From the NCBI GenBank assembly GCA_017881265.1, contig JADGRA010000026.1, positions 1-50,334 of the forward strand: DNA of 50,334 nt. Reading direction: 5' to 3'. Shown one piece after another: positions 1 through 50,334 of this stretch. Position numbers and translations under genes: made by a program. The notes beneath the pieces are model-generated. The model saw only the letters and a list, made by a program, of their open reading frames with translations. It had not been told where the DNA came from and ran no database searches. Position 1 is the first letter of the stretch; the number at the start of each line of letters is the position of its first letter. The stretch is from Myxococcaceae bacterium (lineage in GTDB: Bacteria > Myxococcota > Myxococcia > Myxococcales > Myxococcaceae).

Positions 1-571
1 CCTGGACGTCAACGGGCGCGGCACGCTGCTCACCACCGAGGAGTGCCTCCTCAGCCCTGTGCAGGCGCGCAACCCCGGCCTCTCGCGCGAGGCGCTGGAG
101 GAGGTCCTCGGCCGGCACCTCGGCGTGCGCAAGGTGCTGTGGCTGGGCGAGGGAATTGTCGGCGACGACACCCACGGGCACGTGGATGACTTGGCGCGCT
201 TCGTCGACGAGACGACGGTGGTGCTGGCCACCGAGCGGCGGCGCACTGACGCCAACTATGAAAGGCTGGAGGACAACCGGCGGCGCCTGGCCAGCATGAC
301 GGACGCCGACGGACGTCCCTTGCACGTCGTCCCGCTGCCCATGCCCCGGCCGGTGGAGTGGAATGGCCAGCGGCTGCCGGCCAGCTACGCCAACTTCTAC
401 ATTGCCAACACGCACGTGCTGGTGCCCACCTTCAATGACCCGCAGGACCGCGTGGCGCTGGGGACGCTGGCCCGGTTGTTTCCCGGCCGGGAAGTGGTGG
501 GCATCCACGCGCTGGATTTGGTGTGGGGGCTGGGCACGCTGCACTGCATGACGCAGCAGGAGCCGGCCTGA
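1..571 (+). CDS. Agmatine deiminase family protein (3' part)
   Basis: The gene enters from the left edge; the frame is open from base 2, so the true start lies outside the window. The visible ~189 residues carry the C-terminal half of an agmatine deiminase / peptidyl-arginine-deiminase fold: TEECLLSPVQARNP near the edge, the catalytic GHVDD stretch (His and Asp), and the LHCMTQQ motif with the nucleophilic Cys just before the stop. The family hydrolyses agmatine to N-carbamoylputrescine and ammonia in polyamine synthesis from arginine, in the cytoplasm. The catalytic His and Cys are both present, so the part seen looks intact. Related family members act on other guanidino compounds, so the substrate is inferred from the family. 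Confidence 0.88.
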   Translation, partial: LDVNGRGTLLTTEECLLSPVQARNPGLSREALEEVLGRHLGVRKVLWLGEGIVGDDTHGHVDDLARFVDETTVVLATERRRTDANYERLEDNRRRLASMTDADGRPLHVVPLPMPRPVEWNGQRLPASYANFYIANTHVLVPTFNDPQDRVALGTLARLFPGREVVGIHALDLVWGLGTLHCMTQQEPA

Positions 572-756
572 GGGAAGGGGCGCCCCCCGCCCCGGGGCCC
601 ACGGCCGCGGGGCCCGAAGAAGCCCCGCTAACGGGGGGCCGGAGAAGGGCCGAGAAAGCCCGACTTTACCGCGGCGCGTCGTCGTTCTGTTGTTGACTTG
701 AGTGTCAACACGCGCGAGCGATGCGCATTCTTCCTTGGTCTCTTGGGGTGTTCCGC

Positions 757-3700
757 ATGCGCGCTCGTCTCACGTTGGCCCTGGTGTCCGCCGCCCTTGC
801 CGCGGTCGCCGCCGGTTGCAGCAGCTCCACCAGCAACGGCGGAACCGTCACAGTCACCATCACCCCGGCCGGCCCAATCGCGGCCGTGCCCGGCGGGGCG
901 CCGACGGGCTTCAGCGCCCAGACGTACAACACCAGCGACCAGGTGACGTGGACGCTCACCCCGGCGATTGGTGCGGGACGCATCTCCCCGACCACCGGAC
1001 GCAGCATCATCTACACGCCGCCGGCAACTGCCGGCGCGTCGCTGGCCGTTACCCTCAGGGCTTCCGTCAATGGGACAGGCGCCACCAGCGCGGTCGTCAT
1101 CAACCTGGCGCCCTCCGTCGTCACGGCGCAGACCATTCCCAGCCTGAAGGCGAACGTCACCGTCACCTACGACAGCCGCGACATCCCCAACATCAACTGC
1201 CAGAACCAGCTCGACTGCTTCACCGTGCAGGGGTACCTGCACGCGCACGACCGCCTCTTCGAGATGGACTTCCTGCGCCGCGAGGCGGAGGGAAAGCTGT
1301 CGGAGATTCTCGGCGAGGCCGCGCTTTCGCAGGACGAGCAGTTCCGGACGCTCTTCACCACGCCCTTCAGTAGCCCGCCGGGCCAGTCTCTCGGCGTCGC
1401 CCTCCTCGCCTCGCTCGGCCCGAACGAGCTCGCCATCCTTCAGGCCTATTCCAACGGGGCCAATGCCTACATCTCGGCGATGAAGGCATTAGACCCGAGC
1501 GCCCCCTTCCCGGCCGAATACGGGCAGCTCGCCATCCCCTTCACTCTGGGACCCTCGGTGGTGGAGAACTGGGTGCCCGCCGACACGATGGCCATCGTCC
1601 GGCTGTTCCAGTTCCAGCTGTCCGAGACGCTGAGCGACGAAATCGACAATACCCTCTTCCTCCAGGCCTACGGCCAGGGGCCGGCGGTCGACTTCGGCAA
1701 GGTCAACGCCTGGCTGCGCTGCCAGCAGCCTGTCCCGAACGCGTACACCATCACCGCCGCCGTCGCCGGCAGCCCGCCGGTGGCCGCCTCCCGGCTGTCC
1801 GCGCCCGCCAAGGGCGTCCTGTCCGCCCCGGCATTCGCCGGTGGGACGCAGGGGCTCCGCGCGCTGTCGGACCGCCTGAAGGCGTTGAAGCAGTCCTTCA
1901 GCGGCGCGTATGAGCGTGCCGGCTCCAACAACTGGGTGGTGAAGGGGACGTCCTCCGCGAGCGGCGCGTCCATGGTGGCCAACGACCCGCACCTTCCGCT
2001 GCAGTACCCACCGCTGTTTCACCTCTCGTCGCTCACGTCCACCGACGGGTTGCAAGCGGTGGGCGCAGCCTTCCCCGGCACGCCCGGGTATGAAATCGGC
2101 CGGAGCACGCACATCGGCTGGGGCGTGACGGTGGTCGGCTACGACGTCACCGACGTCTACCTCGAGACCATCGACCCAGCGACCGGGAAGATTTTCTTCG
2201 GCCCGCCCGGCAGCGAAATCCCCATCCTGGTGGTTCCGTCCCCCATCACGGTCCGGACCGGAAGCGTTGGCACGGCGAACGACACCAAGACGGTGGCGTA
2301 CACGGTCAAGCTCTCGCCCGTCCATGGCCCCTTCATCCAGCAGGTGCCGGGGGCGCCCACCCAGTTCCTCAGCATGCGGTGGGTGGGCCTGGAGGTCAGC
2401 CGCTGCGGGGCAACCAGTAACCAGCCCTGCAACCCCCTCAAGGCCTTCCTCGGCCTGCTCACGGCAGCCAGCGTCGACGGCGCCTTCGGGGCACTCGCCT
2501 ACTACGACACCGGTGCCCAGAACTTCGTCATCGCCGACGACACGGGAAACATCGGCTATGACCCGCACGCCTTCGTGCCGCTGCGGCCGTGGGCGGGCGC
2601 CGTGGCCAATCTGGGTGCGGCCGGGACCTTCAACCTTTGGCCCTGGGCAGCGCTGCCCGGCGTCGGCGTCGCCGAGTGGGGGGATGGGACCGGGAACCTC
2701 TGGACTCCCGACGCCCAGCTCCCGCAGGGGAAGAACCCGACCAAGGGCTACTTCGCCACCGCCAACGCAGCGCCGTGGGCCAAGAACTGCACGACCGACC
2801 CCACCATCCCCATCCCCTTTTCGCTCGGGCTCTCGCCGACCGCCGCTCCGGCAACGCCCTACCTGAGCTTTGCCTGGGACGACGCGACCGCCTTCCGGGC
2901 CGCCCGCATCGACTCGCGCCTGGCCACCTACACTGCCGACGGCGGCACGGTGTCCCTGGCAGACATGGAGTCCATCCAGACGGACCACGTCGCCACCATC
3001 GCGGGGGCCTTCCTCCCGCTCATGCCGGCGCCCTCCTCCACCACCGGCTCCTACGCCGCGGCGATGACGCTGATGAGCGCCTGGCAGACCAACGGACTCA
3101 ACTGCCCCACCGGACTGACCGGGACGGACCCGGTGGCCAGCCTGCCGGACACGAGCGGCACCAACGCGCAGGACTCGGCCGCATGCCTACTCTTCCACGC
3201 CTTCCTCAACCGACTCCTGGTCACCGTCTTCACGCCGAGCCTGGCGCCGGTTGGCTTGGGGGTGAATGCCGTCAACGCCATCAAGGCGATGCTGTTCATG
3301 CTCACCCCGGGCTTGCCGACGGTGGACCAGACGTTCTGCGCACCCCAGACATGTGCCCAGCAAGCACAGGCCGCCATGACAGCGGCCTATGACCAGGTGA
3401 GCCAGACCTTCGGCGCGCAGAGCAACTGGCTGTGGGGCCGGGTGCACACCGTGACCCCGGCCAGCTACGGCTCCGCCGCGGGCGTCCTGGGCAGCAACTA
3501 CAACCCGGGGCCCTTCGCGCGTCCGGGCGGCGCGTTCACCGTCGACGTCGGCAACCCCGGTCTGCGGTCGGACTTCGTGCTGACGTTCCCCTACGGCTCC
3601 GGCTCCAACGTGCGGTGGATTGCTGCCCTGGACGGCTCGGCCACCAAGGAACAGCTGCCCGGGCCCATTGTCGACGGGCCCTTCTACTCGAGCAGCCCGG

Positions 3701-3801
3701 GACTGCTTGGACAGTACGTCAGCAACGAGTACTTCGACTTCCCCTACGGCGCCACGGCCATCCAGCTGACCACGGTACGCACGCAGACCTTCTCGCCCTG
3801 A
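757..3801 (+). CDS. Penicillin acylase family lipoprotein (Ntn hydrolase)
   Basis: Secreted N-terminal-nucleophile amidohydrolase of about 1014 residues. The start at 757 gives a textbook lipoprotein signal (MRARLTLALV then lipobox AVAAGC, Cys21) with GGGGTG upstream; an ATG at 721 would add 12 residues. An Ig-like segment (about 30-120) precedes the acylase core. FTVQGYLHAHDRLFEMDF is the typical alpha-subunit motif. GSNNWVV places the nucleophile Ser at about residue 390, the expected N-terminus of the beta chain after autocleavage, followed by NDPHL. Relatives cleave the amide of beta-lactam side chains or of acyl-homoserine lactones; the substrate here cannot be told. The gene appears monocistronic. 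Confidence 0.9.
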   Translation: MRARLTLALVSAALAAVAAGCSSSTSNGGTVTVTITPAGPIAAVPGGAPTGFSAQTYNTSDQVTWTLTPAIGAGRISPTTGRSIIYTPPATAGASLAVTLRASVNGTGATSAVVINLAPSVVTAQTIPSLKANVTVTYDSRDIPNINCQNQLDCFTVQGYLHAHDRLFEMDFLRREAEGKLSEILGEAALSQDEQFRTLFTTPFSSPPGQSLGVALLASLGPNELAILQAYSNGANAYISAMKALDPSAPFPAEYGQLAIPFTLGPSVVENWVPADTMAIVRLFQFQLSETLSDEIDNTLFLQAYGQGPAVDFGKVNAWLRCQQPVPNAYTITAAVAGSPPVAASRLSAPAKGVLSAPAFAGGTQGLRALSDRLKALKQSFSGAYERAGSNNWVVKGTSSASGASMVANDPHLPLQYPPLFHLSSLTSTDGLQAVGAAFPGTPGYEIGRSTHIGWGVTVVGYDVTDVYLETIDPATGKIFFGPPGSEIPILVVPSPITVRTGSVGTANDTKTVAYTVKLSPVHGPFIQQVPGAPTQFLSMRWVGLEVSRCGATSNQPCNPLKAFLGLLTAASVDGAFGALAYYDTGAQNFVIADDTGNIGYDPHAFVPLRPWAGAVANLGAAGTFNLWPWAALPGVGVAEWGDGTGNLWTPDAQLPQGKNPTKGYFATANAAPWAKNCTTDPTIPIPFSLGLSPTAAPATPYLSFAWDDATAFRAARIDSRLATYTADGGTVSLADMESIQTDHVATIAGAFLPLMPAPSSTTGSYAAAMTLMSAWQTNGLNCPTGLTGTDPVASLPDTSGTNAQDSAACLLFHAFLNRLLVTVFTPSLAPVGLGVNAVNAIKAMLFMLTPGLPTVDQTFCAPQTCAQQAQAAMTAAYDQVSQTFGAQSNWLWGRVHTVTPASYGSAAGVLGSNYNPGPFARPGGAFTVDVGNPGLRSDFVLTFPYGSGSNVRWIAALDGSATKEQLPGPIVDGPFYSSSPGLLGQYVSNEYFDFPYGATAIQLTTVRTQTFSP

Positions 3802-3945
3802 CGCACGCAAGGGGGGGACGGCCGGGGGGGGCCATGGGGGGAGGGCTTTCTGCGCGCCGCGCGCGGGAGCCGCTTTGCGCCCCCGGACTCGGGCCGCAGA
3901 GCAGTACGCTGCCTGCACCCACCGCTGGGCCCCACGAGGCGCTTC

Positions 3946-4641
3946 ATGGCCAGCCTTCCTTCCGTCCTCATCCTGGTCACCAGCCACGCGCAGCTCGGCT
4001 CGAGCGAGCGGAAGACGGGCTACTGGCTGGGCGAGGTGACACACTTCCACCATGCGCTGGCCCCAGCCGGCGTCTCGGTGGACATCGCGAGCCCGAAGGG
4101 AGGCCTTCCCCCCCTGGACGAAAAAAGTCGTTCTCCGCGGGATGGCCTCAACGAGGCGTTCCTGGCCGATGCATCCCTGCGCCACAAGCTTGAGAATTCC
4201 CTGCCGGCGGGCGCTGTGGACACGGACCGCTACCAGGCCGTGTATTTCGCCGGCGGCCACGGGGCCATGTGGGACTTTGCGGACAACCCGCGCCTCAACG
4301 CCATTGCCAGCGGCGTGTACGCCCGTGGCGGTTGGGTCGCGGCCGTGTGCCACGGCTCGGCCGGACTCTTCGGCGTGAAGGACGACGCAGGGAAGCCCCT
4401 CCTGGAGGGACGGCGCGTCACGGGCTTCGCCAACCTGGAGGAGCGCCTCATCGGCCTCACCCACGTCGTCCCCTTCCTCTTGGAGGACCGTCTCAAGCAG
4501 GGCGGCGGGCACTACCACCGGGCATTCTTCCCCTTCGCGCCCCACGTCGAGGAGGACGGGCGTCTCATCACCGGGCAGAACCCCGCCTCCGCTGGGGCGG
4601 TGGGCCGGCGCCTGGCCGCGCACCTCGCCGCCCGGGGTTGA
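3946..4641 (+). CDS. DJ-1/PfpI family protein (Hsp31-like, type 1 glutamine amidotransferase domain)
   Basis: A 231-residue cytoplasmic protein with one class I glutamine-amidotransferase-like fold. It opens with SVLILVTSHAQLG, has the conserved Glu (WLGEV, about residue 30), the FAGGHGAMWD loop, and the nucleophile elbow VAAVCHGSAG with Cys135-His136. This arrangement and length match the Hsp31/HchA-like branch of DJ-1/PfpI proteins, reported as glyoxalase III (methylglyoxal to lactate) or protein deglycases. It stands alone, 144 bp after the acylase gene and 60 bp before the LysM gene. A carbonyl-stress role is inferred from the family; the exact activity is not visible. Confidence 0.85.
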   Translation: MASLPSVLILVTSHAQLGSSERKTGYWLGEVTHFHHALAPAGVSVDIASPKGGLPPLDEKSRSPRDGLNEAFLADASLRHKLENSLPAGAVDTDRYQAVYFAGGHGAMWDFADNPRLNAIASGVYARGGWVAAVCHGSAGLFGVKDDAGKPLLEGRRVTGFANLEERLIGLTHVVPFLLEDRLKQGGGHYHRAFFPFAPHVEEDGRLITGQNPASAGAVGRRLAAHLAARG

Positions 4642-4701
4642 CGGCCCGCGCCCGGGGTGTCCACACTGCCCCACCCGTACCCGCAGCGAGGAGGACGCGA
4701 G

Positions 4702-4938
4702 ATGAGTTCCCCTGATGAAGACCCCGACTTCTCGGACGTGCAGGCCGGCGCCTCCTCCGTCGACACCACACCGGGGCGGACCTACACGGTGGTGAAGGGC
4801 GACAGCCTCTCCAAAATCGCCAAGGCGCTCCTGGGCGATGCCCAGAAGTGGCGCGCCATCTACGAGGCGAACAAGGACACCATCAAGAACCCGGACCTCA
4901 TCCATCCCGGACAGCTGTTGAAGATTCCGGCCAGCTGA
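4702..4938 (+). CDS. Small LysM-domain protein
   Basis: A 78-residue protein, almost all of it one LysM domain: YTVVKGDSLSKIAKALLGD, then WRAIYEANKD and the closing HPGQLLKIP. LysM binds N-acetylglucosamine-containing glycans such as peptidoglycan. The ATG at 4702 is chosen because GAGGAGG lies just upstream; the GTG at 4657 has no comparable site. The first 25 residues are acidic and disordered-looking with no signal peptide, so the protein either works in the cytoplasm like the YgaU/Kbp group of LysM proteins or is exported by another route. A lipoprotein gene follows after 54 bp in the same direction. Confidence 0.85.
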   Translation: MSSPDEDPDFSDVQAGASSVDTTPGRTYTVVKGDSLSKIAKALLGDAQKWRAIYEANKDTIKNPDLIHPGQLLKIPAS

Positions 4939-4992
4939 ACTCCTCGTCGCTTCTCCCTCGCCGTTCCCCCGAACCCCCAAGCAGAGGTCCCC

Positions 4993-5490
4993 ATGTCACG
5001 CCTACGCGGAGCCCTGGCGCTCGGCCTGCTCGCCGCCGTCGCCGCCCTGTCGGGCTGCAGCAAACCCGCTCCCCCACCGCCGCCACCGCCCCCCGTGGTG
5101 GCGCCCACGCCCCCACCGCCGCCACCCCCGCCGCCCTTCAGTGTCACCTCCATGCAACTCGGCAAGGCCGTCGGCCCGGACAACAAGGTGACCGCCGCAA
5201 CGGACAGCTTCGGCCCGAAGGACACCATCTACCTGTCGGTGGTGTCTGACGGCGTCGCCCCGTCGGTGGCGCTGCGCGCGAAGTGGACGTTTGGACTGAA
5301 GGCCATCGCCGTCAACGAGACCACCGAGACCATCGCCACGCTGGGGCCGAAGGCCACCCAGTTTCACATCCAGAAGCCCTCTGGCTGGCCCGTCGGCCAG
5401 TACACGGTGCAGCTCTTCGTCGACGACAAGCCGGCCGGAACCAAGCAATTCCAGGTGGTGGGAAAGCCAGTCGCCAAGAAGAAGAAGTAG
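4993..5490 (+). CDS. Proline-rich lipoprotein of unknown function
   Basis: A 165-residue exported lipoprotein: signal MSRLRGALALGLLAAVAALS with lipobox LSGC (Cys22). Two runs of eight to nine prolines (about residues 27-49) form a stiff spacer across the envelope. The globular part (about 50-157) is beta-rich: it begins SVTSMQLGKAVGPDNKV, has DTIYLSVVSDG, and ends in an Ig-like VGQYTVQLFVDDKPAGTKQF. This resembles secreted beta-sandwich modules of myxobacterial lipoproteins whose role is unknown. A Lys tail (AKKKK) closes the protein. It sits 54 bp after the LysM gene and may share its transcript. Confidence 0.8.
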   Translation: MSRLRGALALGLLAAVAALSGCSKPAPPPPPPPPVVAPTPPPPPPPPPFSVTSMQLGKAVGPDNKVTAATDSFGPKDTIYLSVVSDGVAPSVALRAKWTFGLKAIAVNETTETIATLGPKATQFHIQKPSGWPVGQYTVQLFVDDKPAGTKQFQVVGKPVAKKKK

Positions 5491-5499
5491 TCGCAGCAG

Positions 5500-6558
5500 G
5501 TGCCAGGGGTGTCGCCAGGCGTCTCCGCGTCCACCCGAGGAGCGCTGTGCGGCCTGGCCGCCGCAGCGCTTTTCGGCTTAAGCGCTCCGCTGGCCAAGCC
5601 GCTGCTCGGCACCACCGAGCCGCTCACCCTGGCGGCGCTTTTGTACCTGGGCGGCGGACTCGCCCTCAGCCTGGCCGCCGCCCTGCGCCGGCACACGCAC
5701 GAGGCGCCCTTGCGCCGGGAGGACCTGCCCCGGCTGGGCTTCCTCATCCTCGCCGGCGGGGTGGTTGGCCCAGTCCTCATGCTGGTGGCACTGCAGCGCG
5801 CCAGCGCCTCCGCCGTCTCTCTCCTCCTCAACCTGGAAGGCCCCTTCACCCTGGCGCTGGCGGCCCTCGCCTTTGGAGAGCACGTCGGCTGGCGCGGGGT
5901 GGCCTCGCTTCTGGCCGTCGTCGCCGGCGCGGTGGTGCTGGCCCTCCCCACCGGGCCGGTGCAGCTGTCCCTGGGCGCCGCGCTGTGCGTGGCCGGGGCG
6001 TGCCTGGCCTGGGGCCTCGACAACAACCTGACGCGCACCCTTTCGCTGCGGGACCCGCTGGCGCTGGTGCGCGCCAAGACGCTGGGCGCCGGGGCGTGCA
6101 CGCTGGCCCTGGCCCGGCTGACGGGCCAGGCCTGGCCCTCGCTGCGCACCACGCTGCTGGCGCTTGGCTTGGGGGCGGCCAGCTACGGCACCAGCATCTT
6201 GCTCGACGCCTATGCGCTCAGGCTTTTGGGCGCCGCCCGAGAGGCGGCCTACTTCGCCACGGCGCCCTTCCTGGGTGTCCTCGGCGCCGTCCTGCTATTG
6301 GGTGAACGGCTGTCTCCGGCGACGCTGCTGGCCGGCGGCTTCATGGCGGTGGGCGTGTGGCTCCTGCTTTCGGAGAGACACGGGCATTCCCACACCCACG
6401 ACGCGGTGGCGCACGAGCACCGCCATGTCCACGACGTCCACCACCAGCACCGCCACGCCGGGCCCTACACTGAACCGCACAGCCACCCCCACCAGCACGC
6501 CCAAGTCACCCACGACCATCCCCATGTCCCTGACGCGCACCACCACCACCGCCACTGA
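5500..6558 (+). CDS. EamA/DMT-family transporter with histidine-rich C-terminal tail
   Basis: A 352-residue inner-membrane protein. About ten hydrophobic helices form two EamA repeats (first: GALCGLAAAALFGLSAPLAK; second: ALCVAGACLAWGLDNNLTR), the drug/metabolite transporter plan. After the last helix (about residue 290) comes a roughly 60-residue cytosolic tail in which close to half the residues are His, ending in HHHHRH. EamA proteins export amino acids, nucleosides and other metabolites. The tail is not part of the ordinary fold and looks like a metal sponge or sensor, so a metal or metallophore substrate is an inference. The GTG start 9 bp after the previous stop is uncertain; GTG at 5509 is an alternative. 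Confidence 0.85.
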   Translation: MPGVSPGVSASTRGALCGLAAAALFGLSAPLAKPLLGTTEPLTLAALLYLGGGLALSLAAALRRHTHEAPLRREDLPRLGFLILAGGVVGPVLMLVALQRASASAVSLLLNLEGPFTLALAALAFGEHVGWRGVASLLAVVAGAVVLALPTGPVQLSLGAALCVAGACLAWGLDNNLTRTLSLRDPLALVRAKTLGAGACTLALARLTGQAWPSLRTTLLALGLGAASYGTSILLDAYALRLLGAAREAAYFATAPFLGVLGAVLLLGERLSPATLLAGGFMAVGVWLLLSERHGHSHTHDAVAHEHRHVHDVHHQHRHAGPYTEPHSHPHQHAQVTHDHPHVPDAHHHHRH

Positions 6559-6579
6559 CACGCCCGGCCGGAGGGCAGC

Positions 6580-7590
6580 GTGAAGTACACCACCCTCGGC
6601 CGTTCTGGCCTCAGCGTGTCCCGCATCGCGCTCGGGTGCATGAGTTACGGCTCGCCCAGCTGGCGGCCCTGGGTGCTGGACGAGGCGGCGGCGCAGCCCT
6701 TCTTCCAGCGCGCCATTGAGTTGGGCATCAACTTCTTCGACACCGCCGACATGTACTCGCTGGGCCTCAGCGAGGAGGTGACGGGCCGGGCGCTGCGCAA
6801 GTACGGACGCCTGGATGAATTGGTGGTCGCCACCAAGGTGTACTTCCCGATGCGCGGGGAGGCCGGCCCGGACATGCGCGGGGGTGCTCCCAACATGTCC
6901 GGCCTTGGACGAAAGCACCTGGTGCAGGCGTGCGAGGCGAGCCTTGTGCGCCTCGGCCTGGACACCATCGACCTCTACCAGCTGCACCGCTTCGACGCGG
7001 CCGTCCCGCTGGAGGAGACGCTGGCGGCGCTGGACCAGCTCGTCCGTCAGGGCAAGGTGCGGTACGTCGGAGCAAGTTCCACCTACGCCTGGCGACTGAT
7101 GCAGGCCCTGGCGCTGGCGGACCGCCACGGCTGGCCACGTTTTGCTTCCATGCAAAACCACTACAACCTGGTGTACCGCGAGGAGGAGCGGGAGATGCTT
7201 CCCTTGTGCCGTCAGGAGGGCCTCGGCGTGATTCCCTGGTCCCCGCTGGCGCGCGGCCTCCTCGCCGGGACACGGCGGCGCACGGAGGCGCCCGCCACCA
7301 CGCGGGCCGCCACTGACGCCGGCCTTGCCTCGCAGCTGTACGACGCGAAGGAGGACTGGGACGTGGTGGAGGCGACGGTGAAGGTGGCCTCCGCACGAGG
7401 CGTCCCCCCGGCCGAGGTGGCGCTGGCCTGGCTGCTGCAGCAGCCGGGCGTCACCGCGCCCATTGTCGGTGCCACCCGGCTCGAGCATCTCGAGACGGCG
7501 GTGCGGGCACTGGACGTCACGCTGAGCGAGTCGGAGTGCCAGGCCCTGGAGGCGCCGTACCGCCCGCACGCTGTGCGCGGCTGGCTGTAG
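6580..7590 (+). CDS. Aldo/keto reductase
   Basis: A 336-residue cytoplasmic NADPH-dependent (beta/alpha)8-barrel oxidoreductase. The opening TLGRSGLSVSRIALGCMSYG is typical. The tetrad is visible: Asp and Tyr in FFDTADMYSLG, Lys in VVATKVYFP, and the His position in YQLHRFD. The cofactor end is WSPLARGLLAG and PIVGATRLEHLETAV. It matches the AKR family reducing aldehydes and ketones in detoxification or sugar metabolism. Start GTG at 6580 lies 21 bp after the transporter stop, so the two may be cotranscribed. A hairpin (7701-7727) downstream may end the transcript. The substrate is unknown. Confidence 0.92.
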   Translation: MKYTTLGRSGLSVSRIALGCMSYGSPSWRPWVLDEAAAQPFFQRAIELGINFFDTADMYSLGLSEEVTGRALRKYGRLDELVVATKVYFPMRGEAGPDMRGGAPNMSGLGRKHLVQACEASLVRLGLDTIDLYQLHRFDAAVPLEETLAALDQLVRQGKVRYVGASSTYAWRLMQALALADRHGWPRFASMQNHYNLVYREEEREMLPLCRQEGLGVIPWSPLARGLLAGTRRRTEAPATTRAATDAGLASQLYDAKEDWDVVEATVKVASARGVPPAEVALAWLLQQPGVTAPIVGATRLEHLETAVRALDVTLSESECQALEAPYRPHAVRGWL

Positions 7591-7700
7591 CCCTCTCCAC
7601 GCTTGCCGTCTGTTAGCAGCCTTCGCACTTGGCGTAGGTGTCGAAGGTCACCCGCCAACCTTGTGCATTTTAGCCCGCAACGAATTTGGGTGGCGGTGTC

Positions 7701-7727
7701 CCCCTCAAGAGACGCTTCCTCTTGGGG
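7701..7727 (+). terminator. Possible terminator hairpin after the aldo/keto reductase
   Basis: Arms CCCC-T-CAAGAG (7701-7711) and CTCTTGGGG (7719-7727) pair over nine positions with one bulged T and a 7-nt loop, and more G residues follow. There is no U-tract, as is common in such GC-rich genomes. It lies in the 170-bp gap before the next gene and could equally be a leader hairpin of that gene. Confidence 0.35.
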
Positions 7728-7760
7728 GGGGCTGGACACGTGCGTGGGCCGGGAAAGCAG

Positions 7761-8357
7761 GTGGACATTGACGCACTCCGGGCGGTGCTGCTGAGGGCCA
7801 GCGCGCTGCTGGAGGGCCGACTGGCCGCTGCGCAGCGCCCGCCTCTCCCGCGCGCCAAGCCCCGCCCGCGGCCCCCCGTGAAACCGAACACGGTGGAAGT
7901 CCTTCTGGACGCAAACCGCCTGCATTGCACCCTGCGCGGCTTTGTCGACGTGGCCGAGGGCGAGGCCATCCTCCTGGACATTCAGCAGGCGCTGGTCCGG
8001 CTTCGGCCGGGCTTTGACGTCGTCGCAGACGTCTCCCGGCTGGGGGGCGTGGCGCCGGCGGCCTTTCCTCTGCTGCGGCGAGCGGCGACGGCCTTCGTCG
8101 AGGGAGGCATGCGACGGCTGGTCCGCGTCGTCGGGGCCGCACCGGGCGCCGCCGCCATCGTGGCCCGCGTCACCGAAGGCCTCTTCGAGGCCCGTGTGGC
8201 GACCTCCGTGATGGAGGCGGAGCGCCTCCTCGACAGCCACCTCAGTGAAAAAGAAACTGCAGCCCCACCGTCACCACCGGCCCCACCGACTGGACGCCGT
8301 AGAGGTGAGAGGCGACGGGAATCTGCACCTGCGCCTGCAGCCAAAGGGCGTCGGTGA
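7761..8357 (+). CDS. STAS-like protein of unknown function
   Basis: About 198 residues. A basic, proline-rich N-terminal linker is followed by an alternating beta/alpha domain (about residues 45-150: TVEVLLDANRLHCTLRGFVD, then FDVVADVSRLGG, RRLVRVVGAA) whose layout recalls STAS / anti-sigma-factor-antagonist domains. A disordered Arg/Pro/Ala tail closes it. The last 116 bp run antisense through the 3' end of the convergent beta-barrel gene, so the tail has the composition of that gene's complement. Starts at 7740 or 7686 are possible; 7761 is preferred because GGGAAAG precedes it. It could act in partner switching, but no kinase or phosphatase partner is adjacent. Confidence 0.55.
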   Translation: MDIDALRAVLLRASALLEGRLAAAQRPPLPRAKPRPRPPVKPNTVEVLLDANRLHCTLRGFVDVAEGEAILLDIQQALVRLRPGFDVVADVSRLGGVAPAAFPLLRRAATAFVEGGMRRLVRVVGAAPGAAAIVARVTEGLFEARVATSVMEAERLLDSHLSEKETAAPPSPPAPPTGRRRGERRRESAPAPAAKGRR

Positions 8358-9159
8358 GGTTCCAGCTGAGTCCCGGCACCATGGCTAGCAGAAACCCACC
8401 GGTGTTCAGCTGCGACTGGCCGTCCTGGACGTCGTGCAGCGCCTGGCGCCCATCCAGCCCGATGCTGAGGGCAAAGGTCTCGACGAAGCGGTAGCGGGCC
8501 GTGGCGCTGAAGAGGACGGCTGCGCCGAACTGGTAACCGTACGAATTGGTGGTGCGGTAGCGCCCGGTCAGCGTCGCGGAAAACGTCCAGGGGTCCTGCG
8601 CGTAGGTGTAGAGGGCCCCGAGGTACGGGCCCCACGCGCCCGTCCCGAGCTGCGCATGCTGGTCGATGCGCTGGCCGTCGACCTGGATGTCATCGGCGCC
8701 GGTGGGGATGGAGGTCCCGGCGCTGAGGGCGAAATTCTGCCGGCGCAGGTGGGTGAAGTCGCTGTCCGTCCAGACGAAGTAACGCAGCCCCACCTCGATG
8801 TCCCCCAAGCCGAAGGGCGAGGCACTCTCGGTGGGCAGGCCGCCGCCAGCCAGCGTCCACTGCTTCCAGGCCAGAGGGACTTGGAGCACCAGGTTGAGGG
8901 AGTTGGTGGGGCTGTAGACCACCACCGGGAGAAACGTCTGTTGCAAGAGCGACTCCGTCTGGGCCGGGTTGTCGTCGCTCCGCGCTGTGGCGGAGAGGAG
9001 GGTGTAGTCCAGCGCAAACCGAAACGTCCCGCCCATGGGGTTGGAGTCGCCCGCGGCGAAGAGCGGGTCCCCACAGCCGCACACCGAACAGGCCTCGGCC
9101 GCGGTTGCCCACAGGGCCAAGCACAAAAGCAGCGGTGTGGCGGCGCGGAGGACGGGCAT
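8242..9159 (-). CDS. Outer-membrane beta-barrel protein with CSVCGCG N-terminal motif
   Basis: A 305-residue exported protein with signal MPVLRAATPLLLCLALWATA. The mature N-terminus begins EACSVCGCGDPLF, a CxxCxC cluster. The rest is a run of amphipathic strands ending in an aromatic-terminated strand (VTVGLQFLFH), the signature of an outer-membrane barrel. Similar proteins are usually annotated only as 'transporter' or hypothetical and the Cys cluster suggests metal (copper or iron-sulfur) handling, which is inference. The gene is divergent from the YxWxxGxW-repeat gene; the 149 bp between them contain a perfect dyad (9204-9220). Its 3' end overlaps the STAS-like gene by 116 bp. Confidence 0.75.
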   Translation of the reverse strand: MPVLRAATPLLLCLALWATAAEACSVCGCGDPLFAAGDSNPMGGTFRFALDYTLLSATARSDDNPAQTESLLQQTFLPVVVYSPTNSLNLVLQVPLAWKQWTLAGGGLPTESASPFGLGDIEVGLRYFVWTDSDFTHLRRQNFALSAGTSIPTGADDIQVDGQRIDQHAQLGTGAWGPYLGALYTYAQDPWTFSATLTGRYRTTNSYGYQFGAAVLFSATARYRFVETFALSIGLDGRQALHDVQDGQSQLNTGGFLLAMVPGLSWNLTDALWLQAQVQIPVASHLYGVQSVGPVVTVGLQFLFH

Positions 9160-9203
9160 GCGGGCGCCTACGGAGACATCGCCCAGACAATGGGTCCCCA
9201 CCA

Positions 9204-9220
9204 TGCGACATGGTGTCGCA
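9204..9220. promoter_or_regulatory. Perfect dyad between divergent genes, candidate operator
   Basis: TGCGACA-TGG-TGTCGCA: seven-base arms matching perfectly, placed 45 bp upstream of the beta-barrel gene and 89 bp upstream of the repeat-protein gene. The GACA-n-TGTC core recalls CopY/BlaI-type operators, which bind TACA-nn-TGTA-like dyads. No such regulator is encoded in the window, so the protein that binds is unknown. Confidence 0.5.
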
Positions 9221-9271
9221 CTACCGATTCGACCACCGGGCGCCGCAACCTTGCGCCCCTTGCGGTGTTGC

Positions 9272-9298
9272 CCCCGGGGCGTGCGCCAGGCCCCGGGG
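9272..9298 (+). promoter_or_regulatory. Strong GC hairpin just before a start codon
   Basis: Two copies of the self-complementary octamer CCCCGGGG (9272-9279 and 9291-9298) flank an 11-nt loop. The stem ends 10 nt before the GTG at 9309, so it covers the place where a ribosome binding site would be. It may limit translation of the YxWxxGxW gene; this is inferred from position only. Confidence 0.4.
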
Positions 9299-9308
9299 TT
9301 TGAATGGC

Positions 9309-9923
9309 GTGCAGCGGGCCCACGCACTGTCGGTTGTTGCTTCTGCCCTGGCAGCCCTCCTCGTCGCCCCGGCCACGGGCCACGCCCAGGCGGCCAGCGT
9401 CGAGATTCAGGTTCCCGAGGTGCGCGTCGAGGCCCAGACGCCACCCCCGGCCGCCCGCGTCGAGGTGCAACCGGCGCCACCCGCCCCGGGACACGTCTGG
9501 CTCGCCGGCCACTGGCGGTGGGAGCACGGCGCCTACGTCTGGGTGCCGGGCCATTGGGCGCGCCCGCCCGCGCAAGGCTACGTCTGGGTGCCGGCGGAGT
9601 GGGCCCAGCGCGGCGGCGTCTGGTACTTCCGCGAGGGACATTGGAAGGCGCCGCCCCCCGCCGGGGTGTACACCCCACCGCCTGCGGCGGCCGTCACCGG
9701 CCAGCAGGCCCCTCCAGCGGCGGTGGCCGAAGCCCAACCGGCGCCACCCTCCAACGGTGCGGTGTGGATTCCCGGCTACTGGGCCTGGACCGGCAGCCGG
9801 TACGTCTGGGTCGCCGGGACTTGGTCTTCCCCGCGGCCGGGCTTCGTCTGGGTGCCCAGCCACTGGAAGGGGGGGACGCCCTATGGCTGGAAGTGGGTGC
9901 AGGGGCACTGGCGGCGCGTCTGA
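9309..9923 (+). CDS. YxWxxGxW-repeat secreted protein
   Basis: About 204 residues. The start GTG at 9309 gives a good signal peptide (MQRAHALSVVASALAALLVA, cleavage near GHAQA). The mature protein has at least five aromatic repeats of the Y-V-W-V-x-G-H/Y/T-W type (HVWLAGHWRW, YVWVPGHW, YVWVPAEW, YVWVAGTW, WVQGHW) separated by Pro/Ala linkers. This is the WxxGxW repeat family of secreted proteins, in which tandem short beta strands probably form an envelope-associated structure; no enzymatic activity is known to me. The frame stays open upstream to 9105, but that part lacks protein-like composition. It is divergent from the CSVCGCG barrel and may share its control region. Confidence 0.78.
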   Translation: MQRAHALSVVASALAALLVAPATGHAQAASVEIQVPEVRVEAQTPPPAARVEVQPAPPAPGHVWLAGHWRWEHGAYVWVPGHWARPPAQGYVWVPAEWAQRGGVWYFREGHWKAPPPAGVYTPPPAAAVTGQQAPPAAVAEAQPAPPSNGAVWIPGYWAWTGSRYVWVAGTWSSPRPGFVWVPSHWKGGTPYGWKWVQGHWRRV

Positions 9924-9951
9924 CGGCCGAGCCTCGCCCCGGGTGCACGGC

Positions 9952-10437
9952 CTAGCGCTGCGTGTTGAGGTGCGCCTCGAGCATCCACAGCCACTTGTCG
10001 ACGCCGCGCGAAATCTCCGTGTAGATGTCCGCGGTGTCCGCGTCGCCCAACTCGTCACCGCTGGTCTTGATGGCCTCCCGGATGACCTTGCCAAAGGCAG
10101 CCACCGAGGTGGACAGGTAGTCGACGTGCTCCAGGCCTTCGGCAAGCAGCAGCGGGTACTGCTTCAGCGTGCTGCGCTTGGCCACCGTGGCGGCAGTCCC
10201 CTCGGCGACGCCGCCCAGCTGGACGATGCGCTCAGCGAGGAGGTCAGTGTACTCCTCGAAGTCCTCGTTGATTTTGTCGAAGAGCTCATGCAGCGCGATG
10301 AAGGTGGCGCCCTTCACGTTCCAGTGGGCTTGCTTCGTCTGCAGCATGACGTCCAGGCAGAGGGCCAGGTGGCCGTTGAGTAAGTCGGCCAGCGCTTCGC
10401 GCTTCTTGGCCGGTAAGTCGTTCTTCGTCGCGTACAT
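9952..10437 (-). CDS. dps: Dps-family ferritin (DNA protection during starvation)
   Basis: A 161-residue four-helix protein forming dodecameric shells that oxidise Fe(II) with peroxide and shield DNA. Ferroxidase ligands shared between subunits are visible: His38 (KQAHWNVKG), His50 (IALHELFDKI), Asp65 and Glu69 (YTDLLAERI). The N-terminus MYATKNDLPAKKREALA is short and basic, possibly helping DNA contact. ATG at 10437 is preceded by AAGGAGA; the longer frame upstream (to 10782) is not protein-like. It is convergent with the repeat-protein gene and faces away from the VWA lipoprotein gene. Oxidative or stationary-phase control is expected from the family, but I see no clear operator. Confidence 0.93.
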   Translation of the reverse strand: MYATKNDLPAKKREALADLLNGHLALCLDVMLQTKQAHWNVKGATFIALHELFDKINEDFEEYTDLLAERIVQLGGVAEGTAATVAKRSTLKQYPLLLAEGLEHVDYLSTSVAAFGKVIREAIKTSGDELGDADTADIYTEISRGVDKWLWMLEAHLNTQR

Positions 10438-10552
10438 GAACGTCTCCTTTGATGGTTTGGGCAGGGTGGAAAGCGGGGGTGTCAAAACATAACCATTCAG
10501 CTGGGGGTCCGCAGGGTCCTCCGCCACCCGGCACTTAGAGACCCCGGGGGTT

Positions 10553-11884
10553 GTGAGGCAGCCGGGAAGTTGCGCTAAAGGTGTTCGTTCAGCGGAGGCT
10601 TTGGGTCCTATCCGGCGTCGTGCCTGCACCGAGTCGTCGAGGCGCGCATTCCCCGCGCGCTTGGGCCAGTGGCTCGGCCTCGCCGTGCCGGCCGTGGCCC
10701 TGGCGTTCGCCGCCTGCCAGTCGCCGGCCTCCCAGCCGGGCACCGGGGTCCCCGCCCAGTGCCAGCAGCAGGCCCCCGCCATTCAACCGGTGAAGACGGA
10801 CATCCTCTTCGTCGTCGACAACAGCGGTTCCATGGCGCCCAGCCAGAAGCGCGTCGCCGACGACATTCCCGTCTTCGTCGCCGAGCTGCAAAAGTCCGGT
10901 GGAGTGCTCAACAGCTTTCGCGTCGGAGTGACGACGACGTCCGTCTATGTCGCCTACCAGTACTTCAACACCGTGGTGGACTACTACTACCCGCAAGCCG
11001 GGTGGCTGCTGAACATCCCACTGCTGGACGGCGGCGTCGGGACCGAGCGCTACCTCGACGACACTGACCCGGAACTGGTCCCGCGCTTCGCGCTGGCCAT
11101 GAATTCCGTCGGCATCGCCGGAAGCGGACAGGAGACGCCGTTCGAGGCCACCCGGATTGCGCTGCAGAATGCCGTCGCACCGCTCAGCCTCTCCGACGGT
11201 GGCCCGGCCAACCACGGCTTCCTGCGCGACGGCGCGCGGCTGATGGTGGTGGCCGTCAGCGACGAGGACGACTGCAGCGAGACGCGGCGTCCACCGCTGG
11301 TGCACGAGAACGACGTGGACGGCGAGAACTTCTGCATCAACAACAGCGCGCTCCTCACGCCAGTGGGGGACTACTTCACCCAGCTACAGAACCTGCCGGA
11401 CGGGCAAGGCCGGAACCGGGACGTGGTCTGGGGCGCCCTGGCGCCGGTCTCGCTTCTCAACAAGAGTGCCCAGGCCGTGCCGTGTGCCAACCAGGACGCG
11501 GGCTTCGCCCTCTGCAACGCCGACTGCCCCACCAGCAATGCGCCCGGCACACGTATGCGCGAGATGGCCGTGCTCTTCGACCTCGGACTGAACAACCTGT
11601 ACTCCATCTGCGCCGACAACTACCACGACCAGCTGCTCGCCCTGGCCGACATCGCCGCCGTCCCCCAGACGCTGGATTTGGACTCGAACGTCCCCGACCC
11701 GCGGCTGCTAAACGTCACCATCGTCCGGGCCGACGGCACCACGCAGGTGTGCTCCGTGGACAATGGCGGACTCCTCTACGAAGCGGCGCCGGATGGCGGC
11801 TTCCCGCGCATCCAGTTCCAGGGCGACTGCGTCCGCAGACAGACGGACACCCAGGTGACGGTGCGCATGTACTGCGCCGGCTGA
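10553..11884 (+). CDS. VWA-domain lipoprotein
   Basis: A 443-residue lipoprotein: basic start, hydrophobic LGLAVPAVALAFAAC with the lipobox Cys at residue 55, then a von Willebrand A domain (about 80-260). The metal-ion-dependent adhesion site DxSxS is intact in FVVDNSGSM (Asp89, Ser91, Ser93). Several later Cys (DEDDCSE, NFCINN, VPCAN, LCNADC, ICADN, QVCSV, DCVRR) probably form disulfides in the periplasm or outside. Similar VWA lipoproteins are abundant in myxobacterial genomes with unknown ligands. The GTG at 10553 is uncertain: the basic N-terminal stretch is long for a signal peptide, but no better in-frame start precedes the hydrophobic core. Confidence 0.85.
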   Translation: MRQPGSCAKGVRSAEALGPIRRRACTESSRRAFPARLGQWLGLAVPAVALAFAACQSPASQPGTGVPAQCQQQAPAIQPVKTDILFVVDNSGSMAPSQKRVADDIPVFVAELQKSGGVLNSFRVGVTTTSVYVAYQYFNTVVDYYYPQAGWLLNIPLLDGGVGTERYLDDTDPELVPRFALAMNSVGIAGSGQETPFEATRIALQNAVAPLSLSDGGPANHGFLRDGARLMVVAVSDEDDCSETRRPPLVHENDVDGENFCINNSALLTPVGDYFTQLQNLPDGQGRNRDVVWGALAPVSLLNKSAQAVPCANQDAGFALCNADCPTSNAPGTRMREMAVLFDLGLNNLYSICADNYHDQLLALADIAAVPQTLDLDSNVPDPRLLNVTIVRADGTTQVCSVDNGGLLYEAAPDGGFPRIQFQGDCVRRQTDTQVTVRMYCAG

Positions 11885-11903
11885 GGCACCGCGGGCGGAG
11901 TCG

Positions 11904-12470
11904 CTAGCCCGGGCGGGCTTTCCGCCGGCGGCCCCGGGGCAAGGGCGTAGCCGGCAGGGCCAGCGCGGCCCGCGCCTCCTCCAGGGTGAGCCGGCCGGCC
12001 GCAGCGCGGTCCGCCGGTGAGAAGTGCGACACAAAGGGGGTCAGCACCACCGCATGCGCCCCCGACGGGGTGTGTTCGGAGCGCGCTACCACCCGCAGCG
12101 CCGACTCGAGCTCCAGCCGGAGCCGCCCGGTCGCCTGCACCAAGCCCGTGCGCTCCACTTGCTGCAGCAATCGCCGCGCGGCGGCGGAAAGCGGCGGCCA
12201 CGCCGAGGCCTCCGCCTGGACGCGAAGCAGCGCCGGCCACAGGCGGCGGTGGACGTACGTCTGCTTCCCGCCGTGCAGCTTGCAGAGGAAGACGTCCGGG
12301 TCCTCGCGCAGCTGCTGGAGCGCATGGAAAATCTCATGGCTCGCCGGGTGTCCCCACCAGCTTCCCCGCACCGGGGCGCCCGCCACGGCGTCCACCAGGG
12401 CACGCTCGGACAGCAGGCCCTGGTCCTGGACCAGCGCGGAAAGGGAGGGGGCTTTCCGGGCGCGGGGCAT
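11904..12470 (-). CDS. Conserved protein of unknown function
   Basis: A 188-residue soluble protein, basic and without signal peptide. The middle holds a distinctive block (SWWGHPASHEIFHALQQL, then DVFLCKLHGGKQTYVHRRLW) that I recognise from hypothetical proteins of several bacterial phyla but cannot tie to a function. The C-terminus is Ala/Arg-rich and ends with a basic tail (GRRRKARPG), suggesting possible nucleic-acid contact. ATG at 12470 is used because the frame upstream, although open, codes for low-quality sequence. It is divergent from the thioesterase gene by 66 bp, a gap that contains a perfect 7-bp inverted repeat, and convergent with the VWA gene (19 bp between stops). Confidence 0.7.
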   Translation of the reverse strand: MPRARKAPSLSALVQDQGLLSERALVDAVAGAPVRGSWWGHPASHEIFHALQQLREDPDVFLCKLHGGKQTYVHRRLWPALLRVQAEASAWPPLSAAARRLLQQVERTGLVQATGRLRLELESALRVVARSEHTPSGAHAVVLTPFVSHFSPADRAAAGRLTLEEARAALALPATPLPRGRRRKARPG

Positions 12471-12489
12471 GGTGCAACTCCAAGGCTTT

Positions 12490-12510
12490 CCCCGGGCTCG
12501 ACTCCCGGGG
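12490..12510. promoter_or_regulatory. Inverted repeat between divergent genes
   Basis: CCCCGGG (12490-12496) and CCCGGGG (12504-12510) are perfect 7-base arms with a 7-base loop CTCGACT. They sit in the 66-bp gap between the divergent unknown gene and the thioesterase gene. This may be an operator or a 5'-leader hairpin of either gene. Confidence 0.35.
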
Positions 12511-12536
12511 CGACTTGCTCCAGGGTAAAGCCTCTC

Positions 12537-12956
12537 ATGAGCTACCCCGTGACGGTCGAGTTCCCCATCCACTGGGGGGAAATGGACGCCTTCGGGCACG
12601 TCAACAACGCCCGCTTCTTTACCTGGTTCGAGTCCTCGCGCATCGCCTTCTTCCAGGCGGCCGGGGTGTCCCTGGACCCGCGCGACAGCGTGGCCCCCAT
12701 TCTTGCCGCAGCGCACTGCGACTACCTGGAACCGGTGGTGTTTCCCGCCCGGCTGGCGGTGGGGGCCCGGGCCACCAAGCTGGGGAACACCAGCCTGACG
12801 CTGGAACATGCGGTGTGGCGGGTGGGCGCCCCGGAACACATCCTCGCCCGTGGCACCTCGGTGGTGGTGCTTCTCAACTACGCCACCGGGGAGAAGGTGC
12901 GCGTTCCGGACGCGGCCCGCCTGGCCATCGCCGCGCTGCAGGCGGCCCCATCCTGA
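12537..12956 (+). CDS. Acyl-CoA thioesterase (4HBT hotdog fold)
   Basis: A 139-residue single hotdog domain of the 4-hydroxybenzoyl-CoA-thioesterase/YbgC type. The hallmark is FPIHWGEMDAFGHVNNARFF: Asp in EMDAFGHVNN is the catalytic carboxylate and HVNN opens the hot-dog helix (TWFESSRIAFFQAAG). The enzyme hydrolyses acyl-CoA thioesters in the cytoplasm; chain length cannot be inferred. ATG at 12537 directly follows CCTCTC, with a weak site CAGGGTAAAG upstream. The oligoribonuclease gene follows after 23 bp, so the two probably form one transcript. Confidence 0.9.
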   Translation: MSYPVTVEFPIHWGEMDAFGHVNNARFFTWFESSRIAFFQAAGVSLDPRDSVAPILAAAHCDYLEPVVFPARLAVGARATKLGNTSLTLEHAVWRVGAPEHILARGTSVVVLLNYATGEKVRVPDAARLAIAALQAAPS

Positions 12957-12979
12957 AGAGGTGGTAAGGAGCGAGCGCG

Positions 12980-13531
12980 ATGGCCAAATCCTCCCCCGTC
13001 TTCCTGTGGCTGGACCTGGAAATGACCGGCCTCGACCCCGAGAGCTGCGCCATCGTCGAGGTGGCGGCACTCGTCACGGGCCCGGAGCTCGAGCCGCGCG
13101 ACGAGTTCGAGCGTGTGGTGTGGCAACCGGACGAGGTGCTCGAGCGCATGGAGCCCATCGTGCGCGAGATGCACGGCAAGAGCGGCTTGACCGACCGCAT
13201 CCGCGCCTCTCCCCACTCGCTGCGGGAGACGGAACGGGACCTCTTCGACTTAGTGGCCCGGCACTGTGGCCCGGGCGAGGGCCTCCTCGCCGGCAACACC
13301 ATCCACCACGACCGGCGCTTCCTCGCGCGCTACATGCCACTCGTCGAGCGCTACCTCAGCTACCGCCAGGTGGACGTCTCCAGCCTGAAGCTGCTCACCC
13401 GCGCCTGGTACCCGGAGTCGCCGGGCTTCCAGAAGCCGGAGTCCAACCACCGGGCGCTGGCGGACATCCGCGCCAGCATCGCCGAGCTGCGCTACTACCG
13501 GGAGACCTTCTTCCGCGCCAACCCGGGGTAA
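12980..13531 (+). CDS. orn: Oligoribonuclease
   Basis: A 183-residue DEDDh 3'-5' exonuclease that degrades 2-5 nt RNAs and pGpG, finishing mRNA decay and c-di-GMP turnover. All five catalytic residues are visible: Asp12 and Glu14 (LWLDLEMTGLD), Asp111 (GNTIHHDRRF), His157 and Asp162 (NHRALADIRASI). The length equals that of the Escherichia coli enzyme, and the signature YRQVDVSSLK is present. ATG at 12980 is preceded by AAGGAGCGAG. It follows the thioesterase gene closely and ends 18 bp from the convergent FAD oxidoreductase gene. The identification is firm. Confidence 0.97.
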   Translation: MAKSSPVFLWLDLEMTGLDPESCAIVEVAALVTGPELEPRDEFERVVWQPDEVLERMEPIVREMHGKSGLTDRIRASPHSLRETERDLFDLVARHCGPGEGLLAGNTIHHDRRFLARYMPLVERYLSYRQVDVSSLKLLTRAWYPESPGFQKPESNHRALADIRASIAELRYYRETFFRANPG

Positions 13532-13549
13532 CACCGCCCCGGTGGCCCT

Positions 13550-16474
13550 TCAGCCCGCGGCTGGCTCGGGGCGCGTCAGCTCCTCCAACAGGTAGACGAA
13601 GGAGCGGTACTCCGCCCCGGTGGCCCGCTGCATCCCCACCTCGCACATGCGGTTGGTACCGAGGTAGGCGCCGAAGGTGCGCTGGGACACCTCGGCGGCC
13701 TCGCTGGCCGTGGCCGACGCCGTCAGTTCCGGGTGCAGGAAGCCACGGTCGCCAGCGAAGCCGCAGCAGCCTGCGTGCACCGGCACCACCGCCTCCTCGG
13801 CCAGCGCGCCGGCAATGGCCAGCACCTTGCTGGACAGCCCCAGGTGCTGCGCCGAGCAGCCCGGGTGCAGCACCGCCGAGTCCACCTTGCGCTTCACCGT
13901 CAGCCGCGGCAGCACCTCGTCATGCACCCAGGCAATGGCGTCGAGGATGCGCAGGCTGCGGTGGCGCTCGCGGTTCTCGGCCGTCAGGTACTCCCCCACG
14001 TCGTCCACCAGGCCATGGGTGCAGGAGCTCGCGTCGACGACCACGCTGAGCGTCCCTTCGGCGCTCCAGCGCCAGAGGCTCTCCACTACCCGGTTGGCCA
14101 TGGCGACGTTGCCATCGTGGTACCCCTTGGAGTGCCACACCGTGGCGCAGCAGTTGCCCACCACGTCTTCTGGAATCCACAGGGGTACGCCGGCGCGCGC
14201 TGACACCGCCACCAGCGCCTCGGGCAAGCTGGGGCCGCCGGCGCTGCCCGCGGCCTGGCCGAAAATCCGGTTGACGCACGCCGGGAAATACACGGCTCGC
14301 GCTCCAGTCCGCTCGGTGCGGGGAAGCGTCGCCTTGGCCGCCTTGGGCATCACCGTCAGCCACTCCGGCACCAAGTCCTTGCTGAGGACGGTGCGTGCCA
14401 GCCCGGTGAGGCCCTTCATCACCGCCGGCCCCAGCAAACCGCCAAGCTGGACGGCCCGCCGGGCGCCCCGCTCCACCTCGCCCCAGCGCTCGGCCAGGGT
14501 GAGGGCCACACGCTCCTCGGCCGGGGAGTGTTCCAGGTGCCGGAAGTGCTTCATCAGCACGCCGGTGTTGATGCCCACCGGGCAAGCCAGCCCGCACGTC
14601 CCGTCGCCGGCGCACGTCTCCACCGCCTCGTAGGGGTAGTCACGCACGACGGCTTCGCGCACCAGGCTGTGCACGCCCTGCCGGGCCATCTCCCTTCGCA
14701 GGGCGATGCGTTGCCGCGGGGTGGTGGTGAGGTCGCGGCTCGGGCACACCGGCTCGCAGAATCCGCACTCGATGCAGCGGTCCACCACCGACTCAACGGA
14801 GGGCGTGGTGTGCAGGTGTTTGAGGTGCGCCTCGGCGTCCTGGGTGAGCATGACGCCCGGGGCGAGCAACGCCTCGGGGTCAGCCAGGCGCTTCAGGCGC
14901 CACATCATCCGGGTGAGCTTGGCGCCCCACTCCTTCTCCACGAAGGGGGCCATGTTGCGGCCGGTGCCATGCTCCGCCTTCAAGGAGCCGTCGTACTTCT
15001 CCACCACCAGCGTCACCAGGTCGCTCATGAAGCGGCCGTAGCGCTCCACTTCCACTGCCTCGTTCAGCGACGGGGTGATGAGGAAGTGCAGATTGCCGGC
15101 TGAAGCGTGCCCAAAGATGACGCCTGCGTAGCCGTGCTTGCGGAAGAGCGCCTGGATGTCCAGGGTGCCGTCGGCGAGACGCTCGGGCGGGAAACACACG
15201 TCCTCGAGGATGAAGGAGGAGCCACTCGGTCGCGCGCCGCCCACCGACGGAAGCAGCCCGGAGCGCACCTGCCAGTACTGACGGGCCAGCGACGCGTCGG
15301 GGGTGAATTGCGCCGGCTCATACAGCGGCAGTGTCGCCAAAAGCGCCTGGGCCTCGGCCTCCACGCGGGCCAGACGGGCGGCGTCTGGCTCCCGGAACTC
15401 GACGAGTAGGGCGGCGGCGCCCTCCGGAAGGGACGTCCAGCGCGGCGGCACGCCGGGCTTGCCCTCCACCGAACGCAGGGAGGCCCGGTCGAGGAGCTCC
15501 ACGGCCGCCGCGCCCCGGTCGACGAAGGGCTTCACGGCGCTGCTGGCCGCGTGCAGGTCCGCGAACACCAGCATCGCCGTCAGCCGGTAGCGGTCGTCGC
15601 GCACGGTCTCGAAGACGGCCTCGCTGACGAAGGCCAGGGTGCCTTCCGAGCCCACCAGGAGGCCACGGAAAATCTCGAGCGGCGTCTGGCCGTCGAGGAA
15701 GGCATCCATCCGGTAGCCAGTCGTATTCTTGATGGCGAACTTCTTCCGCAGCCGGGCCACCAGCTCCGGGTCCGCCTCAATCTGCGCCTTGATGTCCAGA
15801 AGCCCCCGGGCCAGCGCCGGTTCCGCCTGGGCGAAGTGCCGCTCGGCGGAGGGTGCTGCCGTGTCGATAAGCGTCCCCGAGGGCAACAGGAAGGTGAGCG
15901 AGGACAGCGTCTTGTAGGTGTTCTGCGCCGTCCCGCAGCACATGCCGCTCGCGTTGTTGGCGATGACGCCGCCCACGGTGCACGCGTTGGCGCTCGCCGG
16001 GTCCGGACCGAGACGCATCCCGTAGCGTGCCAGCGCGGCATTGGCGTGGGCCATCACCGTGCCCGGGCGGGCCCGCAGTCGCTTGCCGCCCTCCTCTACC
16101 GTCACGCCGGCCCAGTGGCGCCGCACGTCCACCAGAATGCCGTCGCCCTGCGACTGGCCGCTGAGGCTCGTCCCGGCCGCTCGAAACGTCACCGTCTCGC
16201 CCCAGACCCTGGCGTACTCGAAGAGCTTGCGCAGGTCCTCGACGTCCTGCGCGATAACGACGGCCTTCGGGAAGAGACGGTACGGGCTCGCGTCCGAGGC
16301 GTAGCGGAGCAAGTCGATGGGACGGCTGAGGACGCGGTCCGCACCGAGCAGCGCTTCCAGGTCGTGCCGGAGCGCCGGCGGCGTCCCTCCGGCGAGGGCT
16401 TCCGGGGCGCGGTCCGGAGCCGGAACGGTGGCGGTCGGAAAGGCGAACGGCTCGGTGTGAAGCCTGTCTTCCAT
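13550..16474 (-). CDS. FAD-linked oxidase / Fe-S protein (Dld2/YdiJ-type 2-hydroxyacid dehydrogenase)
   Basis: A 974-residue fusion. Residues about 50-270 form the PCMH-type FAD-binding domain (TFRAAGTSLSGQSQGDGILV; GGVIANNASGMCCG). About 280-560 is the FAD-oxidase C-domain with GHASAGNLHFLI and EHGTGRNMAPFVE. About 600-690 is a ferredoxin-like part with two Cys clusters (CIECGFCEPVCP and CAGDGTCGLACPVG), then CCG-type segments (FPACVNRIFG, VGNCCATVW, HPGCSAQHLG, HAGCCGFAGD) as in heterodisulfide reductase/GlpC. Such proteins oxidise D-lactate or D-2-hydroxyglutarate and pass electrons to the quinone pool. ATG at 16474 follows GGAGGAG. Substrate not decided by the sequence. Confidence 0.9.
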   Translation of the reverse strand: MEDRLHTEPFAFPTATVPAPDRAPEALAGGTPPALRHDLEALLGADRVLSRPIDLLRYASDASPYRLFPKAVVIAQDVEDLRKLFEYARVWGETVTFRAAGTSLSGQSQGDGILVDVRRHWAGVTVEEGGKRLRARPGTVMAHANAALARYGMRLGPDPASANACTVGGVIANNASGMCCGTAQNTYKTLSSLTFLLPSGTLIDTAAPSAERHFAQAEPALARGLLDIKAQIEADPELVARLRKKFAIKNTTGYRMDAFLDGQTPLEIFRGLLVGSEGTLAFVSEAVFETVRDDRYRLTAMLVFADLHAASSAVKPFVDRGAAAVELLDRASLRSVEGKPGVPPRWTSLPEGAAALLVEFREPDAARLARVEAEAQALLATLPLYEPAQFTPDASLARQYWQVRSGLLPSVGGARPSGSSFILEDVCFPPERLADGTLDIQALFRKHGYAGVIFGHASAGNLHFLITPSLNEAVEVERYGRFMSDLVTLVVEKYDGSLKAEHGTGRNMAPFVEKEWGAKLTRMMWRLKRLADPEALLAPGVMLTQDAEAHLKHLHTTPSVESVVDRCIECGFCEPVCPSRDLTTTPRQRIALRREMARQGVHSLVREAVVRDYPYEAVETCAGDGTCGLACPVGINTGVLMKHFRHLEHSPAEERVALTLAERWGEVERGARRAVQLGGLLGPAVMKGLTGLARTVLSKDLVPEWLTVMPKAAKATLPRTERTGARAVYFPACVNRIFGQAAGSAGGPSLPEALVAVSARAGVPLWIPEDVVGNCCATVWHSKGYHDGNVAMANRVVESLWRWSAEGTLSVVVDASSCTHGLVDDVGEYLTAENRERHRSLRILDAIAWVHDEVLPRLTVKRKVDSAVLHPGCSAQHLGLSSKVLAIAGALAEEAVVPVHAGCCGFAGDRGFLHPELTASATASEAAEVSQRTFGAYLGTNRMCEVGMQRATGAEYRSFVYLLEELTRPEPAAG

Positions 16475-16707
16475 GGGCGACTCCTCCGCGGACGGCCCCC
16501 GGAAGGCGCGTCCGGACAGCAATCTACCCACCCTCGGCGCGCAAAGAAGGCACCTTCTGCGCTGGACCCGCCGGTGGAGTGGGCAAGCGCCCGTTCCGCG
16601 CCCACACCGGAACGGCGCAGAAGCGCGTCCCGCCCGCAGGGCCTGCGCGCGCCTACACCGGCCTGCTCGCACGCTCAGGCCCGCCATGTCTAAGCTTGGG
16701 CCTATCC

Positions 16708-17115
16708 ATGTCCCAGGATGAGGCGGAGCCACAATTCTCGGTGCTACTCGTCGTCGACGACGATGCGTTCACCCGGACGTTCCTGCGTGAGCAGTTGGAG
16801 GCGCGCGGGCAGGTGGTGTTGACGGCCCGTGACGCCGAGGAGGCAGCGACGCTGCTGCGCCAGGTGGATGAGCCGGTGGTGGTAGTGCTCGACCTCATGC
16901 TGCCCGGCAGGAATGGTGTCGAGCTGCTTGCCGAGCTTCATCCGCGCTCCTCGGCCTACCTGCGCTTCGTCCTGGTGTCCGCGAGCGCGCGGGTGGAGCA
17001 CGCGGCGGAGGACCACCCGCTGGTGGTGGGGCGGCTGGGGAAGCCCATCGACATTCCGCAGCTGATGCAGCACGTGAATGTCGCCCGGTCTCAGCTGGGA
17101 ACGGCGGCCGCCTAA
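16708..17115 (+). CDS. Single-domain response regulator
   Basis: A 135-residue stand-alone receiver domain without an output domain. The acidic pocket is Asp17-19 (VVDDDAF), the phosphorylation site is Asp62 (VLDLMLPGRNG), the switch residue is Ser91 (VLVSASAR), and the conserved Lys is residue 112 (GRLGKPID). It therefore looks able to be phosphorylated and probably works by protein contact in a phosphorelay. No histidine kinase is adjacent; the gene is an orphan, divergent from the FAD oxidoreductase gene by 233 bp. The ATG at 16708 is preferred over an open frame that reaches upstream into the intergenic region. Confidence 0.9.
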   Translation: MSQDEAEPQFSVLLVVDDDAFTRTFLREQLEARGQVVLTARDAEEAATLLRQVDEPVVVVLDLMLPGRNGVELLAELHPRSSAYLRFVLVSASARVEHAAEDHPLVVGRLGKPIDIPQLMQHVNVARSQLGTAAA

Positions 17116-17407
17116 GGCGGTACATCCCTGACGTTCCACCCGCATCCCCCCGGCGGCGGCCCCTGGTCGGCCGGGCGGCGGCTGGGTGGGCATGTCGGCG
17201 AGGCCAACAAAGTGTGAAGAACCAGGCAGCCAAGCGCCCAGAATTGCTTCCGGTCCTGCTGCCAGCCCGAAGGACTGTGCTGAATAGCAGCGGGTCCGAA
17301 GCGTCCCAGGGTGGGCTTCGCCCTTGGCCAGCTCCGCCGCAACTTGCAACGGTTTGGTCGGTTGGTGTCTTCAGGGGCAACCGGTAATTCTTGAGGAGGA
17401 AGACCCT

Positions 17408-17608
17408 GTGAAGCTGAAAAAGCTCTTTCATGCGCTGGTGCTAGCGGGAACGGCCCTCGGCGCCGTTCACTGCGGCGGCGGCACGTCCACCCCGCCTGGC
17501 AGCAACAGCACCGGCGGTCAGTTGCTCCCCGACGGCGGCATTCCAGACGGCGGCACAGGCGGCACAGGCGGAACGGGTGGCATGCCTGGAGGCCCGCCCG
17601 GCTGGTGA
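17408..17608 (+). CDS. Glycine-rich mini-lipoprotein, coupled to the ferritin-like gene
   Basis: A 66-residue product: basic start MKLKKLF, hydrophobic core, lipobox GAVHC (Cys22), then CGGG and a mature chain of only 44 residues that is almost entirely Gly, Ser, Thr, Pro and Asp, with a GGT-type repeat and a terminal PGGPPGW. A strong AGGAGGA lies 9-15 nt upstream of the GTG at 17408. The stop overlaps the GTG of the ferritin-like gene by four bases (GTGA), so the two are translationally coupled. The mature peptide has no fold that I recognise; it could be an unstructured envelope tether or a substrate of the diiron partner (speculation). Confidence 0.7.
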   Translation: MKLKKLFHALVLAGTALGAVHCGGGTSTPPGSNSTGGQLLPDGGIPDGGTGGTGGTGGMPGGPPGW

Positions 17609-18339
17609 GCGAGTCTAAGGTGCCTTCCCTGCAGGACGTCGTGGCCGGCACCTGGGGCGCCCGGTACAGGATTGAAACCGAGGCCTCCCTTCGCTTCGGC
17701 GCCCTCGCCCGGAGGCTGGACGCCTTCGGCGCGCCCCGGGCGCTGTCGGAGCTTGCCGAGCGCGCCTCCCGGGACGAGACCCGGCATGCGGCGCACTGCG
17801 AGCGCTTCTTCCGCGCCGCTGGCGGGCAACAGCTGACGGGCGTCGACCACGTCGTGGAGTACGCCCCAGCGAGCTGGGCCGAGCCACAGCGGCTGACCTA
17901 TGAAGTGGTCGCCCAGTCGTGTCTCGCCGAGACGCAGAGCACCGCGAGCCTCGTCACCCTGCTGGAGGGTGCCGAGAGCCAAGAGCTGAAGGCCGTCCTG
18001 CACGAGCTTGCCCGAGACGAGGTCCACCACAGCCGCCTTGGTTGGGCGTACCTGGCGTGGGCGCGGCCACGGGTGGACTTCAGCTTCCTCGGCCCGTTGC
18101 TGCCGGGCATGGTGGCAGGCAGCGCTGGCCCGGAGATTTTCAAGCCCGCGCCGGAGGGCGCAGACCACCCGGACTTGCTTCGGCAGGGAGTGGTGCCCCA
18201 TTCGCTTCGCCGCCAGGTGTACGTGGAGACGCTCGAGTCCGTCGTCTTCCCGGGGTTCGAGTCACTCGGCGTGGACGCGGCTGCCGCCAGAAGCTGGCTC
18301 GGTAAGACACTCTCCGACGCTCGCCTCATCCCGGGGTGA
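17605..18339 (+). CDS. Ferritin-like diiron-domain protein
   Basis: A 244-residue helical protein without signal peptide. It carries a ferritin-like ligand set in the right order: Glu26 (RIETEASLRF), Glu58-x-x-His61 (RDETRHAAH), Glu109 (QSCLAETQS), Glu139-x-x-His142 (ARDEVHHSR). This predicts a carboxylate-bridged diiron centre, as in rubrerythrin-like proteins and diiron oxygenases. The C-terminal 70 residues (after FSFLGPLLPG) are not part of the classical bundle. Start GTG 17605 overlaps the stop of the mini-lipoprotein gene, which argues for a joint function. The reaction is unknown. Confidence 0.8.
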   Translation: MSESKVPSLQDVVAGTWGARYRIETEASLRFGALARRLDAFGAPRALSELAERASRDETRHAAHCERFFRAAGGQQLTGVDHVVEYAPASWAEPQRLTYEVVAQSCLAETQSTASLVTLLEGAESQELKAVLHELARDEVHHSRLGWAYLAWARPRVDFSFLGPLLPGMVAGSAGPEIFKPAPEGADHPDLLRQGVVPHSLRRQVYVETLESVVFPGFESLGVDAAAARSWLGKTLSDARLIPG

Positions 18340-18457
18340 CGAGCGCACAGCGGTGCGGCCTCGTCCCGCAGTGCAGGGTCTTCGGCTACCATAGGCCGGC
18401 CGGGCCCTCCGAAGGAGGCCTGCGAAACGTCCGCGCGGAGAACCGACCGGAGGCACC

Positions 18458-19246
18458 ATGACGAGGTGGCGCGCAGGCGGGATGGGACGCGCAGGACGGG
18501 CGCTCCTGTCGGTGCTGGCGCTGAGCACGACCCCTGCCTTCGCTGACCGCACCAGCCATCTCTTCGTGGACGAGACGCAAGTCCTCCCGGAGGGGGATGT
18601 CGAGTTGGAAAACTGGGTGTGGACCCAGGGGCAAATTCCCTCCAGTTACCATCCCTTCACCACCGGCTGGATTTGGTTTGGACCGACGGTAGGCATCAGC
18701 AACCACCTGGAGCTGTCGCTGCCCATCACGGTGTACGCGACTTCCCAGGTGATGAAGCTCAACTCCATCAGCCTCGTCGCGCGCTACCGCCTCTTCCCAC
18801 GGGAGCAGGACGACGGGCTGCAGCCGCTGCTCCGCGTCGAATACCAGCAGCCCCTCAGTACAAATCCGTACGCAGGACCGCCCGAGCTCAAAGTCCTGCT
18901 GGCGGCCACCTACGGTCCCCTGAGCGGGGTGCGGGGCACTGTGAACGTCGGCGTGCAGCTGGGCCTTCCCTTCATGCAATCCTCGGCGTCAGGTTCCGTC
19001 TCGGTGCTCGGGACGGCAGCACTCGCCGTGTCCGTCCCGCTGGGGCAGGAGTTCCGCATCGCCGCGGAACTGGACGGGCAGCTTCCCCTGGCCGGCCAGC
19101 CCTACCCCAACCTCGGGCAGCTCTTCCTCGGACCTTCCGTCGCGTGGACCCGGGGACAAATCTGGGTCACCTTCGGGACCCTCTTCGGCTTGACTCTCAA
19201 CTCTTACCGCTTCGTGCCAAAGGTGCTGTGGGGCATTACCTTCTAG
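18458..19246 (+). CDS. Outer-membrane beta-barrel-like protein
   Basis: A 262-residue exported protein with signal RAGRALLSVLALSTTPAFA. The mature chain begins DRTSHLFVDETQVLPEGDVELENWVW and continues as alternating amphipathic strands (GISNHLELSLPITVYA, VARYRLFPRE, LLRVEYQQPL, GTVNVGVQLGLPF, FRIAAELDGQLPL, QIWVTFGTLFGL) and ends with Phe, all features of a small outer-membrane barrel. ATG at 18458 follows GGAGG. Its 3' end overlaps the next gene by 19 bp, and it heads an operon with a cupredoxin, a kinase and, 33 bp later, a sigma factor, so it may be the envelope component that this signalling locus watches or controls. Confidence 0.75.
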   Translation: MTRWRAGGMGRAGRALLSVLALSTTPAFADRTSHLFVDETQVLPEGDVELENWVWTQGQIPSSYHPFTTGWIWFGPTVGISNHLELSLPITVYATSQVMKLNSISLVARYRLFPREQDDGLQPLLRVEYQQPLSTNPYAGPPELKVLLAATYGPLSGVRGTVNVGVQLGLPFMQSSASGSVSVLGTAALAVSVPLGQEFRIAAELDGQLPLAGQPYPNLGQLFLGPSVAWTRGQIWVTFGTLFGLTLNSYRFVPKVLWGITF

Positions 19247-19887
19247 CCTGGCTGGGCTTGGCCCTGTCCGTTCCGGCCCTGGCCGCCGAGGTCGAGGGGT
19301 CTGTCCGTTTCAACACCAAGCTGGGCGAGTCACCGCCCGCCGGGCAGACCATCGTCGTCTACCTCACCGGGTTCCGGCAGACGCCTCTGCCGGAGACGCC
19401 CGTCATCTCCCAGAAGAACAAGACCTTCGTCCCGAACCTGCGCGTCATCGTCGCCGGGCAGTCGGTGCAATTCACCAACGACGACCCGGTCGTCCACAAC
19501 GTCTTCTCCACCTCCTCCGCCCGGGCCTTCGACCTCGGAAAGCCAGGGCCCCAGCAAACGCGGGAAATCTCCTTCCCCACGCCCGGGCTGGTGGACGTCT
19601 ACTGCAACATCCACGAGGCGATGTTTGCCAACGTTCTGGTGCTGCCCAACCGCGCCTTCGCGCTGGTGGACGGCCGTGGGCGCTTCGTCATTCGAGACGT
19701 CCCGCCCGGTCGCTATCCGCTGCACGCCTGGGGGCGTAACCTCGAGCCTTTCGAGACCGAGGTCACCGTCGGCGAGGCAAAAGGCCCGCCCGTCGAGCTG
19801 GTGCTAAGCCCGCGCGCCTTCAACCCCGCCCACCTCGACAAATTCGGGCGCCCCTATCGCGCACGCGCCGGGTACGCGCCACAATGA
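19228..19887 (+). CDS. Secreted cupredoxin-like (type 1 copper) protein
   Basis: A 219-residue exported protein. GTG at 19228 lies inside the end of the preceding gene and gives a signal MGHYLLAWLGLALSVPALAA. The domain (about 25-140) is plastocyanin-like: VRFNTKLGE, FVPNLRVIVAGQSVQFTNDD, then His90 (VVHNVF), Cys126, His129 and Met132 (YCNIHEAMFANVLVLP). These four are exactly a type 1 copper ligand set. The C-terminal part (FVIRDVPPGRYPLHAW onward) is a carboxypeptidase-regulatory-like beta sandwich, a combination seen in methylamine-utilisation-type proteins. A periplasmic electron carrier or copper sensor is likely. ATGA overlap with the kinase gene. Confidence 0.82.
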   Translation: MGHYLLAWLGLALSVPALAAEVEGSVRFNTKLGESPPAGQTIVVYLTGFRQTPLPETPVISQKNKTFVPNLRVIVAGQSVQFTNDDPVVHNVFSTSSARAFDLGKPGPQQTREISFPTPGLVDVYCNIHEAMFANVLVLPNRAFALVDGRGRFVIRDVPPGRYPLHAWGRNLEPFETEVTVGEAKGPPVELVLSPRAFNPAHLDKFGRPYRARAGYAPQ

Positions 19888-21824
19888 GCGCGTCGGCGGG
19901 CGAGCGGTCGGCCCCCACTGCGCCCATTCCCTGTCTCGACGAGAATGCGGTCGCGCTCTACCTGGCCGCAGAAACGCCGGAGGGGGAACGGGAGGCCGTC
20001 CGCGGCCATCTCGACACCTGCGACGTCTGCCGAGAACTCGTCGCGGGGCTGGTGCGCACGCTGGTGAGCGCCGAGCCCGACGAGCCGGTGACGAACTCGC
20101 TGCCGCGCGGCACCAACCTTTCACGCTACGTCGTCCTGGACCTCATCGGGCGCGGCGGCATGGGCGTGGTGTACAGCGCCTATGACCCGGAACTCGACCG
20201 GAAGGTCGCGCTCAAGCTGTTGCGTCCCGACATGGCCGCGCCAGCGGCCGGGCCGGGACGCTCGCAGCTTCTGACCGAGGCCCAGGCCCTGGCCCGGCTG
20301 TCGCATCCCAACATCATCACCGTCTTCGACGCCGGGACCTGGCAGGAGGAAGTCTTCTTCGCCATGGAATTCGTCCGTGGACAGACGCTGCGCAGCGCGC
20401 AGGGGGCGACCGACTTGCGCCCGCGCCGGCTGCTGGACCTCTACCTGGCGGCCGGAACCGGGCTGGCGGCAGCCCACGCCGCCGGCATCATCCACCGCGA
20501 CTTCAAGCCAGAGAATGTCCTGGTCGGTGACGACGGCCGCGTGCGGGTGACGGACTTCGGCCTGGCGCGGCCCACGCACGACGTCGAGGCAGGCATGGCA
20601 GGCACCCCGGCCTACATGGCCCCGGAGCAGTGGCGGGGGGCCGCGGCGGACGCCCGGACCGACCAGTACAGCTTCTGCGTCGCCCTGTACGAGGCGCTCT
20701 ACGGTACCCGGCCCCTGCGCCGGCCGGCAGGGTCCACCGCGCCGGCGCCTCCGGCCCCTCCCCCGACGCGCACCCTGGCCCGCGTCCCGGCGGGCGTCAG
20801 CCGCGTGATTGCCCGGGGCCTGGAGACGGAGCCCGCCGCTCGCTGGACGTCGATGGACGCCCTGGTGGAGGCGCTCCGCGAGGCGCGTCGGCCGTTTCGG
20901 CGCAGGACGCTGCTGGCAGCGGCGGCGCTATTCCTCCTCACCACGGCGGTGTGGACGCGGCATGCACAATCCATTCTGCGCGTCGAGCACGAGCTGAGCG
21001 CGGCCGCGCAGCGGCTGCCCGAGCTGCTTCGGGCTCAGCACGACCTCATCGACCTTCAGGCCAGCGTCGGCTTGCGAGCCGAGGGCGTCCTGGACGCCTT
21101 CGGGCAAGCCAGCAACATGGACGCCGCCCTCGGGCTGGCGGAGAACGCTTCCAAGGAAGAGCAATTCGTCGAGGCGCACGAGGTGATGCGCTCGGCCGAC
21201 TTGCCGGGCCTCAAGGAACGGGACGCGCTGCTGCTGGTGAATGCCTGGGGTCGCGTCATCCTCAACCTGGTCGACCCCGAGGCCTACGGGGCAGCCGCCC
21301 CCGCCCTTCCCCTGCTGGTGAGCACCATGGACGGGGTCGCGGCCGATGAGCTCTGGTCGGCGACGACGCTCGACCGCATCGACATCCCGCTGGTGAAGCC
21401 GGTGCGACAGAAAGACCTGCTCTTCGTCTCAGCACGGCCCGTCGTGCGCGGCGCCTCGGTGGTGGGGGCGATGCTCACCGGAAGCTGGCTCGGGCGGGAC
21501 TTGCTCGAGGAGCTCGCCCGCTCCGCGGGAGCGCGCGTAGCGCTCCACGCGCCGGACGGGGGTTGGGCGGGGGCGAACTGGACGGCCGTGCCGCCGGTGG
21601 GTCGCTTCAGCCGACTGCGCGCAGACGGCCGCGAGCTGGTCGTCTACGGAGTCCAGCTCGGCGCCCCTGGCTCCCACACGCCGGCCGGCGAGGGCTTTGT
21701 CTACCGCGAGCTGGTCCCGGATGCAGGGGCCGCCGACTCCTCCGCTCTTCGCTGGGGCTTGGCCATCGCTTCGCTGGCAGCACTGGGTTGGCTCGCATGG
21801 CTCTGGCTTCGGTACGAGTGGTAG
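19884..21824 (+). CDS. Membrane Ser/Thr protein kinase with N-terminal zf-HC2-like and C-terminal extracytoplasmic sensor
   Basis: A 646-residue protein of unusual order. Residues 20-60 form a zinc-finger like that of anti-sigma factors (His42, Cys46, Cys49 in GHLDTCDVC). Residues about 80-335 are a Hanks-type kinase with everything needed for catalysis: GRGGMGVV (89-96), Lys111, Glu132, HRD 204-206, Lys208, Asn211, DFG 224-226. A membrane helix follows (about 341-358), then a ~260-residue outside domain resembling a double-Cache/phosphatase-type sensor, and a second helix near the C-terminus (WGLAIASLAALGWLAWLWL). It can thus sense envelope signals and phosphorylate or sequester a cytoplasmic partner, plausibly the sigma factor encoded 33 bp downstream. 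Starts by ATGA overlap with the cupredoxin gene. Confidence 0.9.
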   Translation: MSASAGERSAPTAPIPCLDENAVALYLAAETPEGEREAVRGHLDTCDVCRELVAGLVRTLVSAEPDEPVTNSLPRGTNLSRYVVLDLIGRGGMGVVYSAYDPELDRKVALKLLRPDMAAPAAGPGRSQLLTEAQALARLSHPNIITVFDAGTWQEEVFFAMEFVRGQTLRSAQGATDLRPRRLLDLYLAAGTGLAAAHAAGIIHRDFKPENVLVGDDGRVRVTDFGLARPTHDVEAGMAGTPAYMAPEQWRGAAADARTDQYSFCVALYEALYGTRPLRRPAGSTAPAPPAPPPTRTLARVPAGVSRVIARGLETEPAARWTSMDALVEALREARRPFRRRTLLAAAALFLLTTAVWTRHAQSILRVEHELSAAAQRLPELLRAQHDLIDLQASVGLRAEGVLDAFGQASNMDAALGLAENASKEEQFVEAHEVMRSADLPGLKERDALLLVNAWGRVILNLVDPEAYGAAAPALPLLVSTMDGVAADELWSATTLDRIDIPLVKPVRQKDLLFVSARPVVRGASVVGAMLTGSWLGRDLLEELARSAGARVALHAPDGGWAGANWTAVPPVGRFSRLRADGRELVVYGVQLGAPGSHTPAGEGFVYRELVPDAGAADSSALRWGLAIASLAALGWLAWLWLRYEW

Positions 21825-21857
21825 CGTCCCCGTCCCCGAAAGGGGGAGCGGACATCC

Positions 21858-22760
21858 GTGACCTCTTTTCCGCACTCGCGCGTGTTTTGGGAAAAACTGC
21901 CGCGGGCCGCAGGCTTGCGCGCTCGCCCCGGCATCGACGAGCAGCTTGGCAAGCTCCTCGCGCAGGCGCTCGCGGCACGCCCCACGCTGGGCGTTGACGC
22001 AGGGGCCTTCGCCGCACACTGGGCGACGCACCTGTCGCGAAGCCTGGTGCCGGAAGACGAATTGGACCGGCTGCACCTGGCCGACCTCTGCCTGGCCTTC
22101 GCGTGCGGGCACGGCGACCCCGAGGGCCTCCGGCTGTTTCAGGCCGAATTCGTCCCCTTCGCCATCTCGACGGTGCGGGGCGTGGACGCCTCGGACACCT
22201 TCGTCGAGGAGGTCACGCAGCAGCTTCTGGAGCGGATTCTGGTCGCTGCGGCTGGTCCCCCCCGGATTCTCGAGTACGCCGGCCGGGGCTCGCTCGAGCA
22301 CTGGCTGCGGGCCGCGGCGCTCCGCATGGCGCTCAACGCGCGTCGAAGCGCGCGGCGCGCCCCGGACCAACTGGCGGTCGACTCGCAACTGGACGTCGCC
22401 GCGCCCAGCCGCGACATCCAGTTCGAGCTGCTGCTGGCACGGTTCGGGCCTGATTTTGGTGCAGCGCTGAAGGAGGCGATGGCGGAGCTGGGCGCGCAGC
22501 AGCGCAGCCTCCTCAAGCTGCACTTTCTCGACGGCCTCAGCTTCAACCAGATTGGGGCCGTCTACCAGGTGAACAAGTCCACCATCTCCCGCCGCCTGAG
22601 CCAGGCCCGCCAAACGCTTCTGGCGAAGACCCGGGAGCGCCTCGAGCAGCGCTTCCAGCTCGGCCCGCCCGAGCTCGAGAGTCTCATGCGCCTGCTCGGC
22701 CCCGAGCTGGGCTTGAGCTTGACGTCGGTTCTCGCCCACTCCGGCCCGGACAGCACTTGA
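21858..22760 (+). CDS. Sigma-70 family factor, resembling a myxobacteria-specific family
   Basis: A 300-residue RNA polymerase sigma factor. The sigma region 2 equivalent lies about 95-165 (PEGLRLFQAEFVPFAIS through GSLEHWLRAAALRMALNARR), and region 4 is a clear helix-turn-helix (LKLHFLDGLSFNQIGAVYQVNKSTISRRLSQARQ, about 222-255; the first 20 residues carry the turn). The ~85-residue N-terminal extension and C-terminal ~40 residues are outside the ECF core. Size and layout recall the family described as Myxococcales sigma family 1 (TIGR03001), which I name from memory. GTG at 21858 is preceded by AGGGGGAG. Cotranscription with the kinase is likely (33-bp gap); targets unknown. Confidence 0.85.
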   Translation: MTSFPHSRVFWEKLPRAAGLRARPGIDEQLGKLLAQALAARPTLGVDAGAFAAHWATHLSRSLVPEDELDRLHLADLCLAFACGHGDPEGLRLFQAEFVPFAISTVRGVDASDTFVEEVTQQLLERILVAAAGPPRILEYAGRGSLEHWLRAAALRMALNARRSARRAPDQLAVDSQLDVAAPSRDIQFELLLARFGPDFGAALKEAMAELGAQQRSLLKLHFLDGLSFNQIGAVYQVNKSTISRRLSQARQTLLAKTRERLEQRFQLGPPELESLMRLLGPELGLSLTSVLAHSGPDST

Positions 22761-22890
22761 GCGCCGGGCGTCGGCCTCCCCCCCCCGGAGAGCGGCTGCT
22801 TGGATGGCAAACGGCCGCCCATCTTGTTTCCTCGACTTCGGAACGCGCGCCCGGCGATGCTCAGAAATTTCCTAGGAGGCTTCCCCCCCT

Positions 22891-23112
22891 TTGAATGGCA
22901 AACGCGTGAAATTGGTCCTCGCCGCGCTCCTCGGTCTCGCCGGCGCCGGCTGCAATACCGGCGGCATCAGCTTGAACAACTACACGTGCACCGGCTACTG
23001 CAACGGTGAGCCCATGCCCATTCTCATCATGCAGGCCCCGGACCATTTGACGGCCTGCACCGAGTACCTCGAGTACTGCCGCGGCACCGGAATCTGCCTC
23101 AGCTGCACCTGA
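22891..23112 (+). CDS. Cysteine-rich mini-lipoprotein
   Basis: A 73-residue lipoprotein. TTG at 22891 is favoured because AGGAGG (22874-22879) lies 11 nt upstream; GTG at 22906 would be 26 nt away. The signal is KRVKLVLAALLGLAGAGC. The mature chain has six Cys besides the lipid-bearing one, in three close pairs (YTCTGYCNG, TACTEYLEYC, GICLSCT), suggesting three disulfides or a metal knot. No known family recognised. It lies 130 bp after the sigma factor gene and may be a target of the signalling locus. The upstream leader is long and carries its own ribosome binding site. Confidence 0.65.
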   Translation: MNGKRVKLVLAALLGLAGAGCNTGGISLNNYTCTGYCNGEPMPILIMQAPDHLTACTEYLEYCRGTGICLSCT

Positions 23113-23118
23113 GCAGCC

Positions 23119-23439
23119 GGCTGTCGGGCGCTTCGGCGCGTCGAGGGTAGCCAGAAGGGCAAGGGCCGGATGCGTGGGCGGCGCCTCTTTGGCGAGCGCC
23201 TTCAGGGCGTCAACGGCCACCGGGAGGACGACGGGGGCTTAGCGCCGCAACAACGCGCGGGCCGCCGCCATCTCCGCATCGCGACCGACGCCGATGTCCC
23301 CCACGGTCGGGACGACCGGGACGTCCGGCTCCAGCCCGGCGTCGGGCCGCTCTCCCAGGGCGAACTGGCCGATGAGGGGCAGGTCCAGCTCGATGCCGGA
23401 ATCCGGGCAGCCGGAGGAAGAAGAAGGCGCCGCCGTTGA
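23119..23439 (-). pseudogene. Possible decayed minus-strand gene (gap 23113-23684)
   Basis: The 572-bp gap between the mini-lipoprotein and the next gene has no convincing complete gene. On the minus strand one frame reads protein-like on both sides of an in-frame TAA at 23239-23241: before it IELDLPLIGQFALGERPDAG and DAEMAAARALLRR, after it VDALKALAKEAPPTHPALAL. The base composition by codon position in 23242-23440 fits minus-strand coding better than plus. The N-terminal end fades out before 23440. I cannot name a family; a remnant or chance are both possible. Confidence 0.25.
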
Positions 23440-23684
23440 CGCCGCGTTGGTTTCCGCCGGTGGTTTGACCCACCGGCGTTCCCAGCCTGGCCGTGCGTAG
23501 CTGTTCGGCGAACTCGAACGTCGCTGAGCTGTTGGCTGCATCCCCAGCACCACCACGCGACCCCGGTACCGGGCGACCAAGCGAAGCGGGGCACGCGCTG
23601 AACTTAACGGCAGTGCCCGCACCGGTGCCCAGCCTTCGCGGGAGCCGCCGCCGCCACGGGGTCGATTGGTCTAGGGTGACCCCC

Positions 23685-24905
23685 ATGGACAGCCGCCCGT
23701 TTGACGTCCTGCTGTACGGGGCAGGGGGCTTCACTGGCCGGCAGACGGTGGCCTACTTCGCCGCCCACGCACCGGCGGGCCTGCGGTGGGCCCTGGCGGG
23801 CCGCCACCTGGACAGGCTGGAAGCCGCTCGGGCCGCTGCCGTGGGACCCTCGCGGCCCGCGCAGGTGCTGAAGGCCGACAGCCGGGACCGGGCGTCGGTG
23901 GACACCGTCGTCTCCCGGGCGCGCGTCGTGCTGAATACCGCCGGACCCTTCGCCCTCTATGGTGACCCAGTCGTCGACGCCTGCGTGCGCTTCCGCACAC
24001 ACTACGTGGACATCACGGGCGAGACGACCTGGGTCGCGGACCTCATCCAGCGTCACCACGCGCGCGCCGCGGCGGACGGCGTCCGCATCATCCCCTTCTG
24101 CGGTGTCGACTCGGTGCCCTCCGACCTCGGCGCCTTCCTCCTCGTCCGTTTTCTGCGCGCGCAAGGCGTGGGCTGCGGCCCCGTGAAGGCCGCTTTTCGC
24201 CTCCGCGGCGGCCTGAATGGGGGCACCGTGGCGTCGGCCATCCAACTCTTCGAGAGTGGCCAGGCCTACCGCGCGCAGGAGCCCTTCCTGCTGGACGGGC
24301 CGGCCGCGCACACGCCCGAGGAAGTCGCCGCCAGCGTGGACCCCCTCCGTCCCCGGTGGGACGCCGACTTCGGTCGCTGGTTGGCGCCGTTTGTCATGGC
24401 GCCCGTCAACACGCGCGTCGTCCGCCGCAGCGCTGCGCTGGCGGCCCTCGCCGGGGAGGCGTACGGCGCGCACTTCGCCTACCAGGAGTACCTCTCCGTC
24501 AAAAGCCGGCTCCAGGCATCCGCCATGGCCGCCGGGCTCTCCGTCTTCCAGGCAGCGCTCGGCTCGCCCGCGCGCCATCTCCTCAAACGGCTGCTTCCGG
24601 GCCCTGGTACCGGCCCGTCAGAAGACGTCATTACCTCCGGCTGGCTTCGCTGCGACTTTCTGGCCGTTGGAGAGGACGGCCGCAAGGCCTACGGCCTCGT
24701 CCGGGACACGGGCGACCCGGGCAACGCCATCACCGTGAAGTGCCTGTGCGAGTCGGCGCTGGCCCTGGCCCAGGACGCGGCCCGGCTGCCCGGGGGCACC
24801 GGACGCGGCGGCATTCTCACGCCTGCTGTGGGCCTCGGGGACGTCCTGGTGGAGCGGCTGCGCGCACGCGGAATGGTGCTCTCCGCATCCAGCAGTCCGC
24901 CTTAG
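23685..24905 (+). CDS. Saccharopine dehydrogenase-like / trans-acting enoyl reductase family protein
   Basis: A 406-residue protein with an N-terminal Rossmann domain (VLLYGAGGFTGRQTVAYFA, the GxGGFTG NAD(P) site; WALAGRH; VVLNTAGPFALYGDPVVDAC) followed by the family motifs HYVDITGETTWV and IIPFCGVDSVPSDLGAF. This matches the group of saccharopine-dehydrogenase-like proteins that includes the mycobacterial trans-acting enoyl reductase of phthiocerol lipid synthesis and many uncharacterised lipid-linked reductases. ATG at 23685 follows TAGGGTGACCCCC. The frame is open upstream, but that sequence is not protein-like. No lipid genes lie beside it, so the substrate is unknown. Confidence 0.85.
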   Translation: MDSRPFDVLLYGAGGFTGRQTVAYFAAHAPAGLRWALAGRHLDRLEAARAAAVGPSRPAQVLKADSRDRASVDTVVSRARVVLNTAGPFALYGDPVVDACVRFRTHYVDITGETTWVADLIQRHHARAAADGVRIIPFCGVDSVPSDLGAFLLVRFLRAQGVGCGPVKAAFRLRGGLNGGTVASAIQLFESGQAYRAQEPFLLDGPAAHTPEEVAASVDPLRPRWDADFGRWLAPFVMAPVNTRVVRRSAALAALAGEAYGAHFAYQEYLSVKSRLQASAMAAGLSVFQAALGSPARHLLKRLLPGPGTGPSEDVITSGWLRCDFLAVGEDGRKAYGLVRDTGDPGNAITVKCLCESALALAQDAARLPGGTGRGGILTPAVGLGDVLVERLRARGMVLSASSSPP

Positions 24906-24930
24906 CTGACGCCGACAGGCGACCCGTCAG
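24906..24930. terminator. Inverted repeat between convergent genes
   Basis: CTGACG (24906-24911) and CGTCAG (24925-24930) pair perfectly around a 13-nt loop, directly after the stop of the reductase gene and overlapping the stop of the convergent transglutaminase gene. It could serve as a bidirectional terminator. The stem is short and has no T-tract. Confidence 0.3.
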
Positions 24931-26663
24931 TCGCAGAGGTCGACTTGCACGTTAACTTCCAGGTGCTCGGTGCCGCCGCCGACGAAGATGGTTCCCGACG
25001 TGGGCGTCGCATCGGCGTAGGCACGGCCACAGGCGACCCGGATGTGGTCGGTCTGGGTGAGAATCCCGTTGGTCGGGTCAAAGCCGCGCCAGCCCACTTC
25101 GGGCAAATACACCTGCACCCAGGCGTGGCTGGCCTCCGACTGCGGATGCCGGAGGTTTTTCGGGCCGGTGTAGACGTAACCGCACATGTAGCGGGCCGGG
25201 ACTCCCAGAAGGCGCATCATGCAGATGAAGAGGTTGCTGAAGTCCTGACAAACGCCACTTCGCGTCGAGTACACCTGGAAGGCCGTCGTGCCGAGGGTGG
25301 TGCTGCCCTGGACGTAGCGAAACTCCTTGAAGATGGTGGCGTTCACGTCGAGCAGCGTGTCGAAGAGGTCGTAGTCGTTGCGGAGGACGAAGCTCATCGC
25401 GTAGTCGGTGAGGTCGTTCAGCTCGCTCTCCGGAAGCTCGGGCGGGAGCAAGTAGGGTGCGAGCTGGTTGTGCTGCCACGGCATCCACACCAGCGGGAAG
25501 GACGACTTGGCGCGGAGCTGCCGGAAGGCAAATGGGTCCGTCTCGAGGAGTTCGACCCGGCTCCTCGCCTCAATCACCAGTTCATGGAAGGGGGTGTCCA
25601 CCCGCACCCGGCGAACGCGGTTGCCAAACACGTCATCATACTCCCGGGACTGCCCCTCCACGGAGACGGTGAGCGAGTGGTCGAGCACGCTCTGCAGGCG
25701 GTCATGCATGGGAATCAGCCGCAGGACGTGGACGCTCTGGCTCACCGGCTCGGCGTACCGGTAGACCGTCCGGTGCAGGACCTGCAAACGCTTCGTCTCG
25801 GCCGTCTCCGGACGGTGCAGACGCATGTGCCGGTTGCCGTTTCGCTCGCGCTGGACGGGTGGCCCGGGGGGCTGCACCACCGTTCGCAGCGCCCCCTGGC
25901 GCATCACCCACAGCGAGCCCGCCTCGAGCGGCTGCCAAGCGGGTTCTGCGCTGGCGCCCACCGCCGTCAGGGGGCGGCTTGAAATGAAAATCCCCTTTCG
26001 GCTTTTGATGCCATGCCGGGTGAGGTCGATGGTGACGTCCTTGTCGCCCACCACCACCTGCTCGTACGGCGGCAGAAGCTGCCAGGTGCTGAGCCCGCTC
26101 TGGTGCTTGTCGGAGTAGGCCACCACGTCCTGCCCGTCGGAGAGGACGATGTTGAGGGTGCCGAGGGTGTTGATGGTGCCGAGCCAGTCCAGCAGGACGG
26201 CCGGGTCCGCCTCACCGAGCGACCGCCACTTGCGCTGCGCGAAGCGATTCAACAGGTCGCAGAAGATGACCTCGCTGTCGGTCGCGCCGATGGGCTCGAA
26301 GACCGCGTCCGGCGGCAACTCGGGCCTGCGGTCCAGGCTGCCGCTGTGCCCGAAAATCCACTCCCGGCCTCCCCACGCCCGGGTAAAGGGCTGGGTGTTG
26401 GCGTCACTCAGGGCCCCCCAGGTGGCGGTGCGCAGGTGCAGGAGGAAAATGGATGAAGCGAACCGCTCGCCGGTGTGCAGCACCTCCGCTTGTGAGCTGG
26501 TGTGCGTCGGCGCCGGCTCCTTTAAGAGAGCCACCGAGGGTTCGCCCGGCGGGTAGTAGGCAAGCCCCCACCCATCCGGATGGGCGGCCCCGGGCTGCAA
26601 ACAGCGCAAGTCGAAGGTGGGCGACAGCTCCCCCTCGAAACACATGGCCAGCAAGTTCGGCAC
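24927..26663 (-). CDS. Fusion of class II glutamine-amidotransferase-like and transglutaminase-like domains
   Basis: A 578-residue protein. Residues 1-270 are a GATase_6/YafJ-like Ntn domain (HPDGWGLAYY, LHLRTATWGALSDANTQPF, WIFGHSGSL, DSEVIFCDLL). Its second residue is Pro (MPNLLAMCFEG), whereas active class II amidotransferases have Cys2, so glutaminase activity is doubtful. Residues about 290-375 are the bacterial transglutaminase N-domain, and about 400-578 a papain-like transglutaminase core with Cys472 (SGVCQDFSNL), His513 (SHAWVQVY) and Asp529 (FDPTNG). No signal peptide. It is the second gene of a minus-strand pair with the DUF2126 protein (14-bp gap) and is convergent with the reductase gene. 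Role: probably peptide-bond hydrolysis or transfer for the neighbouring ligase system. Confidence 0.88.
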   Translation of the reverse strand: MPNLLAMCFEGELSPTFDLRCLQPGAAHPDGWGLAYYPPGEPSVALLKEPAPTHTSSQAEVLHTGERFASSIFLLHLRTATWGALSDANTQPFTRAWGGREWIFGHSGSLDRRPELPPDAVFEPIGATDSEVIFCDLLNRFAQRKWRSLGEADPAVLLDWLGTINTLGTLNIVLSDGQDVVAYSDKHQSGLSTWQLLPPYEQVVVGDKDVTIDLTRHGIKSRKGIFISSRPLTAVGASAEPAWQPLEAGSLWVMRQGALRTVVQPPGPPVQRERNGNRHMRLHRPETAETKRLQVLHRTVYRYAEPVSQSVHVLRLIPMHDRLQSVLDHSLTVSVEGQSREYDDVFGNRVRRVRVDTPFHELVIEARSRVELLETDPFAFRQLRAKSSFPLVWMPWQHNQLAPYLLPPELPESELNDLTDYAMSFVLRNDYDLFDTLLDVNATIFKEFRYVQGSTTLGTTAFQVYSTRSGVCQDFSNLFICMMRLLGVPARYMCGYVYTGPKNLRHPQSEASHAWVQVYLPEVGWRGFDPTNGILTQTDHIRVACGRAYADATPTSGTIFVGGGTEHLEVNVQVDLCD

Positions 26664-26677
26664 GGTCGAATCCTAAT

Positions 26678-29600
26678 TCACGACGCTGTCGATTCCGTGA
26701 CGACGGCGTCCTTGGCCTCCGTCTCCTCGTCGGCCTCGGGCAGCGGATGGTCGCCGGCGAAGCGGCGAAGGTCGAGCGTCCAGGGGGCCTCCGGGCTGGT
26801 CGGGACTTGTCTCGCGCTCACCGGCCAGGGCAGTGGCGACTCGCGGGTGAAGCGCTGGGACCGCCGGGCCTCGGCTTCAAAGGCAGTGAGCGGCGGCGCG
26901 TCAAAGGCACGGCCCTCCGCGTGCCAGACATGGTACCCGACGGCACCAAGCGAACGTTGTCCCCACGTGTCGATGACGTCGAAGCGCACCGGGTGGTGGA
27001 CGCCAAGATGCGGATGCAGGCCGTTGGGCGGCGCCCACGCGCGGAAGCGGACACCGGCCAGTCCCTCGCCCACCTTGCCGGTGGGGTGCAGCGGCAGCTC
27101 CAGCCCGTTGACCAGCACCTGGTGCCGCTCCGGGACCAGCCCATCCACGCGGACCTCCACTCGCTCCACCGAGGAATCCACGTAGCGGGTGGTCCCGGTG
27201 GTGGTCGGCTCCTCCCCCAGCACCGGCCAGGGCTCGAGCGCATCGCGCACTTCCAGGACGAGTCCGCCCAAATCCAGACGCCCCGCCACCGGGCAGCGAA
27301 GCTCGAGGAACGGTCGGTACGCGGCGGCCGGAAGCGCAATGCCGCGCGCGGCGAGGAATGCCAGGACCTCCTCGAAGTCGCGCCACATCCAGTAGGGCAA
27401 CAGGAAACGGTCGTGAAGCCCGGTGCCCCACCGGACGAGGGGACGCCGGTAGGGGGCCTGGGCGAGGGCCGCGACGAGCGAGCGCACCAGGATGGCCTGC
27501 GCCACGGCAAGCCGCGGGTGGGGCGGCATCTCGAAGGCGCGAAGTTCAACCAGCCCCTGTCGGCCGTGCGGGGTCCGCCAGTCGAACAACTTGTCGATGC
27601 AGAGCTCCGCCCGATGCGTGTTGCCACTCACGTCCACCAGCAGGTGGCGGAAGAGGGCGTCCACCTGCCAGGGCGGCAGCGGCGCCTCGCCTGGCTCGAA
27701 GGCGTGGGCCAGCGCAATCTCCAACTCGTACAGCGCGTCGTGTCGCGCCTCGTCCACCCGCGGCGCCTGTGACGTCGGCCCGACAAAGAGGCCGGTGAAG
27801 AGGTAGCTGAGGGACGGGTGGTGCTGGCAGAAGGTGATGAGGCTGGCGAGCACGTCCGGCCGCGCGAGGAGCGGGCTCTGCTTTGGGGTGGGCCCACCCA
27901 CCGTGAGGTGGTGGCCGCCACCGCTGCCTGAGATGCGTCCGTTGAGGAGGTAACGCTCGGTGTGCAGCCCGGCGTGGAGCGCGGCTTCGAAGGTCGTCTC
28001 CAGCAGCGCGGCGTGGGCTCGGCCGGTCGCGGACGGCGGAAGGTTGGCCTCGAGAACACCTGGGTCCGGTGTCACCGCGAAGCGCCAGAGCGTCGCCGAG
28101 CGCGGCGGGAGGTAGCCCTCCAGCTGGACGTGCAGCCCGGCTTCACTCCGCACCGCGTCCACGGCCTTCACCAGCGCGACAAAGTGGCGGGCCGAGGCGA
28201 GGGGGGGCAGGAAGACGAAAAGCCCACCCTCCCGCGCTTCCACGCACAGGGCGGTGCGCAAGTGGCGGGGCTTCGGGTCGGCCTTCTTCGCGCGGCGCGG
28301 GTCCGGGGGCGCCACCGGCTCCTCCTCCGGCTCCGGCACGTAGCCCGGCGGCAGCGAGGACAGCGGAAGCCGCAAGCCCACCGGGGCGTCGCCCGGCACA
28401 AGGAAGAGGTTCCGGCGACGGAACCGCCAGCTGTCCGTCACCCAGACTCCGCCAAGGTGCGCCAGCGGCAGGACGTACCCGGCGGCTTCCCCTAGTCCCT
28501 GGCCCAGCACCCGGGCCAGCCGCTGGCGCTCCTCCGGGTCGCTCAAGTCGGCCTTCAACGGGTCCACGCCCACAGGCAGGCTCGCCTCGGCCTCGAGGAA
28601 GTGCCACGGGTCCTCGAAGGCGGGCAACAGGCCCTGCGTCACGCCCAGCCGCTCGGCCAGGACCTCGGCGAGGCGCCTCGCATCCTCGGCGTCGGCCCGC
28701 CGGGGGGAGAGCCCGATGTCGCCACTCCAAAGCGCCCCGCCGTCGCTCAGTCCCACCAGGTTGAGCGACCAGCGCGGCAGGCTTTCCCCGGGGTAGTGCT
28801 TGCCCTGGCCGATGACGAGGGCCGCCCCGGGCATGACGCGCGAGCGAATCTCGGCACAGAAGCGCAGGCCCTGCGTCCACTTGGTGGGGCCGAGGGCCGC
28901 ACCATTCCACTCCGCGGCCTCCGGGGACTCGCGGGAGTTGAAGGTGGGCTCGCCGCCGGTGGTCAGGCTGAGACCGGCGGACGCCAGAGCGGCGTCGGCC
29001 TGGTCGACTCCCTCCAGGACGGCCCGGTACACCGGCTCCGGAAAGGGCGAGCTCGGCCGCACCTCGTGGCCGAGGCGCGTGACGCTGAGCTCGAAGGTGA
29101 CGTCCGAGGCCCGGGTGTCCGAGGTCCCCTCCACGGGCGAGGCCAGGGCCGGGCTGGAGGCGCAGGCCAGCGGGACGTGCCCCTCGCCGCAGAGCAGCCC
29201 GCTGGTGGCGTCCAGCCCAATCCACCCGGCGCCTGGGAGAAAGACTTCCGCCCAGGCGTGCAGGTCCACCACGTCGTGGCCGACGCCGCGCGGCTGATCC
29301 GGAAGCATGCCCTCGTCGGTGAGCTGAATCAGGTAGCCGCTCACGAAGCGGGCTGCCATGCCTCGCGAGCGCAACAGGGCCACCAGCAACATGGCCGAAT
29401 CCCGGCAGCTGCCTCGGCCCTCTTGCAGCGTCTGCTCCGGCGTCCAGACGCCGGCCTCGCTGCGCACCACGTAGCGGATGCGCCGGTTGACGCCCTGGTT
29501 GATGGCCGTCAGAAGACCGAGTGTTGGACCACTCCGCGGCAGCTCCGCGTCCAAGGCGAGGAAGCGTTCCCCCCCTTCCAGGCCGGGCGTCTGCAGGGAC

Positions 29601-29950
29601 AGGAACGGGGCGAGCTCGTCCAGCAGCGCCGGCGTGTAGCGGAGGGGGACGTTCTCCGCCGTCTCCTCCAGGAGGAAGTCGAAGGGGTTGACGGGCCTGA
29701 GGTCGAGCGCCACCTCTACCAGCAGGTCCATGAAGTCCAGGCGGACGTCCTTGGGGAACACCACCCGCGCCACATGGTTGCCGTTGGGGTCCTGCTGCCA
29801 GCGGACGTCCGCTTCGGGCTGGACGGTGAGGCCGTACGTCTCGACGCGCGCCCGGGCGTGGCTTGCCGGCCGTAGCCGCACCAGGTGCGGTCCCAGGGCC
29901 GCAGGACGCGGGTAGGCATACCGACTGCGATGCTGGATGAGGAGCCTCAC
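26678..29950 (-). CDS. Large transglutaminase-like / DUF2126 protein
   Basis: A 1090-residue cytoplasmic protein. Residues 1-80 are the transglutaminase N-domain (MRLLIQHRSRYAYPRP). The core follows with Cys182 (GRGSCRDSAMLL), His231 (DLHAWAEVF) and Asp247 (GLDATSG), an intact catalytic triad. From about 315 onward is DUF2126, with GLSLTTGGEPTFNSRE, GQGKHYPGESLPRWSLN, YLLNGRISGSGGGHHLT and ELRAFEMPPHPRLA as landmarks. Proteins of this build occur with circularly permuted ATP-grasp and alpha-E proteins; comparative genomics has predicted a peptide synthesis or modification role, never shown. Start GTG at 29950 lies 22 bp from the divergent ATP-grasp start, and the downstream partner begins 14 bp after its stop. 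Confidence 0.9.
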   Translation of the reverse strand: MRLLIQHRSRYAYPRPAALGPHLVRLRPASHARARVETYGLTVQPEADVRWQQDPNGNHVARVVFPKDVRLDFMDLLVEVALDLRPVNPFDFLLEETAENVPLRYTPALLDELAPFLSLQTPGLEGGERFLALDAELPRSGPTLGLLTAINQGVNRRIRYVVRSEAGVWTPEQTLQEGRGSCRDSAMLLVALLRSRGMAARFVSGYLIQLTDEGMLPDQPRGVGHDVVDLHAWAEVFLPGAGWIGLDATSGLLCGEGHVPLACASSPALASPVEGTSDTRASDVTFELSVTRLGHEVRPSSPFPEPVYRAVLEGVDQADAALASAGLSLTTGGEPTFNSRESPEAAEWNGAALGPTKWTQGLRFCAEIRSRVMPGAALVIGQGKHYPGESLPRWSLNLVGLSDGGALWSGDIGLSPRRADAEDARRLAEVLAERLGVTQGLLPAFEDPWHFLEAEASLPVGVDPLKADLSDPEERQRLARVLGQGLGEAAGYVLPLAHLGGVWVTDSWRFRRRNLFLVPGDAPVGLRLPLSSLPPGYVPEPEEEPVAPPDPRRAKKADPKPRHLRTALCVEAREGGLFVFLPPLASARHFVALVKAVDAVRSEAGLHVQLEGYLPPRSATLWRFAVTPDPGVLEANLPPSATGRAHAALLETTFEAALHAGLHTERYLLNGRISGSGGGHHLTVGGPTPKQSPLLARPDVLASLITFCQHHPSLSYLFTGLFVGPTSQAPRVDEARHDALYELEIALAHAFEPGEAPLPPWQVDALFRHLLVDVSGNTHRAELCIDKLFDWRTPHGRQGLVELRAFEMPPHPRLAVAQAILVRSLVAALAQAPYRRPLVRWGTGLHDRFLLPYWMWRDFEEVLAFLAARGIALPAAAYRPFLELRCPVAGRLDLGGLVLEVRDALEPWPVLGEEPTTTGTTRYVDSSVERVEVRVDGLVPERHQVLVNGLELPLHPTGKVGEGLAGVRFRAWAPPNGLHPHLGVHHPVRFDVIDTWGQRSLGAVGYHVWHAEGRAFDAPPLTAFEAEARRSQRFTRESPLPWPVSARQVPTSPEAPWTLDLRRFAGDHPLPEADEETEAKDAVVTESTAS

Positions 29951-29972
29951 GCCGAGCTAGCTTAGACGCACG

Positions 29973-31451
29973 GTGTCAACAACTGGCAGCCCCCCCCACC
30001 CGTCGCTGCTGGACGGGTACCCGGTTCTCCCCGGCGCCTACGACGAATTGCTCGAGGCAGGTGGGACGCTTCGGCCGGAGTTCCGCGCGCTTCTCGGCCT
30101 GGGCCGCGTCAGCCCGGAGGAGTTCGCCCGCACCCAGGAGATGGCCGAGACGGCGCTGGTCAACCAGGGCGTCACCTTTTCCGTCTACTCGGACAACCGT
30201 GGAATGGAGAAGGTGTTCCCGGTGTGTCTCGTGCCGCGCGTCATCTCGGCTTCCGACTGGGACCGGCTGGAGCGCGGCCTGGTGCAGCGGGTGCTCGCGC
30301 TGGCCCACTTTCTGGACGACGTCTACGGCGAGCAGCGCATTCTCAAGACGGGCACCATTCCCGCGGAGGTGGTGCTGGGGGCCAAGCATTACCTCCCGGC
30401 GCTGCGCGGCATCCGTCCGCCGGCGGGCGTGCGCCTCCATGTCTCCGGCATCGACCTGGTGCGCGACGGCGCCGGCGTCTTCCGGGTGCTGGAAGACAAT
30501 CTGCGGACGCCGTCCGGCGTCTCGTACGTGCTGGAGAACCGTCTCCTCTCCAAGCGCCTCATCCCCCAACTCTTCGAGGCGGCCCGCGTCCGCCAGGTGA
30601 ACCACTACCCGGCCCGGCTGGCCGCTGCGCTGCGCAGCGTGTCCCCGGTGGACCCTGATTTGAGCACCGTGGTGGTGCTGACGCCGGGGCCATACAACTC
30701 GGCCTATTTCGAGCACAGCTTCCTCGCCCGCCAGATGGGGGTGGAACTGGTGCAGGGCGCTGACCTCTTCGTCGACGACGACCGACTCTTCCTGCACACC
30801 ACCAAGGGCCGTCGGCAGGTGGACGTCGTCTACCGCCGGACGGACGACGCCTTCCTCGACCCGGAGATGTTTCGCCCCGACTCGGTGCTCGGCGTCCCGG
30901 GGCTGATGCGCGCCTGGGCCAAGGGCCACGTGGCCCTGGCCAACGCGCCTGGAAATGGCGTGGCGGACGACAAGGGGGTGTACCCCTTCGTTCCGGAGAT
31001 GGTGCGCTTCTACCTCGGCGAGGAGGCGCTCCTCGAGCAGGTCCCCACCTACCAGTGCGTCCGCGAGGACGACCGGCGCTACGTGCTCGAGCACCTCGAC
31101 CGCCTGGTGGTGAAAGCCGTCGACGAGGCGGGCGGCTACGGGATGCTGATGGGGCCCGCATCCAGCAGTGCGCAGCGCGAGGAGTTCCGCCAGCGCATCC
31201 TCGCCGAGCCGCGCCGCTACATTGCCCAGCCCCTGGTCGAGCTCTCCACCTGCCCCACCTGGGACGCGGAACACCGACGGATGGTGCCTCGGCGGGTGGA
31301 CCTGCGTCCCTACATCCTCACCCGGAAGGACGGGCCCTGGGTGCTCCCCGGCGGGCTAACCCGGGTGGCGATGCGGGAGGGAAGCTACGTGGTCAACAGC
31401 AGTCAGGGCGGCGGCAGCAAGGACACCTGGGTGCAGAGGGCGAGGGGATGA
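29973..31451 (+). CDS. Circularly permuted ATP-grasp protein (type 2)
   Basis: A 492-residue protein of the DUF404/DUF407-type circularly permuted ATP-grasp family, predicted to form amide bonds (carboxylate-amine ligase) using ATP. Landmarks: YDELLEAGGTLRPEF, GVTFSVYSDNRGMEKVFP (first domain), VSGIDLVRDGAGVFRVLEDN with NLRTPSGVSYVLENR, GVDLV-type VVVLTPGPYNSAYFEHSFLA, VVYRRTDDAFLDP, LVVKAVDEAGGYGML (nucleotide loop) and ILTRKDGPWVLPGGLTRVA. Start GTG at 29973. The gene overlaps the alpha-E gene by ATGA and is divergent, 22 bp apart, from the DUF2126 gene, so both arms of the cluster must share a tiny promoter region. Confidence 0.93.
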   Translation: MSTTGSPPHPSLLDGYPVLPGAYDELLEAGGTLRPEFRALLGLGRVSPEEFARTQEMAETALVNQGVTFSVYSDNRGMEKVFPVCLVPRVISASDWDRLERGLVQRVLALAHFLDDVYGEQRILKTGTIPAEVVLGAKHYLPALRGIRPPAGVRLHVSGIDLVRDGAGVFRVLEDNLRTPSGVSYVLENRLLSKRLIPQLFEAARVRQVNHYPARLAAALRSVSPVDPDLSTVVVLTPGPYNSAYFEHSFLARQMGVELVQGADLFVDDDRLFLHTTKGRRQVDVVYRRTDDAFLDPEMFRPDSVLGVPGLMRAWAKGHVALANAPGNGVADDKGVYPFVPEMVRFYLGEEALLEQVPTYQCVREDDRRYVLEHLDRLVVKAVDEAGGYGMLMGPASSSAQREEFRQRILAEPRRYIAQPLVELSTCPTWDAEHRRMVPRRVDLRPYILTRKDGPWVLPGGLTRVAMREGSYVVNSSQGGGSKDTWVQRARG

Positions 31452-32500
31452 TTTCACGCGTCGCCGACCATTGCTTCTGGCTGGGCCGTTACCTGGAGCG
31501 AGCCGAGAGCAGCTCGCGCGTGTTGCGGGTGACGTCCGCCCTGGCACTGGACGGCATCCTGCCGCCAGCCCAGGTGTGGGGCACGGCCATCACGGTCAGT
31601 GGCGAGGACGAGGCCTTCGGGGCGCGCTTCGAGTTGGCCGCGCGCGGCGATGGCGAGCTGGTGCAGCAGTACCTCACCTGGGACACCGAAAACCCGGCGA
31701 GCATCGTCCGGTCGGTGACTTCTGCGCGGGAGAATGCACGCAGCATCCGCGAGGTGGTGTCCTTGGAGGCCTGGGAGGCCGTCAACGAGTTTCACCTCTG
31801 GGTTCACGACAAGCGCGGCCACGACGCCTACACCCTTGGCCGCGAGGGTTTCTACCGGCGTGTCCGCGAGTCGACGCAGCTGGTCCTCGGAACCATCCAA
31901 AACAGCATGCTGCATGACAACGCCTACGACTTCATCAGCCTGGGCGTGCTGCTCGAGCGCGTCGGGCAGACGGCCCGCATCCTCGACGTCCACCACCACG
32001 CACTGCTGCAGCTTTCCCCAAGCATGATTCTCGAGGAGACGCTCTGGCTGTCGCTGCTGCGGGCGTGCTCCGGTTTCGAGGCCTTCATGAAGCGGAGCGC
32101 GGGCAAGGTGACGCCGACCACGGTGGCGGAATTCCTCATCCTGGAACCCGCCTTCCCACGCTCCATTCGCTTCTGCGTCCACCACGCCTCCCGGCGTCTG
32201 GCGAGCATCCGCTCTCCCGAGGAACTGGTGCTGCCCAAGCTGGAAAGCCAAGGGCGGCTGCGGAGGCTGGAGGACTTCATCGCCCAGCAACCCCGGTGGC
32301 GTGAAGGTGGGGAAGGCCTCCACCAGCTGCTCACCCACATTGTGGAGGAGACGACGGCCGCCTGTGCGGAACTGGGCCGCGAGCTGCTCGCCGGGCCGGC
32401 GGCCATGCGGGCTCCGCCGGACAAGGCGTCGACCAGCCAGCCCGCCCCGGCCGTCCCCGCGCAGTCCCAGTCCCAAGCCGCGGTCGCGCCCCAGTCCTAG
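31448..32500 (+). CDS. Alpha-E domain protein (DUF403)
   Basis: A 350-residue all-helical protein of the alpha-E family. It opens MISRVADHCFWLGRYLERAE, the family signature, and continues with ARENARSIREVVSLEAWEAVNE, DNAYDFISLGVLLERVGQTARILDV and RSIRFCVHHASRRL. The last ~35 residues (Pro/Ala/Gln/Ser) are disordered. Alpha-E proteins are nearly always encoded directly after a permuted ATP-grasp ligase; here the ATGA overlap couples their translation. A scaffold or helper function for the ligase is inferred from this constant pairing. The activity of the domain itself is unknown. Confidence 0.92.
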   Translation: MISRVADHCFWLGRYLERAESSSRVLRVTSALALDGILPPAQVWGTAITVSGEDEAFGARFELAARGDGELVQQYLTWDTENPASIVRSVTSARENARSIREVVSLEAWEAVNEFHLWVHDKRGHDAYTLGREGFYRRVRESTQLVLGTIQNSMLHDNAYDFISLGVLLERVGQTARILDVHHHALLQLSPSMILEETLWLSLLRACSGFEAFMKRSAGKVTPTTVAEFLILEPAFPRSIRFCVHHASRRLASIRSPEELVLPKLESQGRLRRLEDFIAQQPRWREGGEGLHQLLTHIVEETTAACAELGRELLAGPAAMRAPPDKASTSQPAPAVPAQSQSQAAVAPQS

Positions 32501-32617
32501 GACGCGTTGCGGCACCGATTCCCTTCACGCGTCAAAAAGCGGCCGTCTACCTTGCCCGGGCCCGCCTTTCATGGGAGGCGTCCCGCTGCACGCCGCAGAG
32601 AAAGGGAGTCGGACAAC

Positions 32618-34384
32618 TTGAAACGGATTCTTCTGGCCGTCGCGCTGAGCGTGGTACCAACGCTGGCGCCCGCGCAGGCGCCGCCGGCCGCGGAGGTAGA
32701 AAGCAGCCGCAAGGCCCTGGACGCCCTGGTGAAGGCGCAGTGGGAATACACCCTGCGGACGCAGCCCGACTTCGCCTCCATCCTGGGCGACAAGCGCTAC
32801 AACGACCGGCTGCGGGACTACTCGCCGGCCTTCGTCGAGACGGACCTCGCCCAGACGCGGGACTTCCTCAAGCGCTTCGAGGCCATCGACACCAAAGGGC
32901 TTCCACCCCAGGAACAGCTCAACCAGCAGCTGATGGTCCGACAGTTGCGGGAAAAGCTGGAGGGGGCACGCTTCAAGGACTGGGAGATGCCCGTCTTTCA
33001 GAACTCGGGCCTCCACATCGACTTGCCGCACCTCGTGAGCTCGCTCTCCTTCGAGACGGTGAAGGATTACGAGGATTACCTGGCGCGACTGAAGGAGCTC
33101 CCGCTGGCGTTTGCGCAAACCACGGCGCAGATGCGCAATGGCATGCGGGACGGGCTGGTGCCGCCGAAGTTCCTGCTGCCCAAAATCGTCCGCCAGTGCG
33201 AGGACATCTACAAGGCAAAGCCGGTCGATTCCCCCTTCGCCCAGCCCCTCTCCAAGTTCCCGTCCAGCTTTTCCGAGAAGGACAAGGAGCGGCTGAGGAC
33301 GGCCATCCTCGCGGCCATCCAAGACGACGTGAATCCGGCCTACCGGAAGTTCGCAGCCTTCGTGGAGAAGGAATACCTCCCCAAGGGCCGCCGCGAGGTG
33401 GGCGTCTGGTCGCTTCCCGACGGCCCGGCCCGCTACGCGTATGCCGTGAAGGTTTCCACCACCACCGACCTCACCCCGGAACAGATTCACGAGATTGGAC
33501 TGCGGGAGGTGAAGCGCATCGAAGGCGAGATGCTGGTGGTCGCCCGGAAGCTGGGCTTTCAGGACCTCAAGACGTTCAACGCGTCCTTTGCGAAGAACGC
33601 CGCACTGCACCCCAGGTCGCGCCAGGAGATGCTGGACCTGTATTCCCGCTACATCCAGCAGATGGAGGCCAAGCTGCCTCAGCTGTTCGGCCGGCTACCC
33701 AAGGCCAAGCTAGTGGTGCTGCCCATCGAGGAATACCGGGAGAAGGAGGCCTCGACGGCCTACGACCAGGGCACCCCGGACGGTTCCCGGCCCGGCCACG
33801 TCATGGTCAATACCGGTGACTTCGAGCAGCAAACCACGCTGGAGATTGAAAGCACCGCCTACCACGAGGGGCTTCCGGGCCACCACTTGCAGATTTCCAT
33901 CGCCCAGGAGCAGCCAGACTTGCCTCCCTTCCGGCAGCAGGCGCCCTACAACGCCTACGTCGAAGGCTGGGCCCTCTACTCGGAGCGTCTCGGCAAGGAA
34001 GTCGGTTTCTACACCGACCTCTACAGCTACTACGGCTTCCTGCAGTCCGAGATGCTCCGTGCCATCCGGCTGGTGGTGGACACCGGGCTACACGCCAAGC
34101 ACTGGAGTCGCCAGCAGGTGGTGGACTTCTTTCATACCCACTCCGGCGAAGACGAGGTCTGGGTCCAGAGCGAGACGGACCGCTACATCGTCTGGCCAGG
34201 CCAGGCACTCGGCTACAAGGTGGGACAGCTGAGGATTCTCGAGCTGCGCGAGTACGCCCAGAAGCAACTCGGCGCGAAGTTCGACATTCGCGCGTTTCAT
34301 GACCAAGTCCTCGGCGCCGGCGCCCTGCCCCTGGACGTGCTGGAGCAGCGCATCCAGTCCTGGGTGAAGGCACAGATGTCCTAG
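32618..34384 (+). CDS. DUF885 family metallopeptidase, exported
   Basis: A 588-residue protein. TTG at 32618 gives a signal peptide (KRILLAVALSVVPTLAPAQA) and has AAAGGGAG upstream; the frame upstream to 32507 is not protein-like. The mature protein is mostly helical, with the DUF885 zinc signature STAYHEGLPGHHLQ (His416, Glu417, His422) and the downstream YVEGWALYSERLGKE that supplies the third ligand region. The family is related to gluzincin peptidases and is often a periplasmic dipeptidase or oligopeptidase-type enzyme; the substrate here is not known. It follows the alpha-E gene by 117 bp in the same direction but probably has its own promoter. Confidence 0.9.
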   Translation: MKRILLAVALSVVPTLAPAQAPPAAEVESSRKALDALVKAQWEYTLRTQPDFASILGDKRYNDRLRDYSPAFVETDLAQTRDFLKRFEAIDTKGLPPQEQLNQQLMVRQLREKLEGARFKDWEMPVFQNSGLHIDLPHLVSSLSFETVKDYEDYLARLKELPLAFAQTTAQMRNGMRDGLVPPKFLLPKIVRQCEDIYKAKPVDSPFAQPLSKFPSSFSEKDKERLRTAILAAIQDDVNPAYRKFAAFVEKEYLPKGRREVGVWSLPDGPARYAYAVKVSTTTDLTPEQIHEIGLREVKRIEGEMLVVARKLGFQDLKTFNASFAKNAALHPRSRQEMLDLYSRYIQQMEAKLPQLFGRLPKAKLVVLPIEEYREKEASTAYDQGTPDGSRPGHVMVNTGDFEQQTTLEIESTAYHEGLPGHHLQISIAQEQPDLPPFRQQAPYNAYVEGWALYSERLGKEVGFYTDLYSYYGFLQSEMLRAIRLVVDTGLHAKHWSRQQVVDFFHTHSGEDEVWVQSETDRYIVWPGQALGYKVGQLRILELREYAQKQLGAKFDIRAFHDQVLGAGALPLDVLEQRIQSWVKAQMS

Positions 34385-34436
34385 GCAGCAGCCGGCGAGC
34401 TCCCCGCCTGTTGCGAGACGGCAGACCGCCTCTCAG

Positions 34437-34798
34437 CTGAGCTACGGTAAGGGCGGAGAACGGCTGGCGTTTCGACGTGTCTCGGGGGAGCACGTAGTCT
34501 TCTCGTGCAGCACAGGCGTGGCGGAACCGATTCGGGGGCTTGGGGCGGGCGACTACGCCATGCGTTTCGACGACTCCGGCCGATCGCTGTATGTCGCCAG
34601 TGGCACCACCTGCAGTAGCGGGTGGACCGCGTCGACTTGGAGACCGGCGAGCGCAGCCCCTGGCGCGCGCTGCAGCCGCCAGACCCCACGGGCATCGTCT
34701 TCGTCGGGCGTCCCGTCGTCGCGACGAATGGCAGCCGCTACGGCTAGAGCTACATCAAACAGATGTCCGACCTCTACGTCGTCGAGGGACTGGGCTGA
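34437..34798 (+). pseudogene. Remnant of a kinase-type PD40/WD40 C-terminal domain
   Basis: Two frames together give the end of a TolB/PD40-like domain of the kind found at the C-terminus of myxobacterial Ser/Thr kinases. From 34437: LSYGKGGERLAFRRV and DYAMRFDDSGRSLYVASGTT. The frame then shifts near 34615 and continues at 34622: VDRVDLETGERSPWRALQ, GIVFVGRPVVATNG, with an in-frame TAG at 34745-34747, and SYIKQMSDLYVVEGL before TGA at 34796. The 5' part, including any kinase domain, is absent. A frameshift, a nonsense codon and loss of the front make this a dead fragment. Confidence 0.6.
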
Positions 34799-34913
34799 GC
34801 CACACCAGGCCCCCACACCTGCGCCGCAAGCGATTCTTAGCCCGCAGGACCGTCGCCGGCTCCGGTGGCCGGCGGCGGTACGGCGTTGAGGCGAAGACGT
34901 CTACCGAAGACAG

Positions 34914-35750
34914 CTACTTGGTGTCCAACCACTGGGCGACGCCGCCGTGGTTGGAGCAGGTCCCTTCGTGGTGCTTGGAATGCGAGTACATCCCGTCCTT
35001 GCACTTGGCGATGGCCCCGGTGGGGTCTGAATTAGGGGACTCCCCGGAGCCCTGAGTTGCCGGAGCGGCGGCGGGTGCCGCGGCGGCCGGCGCTGGGGTC
35101 GGGGCTGCGGCCGCAGGAGCGGGAGCTGCAGGGGCTGCTGCTGGTGCCGCCTTCGCGCTCGTGCCGGCCTCCTTGTTGATGCCTCCGTGGCCACTGCAGG
35201 CACCCTGGCCCCCCTTGGAACTTGTCCCGTCCTTGCACGTCACCATGCCCTCGGCCGCGGGAGCTGGCGCGGCAGCGGGAGCGGCTGTCTTGGCCGACGC
35301 CGCGTCCTTGTTCACGCCACCGTGGCCGCTGCAGGCGCCCTTGCCCCCCTTGGAGCTCGTCCCGTCCTTGCACGTCACCATGGCCGTTTCGGTTGTTGCC
35401 GGTGCTGCCGCCGGGGCAGCCGCCTTGGCAGGCGCAGCCGCGGGAGCCGCCGCCTTGGCCGGGGCGGCGCCTTCCTTGTTCACGCCTCCGTGGCCACTGC
35501 AGGCGCCCTTTCCACCCTTTGAGGTCGTCCCGTCCTTGCAGGTCACCGTGGCTTCGGTGGTTGCGGGTGCCGCCGCCGGGGCAGATGCCTTGGCAGGGGC
35601 GGGCGCATCCTTGTTGACGCCGCCATGGCCGCTGCAGGCCCCCTTCCCGCCCTTTGACGTCGTCCCGTCCTTGCAAGTGACGTCGTCCGCATACGCAGTG
35701 GCTGCGAAGCAGACACCCACAACCAGGGTGCAAATCCGCGCGAGTTTCAC
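34914..35750 (-). CDS. Secreted repeat protein with five DUF3761-like motifs
   Basis: A 278-residue exported protein. GTG at 35750 follows GGAGGGG and gives the signal VKLARICTLVVGVCFAATAYA. Four near-identical units of the form VTCKDGTTSKGGKGACSGHG, each ending GGVNK or GGINK, alternate with Pro/Ala/Lys linkers (APAKAAAPAAAPA type). A fifth, diverged unit (CKDGMYSHSKHHEG, CSNHGGVAQWL) closes the protein and matches the DUF3761 pattern of secreted proteins with C-D-G...G-C-S-x-H-G-G-V. Each unit has two Cys and one His, perhaps a disulfide or metal site. The tandem DNA repeats imply recent expansion. No function known. Confidence 0.8.
   Translation of the reverse strand: MKLARICTLVVGVCFAATAYADDVTCKDGTTSKGGKGACSGHGGVNKDAPAPAKASAPAAAPATTEATVTCKDGTTSKGGKGACSGHGGVNKEGAAPAKAAAPAAAPAKAAAPAAAPATTETAMVTCKDGTSSKGGKGACSGHGGVNKDAASAKTAAPAAAPAPAAEGMVTCKDGTSSKGGQGACSGHGGINKEAGTSAKAAPAAAPAAPAPAAAAPTPAPAAAAPAAAPATQGSGESPNSDPTGAIAKCKDGMYSHSKHHEGTCSNHGGVAQWLDTK
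35170..35690. repeat. Tandem DNA repeats within the DUF3761 gene
   Basis: Four units of roughly 75 bp (starting near 35172, 35308, 35476 and 35610) encode the near-identical CKDGTTSKGGKGACSGHGG motifs; spacers of 60-95 bp vary in length. The unit sequence is conserved at third positions too, so duplication or gene conversion is recent. Copy number may vary between strains. Confidence 0.7.
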
Positions 35751-35875
35751 AAACCCCTCCAATGGCCGCAGATGGCGGCACAGCCTGGGTTTTATAGGAA
35801 AGGGCGGCTGGGGGAAGAGGTTCCGACCCCGGGGGTGGGCAGATTCCGCCCCCGGCGGGTGAGGGCTCCTGGGAA

Positions 35876-35899
35876 GGGGACCGACCGGCGCCGGTCCCC
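35876..35899. promoter_or_regulatory. Hairpin in the gap upstream of the merR-like gene
   Basis: GGGGACCG (35876-35883) and CGGTCCCC (35892-35899) form a perfect 8-bp stem with loop ACCGGCGC; the inner 14 bases GACCGGCGCCGGTC are also a perfect palindrome. It sits in the 266-bp gap between the divergent DUF3761 and MerR-type genes and could be a terminator, an operator or a leader structure. Confidence 0.35.
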
Positions 35900-35978
35900 A
35901 GTCAGCGGTAAGACGCTGGGCGACTCGGCTCACCCCCGCGCTGGCGCGGCGTGCGATGGCGTAGCCGACGTGCGGCCG

Positions 35979-36010
35979 TTGACCCTGGAACGGGTTCCAG
36001 GGTGCAGACT
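35979..36010 (+). promoter_or_regulatory. MerR-type dyad promoter
   Basis: A -35 like TTGACC (35979-35984) is followed by the perfect dyad CCCTGGAAC-GG-GTTCCAGGG (35983-36002) and a possible -10 at 36004-36010 (GCAGACT), giving the long 19-20 bp spacer typical of promoters twisted by MerR-family activators. The start ATG at 36017 lies only 7-10 nt past the -10, so the transcript should be leaderless. Autoregulation by the gene that follows is inferred. Confidence 0.65.
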
Positions 36011-36016
36011 GCACTG

Positions 36017-36493
36017 ATGGAAACGGAAACGGCTCTACGGATTGGCGATGTCGCTCGACGCAGCCGCGTCAGCCCGGACACGCTCCGCCACTACGAGCGC
36101 AGGGGACTCCTCCCCAGGGCGCCACGTTCGCCTGGCGGGTACCGGCTTTATGGGCCGGACGCCGAGCAGCGCGTCCGGATGGTGCAAGCAGCGCTCAGTC
36201 TAGGGTTCACGCTGGATGAGTTGGTCGCGGTGCTTCGGGAGCGCGCCCGGGGTCATGCGCCCTGCAAGAGGGTCCGAGCGCTCGCCGAGCAGAAGCTACA
36301 GGCGCTCGAACTGCGGATGGCCGAGTTGGCCCGGGTGCGGTCTGCTCTCGTTGAGACGTTAGCCGAGTGGGACGCCAAGTTGGCCCGGACCGCGACAGGC
36401 TCTTGCGCGGGCTTGCTGGAGGCGCTCGCAAGTCGCCTCCACCCACTGCCCCTCCACCGGCACACGCGCAACCCTCGAGGACCCTTCTCATGA
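36017..36493 (+). CDS. MerR-family metal-responsive regulator
   Basis: A 158-residue regulator. The winged helix-turn-helix is residues 8-75 (LRIGDVARRSRVSPDTLRHY; ERRGLLPRAPRSPGGYRLYG), then a dimerisation helix (about 85-120). Two Cys, Cys83 (GHAPCKRV) and Cys130 (TGSCAGLLE), are placed like metal ligands in MerR/ZntR/CueR relatives, so a soft metal is a likely inducer, though the ligand cannot be fixed. A dyad with long-spacer promoter lies directly upstream. ATG at 36017; the gene's stop overlaps the next start by four bases (ATGA), coupling it with the His/Met-rich partner. Confidence 0.88.
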   Translation: METETALRIGDVARRSRVSPDTLRHYERRGLLPRAPRSPGGYRLYGPDAEQRVRMVQAALSLGFTLDELVAVLRERARGHAPCKRVRALAEQKLQALELRMAELARVRSALVETLAEWDAKLARTATGSCAGLLEALASRLHPLPLHRHTRNPRGPFS

Positions 36494-37026
36494 CATCGAC
36501 GACATCGCTTCTTCTCCTGCTCACACTGACCGTCTCTCCGGAACCCGATGGCGGCCCTAGCTCCATGGCGGACTGCCCAATGCGCGCGAGCCACGAGGCC
36601 CAGCAAGCAGAGCACTCGGCCAGCGTCACGCACCGGGGCGACCACGTGATGGGGTTCTCGCACCAGGAGACGGTTCACCATTTTCAGCTAACCCCCGTCG
36701 GCGGGGTCATCTTCGTTTCTGCGATGAGCGACGCGGACCACGCCAGCATCGCCGCCATCCAGACGCACCTCTCAAGAGTCGCGCGCGCCTTCGCCTCGGG
36801 CGACTTCGCGATGCCGGAGCAAATTCACGGCCAGGTTCCGCCGGGCGTCGCGACCCTGAAGGAACGACGGTCCACCATCAGCTACGTTTTCGAGGTGATG
36901 CCTCAGGGTGGAAGGGTCTTGATTTCAAGCCAAGACGCCGTGGCGGTTGAGGCGGTGCACGCGTTCCTGCGCTTTCAGATTGAGGACCATCATACGGGTG
37001 ACCCCACGGCTGTCACGCCCCACTAG
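36490..37026 (+). CDS. His/Met-rich protein cotranscribed with MerR-type regulator
   Basis: A 178-residue protein starting with a short hydrophobic stretch (STTSLLLLLTLTVS), a possible signal peptide. The next part is rich in His, Met, Cys (ADCPMRASHEAQQAEH; THRGDHVMGFSHQETVHHF), and the rest is a compact alpha/beta domain (VGGVIFVSAMSDADHASI, HLSRVARAFASGDFAMP, ISYVFEVMPQGGRVLIS, AVHAFLRFQIEDH). I recognise similar hypothetical proteins (DHVMGFSxxxTxHHF pattern) near copper-resistance genes; their function is not established. Translation is coupled to the MerR-type gene, so the protein is probably a periplasmic metal-binding or metal-stress protein. Confidence 0.78.
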   Translation: MTSTTSLLLLLTLTVSPEPDGGPSSMADCPMRASHEAQQAEHSASVTHRGDHVMGFSHQETVHHFQLTPVGGVIFVSAMSDADHASIAAIQTHLSRVARAFASGDFAMPEQIHGQVPPGVATLKERRSTISYVFEVMPQGGRVLISSQDAVAVEAVHAFLRFQIEDHHTGDPTAVTPH

Positions 37027-37029
37027 CCG

Positions 37030-37047
37030 CGACCCTTCCCAGGGTCG
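37030..37047. terminator. Hairpin terminator between convergent genes
   Basis: CGACCCT (37030-37036), loop TCCC, AGGGTCG (37041-37047): a perfect 7-bp stem right after the stop of the His/Met-rich gene and before the 3' end of the convergent DUF899 gene. There is no U-run, but its position in a 78-bp convergent gap supports the call. Confidence 0.5.
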
Positions 37048-37104
37048 GCCTGGCTAACTTGCTTGCTCCGAATCAGCGCGCGAGCAGCCCGACAGACGAA
37101 TCCC

Positions 37105-37887
37105 TCATCGGCTGTGGGCGACAGCGTGCTGGTCCTCGTACTCGTCTCGCCGCCGCACCCAGCGTCCGCCGTTGCCATCGCCTTCGTCACGTCCTTTGGG
37201 GACGATGTCCAGGTAGTGGTAGGCGACGTTCAGCATGTCGAGCCCGCGCCCATACGTCGAGTAGGTATGGAAGACCTCGCCCGATTCATCGCGGTAGAAG
37301 ACACTGATCCCCGGGTGCTCTGAGACCGGAAAGTGTGCCCCGCGCCGGTAGTTGTACGTTCCGCCGAGTGTGGCGACTTCCTCGTCGGTGAAGGAGACGC
37401 CGTAATCGGCGTTGAAGTCGTTGTCCGCGGTCGAGACCCAGTTGAAGCTCCAACCCATCCGCTTGCGATAGACCTCGAGCTTGTCCACGGGCGCTCGTGA
37501 TGCCGCGATGATTGTCACATCTCGGTGGTTGAGATGCGTCGTGACGCCGTTGAAATTGTCCATCCAGAACGAGCACATCGGGCAGGCCGCGTCGTGCGTC
37601 CAGGGCGTGCGTGCCGTCGCCTTATGCGGGTGAAACATGGCGTGATAGACGACGAGCTGGCTTCTTCCCTCGAAGAGCTGCTCGAGTGTCTTCTGTCCAG
37701 CGGACGTCGCGAACAGGTACTTGGACGTCACCCGCTCCCATGGGAGCGCCCGGCGCTGCTCGTTCAGCTCGTCGCGTAACCGCGTCAGTTCCTTTTCCTT
37801 GGCGAGCAGGGTCTTGCGTGCGGCGATCCATTCTTCGTGCTTGACGACCGGGTGGTTCTTCACAACAGCAATGCCGTCCATGTTCAT
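37105..37887 (-). CDS. DUF899 thioredoxin-like protein
   Basis: A 260-residue cytoplasmic protein of the DUF899 family (AhpC/TSA-related thioredoxin fold). Landmarks: VVKHEEWIAARKTLLAKEKE, LLFEGRSQLVVYH-type strand, the redox motif DAACPMCSFWMDNFNG (CPMC), ASRAPVDKLEVYRKRMGW, and the C-terminal HTYSTYGRGLDMLNVAYHYLD. The reaction is unknown; dithiol redox chemistry is likely from CPMC. ATG at 37887 follows AAGGAG. Its start overlaps by ATGA the stop of the CPAC mini-membrane protein gene, placing it last in the YCII-sigma-CPAC-DUF899 operon. It could be a target or effector of that ECF system. Confidence 0.88.
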   Translation of the reverse strand: MNMDGIAVVKNHPVVKHEEWIAARKTLLAKEKELTRLRDELNEQRRALPWERVTSKYLFATSAGQKTLEQLFEGRSQLVVYHAMFHPHKATARTPWTHDAACPMCSFWMDNFNGVTTHLNHRDVTIIAASRAPVDKLEVYRKRMGWSFNWVSTADNDFNADYGVSFTDEEVATLGGTYNYRRGAHFPVSEHPGISVFYRDESGEVFHTYSTYGRGLDMLNVAYHYLDIVPKGRDEGDGNGGRWVRRRDEYEDQHAVAHSR

Positions 37888-38078
37888 GTGCCGTCTCCTT
37901 GCCGGTGAAGCTGTTGCGTGAGGACCGAGTCCTCGCCAAGTGTGGGGTTGGATTGCGCCGCGGCCGTTGCGGCAGCGTGTTTTCGATGCAGCGTTCTTGC
38001 GATGAATGCGGTCAGCCCGCCCGTCGAGGCGGCACCGGCCGCGACCAGCGCCATGCTGGTGATGCATGCAGGGCACAT
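37884..38078 (-). CDS. Small membrane protein with CPAC motif
   Basis: A 64-residue protein: MCPACITSMALVAAGAASTG begins with a CxxC motif and runs directly into one membrane helix (about 8-26), followed by a basic, Ala-rich tail (ARTLHRKHAAATAAAQ). ATG at 38078 has GGAGGG 8-13 nt upstream. Its stop overlaps the DUF899 start (ATGA), so the two dithiol-motif proteins are translationally coupled, and the gene lies 50 bp after the sigma factor stop. It might feed or receive electrons from DUF899 at the membrane; that is inference. Confidence 0.65.
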   Translation of the reverse strand: MCPACITSMALVAAGAASTGGLTAFIARTLHRKHAAATAAAQSNPTLGEDSVLTQQLHRQGDGT

Positions 38079-38128
38079 CGTCGACCCTCCTCGGCCTATC
38101 AACGGACGAGGGGGCTTGCCGGGGACAA

Positions 38129-39403
38129 CTATTTTGTTGGGGGGGCTTCCCGCCCGTCCGGGCGACAGGCAGCAAGGCGACGCTCCAGGAAACGCCGCTC
38201 GGTCGGATTGCGGGCCAGCGCCAGCGCCTCGCGGAAGCGCTCGTACGCAGCGGTTGTCTGCCCGGCTCGCAACTCCAGCTCGCCCAGCGCCGCCGAATAG
38301 AAGGGATAGGCGGACAGCCGATCGCGATTCTCGATGGCTCGCAACTCCTCCAGACCGCGGGCGGGGCCGTGGCACATCGCGATTGCGAGGGCTCGGTTGA
38401 GCGCGACCACCGGCGACGGCCGCACACGCATGAGCACATCGTAAAGAGAGACGATGGCCACCCACGGCGTACTCGCCGCGTCGGCGGCGGCGGCGTGCAG
38501 CGACGCGATCGCCGCCTCCACGTGGTACGCGGTCAGCTCCTCTCCCGTCGCTGACGCCTCGAGCAGCCGCTGCCCCTCGAGCAGAAGCCGTTGGTCCCAG
38601 CGCGAGCGGTCCTGGTCCAGCAGCTGCGTCAGCTCGCCTGCGGCGTCGACGCGCGACGGCAGGCGCGCCGCGTGCAGGAACATGAGCGCACCCAGCGCGT
38701 AGCTCGCCGGGGTTGCCGTCGAAGTGTTCGCGCACAACAGCGCCGTCAGCCTCATCGCTTCGTCGCACAGCTCCGCGCGCACCGCCGAATCCGTCGACGC
38801 GCCGTGGAATCCTTCGCTGAACAGCAGATACAGGGCTCGCTGCACGGACGACAAGCGCTCCGCGAAGTCCGCATCGGTGAGCTCGAACAGGCGCTTGGAG
38901 CCGGCCAAGAGCGCCTTGGCGCGGGTGATGCGCTTCTTGACCGTCTCGTCGCGGCTCAGAAACGCGCTCGCGATTTCTGAGACGCTAAACCCGCACAGGA
39001 TGTTGAGCACGAGCGCAATCTGCGACTCCTCCGTCAGCCGCGGATTGCAGCAGGAGAACATCATCCGAAGCTGGTCATCCGCAATCGGCGCGCCGGCCGA
39101 GAGCTCGTCCAAGCGCGGCCGGAGCGCCGCGTCGGACTCGATGTGCCAGGCCACCTCCGGGGCGAACGTGCGCACGGTGCGCTCGCGACGAAGGACGTCG
39201 AGCGCCCGGTTCTTCGCCGTCGTCATCAGCCATGCCGCGGGGTCCTCGGGGATGCCGCGGATGCTCCAGGTCTCGAGTGCCCGGCACAGTGCGTCCTGAA
39301 CCACGTCCTCGGCGAGCGCGACGTTGGCGACGCCCAGGACACGCGTGAGCGTGGCGACCATGCGCCCCGCCTCGCGGCGGAAGAGGTGCTCGAGCGAACT
39401 CAT
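38129..39403 (-). CDS. ECF42-like RNA polymerase sigma factor with C-terminal extension
   Basis: A 424-residue sigma factor. Region 2 is at about 5-75 (EHLFRREAGRMVATLTRVLG; AEDVVQDALCRALETW; PAAWLMTTAKNRALDVLRRE) and region 4 about 110-170 (LRMMFSCCNPRLTEESQIAL; GFSVSEIASAFLSRDETVKK). A ~240-residue helical, TPR-like C-terminal extension (RSRWDQRLLLEGQRLLE; YHVEAAIASLHAAA; SPVVALNRALAIAM; YERFREALALARNPTER) replaces an anti-sigma factor, as in the ECF42 group, which is nearly always linked to YCII/DGPF genes. The ATG at 39403 overlaps the YCII stop by one base (TGATG). Regulation is thought to need the extension. Confidence 0.9.
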   Translation of the reverse strand: MSSLEHLFRREAGRMVATLTRVLGVANVALAEDVVQDALCRALETWSIRGIPEDPAAWLMTTAKNRALDVLRRERTVRTFAPEVAWHIESDAALRPRLDELSAGAPIADDQLRMMFSCCNPRLTEESQIALVLNILCGFSVSEIASAFLSRDETVKKRITRAKALLAGSKRLFELTDADFAERLSSVQRALYLLFSEGFHGASTDSAVRAELCDEAMRLTALLCANTSTATPASYALGALMFLHAARLPSRVDAAGELTQLLDQDRSRWDQRLLLEGQRLLEASATGEELTAYHVEAAIASLHAAAADAASTPWVAIVSLYDVLMRVRPSPVVALNRALAIAMCHGPARGLEELRAIENRDRLSAYPFYSAALGELELRAGQTTAAYERFREALALARNPTERRFLERRLAACRPDGREAPPTK

Positions 39404-39741
39404 CAGAGCGTCAAGATAGGCCGCACCTCGACACACCCGCCCTGCTCAAAAATAGGACAGGGCAGCGAGAGCTCGCTGGCGTGAGCCAGGTCCCTGGCCT
39501 CGACCACTGTCAGCCCGATGACGAGGTCCTTCTCCGCGTACGGCCCGTCCGTGATGGCGTGCTTCGGACCGCGCGTCACCACCGCGCCGGAGCGGTCGAG
39601 CGGGACGCCGCGGTCTTTGATGTGACCTTTGTCGGCGAGGTCCTTGAACCACGCCAGCCATTTTTCCATCCGCTGCTGCATCTGGGCCGGGGACGCCGGC
39701 ATCGGATCGCCGCCCCGGTACAAGAACGCGAATTGGGCCAT
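39403..39741 (-). CDS. YCII/DGPF-domain protein
   Basis: A 112-residue protein of the YCII-related (DGPF) family: MAQFAFLYRGGDP, WLAWFKDLADKGHIKDRG, and the namesake motif ITDGPYAEKDLVIGL followed by EARDLAHASELS. The fold is a ferredoxin-like dimer; the enzymatic role is unclear. These proteins are the usual partners and targets of ECF42 sigma factors; here the stop overlaps the sigma start (TGATG). ATG at 39741 has GAGGAAG just upstream. A candidate ECF promoter lies at 39762-39789. Confidence 0.9.
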   Translation of the reverse strand: MAQFAFLYRGGDPMPASPAQMQQRMEKWLAWFKDLADKGHIKDRGVPLDRSGAVVTRGPKHAITDGPYAEKDLVIGLTVVEARDLAHASELSLPCPIFEQGGCVEVRPILTL

Positions 39742-39761
39742 GACTTCCTCCTGAGGGTAGC

Positions 39762-39789
39762 GACGCCCGAGCAATAATCCGGGGGACAA
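39762..39789 (-). promoter_or_regulatory. Candidate ECF promoter of the YCII-sigma operon
   Basis: Reading the minus strand, TTGTCC (39789-39784), an 18-nt spacer and CGTC (39765-39762) stand 20-50 nt before the ATG at 39741. ECF42 factors are reported to use TGTC-type -35 and CGWC-like -10 elements, so autoregulation is plausible. Assigned by position and weak motif match only. Confidence 0.35.
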
Positions 39790-39930
39790 GTTTCTTTGGG
39801 CACCTTCGACGTCGAGGGGATGGCGCGTTGCGGGCGTACCCCAGAGCGGCTGCTTAGGGCAGCGCTCAGGGGAGAAGACCTGGCTTGCTCCCCAGGGGCT
39901 TGTGGGTCCGGCGAAAGAACCAGAAGAACC

Positions 39931-40013
39931 CCACTTTTGCGAACGCTAAAGACTTGAATTCAGTGCCCAGGGGCGGAATCGAACCACCGACACGGGGATT
40001 TCAGTCCCTGTAG
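39931..40013 (+). pseudogene. Second integrase 3' tail running through the left att copy
   Basis: Translated in the frame matching the right-hand integrase tail, this stretch reads NPTFANAKDLNSVPRGGIEP then PTRGFQSL and a TAG at 40011. The right-hand integrase ends ...LLKTAKNLKSVPRGGIEPPT. The likeness begins about 20 bp before the tRNA-derived core (GCTAAAGACTTGAA against GCTAAAAACTTGAA), so it is more than the tRNA segment. No recombinase body precedes it: the 190 bp between here and the YCII start hold only its promoter region. This is best read as the leftover 3' end of a second integrase. Confidence 0.5.
39960..40001. repeat. Left att copy (tRNA-Phe 3' fragment)
   Basis: Exact 42-base match to 43875-43916, covering the acceptor 3' strand, T arm and part of the anticodon arm of tRNA-Phe (read on the minus strand). 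After it the sequences diverge by one base loss and then completely, so this copy cannot give a tRNA. Confidence 0.85.
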
Positions 40014-40139
40014 CGGAATGGCCAAGTCCGCGTAGTTCCAAGAGAAAACAGGACGTCTGAAGTCGACTGCATCGCCGGTGTCGCAGCAATTGCCGACGCT
40101 CCACCTTTCCACCCCAACCATGCGATGCTAGTTTTTCCA

Positions 40140-40171
40140 TGGTCGGCCATGGCTTCTGTATGGCCCGACCA
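40140..40171. promoter_or_regulatory. Inverted repeat before the toxin-antitoxin genes, candidate operator
   Basis: TGGTCGGCCAT (40140-40150) and ATGGCCCGACCA (40160-40171) are near-perfect inverted arms (one extra base on the right) with a 9-nt centre, ending 10 nt before the antitoxin ATG. RHH antitoxins usually repress their own promoter at such repeats. It overlaps the ribosome binding region AGGAGACGACG on its right side. The rest of 40014-40139 shows no gene. Confidence 0.55.
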
Positions 40172-40181
40172 GGAGACGACG

Positions 40182-40457
40182 ATGAGCGACGAATCGCAGA
40201 TTTCGGCCACCATTTCGGCGGCCACGAAGGAGAGCCTCGACCGCTTCGCAGAGAGTCACGGGCTCAAGAAGAACTTCGTGGTCGAGCAGGCCCTGCTCTT
40301 CTTCATGGAGGCCCGCAAGGAGTTGCCTGACGAAGGGCTGATTCCGGCGCGTTTGGTCCTCGAGGACAAGGCATTCGACCGAGTGGTCGACCTCCTCGAA
40401 AGCCCACCCGCTCCAACCGAGACTCTCCGCGAGTTGATGCGTGGCCAAGGCCGTTGA
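40182..40457 (+). CDS. Antitoxin (ribbon-helix-helix type) of a GNAT toxin pair
   Basis: A 91-residue protein. Residues about 6-45 (SQISATISAATKESLDRFAE, then SHGLKKNFVVEQALLFFMEA) form a short strand plus two helices as in ribbon-helix-helix repressors; the acidic C-terminal half (ELPDEGLIPARLVLEDKAFD) is suited to wrap the toxin. ATG at 40182 follows AGGAGACGACG. Its end overlaps the GNAT gene by 17 bp. The inverted repeat just upstream is the probable operator. By family it neutralises the acetyltransferase toxin and represses the operon. Confidence 0.8.
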   Translation: MSDESQISATISAATKESLDRFAESHGLKKNFVVEQALLFFMEARKELPDEGLIPARLVLEDKAFDRVVDLLESPPAPTETLRELMRGQGR

Positions 40458-40971
40458 AATCCGGCGACTCGCTCGCGACGATGACCGCAGCAGCTTCTCT
40501 TGTGGGCAGCCGGACCTCGACCGATTCTTCGAGCACTACGCTGGCCAGAATCAGTTCAAGCTGCATCTTGCCGTCACGTACGTCGCGGTCATGGAAGGAC
40601 GTATTGTCGGCTTTGCGAGCGTCGCCGCCTCAGCGCTTGAGCGCTCGAACATCCCGAACGCCCGCCTGCGGCGGCGCCTTCCCATCTATCCGCTGCCGGT
40701 AGTTCGCCTCGCTAGGCTGGGCGTGGACAGGCGGGCGCAAGGTTTGGGCATCGGCAAGGCGTTGCTGCGTCATGTGCTTGAACAGGCCGTCGACCAGCGC
40801 GACCGCTTGGGCTGCGTCGGCGTCGTGACGGACGCCAAGGCCGGGGCGGTACGGTTCTACGAGGCGCTCGGCTTCGTGCCACTGGAAGGCGTACGGAAAG
40901 GGGTGCTTCCTGGCGAACCCCTTCCGATGTTCCTCGCAATCGAGACTGTCGCCTCGACGATAGAGCGCTGA
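40441..40971 (+). CDS. GNAT-family toxin (TacT/AtaT-like acetyltransferase)
   Basis: A 176-residue single GNAT domain. It opens EIRRLARDDDRSSFSCGQPD, the DRSSFSCGxPDLDxFF signature of TA-linked GNAT proteins, and has the acetyl-CoA loop LGVDRRAQGLGIGKALLRH (Q/RxxGxG/A) and AVRFYEALGFVPL. Relatives acetylate the amino group of aminoacyl-tRNAs and stop translation. GTG at 40441 overlaps the antitoxin gene by 17 bp, typical of such operons. The pair appears intact and may stabilise the island. Which tRNA is hit cannot be told. Confidence 0.87.
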   Translation: MAKAVEIRRLARDDDRSSFSCGQPDLDRFFEHYAGQNQFKLHLAVTYVAVMEGRIVGFASVAASALERSNIPNARLRRRLPIYPLPVVRLARLGVDRRAQGLGIGKALLRHVLEQAVDQRDRLGCVGVVTDAKAGAVRFYEALGFVPLEGVRKGVLPGEPLPMFLAIETVASTIER

Positions 40972-41067
40972 ACTCCATGCACGCCCCACCACCGACCCGG
41001 AGAATTTCAGCCCCTCTGGCCGGACGAGCGTCCTGAAGAGTACGGCGATTTGACGTACATTGCCTTC

Positions 41068-41358
41068 ATGGCCACCGCCGCAAAGAGCAGGCAGAAGCGG
41101 GAATTGAAGAGCCAGAGGCTCGAGTTGCGGCTCGCCCCTTCAGCGAAGGCCCTCATCCACCGGGCGATGGCAGTCTCCGGCCTCCCCGCGGCTGCCCTGG
41201 CCCTCCAAGGCGCCAAGCAGGTACTCGAGGACCACGAGCGTATGGTGCTGCGGGCAGCAGACCGCGAGTTGTTCTTGGCGGCGGTCCGCAACCCTCCGAA
41301 GCCTGCCCCTCGTCTCACCGAGGCCTTCAGGCTTTACGCGGCCAACGTCTGTCCGTAG
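41068..41358 (+). CDS. DUF1778-type antitoxin, orphan
   Basis: A 96-residue protein with the DUF1778 layout: basic start (AAKSRQKRELKSQRLELRL), the ribbon-helix-helix part APSAKALIHRAMAVSGLPAA, a helical neck, then the toxin-binding tail ending FRLYAANVCP. DUF1778 proteins neutralise GNAT toxins and normally precede them with an overlap. Here no acetyltransferase gene follows; instead there is a gene tail remnant after 20 bp. The antitoxin therefore looks orphaned by a deletion, or it helps control the upstream GNAT toxin 96 bp away. ATG at 41068 is chosen; the open frame starts at 41050. Confidence 0.7.
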   Translation: MATAAKSRQKRELKSQRLELRLAPSAKALIHRAMAVSGLPAAALALQGAKQVLEDHERMVLRAADRELFLAAVRNPPKPAPRLTEAFRLYAANVCP

Positions 41359-41378
41359 GACTGCCTCACAATTCACAT

Positions 41379-41525
41379 CGAACCGCTGCAGAAGCAGCAC
41401 GAGCGAGGGGCGCGCGCTCGCTCGAGGAACGGGCTCGCGCGCAGGACGCGAAGAAGGCGGAACGCAAGGAAGCCCGGCGCCGCGCCCGGGTGGAGGGCAG
41501 TGTTCGCCTTCCGGGAGGAGCGTGA
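41379..41525 (+). pseudogene. 3' tail of an unidentified gene
   Basis: One plus frame gives 48 residues of credible charged C-terminus (SLEERARAQDAKKAERKEAR, then RRARVEGSVRLPGGA) ending in TGA at 41523-41525, which overlaps by one base the ATG of the next, frameshifted gene (TGATG). The overlap suggests it was the upstream partner of that gene. The body of the protein is missing: upstream is the DUF1778 gene. Family not recognised. Confidence 0.4.
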
Positions 41526-42648
41526 TGAGCGAGTACCAGTATTACGAGTTCCAGGCCATCGACCGGCCGCTCACGGAAAAGGCGATGGGAGAGCTCCGCT
41601 CCTACTCGACGCGCGCCCGGATTACGCCGACGACCTTTGTGAACGACTACTCGTGGGGCAACTTCAAGGGCGATGAGGACGCCTGGATGGAGAAGTACTT
41701 CGACGCATTCCTCTACCTCGCCAACTGGGGCACCCATGTTGTCAAGCTGCGGTTGCCCACGCGCCTTCTGGACGGCCCGCCTGTACTGCGGTGGAGAGCA
41801 CGTCTCCGTGCGTGAGAAGAACAGCAAGCTAGTCCTCACGTTCCTGTCCGAGGACCAGGCGGGCGGCGACTGGGTCGAGGGTGAGGGAAACCTCTCGTCT
41901 ATCATCTCAGTCCGGGCCGAGCTGGCCCGCGGCGACCTGCGCGCCTTGTACCTCGGGTGGCTGCTCTGTGCGCAGGGCGGAGAACTCGCAGATGATGAGC
42001 TTGAGCCGCCGGTCCCCGCAGGCCTCGCACAGCTCAGTGCCTCACTCGAGGCTCTCGTCGAGTTCCTGCGGATTGACACCGGCCTCGTCGACGCTGCTGC
42101 CACAACGAGCCCGCACCTCGACCACGCGAAGCCGAAGCCCGCGGAGGTCCAGGATTGGCTCGCAAAGCTGCCAGTTGCCGAGAAGGACGACATCCTCGCG
42201 CGGTTGATCGCCGGCAGCGATTGTGGCCTCGCGAACGAGCTCGTCCAGCGCATGAAGCGCGGGGGCGACCGGAACCCCGGCAAAGTGGTGCCCAAGCGGC
42301 GGACCGTCGCAGAGCTCCGCCTCGGAGCAGGTTGCCGCCGAGCGGCGCCACATCGCAGCCGAGAAGGCCGCAAAGGAGAAGGCCCGGCGAGAACGCGAGG
42401 CCGCTGCCGCCCACGCCAAGTATCTCGATCAACTTGAGGGCAAGGAGCCAATACTCTGGGAGAAGGTGGCTGGCCTCATCGCGACCAAGCAGCCGAAGAG
42501 CTACGACCAGGCCCTGGAGTTCCTCGTCGATCTCCGAGATCTCGCCGAACGGAAAGACCGGGCCGACTTCCACCGGCGTGTCGAGGCTCTGCGTTGCGCC
42601 GCGCGCAAGCCGACCTTCATCGCGCGCCTGGAAAAGGTGGGACTATGA
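41525..42648 (+). pseudogene. Conserved hypothetical gene broken by two frameshifts
   Basis: Three frames together give one ~373-residue protein of a family I know only as hypothetical. Frame 1 from ATG 41525: SEYQYYEFQAIDRPLTEKAM ... FLYLANWGTHVVKLRLPTRL, lost near 41768. Frame 2: ARLYCGGEHVSVREKNSKLV ... DLRALYLGWLLCAQGGEL ... AEVQDWLAKLPVAEKDDILA, lost between about 42300 and 42335. Frame 3: AAERRHIAAEKAAKEKARRE ... SYDQALEFLVDLRDLAERKD, ending KVGL at 42648. Both breaks look like single-base indels. With the surrounding truncations this is more likely true decay than sequencing error. Confidence 0.65.
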
Positions 42649-42671
42649 GCGCCGATGCAGCGAGTTGGCAC

Positions 42672-43313
42672 TCAGCGCGAAGGCCTCCTCGCTGCAGCCA
42701 AGCCCAGCGCTTGGCGCAGCTTCGAGACGTCGAACCGCTCCTCAACGGGTCGCCGTGCCTCCGCGTTCTCGAACTCGGCAAGGAGAAGCTCGAGCTTCTT
42801 CGTGGCCGCTCCGCCTCGACGCGCGGCTTCACGCGGGGTGAGGCCACCGAGCGCCGGGATGTCGAGGTCAAGCCACCGGGTATGAAATTCCTCCTCCATT
42901 CGCCGCATGGCGTCGAGGAGCTCGGGTGACGTCGGCTCGCGCGGTCGGGGAGGCTCGTGCACCCTCCCAGTGCCAAGCGCAGCCACAGGGTCCGTATGCT
43001 CTCGGACCTTGAAAGTGACGGCCGCCCCGAGGCGCTCTGAGACGAGGCGGCGCAGCCGGTCGGCGCGCTCCCGCGAGTTGGTCTCGAGGCGTAGCGTGCG
43101 GCTGCCGAGGATGGCCCGGCCCACCAGCGTGGAGGGGAGAAGTCCCATGGCGTTCCCCTCTTGGACGAAGGAGATGACTGCGTTTCCAAGCTGGCCCTCG
43201 CCGTCCACTCCGTCCAGCTGTGCGCCGGGCAGCCCGAGTAGCGCGGCCTGGGCCTCGGCACGCTTCGCCGATGCGACGGCGAAAAAATCGGTCGTTAGGA
43301 GGAACTCGCCCAC
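42672..43313 (-). pseudogene. 5'-truncated conserved hypothetical gene
   Basis: An open frame of 213 residues (possible GTG at 43313). Its content is protein-like throughout: EFLLTTDFFAVASAKRAEAQ, ISFVQEGNAMGLLPSTLVGR, LRLETNSRERADRLRRLVSE, AAVTFKVREHTDPVAALG, and the C-terminal WLDLDIPALGGLTPREAARR with ERFDVSKLRQALGL. I recall longer proteins (over 350 residues, some with SEC-C motifs) sharing these blocks, in which LLTTDFF-like sequence lies in the middle; so the front is probably missing. The lost 5' end abuts the lost 5' end of the integrase. Confidence 0.5.
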
Positions 43314-43940
43314 CTGCTCGCAAAGCTTCCAACGGCACGCGCCGCCCAGGTGGCGTTCATCATTGCAACGTCGGCCTGCTGGAGCGAGTCCGTCAGGGCT
43401 CGGCGGGAGGACGTCCAGCTGGAGTCAGGTTGGGTCCACGAGCGAGGCACGAAGCGTGCTGCGCGAAACCGCCGCATCGCCATTCGCCATCCAGCGCTGG
43501 CGAGCCTTCTCGGCTACGCGTTGAAGCATGCGCCCGGTGAGGGCGAGCTCTTCCCCGCCTGGACGAATGTGCGCCGGGACCTTCACCTCGCCTGCGCCCA
43601 GGCTGGGATAGAGCCCTGCTCTCCTAATGACTTGCGACGCACCTACGCCAAGTGGATGCGCCTCGCGCGCGTGCCGGCAGAGATTGTCGCCCCGACCATG
43701 GGCCACCGGGACACGCGCATGGTGGAGCGCGTCTACGGCCGCCTGTCGCCCGAGGAAATCGGCAGCCTGCTGTCAGCGCATTTCGCCGACTGCACCGCCG
43801 GTGTGACAGACAAAGTGGATTTGGGCGTAAAAAGTGGACGGAATGGACTTTTGAAGACCGCTAAAAACTTGAAATCAGTGCCCAGGGGCGGAATCGAACC
43901 ACCGACACGGGGATTTTCAGTCCCCTGCTCTACCGACTGA
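43314..43940 (+). pseudogene. 5'-truncated tyrosine integrase overlapping tRNA-Phe
   Basis: Only the C-terminal catalytic half of a phage-type tyrosine recombinase remains: LLAKLPTARAAQVAFIIATS at the break, then box I, which reads TSACWSESVRARREDV with Cys where the catalytic Arg is expected, then PNDLRRTYAKWMRLARVPAE (Asn at the usual His, Arg kept), GHRDTRMVERVYGRL with the second His and the nucleophile Tyr. The frame continues through the att repeat and ends inside the tRNA (SVPRGGIEPPTRGFSVPCST, stop at 43938-43940). Missing N-terminus and Arg I make it inactive. Its 3' end inside the attachment core resembles myxophage Mx8 int. Confidence 0.75.
43875..43916. repeat. Right att copy (inside tRNA-Phe)
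   Basis: Identical over 42 bases to 39960-40001. It covers tRNA positions from the discriminator base to the anticodon loop, plus four bases beyond the 3' end, and also codes for the tail of the integrase. Confidence 0.85.
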
Positions 43941-43951
43941 GCTACCTGGGC
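43879..43951 (-). tRNA. tRNA-Phe (GAA)
   Basis: On the minus strand the 73 nt fold into a full cloverleaf: acceptor GCCCAGG/CCTGGGC, D stem GCTC/GAGC with loop AGTCGGTA, anticodon stem GGGGA/TCCCC with loop CTGAAAA (anticodon GAA, Phe), T stem GGTGG/CCGCC with loop TTCGATT, discriminator A at 43879. CCA is not encoded (CTG follows). Its 3' half is duplicated at 39960 as the mark of integration. Confidence 0.95.
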
Positions 43952-44007
43952 GTACGGTTTCCCGCTGCTCGGCCGAAGTGCTCCAGGCGACGGGCCGGAA
44001 GGGATGC

Positions 44008-44030
44008 CACGTGGTTTGCCCGCTCGTCAA
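44008..44030 (-). promoter_or_regulatory. Possible tRNA-Phe promoter
   Basis: On the minus strand TTGACG (44030-44025) lies about 75 nt upstream of the tRNA 5' end; a weak -10-like TGGCAT is near 44009. The -35 match is good, the -10 poor, so this rests mainly on position. Confidence 0.25.
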
Positions 44031-44085
44031 GCATTCACCGACGTCGGCTGCAGTGACGCAGTTCAGCGCCCTCCGCGGGTGGCCA

Positions 44086-44355
44086 TCAGCGAACCACCGG
44101 GTCGGGGGCGGGTGAGAGTTCCGGGTAGCGCTCCTCATGCTGGCGGACGTCACGGACGAGGAAGACCGCCGCCGCCATCAGCACGCCGGCGTCGTCCAGC
44201 CAGCCGAGGATGGGAATGAAGTCCGGAATGAGGTCAAAGGGCCAGACCAGATAGGCCACCGCGGCCACCCCCACCAGCTTGCGCCAGAGCGGCACCCGGC
44301 CATCGCGCAAGTAGCGCCACAGCTTGTGCAGGATGCGTGTCCTCTCGAAGGCCAC
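44086..44355 (-). CDS. DUF1232 (YkvA-like) small membrane protein
   Basis: An 89-residue protein with the DUF1232 core VPLWRKLVGVAAVAYLVWPF and DLIPDFIPILGWLDDAGVLM, a membrane-inserted hairpin found in many bacteria, of unknown function. GTG at 44355 gives a start 13 bp after the gyrA stop; GTG at 44394 would overlap gyrA by 26 bp and add 13 residues. The acidic C-terminal tail (HEERYPELSPAPDP) is likely cytosolic. Cotranscription with gyrA is probable. Confidence 0.82.
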   Translation of the reverse strand: MAFERTRILHKLWRYLRDGRVPLWRKLVGVAAVAYLVWPFDLIPDFIPILGWLDDAGVLMAAAVFLVRDVRQHEERYPELSPAPDPVVR

Positions 44356-44368
44356 GGCGGCTTCTCGC

Positions 44369-47110
44369 TCAGGGCTCCTCGCCCGATTCCTCACTGTCGC
44401 TCGGCTCGGGGCTTTCGTCCTCCGCTCGGGCCTCCTCGGTCGAGGGCTCCGGTGCCTCGCCCTCGCCGCCCCGTTCTTCGCCGCCGCCGTTGGTGTCCGC
44501 CTCCTCGGGGAGGCGCGACAGGCCGGTCACCTTCTCGTCGGCGTTTTCGAGCGTAATTAGCCGCACCCCTTGGGTGTTGCGGCCGATGACGGAGATGTCT
44601 CCCACCTTCATCCGGATGAGCATGCCGCCCGAGGTGACGAGCATGATTTGGTCACGCTCGTGCACCGGGACGGCGCCGACCACCAGGCCGTTTCGCTCGG
44701 TGGTCTTGATGTCGATGATGCCTTTGCCGCCGCGGCCCTGAACGCGGTACTCCGCCTCCTCGGTCCGCTTGCCGTAGCCGTTCTCGGTGACGGTGAGGAT
44801 AGCCGTCCCCGGCTCCACCAGGTCCGCCCCCACCACCTCGTCGTCCTTCTCGAGGGTAATCCCCTTCACGCCGAAGGCGGTGCGGCCCATGGACCGGACC
44901 TCCTTCTCGGGGAAACGGATGGACATGCCCTGGGCGGTGGACAGCAGGATGTCTTTGCTGCCGTCGGTGATGCGCACGGCCACCAGGCTGTCGCCGTCCT
45001 CGATGCCAAGCGCGATGATGCCGGCCTGCCGGACGTTGGAGAAGGCGGCTAGGTCCGTTCGCTTCACCACGCCCTTGCGGGTGACGAAGAAGACGTACTG
45101 GCTTTCCGGAAAGCCCTTGGTGACCACCACCGAGGCGAGCTTCTCCCCTTCGGCCATGTGCACCAGGTTGACGATGGGCTTTCCACGGGCGGCGCGTCCG
45201 GCCTGCGGAATCTCATGCACCTTGAGCCAGTACAGCTTGCCGCGGGTGGTGATGGGGAGAATGTAGGCGTGGGTGGAGGCGACGAAGAGGTCGGTGACGA
45301 AGTCGTCTTCCTTCGTCGCTGCGCCCGTCTTTCCCCGTCCGCCGCGCCGCTGCGCCCGGTACTCGGTGAGCGGGCTGCGTTTGATGTAGCCAGCGTGAGA
45401 CACGGTCACCACCATGTCCTCCTCGGCGATGAGGTCCTCGTTGGTGAAGGTCGCCGCGTCACCGGTAATCTCGGTGCGCCTGTCGTCTCCGAATTTCTCG
45501 CGAATTTCCTTCAGCTCCGCCCGGATGACGGCCAACATGGACGACTCGTTCTCGAGGATGTCGCGCAGCCGGAGCACCGAGCGCGTCAGCTCGATGAGCT
45601 CGGTGAAGAGCTCCTCCCGCTGGATGCCGGTCAGGCGCTGGAGCCGCATCTCCAGAATCTGCTTGGCCTGCTCCTCGCTGAAGCCTCCGCCTTCGTACCG
45701 GTGCTGCAGGCCCGGGTAGCGGGGCTCCTCCGCCTTGGCACGCGCCACCAGCTGCTCCATCTGCACCATGGCCTGGTCGAGGTCGAGCCGCGGTAAGTCG
45801 TGGAACGTCGGATGTTCATACAGGGACGGCGAGAGCACGTGGGTCAGTCCCCAGCGGGCCTCCTCGGGGTCCTTGGAGCGGCGGATGATGGTGATGACCA
45901 GGTCGATGATGTCCTGCGCGACCAGAAGGCCCTCCACCACGTGCAGGCGCTTCTCGGCGTTCCGCAATTCGAAGCGGCTCCGCCGGGTGACGACCTCCCG
46001 CCGGTGGGAGATGAAGCGCTCGAGCATCTCCTTCAGGTTGAAGGTGCGGGGCTGGCCCCCGTCGATGGCGAGTAGCACCACCCCGAAGGTGGTCTGCAGC
46101 GGGGTGAGGGCGAAGAGGTTGTTCAACACCACCCCAGCAATGGCATCACGCTTGAGCTCGAGGACGAGGCGCATCCCCCGGCGGTCGGACTCGTCGCGAA
46201 TCTGCGAGATGCCGTCCAGGCGCTTTTCGTGCACCAGCTCGGCGATTTTCTCCACCAGGCGTGCCTTGTTCACCTGGTAGGGAATCTCGTTGACGATGAT
46301 GCTCTCTCGGTCGCCGTCGCGGGCCTCAATCTCCGTCCGGGCCCGCAGCGTCAGCTGGCCACGGCCTGTTTCATAGGCGCGCTGAATGCCCTCGCGGCCG
46401 AGGATGAAGCCGGCGGTGGGGAAGTCCGGCCCCGGGATGAAGCGCATCAAATCGGCCACCGAGGCCTTCGGCTCATTGATGAGGTGCAGTGTGCCGTCGA
46501 TGACCTCGCGCATGTTGTGCGGCGGCACGTTGGTGGTCATGCCCACGGCGATGCCGGAGCTCCCATTCACCAACAGATTGGGGAAGCGCGTCGGCAACAC
46601 CAGCGGCTCGGTGGTGGCGTCGTCGAAGTTCGGCCCGAAGTCGACCGTCTCCTTGTCGATGTCGGCGAGCATCGCCTCGGCAAGCTCGGTCATCCGGCAC
46701 TCGGTGTAGCGGTAAGCCGCGGCCGAGTCCCCGTCGATGCTGCCGAAGTTCCCCTGCCCGTCCACCAGCAGGTAGCGCATGTTCCACGGCTGGGCGAGCC
46801 GCACCAGCGCGTCGTAGACGGACGCGTCGCCGTGCGGGTGGTACTTCTTCAGGACTTCTCCCACCACGCCGGCGCACTTGCTGTATTTGCGGTTGTGCAG
46901 CAGACCTTCGTCCTGCATGGCGTAGAGAATTCGCCGGTGCACGGGCTTCAGTCCGTCGCGCACGTCGGGCAGCGCGCGCCCGACGATGACGGACATGGAG
47001 TAGTCGAGGTAGCTGCGCCGCATCTCGTCCTCGATGTTGATGGGGACGAGGTCACCAGCCCCTCTAGGGGGCGCAGGAGGAGCCGGCGGCGTGGGAATTT
47101 CGTCGGACAT
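44369..47110 (-). CDS. gyrA: DNA gyrase subunit A
   Basis: A 913-residue type II topoisomerase subunit, which with GyrB introduces negative supercoils. The winged-helix and active-site region has [18 protein letters not shown] with Ala96 at the place of E. coli Ser83 and Asp100 at the place of Asp87, and the catalytic Tyr135 in [10 protein letters not shown]. The GyrA box in the C-terminal beta-pinwheel is QRRGGRGK, which separates it from ParC. Six blade repeats follow (for example [35 protein letters not shown]). An acidic, Glu/Pro-rich tail (about 50 residues) closes it, as in other gyrases with C-tail control. ATG at 47110, no strong ribosome site visible. A 179-bp gap lies upstream. Confidence 0.97.
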
Positions 47111-47289
47111 GGATGGGGGCCTGAGGGGCGAATCACGCCCCAGTCAGCGGGCGGCCTCGACGAGGCCTGTAGCACTCGTAACTGCCCGGAACCCTTCAGT
47201 CAATCCGTCCAGCGAGCGGATTTTGAGCGCCCTTACTAGCTTACCGCATGACTGTAATTTTAAGGTGGGGCTGGTCGCCGGATGGGAGG

Positions 47290-47658
47290 TTAGGGCGTTA
47301 CCCGCTGGCCGAAGGGCCAGAGCGCGACGAGGGCGAACTTGAGGTGCTGCACGGCGAAGGGGATGCCGATGATGGTGACGGCCGAGGCGATGGCCAGGCC
47401 GAGGTGGCTGAGGCAAATCCAGAAGCCGGCGAAGACGAGCCACAGCACGTTGGCCAGCGTATGGATGGCGCCGCCCTTCGCGTCCACGACGTCTTTTCCG
47501 AAGGGGAACGCCCCCAGGCCTGCCAGCTTGTAGCACTGCAGCCCGAAGGGGATGCCGATGATGGAGACGCACAGGACGGTGCCGGCGATGAGGTACTCAA
47601 GCGCAATCAGCCAGCCGCCGCCGAGGATGAACCACAGCAGATTGAGAATGGGCCGCAT
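47290..47658 (-). CDS. YccF-domain membrane protein
   Basis: A 122-residue inner-membrane protein with two YccF repeats: ILNLLWFILGGGWLIALEYL ... SIIGIPFGLQCYKLAGLGAF and TLANVLWLVFAGFWICLSHL ... TIIGIPFAVQHLKFALVALW, giving four membrane helices. The pairs of IIGIPF and PFG motifs are typical. Function unknown in all bacteria. ATG at 47658 is preceded by AAAGGGTAGG; GTG at 47673 is a weaker option. It stands alone between gyrA and the TPR gene. Confidence 0.88.
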   Translation of the reverse strand: MRPILNLLWFILGGGWLIALEYLIAGTVLCVSIIGIPFGLQCYKLAGLGAFPFGKDVVDAKGGAIHTLANVLWLVFAGFWICLSHLGLAIASAVTIIGIPFAVQHLKFALVALWPFGQRVTP

Positions 47659-47741
47659 ACCTACCCTTTTCACGTCCGGCGAGCCGGACGATTGCCGAGG
47701 AGAGGCGTGGGTGGAATTCTACGCGCCGCCAAGCACCGCTC

Positions 47742-48413
47742 TCATGCGCCTGCCTTGGGCGCCGGCGCCTCGCTCGGAGCGCCCGTCATGCGGCGCAACA
47801 GCTCTTCGGCCTCGCGACCCACTTCGCCGCGCGGGTCGAGCGAGCGTGCCCGCTCCAGGGCCGCGCGCGCCTCCTCCAGCGAGCCCTTCAGTCGTAGCGC
47901 CGCCCCCAGGTGGAGGTAGGCCCGAGGGTTGTCGCGTTCCATCCGCAGCGCCGTCCGGAACGCCTCGATGGCCCGGTCCACGTCTCCGGAGAGTAGCTCC
48001 TCCTTGCCGGCCTCGACGAAGCGGCCCGAGTCGTTGATGAGCTCCACCGAGAGCACGCTCCGTCCGGCGACGTTGACCAGCAGGGCGCGGAGGATGCCCG
48101 TCCAGTAGAAAGTGAGGCCCTCGGCGGCGATGACGGCCGCGAGCGGTAGGTCCGGAAGCAGCTGCTTGCCCCGGAACTTGAAGCGCACGCGCGTGTAGCG
48201 CCCCTTGTTCGCCAGGGCGGAGAGCTCCGTGCGGAGCTTCTGCAGCATCTCCTCGATGCGGCCGGGCTCGACATTCACCGTGCGGGCCCCGGCCTGCTGC
48301 TGCCGCGGGCGGGGGCGGGGCGTCCGCGGGGCGGCCGGCCGACGCCGCTTCGCCTTGCGCGGGGCCGCTGCGGCCGGCCGATGCGCCTTCACCGTCTTTC
48401 GTTCACGAGCCAC
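47742..48413 (-). CDS. TPR-containing protein with basic N-terminus
   Basis: A 223-residue protein. The first ~50 residues are strongly basic (AAPRKAKRRRPAAPRTPRPR), followed by a compact alpha/beta domain (IEEMLQKLRTELSALANKGR; TRVRFKFRGKQLLPDLPLAA; ILRALLVNVAGRSVLSVELI) and TPR units (GKEELLSGDVDRAIEAFRTA; PRAYLHLGAALRLKGSLEEA). The basic tail could bind nucleic acid or phospholipid. GTG 48413 is used, overlapping the upstream gene by 11 bp; GTG 48392 would avoid overlap. Overlap suggests coupling to the periplasmic-binding protein gene, although the two products look unrelated. Confidence 0.72.
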   Translation of the reverse strand: MARERKTVKAHRPAAAAPRKAKRRRPAAPRTPRPRPRQQQAGARTVNVEPGRIEEMLQKLRTELSALANKGRYTRVRFKFRGKQLLPDLPLAAVIAAEGLTFYWTGILRALLVNVAGRSVLSVELINDSGRFVEAGKEELLSGDVDRAIEAFRTALRMERDNPRAYLHLGAALRLKGSLEEARAALERARSLDPRGEVGREAEELLRRMTGAPSEAPAPKAGA

Positions 48414-50334
48414 GGAGGCGCTCCTGGGGCTGGAGTTCACGGATTCCCTTGGGGTCCACGGTGAGGAAGAAGAGGGGCTTTTCCGCTTCGCGCCGCTCGT
48501 TGAAGGTGGTCCGGCCGGTGGCACCGTCGAAGTCCTTCACCTGCGCGAGCGCGGCGCGTACCGCGTCGCGGGTGAGCGGCGTCCGCTGCGCCTCCAGCAC
48601 CTGGCGAAGCAAGCGCGCCGAGTCGTAGGCGACGGCGTCGAGGAGGAGCGGCGTCGCCTCCGGGTAGGCCTCGGTGTAGGCGTGGACGAAGCGACGCGTC
48701 GACTCGCGGCTGCTCTCGGCGTAGAAGCCGTCCACGAAGACGCTGCAGAGGACAAATTTGCCGCCCCGCTCGATGAGCCGGGGCACGCCTTCGGCATTCT
48801 TCGGCGAATTCCAGCCCTGGCCTCCGAGGAGGGTGACGGTGTGGATTTCCGTCTTGCCCGTCGTCTTCTTCAGCTTCTCAATCTCCTTGGCGTCGCAGGT
48901 GTTGGTGATGATGTCCTCCACCGCCAGCGCCGGGGCGATGAGCCCGACCCGCGACCACTCATCGGGGATGAAGAGGGCTTCGAAGTCCACAATCGGCTGG
49001 AGGTCCTTCCGGGCCTTCTCGAGTGCTTTGCGGCGGCGGAAGGCGTCGGCGTTATTCTCCTTGTTCGCCTCCCTCAATTCCTTCAATGCCCCCAGGTAGT
49101 CAGTGCGGTCTTCCAGGTAGTACCGGCCCACCAGCTTCTTCGCCTCGGTGGTGAAGGTGGTCTGGTCGTTGGCGTAGGACTCCGCGCCACGCACCGAGGC
49201 CCCCTTGGCGCTCACCTGGTCCCAGAAGTCGCTCGTCATCTCCACGCCGTAGGGCGTATTTGGATAGAGGACCGCGAAAGTCTTGTAGCCCATGACGTCG
49301 GTGGCCCAGGCGGCGAGCGCCCGCCCCTGGGCGGAGTAAGTGAGCATGTTGCGGAAGATGAAGGGGCCAATCTCGGTGATGTCCTCGTTGCGGGTCAGCG
49401 TCAGCAGCGGCAGCCCGAGGTCCTGCGCCACCACCGCCGCCCGGCGGCTGTCCTCGCCGAAGAGGGGCCCGATGGCCGCGGCGGCCCCGTCCTCGAAGAC
49501 CAGCTCCTCGACGGCAGCGGCGGCGCGGGCCGGGTCGCCCTGCGTGTCCTTCACCACCAACTCCACGTCGCTGTCCTTGAGCGCGAGCTTGATGCCCCGC
49601 ATGACGGCCTCGCCGAGACGCTGGTACTTGCCAGTGAGTGGCACCAGGACCCCCAGCGTCCGGCCGCGCACACTGCCGACGCGGTCCACCCGGGCCAGCA
49701 TGGCTTGCGCTTGCTGGCTGTAGGGACTGGCCGGGGCCTTCTGCAGCAGCGCCTCCAGCGTCGGTTTGAGACGGCTGTCGCGGAGGTGGGCGTAGACGCG
49801 TGCCAGCTTGAAGGTGAGCATCGGCCAGGCCGGATGGGACGGGGACAACTCATCCTGCACCAGGGCCACCTCCTCGAACGGCACCGAGGTGTCGATGAGA
49901 GAGGCCACCTGCTCGAGGGCCGCCTGCCGTTCCTCCGGCGTCGTCGCCGACTCGGCCCGGTCCAGGGCCAGGCGTAGCGCCTGGTTCGCCATCCGCGCCC
50001 CCTCGGCGGCGCGCCGCAGGGCGTCCTCCAGCTCCGCCCGCTGCCCGGCGGGCACCTTGTCGTGCAGCGGAAGCAGCGTCTGGTAGGCGTCGCGGTAGGC
50101 CTTCAGCTGCAGCGAGCTCTCTCCCAGCTTCAGCCGGGCGTCCACCGCCTTGTCGAAGAGGGGGTTCTCGAACAGCAGCTCATTCAGCTGCTTGCGGGCG
50201 ACGGCGTACTCCCCCAAGTCATAGGCCAGGACGGCCGCCCGGTAGAGTGCCTCCTCCCCGGCCACGGTGGAGGGGTAGGCCTGGCGCACGCTGAGGTAGA
50301 GCTCCACCTGCTTGGCCTTGGGCTGTCCGGCCGC
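48403..50334 (-). CDS. TPR plus periplasmic-binding-fold protein (LpoA/ABC-substrate-binding-like), 3' part
   Basis: The gene enters from the right edge; the frame is open to the last base, so the start is outside. Visible: ~643 residues. The N-terminal part is a helical TPR-like repeat region (EEALYRAAVLAYDLGEYAVA; YRDAYQTLLPLHDKVPAGQR). A type 1 periplasmic-binding domain follows (RTLGVLVPLTGKYQRLGEAV; VVKDTQGDPARAAAAVEEL; AAAIGPLFGEDSRRAAVVAQ; NMLTYSAQGRALAAWATDVM). This order matches LpoA-like activators of penicillin-binding proteins and relatives of branched-chain amino-acid binding proteins. An envelope location is expected; the signal peptide would be off the window. Confidence 0.82.
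   Translation of the reverse strand, partial: AAGQPKAKQVELYLSVRQAYPSTVAGEEALYRAAVLAYDLGEYAVARKQLNELLFENPLFDKAVDARLKLGESSLQLKAYRDAYQTLLPLHDKVPAGQRAELEDALRRAAEGARMANQALRLALDRAESATTPEERQAALEQVASLIDTSVPFEEVALVQDELSPSHPAWPMLTFKLARVYAHLRDSRLKPTLEALLQKAPASPYSQQAQAMLARVDRVGSVRGRTLGVLVPLTGKYQRLGEAVMRGIKLALKDSDVELVVKDTQGDPARAAAAVEELVFEDGAAAAIGPLFGEDSRRAAVVAQDLGLPLLTLTRNEDITEIGPFIFRNMLTYSAQGRALAAWATDVMGYKTFAVLYPNTPYGVEMTSDFWDQVSAKGASVRGAESYANDQTTFTTEAKKLVGRYYLEDRTDYLGALKELREANKENNADAFRRRKALEKARKDLQPIVDFEALFIPDEWSRVGLIAPALAVEDIITNTCDAKEIEKLKKTTGKTEIHTVTLLGGQGWNSPKNAEGVPRLIERGGKFVLCSVFVDGFYAESSRESTRRFVHAYTEAYPEATPLLLDAVAYDSARLLRQVLEAQRTPLTRDAVRAALAQVKDFDGATGRTTFNERREAEKPLFFLTVDPKGIRELQPQERLRGS

Follow-up and report, generated by a model that had tools for sequence, protein, structure and literature searches.

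How might a signal at the cell envelope reach a sigma factor through a locus that joins an outer-membrane barrel, a secreted copper protein, a membrane kinase and the sigma factor itself? The question is raised by four consecutive genes on the forward strand of a 50,334-nucleotide stretch of Myxococcaceae DNA (hereafter the window, meaning the whole stretch that was analyzed). The genome bearing the window comprises 4.4 Mb in 81 contigs, and its nearest named relatives are Myxococcaceae MAGs. In order, the genes encode the barrel (18458–19246), a cupredoxin (19228–19887), a Ser/Thr kinase with a zinc finger and a double-Cache sensor (19884–21824), and a sigma factor of the Sig-70_gmx1 family with a GTG start (21858–22760). 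The original prediction placed this four-gene layout exactly: coordinates, the 19-nt overlap, the 4-nt ATGA overlap and the 33-nt gap all agree. A lack of neighbourhood conservation had been named beforehand as a refuting outcome; the result went in favour of the prediction, as the four-gene set was seen again in three other Myxococcaceae genomes. The four genes form a genuine operon.

A fifth proposed member, a Cys-rich mini-lipoprotein (open frame 22891–23112), did not survive: we exclude it from the locus because a search of 195 Myxococcota genomes found nothing related to it. In L102, a related locus, no mini-lipoprotein-like gene stands 3' of the sigma gene. The word ATGGCAAACG is found twice in the window, at 22804–22813 and 22895–22904, 91 nt apart, both copies sitting immediately ahead of the mini-lipoprotein frame. 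On the other side of the locus, a rubrerythrin/ferritin-like protein is encoded at 17605–18339, upstream of the barrel; L102 and L103 have close homologues in the corresponding place, and it may therefore belong to the locus in that lineage. A search for a shared promoter upstream of the barrel revealed no common word of at least 7 bases in the three genomes compared.

The barrel protein (262 residues) has no match in Pfam or NCBIfam. AlphaFold modelling with 18 relatives predicts a confident 12-strand outer-membrane beta-barrel (pLDDT 85) with a helical, signal-type N-terminus, and the closest structures found by Foldseek are FapF, NanC and a COG4313 channel, at ∼6–11% identity. Comparison with DUF3034 gave an hhalign probability of 6%, with shallow profiles on which to base it. 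The neighbouring cupredoxin, predicted to be secreted, gives weak Pfam and NCBIfam cupredoxin matches and carries a CarboxypepD_reg-like C-terminal domain, the Pfam scores lying under the curated cut-offs. Its amicyanin-like motif CNIHEAM (Cx2Hx2M), together with H90, supplies the originally predicted type-1 copper ligand set His, Cys, His, Met, as judged from sequence: the putative ligands H90, C126, H129 and M132 are invariant across 19 relatives that span Myxococcota, Acidobacteriota and Pseudomonadota. Cupredoxins are, as a rule, electron carriers.

The 646-residue kinase combines a zinc finger, a catalytic domain and a sensor in one chain. The predicted zinc site (19932–20030) was read as the motif C17-x24-H42-x3-C46-x2-C49, so that the pattern H/C-x24-H-x3-C-x2-C is satisfied; the zf-HC2 match of this region (E = 1.3e-4) barely exceeds the Pfam cut-off. 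We take this spacing to be that of the zinc-binding anti-sigma domains of RsrA and ChrR. The kinase domain (20127–20906; Pkinase, E = 2e-38) contains both HRDFKPEN (HRDxKxxN) and DFG, the motifs expected of an active Hanks-type enzyme. Beyond it, at 20910–21803, lies the predicted double-Cache sensor with two flanking hydrophobic segments (residues 343–361 and 622–640), both of moderate score only. The sensor assignment draws on fold, hydrophobicity and homology to cyclase sensors: the AlphaFold model of the C-terminus (pLDDT 79) has a double-Cache fold with a Z of 13 to dCache ligand-binding domains, Pfam dCache_3 stays under its cut-off here, and the sensors of the window, L102 and L103/L216 share 23–30% identity with those of the cyclases in barrel-cupredoxin loci. 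The sequence thus supports both features on the same kinase, an anti-sigma-type zinc site with its full set of ligands and a sensor of the Cache type.

The sigma factor matches TIGR03001 (Sig-70_gmx1) with 221.2 bits against a cut-off of 154.6 (E = 1e-65), and its paralogues in its own genome amount to weak matches (E of 3e-5 or worse). An EcfP-like loss of the DAED motif was considered and rejected: the acidic pair of FVEE aligns with DAED in region 2.2, and the pair is retained in the window and in most relatives. No activating phosphate would therefore be needed there. We sampled 20 gmx1 sigma relatives spread along the match list and fetched ∼5 kb on each side. All 20 sigma genes adjoin a gene for an HxxxCxxC kinase, whose orientation varies and which mostly lies within a few hundred bases, and the full [CH]x24HxxxCxxC site is present in 18 of these kinases. 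When the window and three further kinases are included, a Cys or His stands exactly 24 residues upstream of HxxxCxxC in 22 of 24. The one gmx1-paired kinase inspected over its whole length has TPR repeats at its end, with no membrane segment seen. The zinc-finger kinase and the gmx1 sigma factor are a fixed pair, the first of two conserved modules in this locus.

The second module emerged from barrel and sensor profile searches of 195 Myxococcota genomes. The barrel profile gave 23 strong matches, 22 of which adjoin a cupredoxin gene, which supports placing barrel and cupredoxin in one unit; in the remaining case a kinase parts the two. The sensor profile found matches in 20 genomes, and 20 of its 21 copies (a gene divided between two contigs included) lie within barrel-cupredoxin loci. 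In 16 loci the third protein is an adenylate/guanylate cyclase with an N-terminal sensor followed by HAMP, its identity resting on Pfam for six and on a catalytic motif plus the sensor match for the others. Only four loci have the kinase-sigma form, one in the window and three in relatives. Three of these (window, L102 and L103/L216) have a C-terminal sensor on the zinc-finger kinase, and the gmx1 sigma comes next; in L138 the order is kinase-barrel-cupredoxin, the sigma gene is divergent and the sensor match is weak. In L164, the gene between cupredoxin and barrel encodes a HAMP kinase whose N-terminal part is extracytoplasmic. Barrel, cupredoxin and double-Cache receptor travel together. In most relatives they serve adenylate cyclases; this input module can therefore be uncoupled from the sigma factor.

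Several other arrangements were observed in Myxococcota. In L086 (9223–14283), a barrel-cupredoxin-cyclase set is preceded, at a distance of 20 nt, by a gmx1 sigma gene whose zinc-finger kinase is divergent. The sole sensor-family copy outside barrel-cupredoxin loci, in L217 (5690–7312), is a 540-residue protein with the sensor at its N-terminus and an oppositely oriented kinase gene next door. Another Myxococcota cluster (L094, L095, L096, L101, L114–L126) has a cupredoxin that belongs to the same family but is extended at its N-terminus, and, ∼2.5 kb away, a kinase that is membrane-linked in its N-terminal half; two uncharacterised genes stand between them.

The trees place the window with its closest relatives for both halves of the kinase-sigma pair: kinases and sigmas each group the window with L102 and L216 (SH-aLRT 99). 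For the grouping of L138 with these, AU tests gave p = 0.42 for the kinases and 0.076 for the sigmas. In the simplest history, a zinc-finger kinase would have acquired, at its free end, the sensor of a cyclase system, a direction that we infer.

Cupredoxin-receptor clusters are also found outside Myxococcota. All six annotated plasmid records that we examined (five from Caballeronia, one from Novosphingobium) contain DUF3034, a truncated globin and a cupredoxin, the last annotated as "methylamine utilization protein" or carboxypeptidase-regulatory-like; the cluster is followed by an EAL-domain protein in five records and by a short cache-domain gene in the sixth. In Comamonas the order is DUF4394-cupredoxin-EAL. 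Among gammaproteobacteria, a receptor is present in 17 of the 20 best loci after the Alishewanella locus: nine GGDEF-EAL proteins, three cyclases, four Ser/Thr kinases and one histidine kinase. Pfam found dCache_3 or dCache_1 in all ten receptors searched and HAMP in nine. These receptors cluster beside the cupredoxin (14 of 17 within 40 of 160 slots, P = 2e-7), an approximate value, given that gene calls were mechanical and related loci are not independent. In L093 a dCache_3 chemoreceptor adjoins the cupredoxin on the opposite strand, and in the acidobacterial L104 a histidine kinase with CHASE4/dCache_3 lies 1.6 kb from it. Cupredoxins of the family also occur with no receptor nearby, in L198, L208, L213 and many Myxococcota loci. 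The Pseudomonadota clusters (L189–L194 and L105) usually include a truncated globin. In L105 the start of the globin resembles a lipoprotein signal, which hints at an exported globin, with NO or O2 as a possible signal.

How, then, might the two modules work together in the window? The account that we propose, and to which we give an even chance of being right, is a two-module envelope receptor: barrel, cupredoxin and double-Cache domain form the input, the zinc-finger kinase and its dedicated gmx1 sigma form the output, and the kinase holds and then frees the sigma factor. The double-Cache domain would sit in the periplasm, anchored by a membrane helix on either side, with the N-terminus of the kinase and its zinc-binding anti-sigma domain on the cytoplasmic side. 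Without a signal, the zinc domain would tether the sigma factor to the membrane. The cupredoxin, whether loaded with copper, oxidised or bound to a ligand, and perhaps supplied via the barrel, would then engage the Cache domain, and the kinase would phosphorylate itself or its own finger, letting the sigma factor go. The envelope input would probably be copper or redox. Points that weigh against this account are the marginal zf-HC2 score, the moderate scores of the two hydrophobic segments, the family's cupredoxins that occur with no receptor nearby, and the sensor copy of L217. Kinase-driven release has a precedent in Mycobacterium tuberculosis, where PknB acts on the anti-sigma factors RshA and RseA (PMC8999054); there the kinase acts in trans, whereas here anti-sigma domain and kinase would share one chain.

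The same evidence must be weighed against a different division of labour, in which barrel and cupredoxin are effectors (for metal or electron transfer, or solute uptake) under the control of the kinase and sigma factor or of the cyclase, and the Cache domain senses a small molecule alone. Such an arrangement would suit the usual electron carriage of cupredoxins, the position of barrel and cupredoxin at the opening of the operon, and known double-Cache domains, which, going by titles, bind small ligands such as amino acids. We nevertheless consider it rather unlikely, since the sensor family hardly ever occurs apart from the barrel-cupredoxin pair, and the pair keeps the same sensor even where it is coupled to a cyclase or a c-di-GMP enzyme, outputs without direct control over a local promoter. 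That the same receptor has other outputs in relatives points to one reusable envelope sensor plugged into different switches.

A further question is whether the sigma factor is released or activated. The kinase could directly phosphorylate and activate the sigma, as PknT does EcfP of the ECF43 group, with the zinc finger merely docking; a receptor kinase does adjoin the sigma here, an arrangement shared with ECF43 and related groups (PMC8103513; PMC13147305). However, EcfP must be phosphorylated and has STTA where DAED stands (PMC8103513), whereas the window and most relatives keep the acidic pair, and ECF43 is not a gmx1 family. Direct activation is therefore improbable in our judgement; the acidic pair in region 2.2, unlike EcfP, favours release of a sequestered sigma. 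That the adjacency itself reflects chance or faulty assembly might be suspected of a window from an 81-contig genome, but L102 and L103/L216, Myxococcaceae MAGs whose assemblies are independent, show the same order, L138 has it in rearranged form, and we give this explanation very little credence.

Taken more broadly, the two modules suggest a wider claim, which we advance tentatively and hold at somewhat less than even: barrel, cupredoxin and double-Cache receptor may be a general, hitherto undescribed envelope copper/redox sensing module present in several phyla and plugged into most signalling outputs (cyclase, c-di-GMP enzymes, histidine kinase, Ser/Thr kinase and sigma), and the zinc-finger kinases may form a new class of anti-sigma factors that are kinases in their own right and the standing partners of gmx1 sigmas. 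We found neither module described in the literature searched, in which subscription journals were thinly covered, so that an earlier mention is possible. If the claim is true, one envelope input has come to drive five or more kinds of output, a natural experiment in the exchange of receptor outputs, and the cupredoxin would be a signal carrier, a role beyond electron carriage. Many myxobacterial gmx1 sigmas would also gain a common, testable form of control, with the anti-sigma domain and the kinase that releases it in one chain.

Comparison with known systems shows what is shared and what differs. The ECF43 pairs EcfP-PknT and EcfK-PknS likewise consist of a sigma factor and a neighbouring membrane Ser/Thr kinase, one domain of which is extracytoplasmic. 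We found no zinc anti-sigma finger mentioned for PknS (PMC13147305), whereas the window kinase has one, and ECF43 is without the DAED acidic motif, whereas gmx1 retains the acidic pair. The Caballeronia and Novosphingobium clusters with DUF3034 and globin resemble the window in setting a homologous cupredoxin beside a double-Cache GGDEF-EAL receptor, but their output is c-di-GMP turnover. The barrel-cupredoxin-adenylate cyclase loci of Myxococcaceae have a barrel, cupredoxin and sensor homologous to those of the window; their sensor is N-terminal, followed by HAMP and the cyclase output, and a sigma gene is absent from the operon except in L086. Finally, the ZAS factors ChrR, RsrA and RshA have the same zinc-site pattern and are likewise encoded beside a sigma factor; in the window, by contrast, the zinc site, with its putative anti-sigma role, is part of the same chain as a kinase and a membrane sensor.
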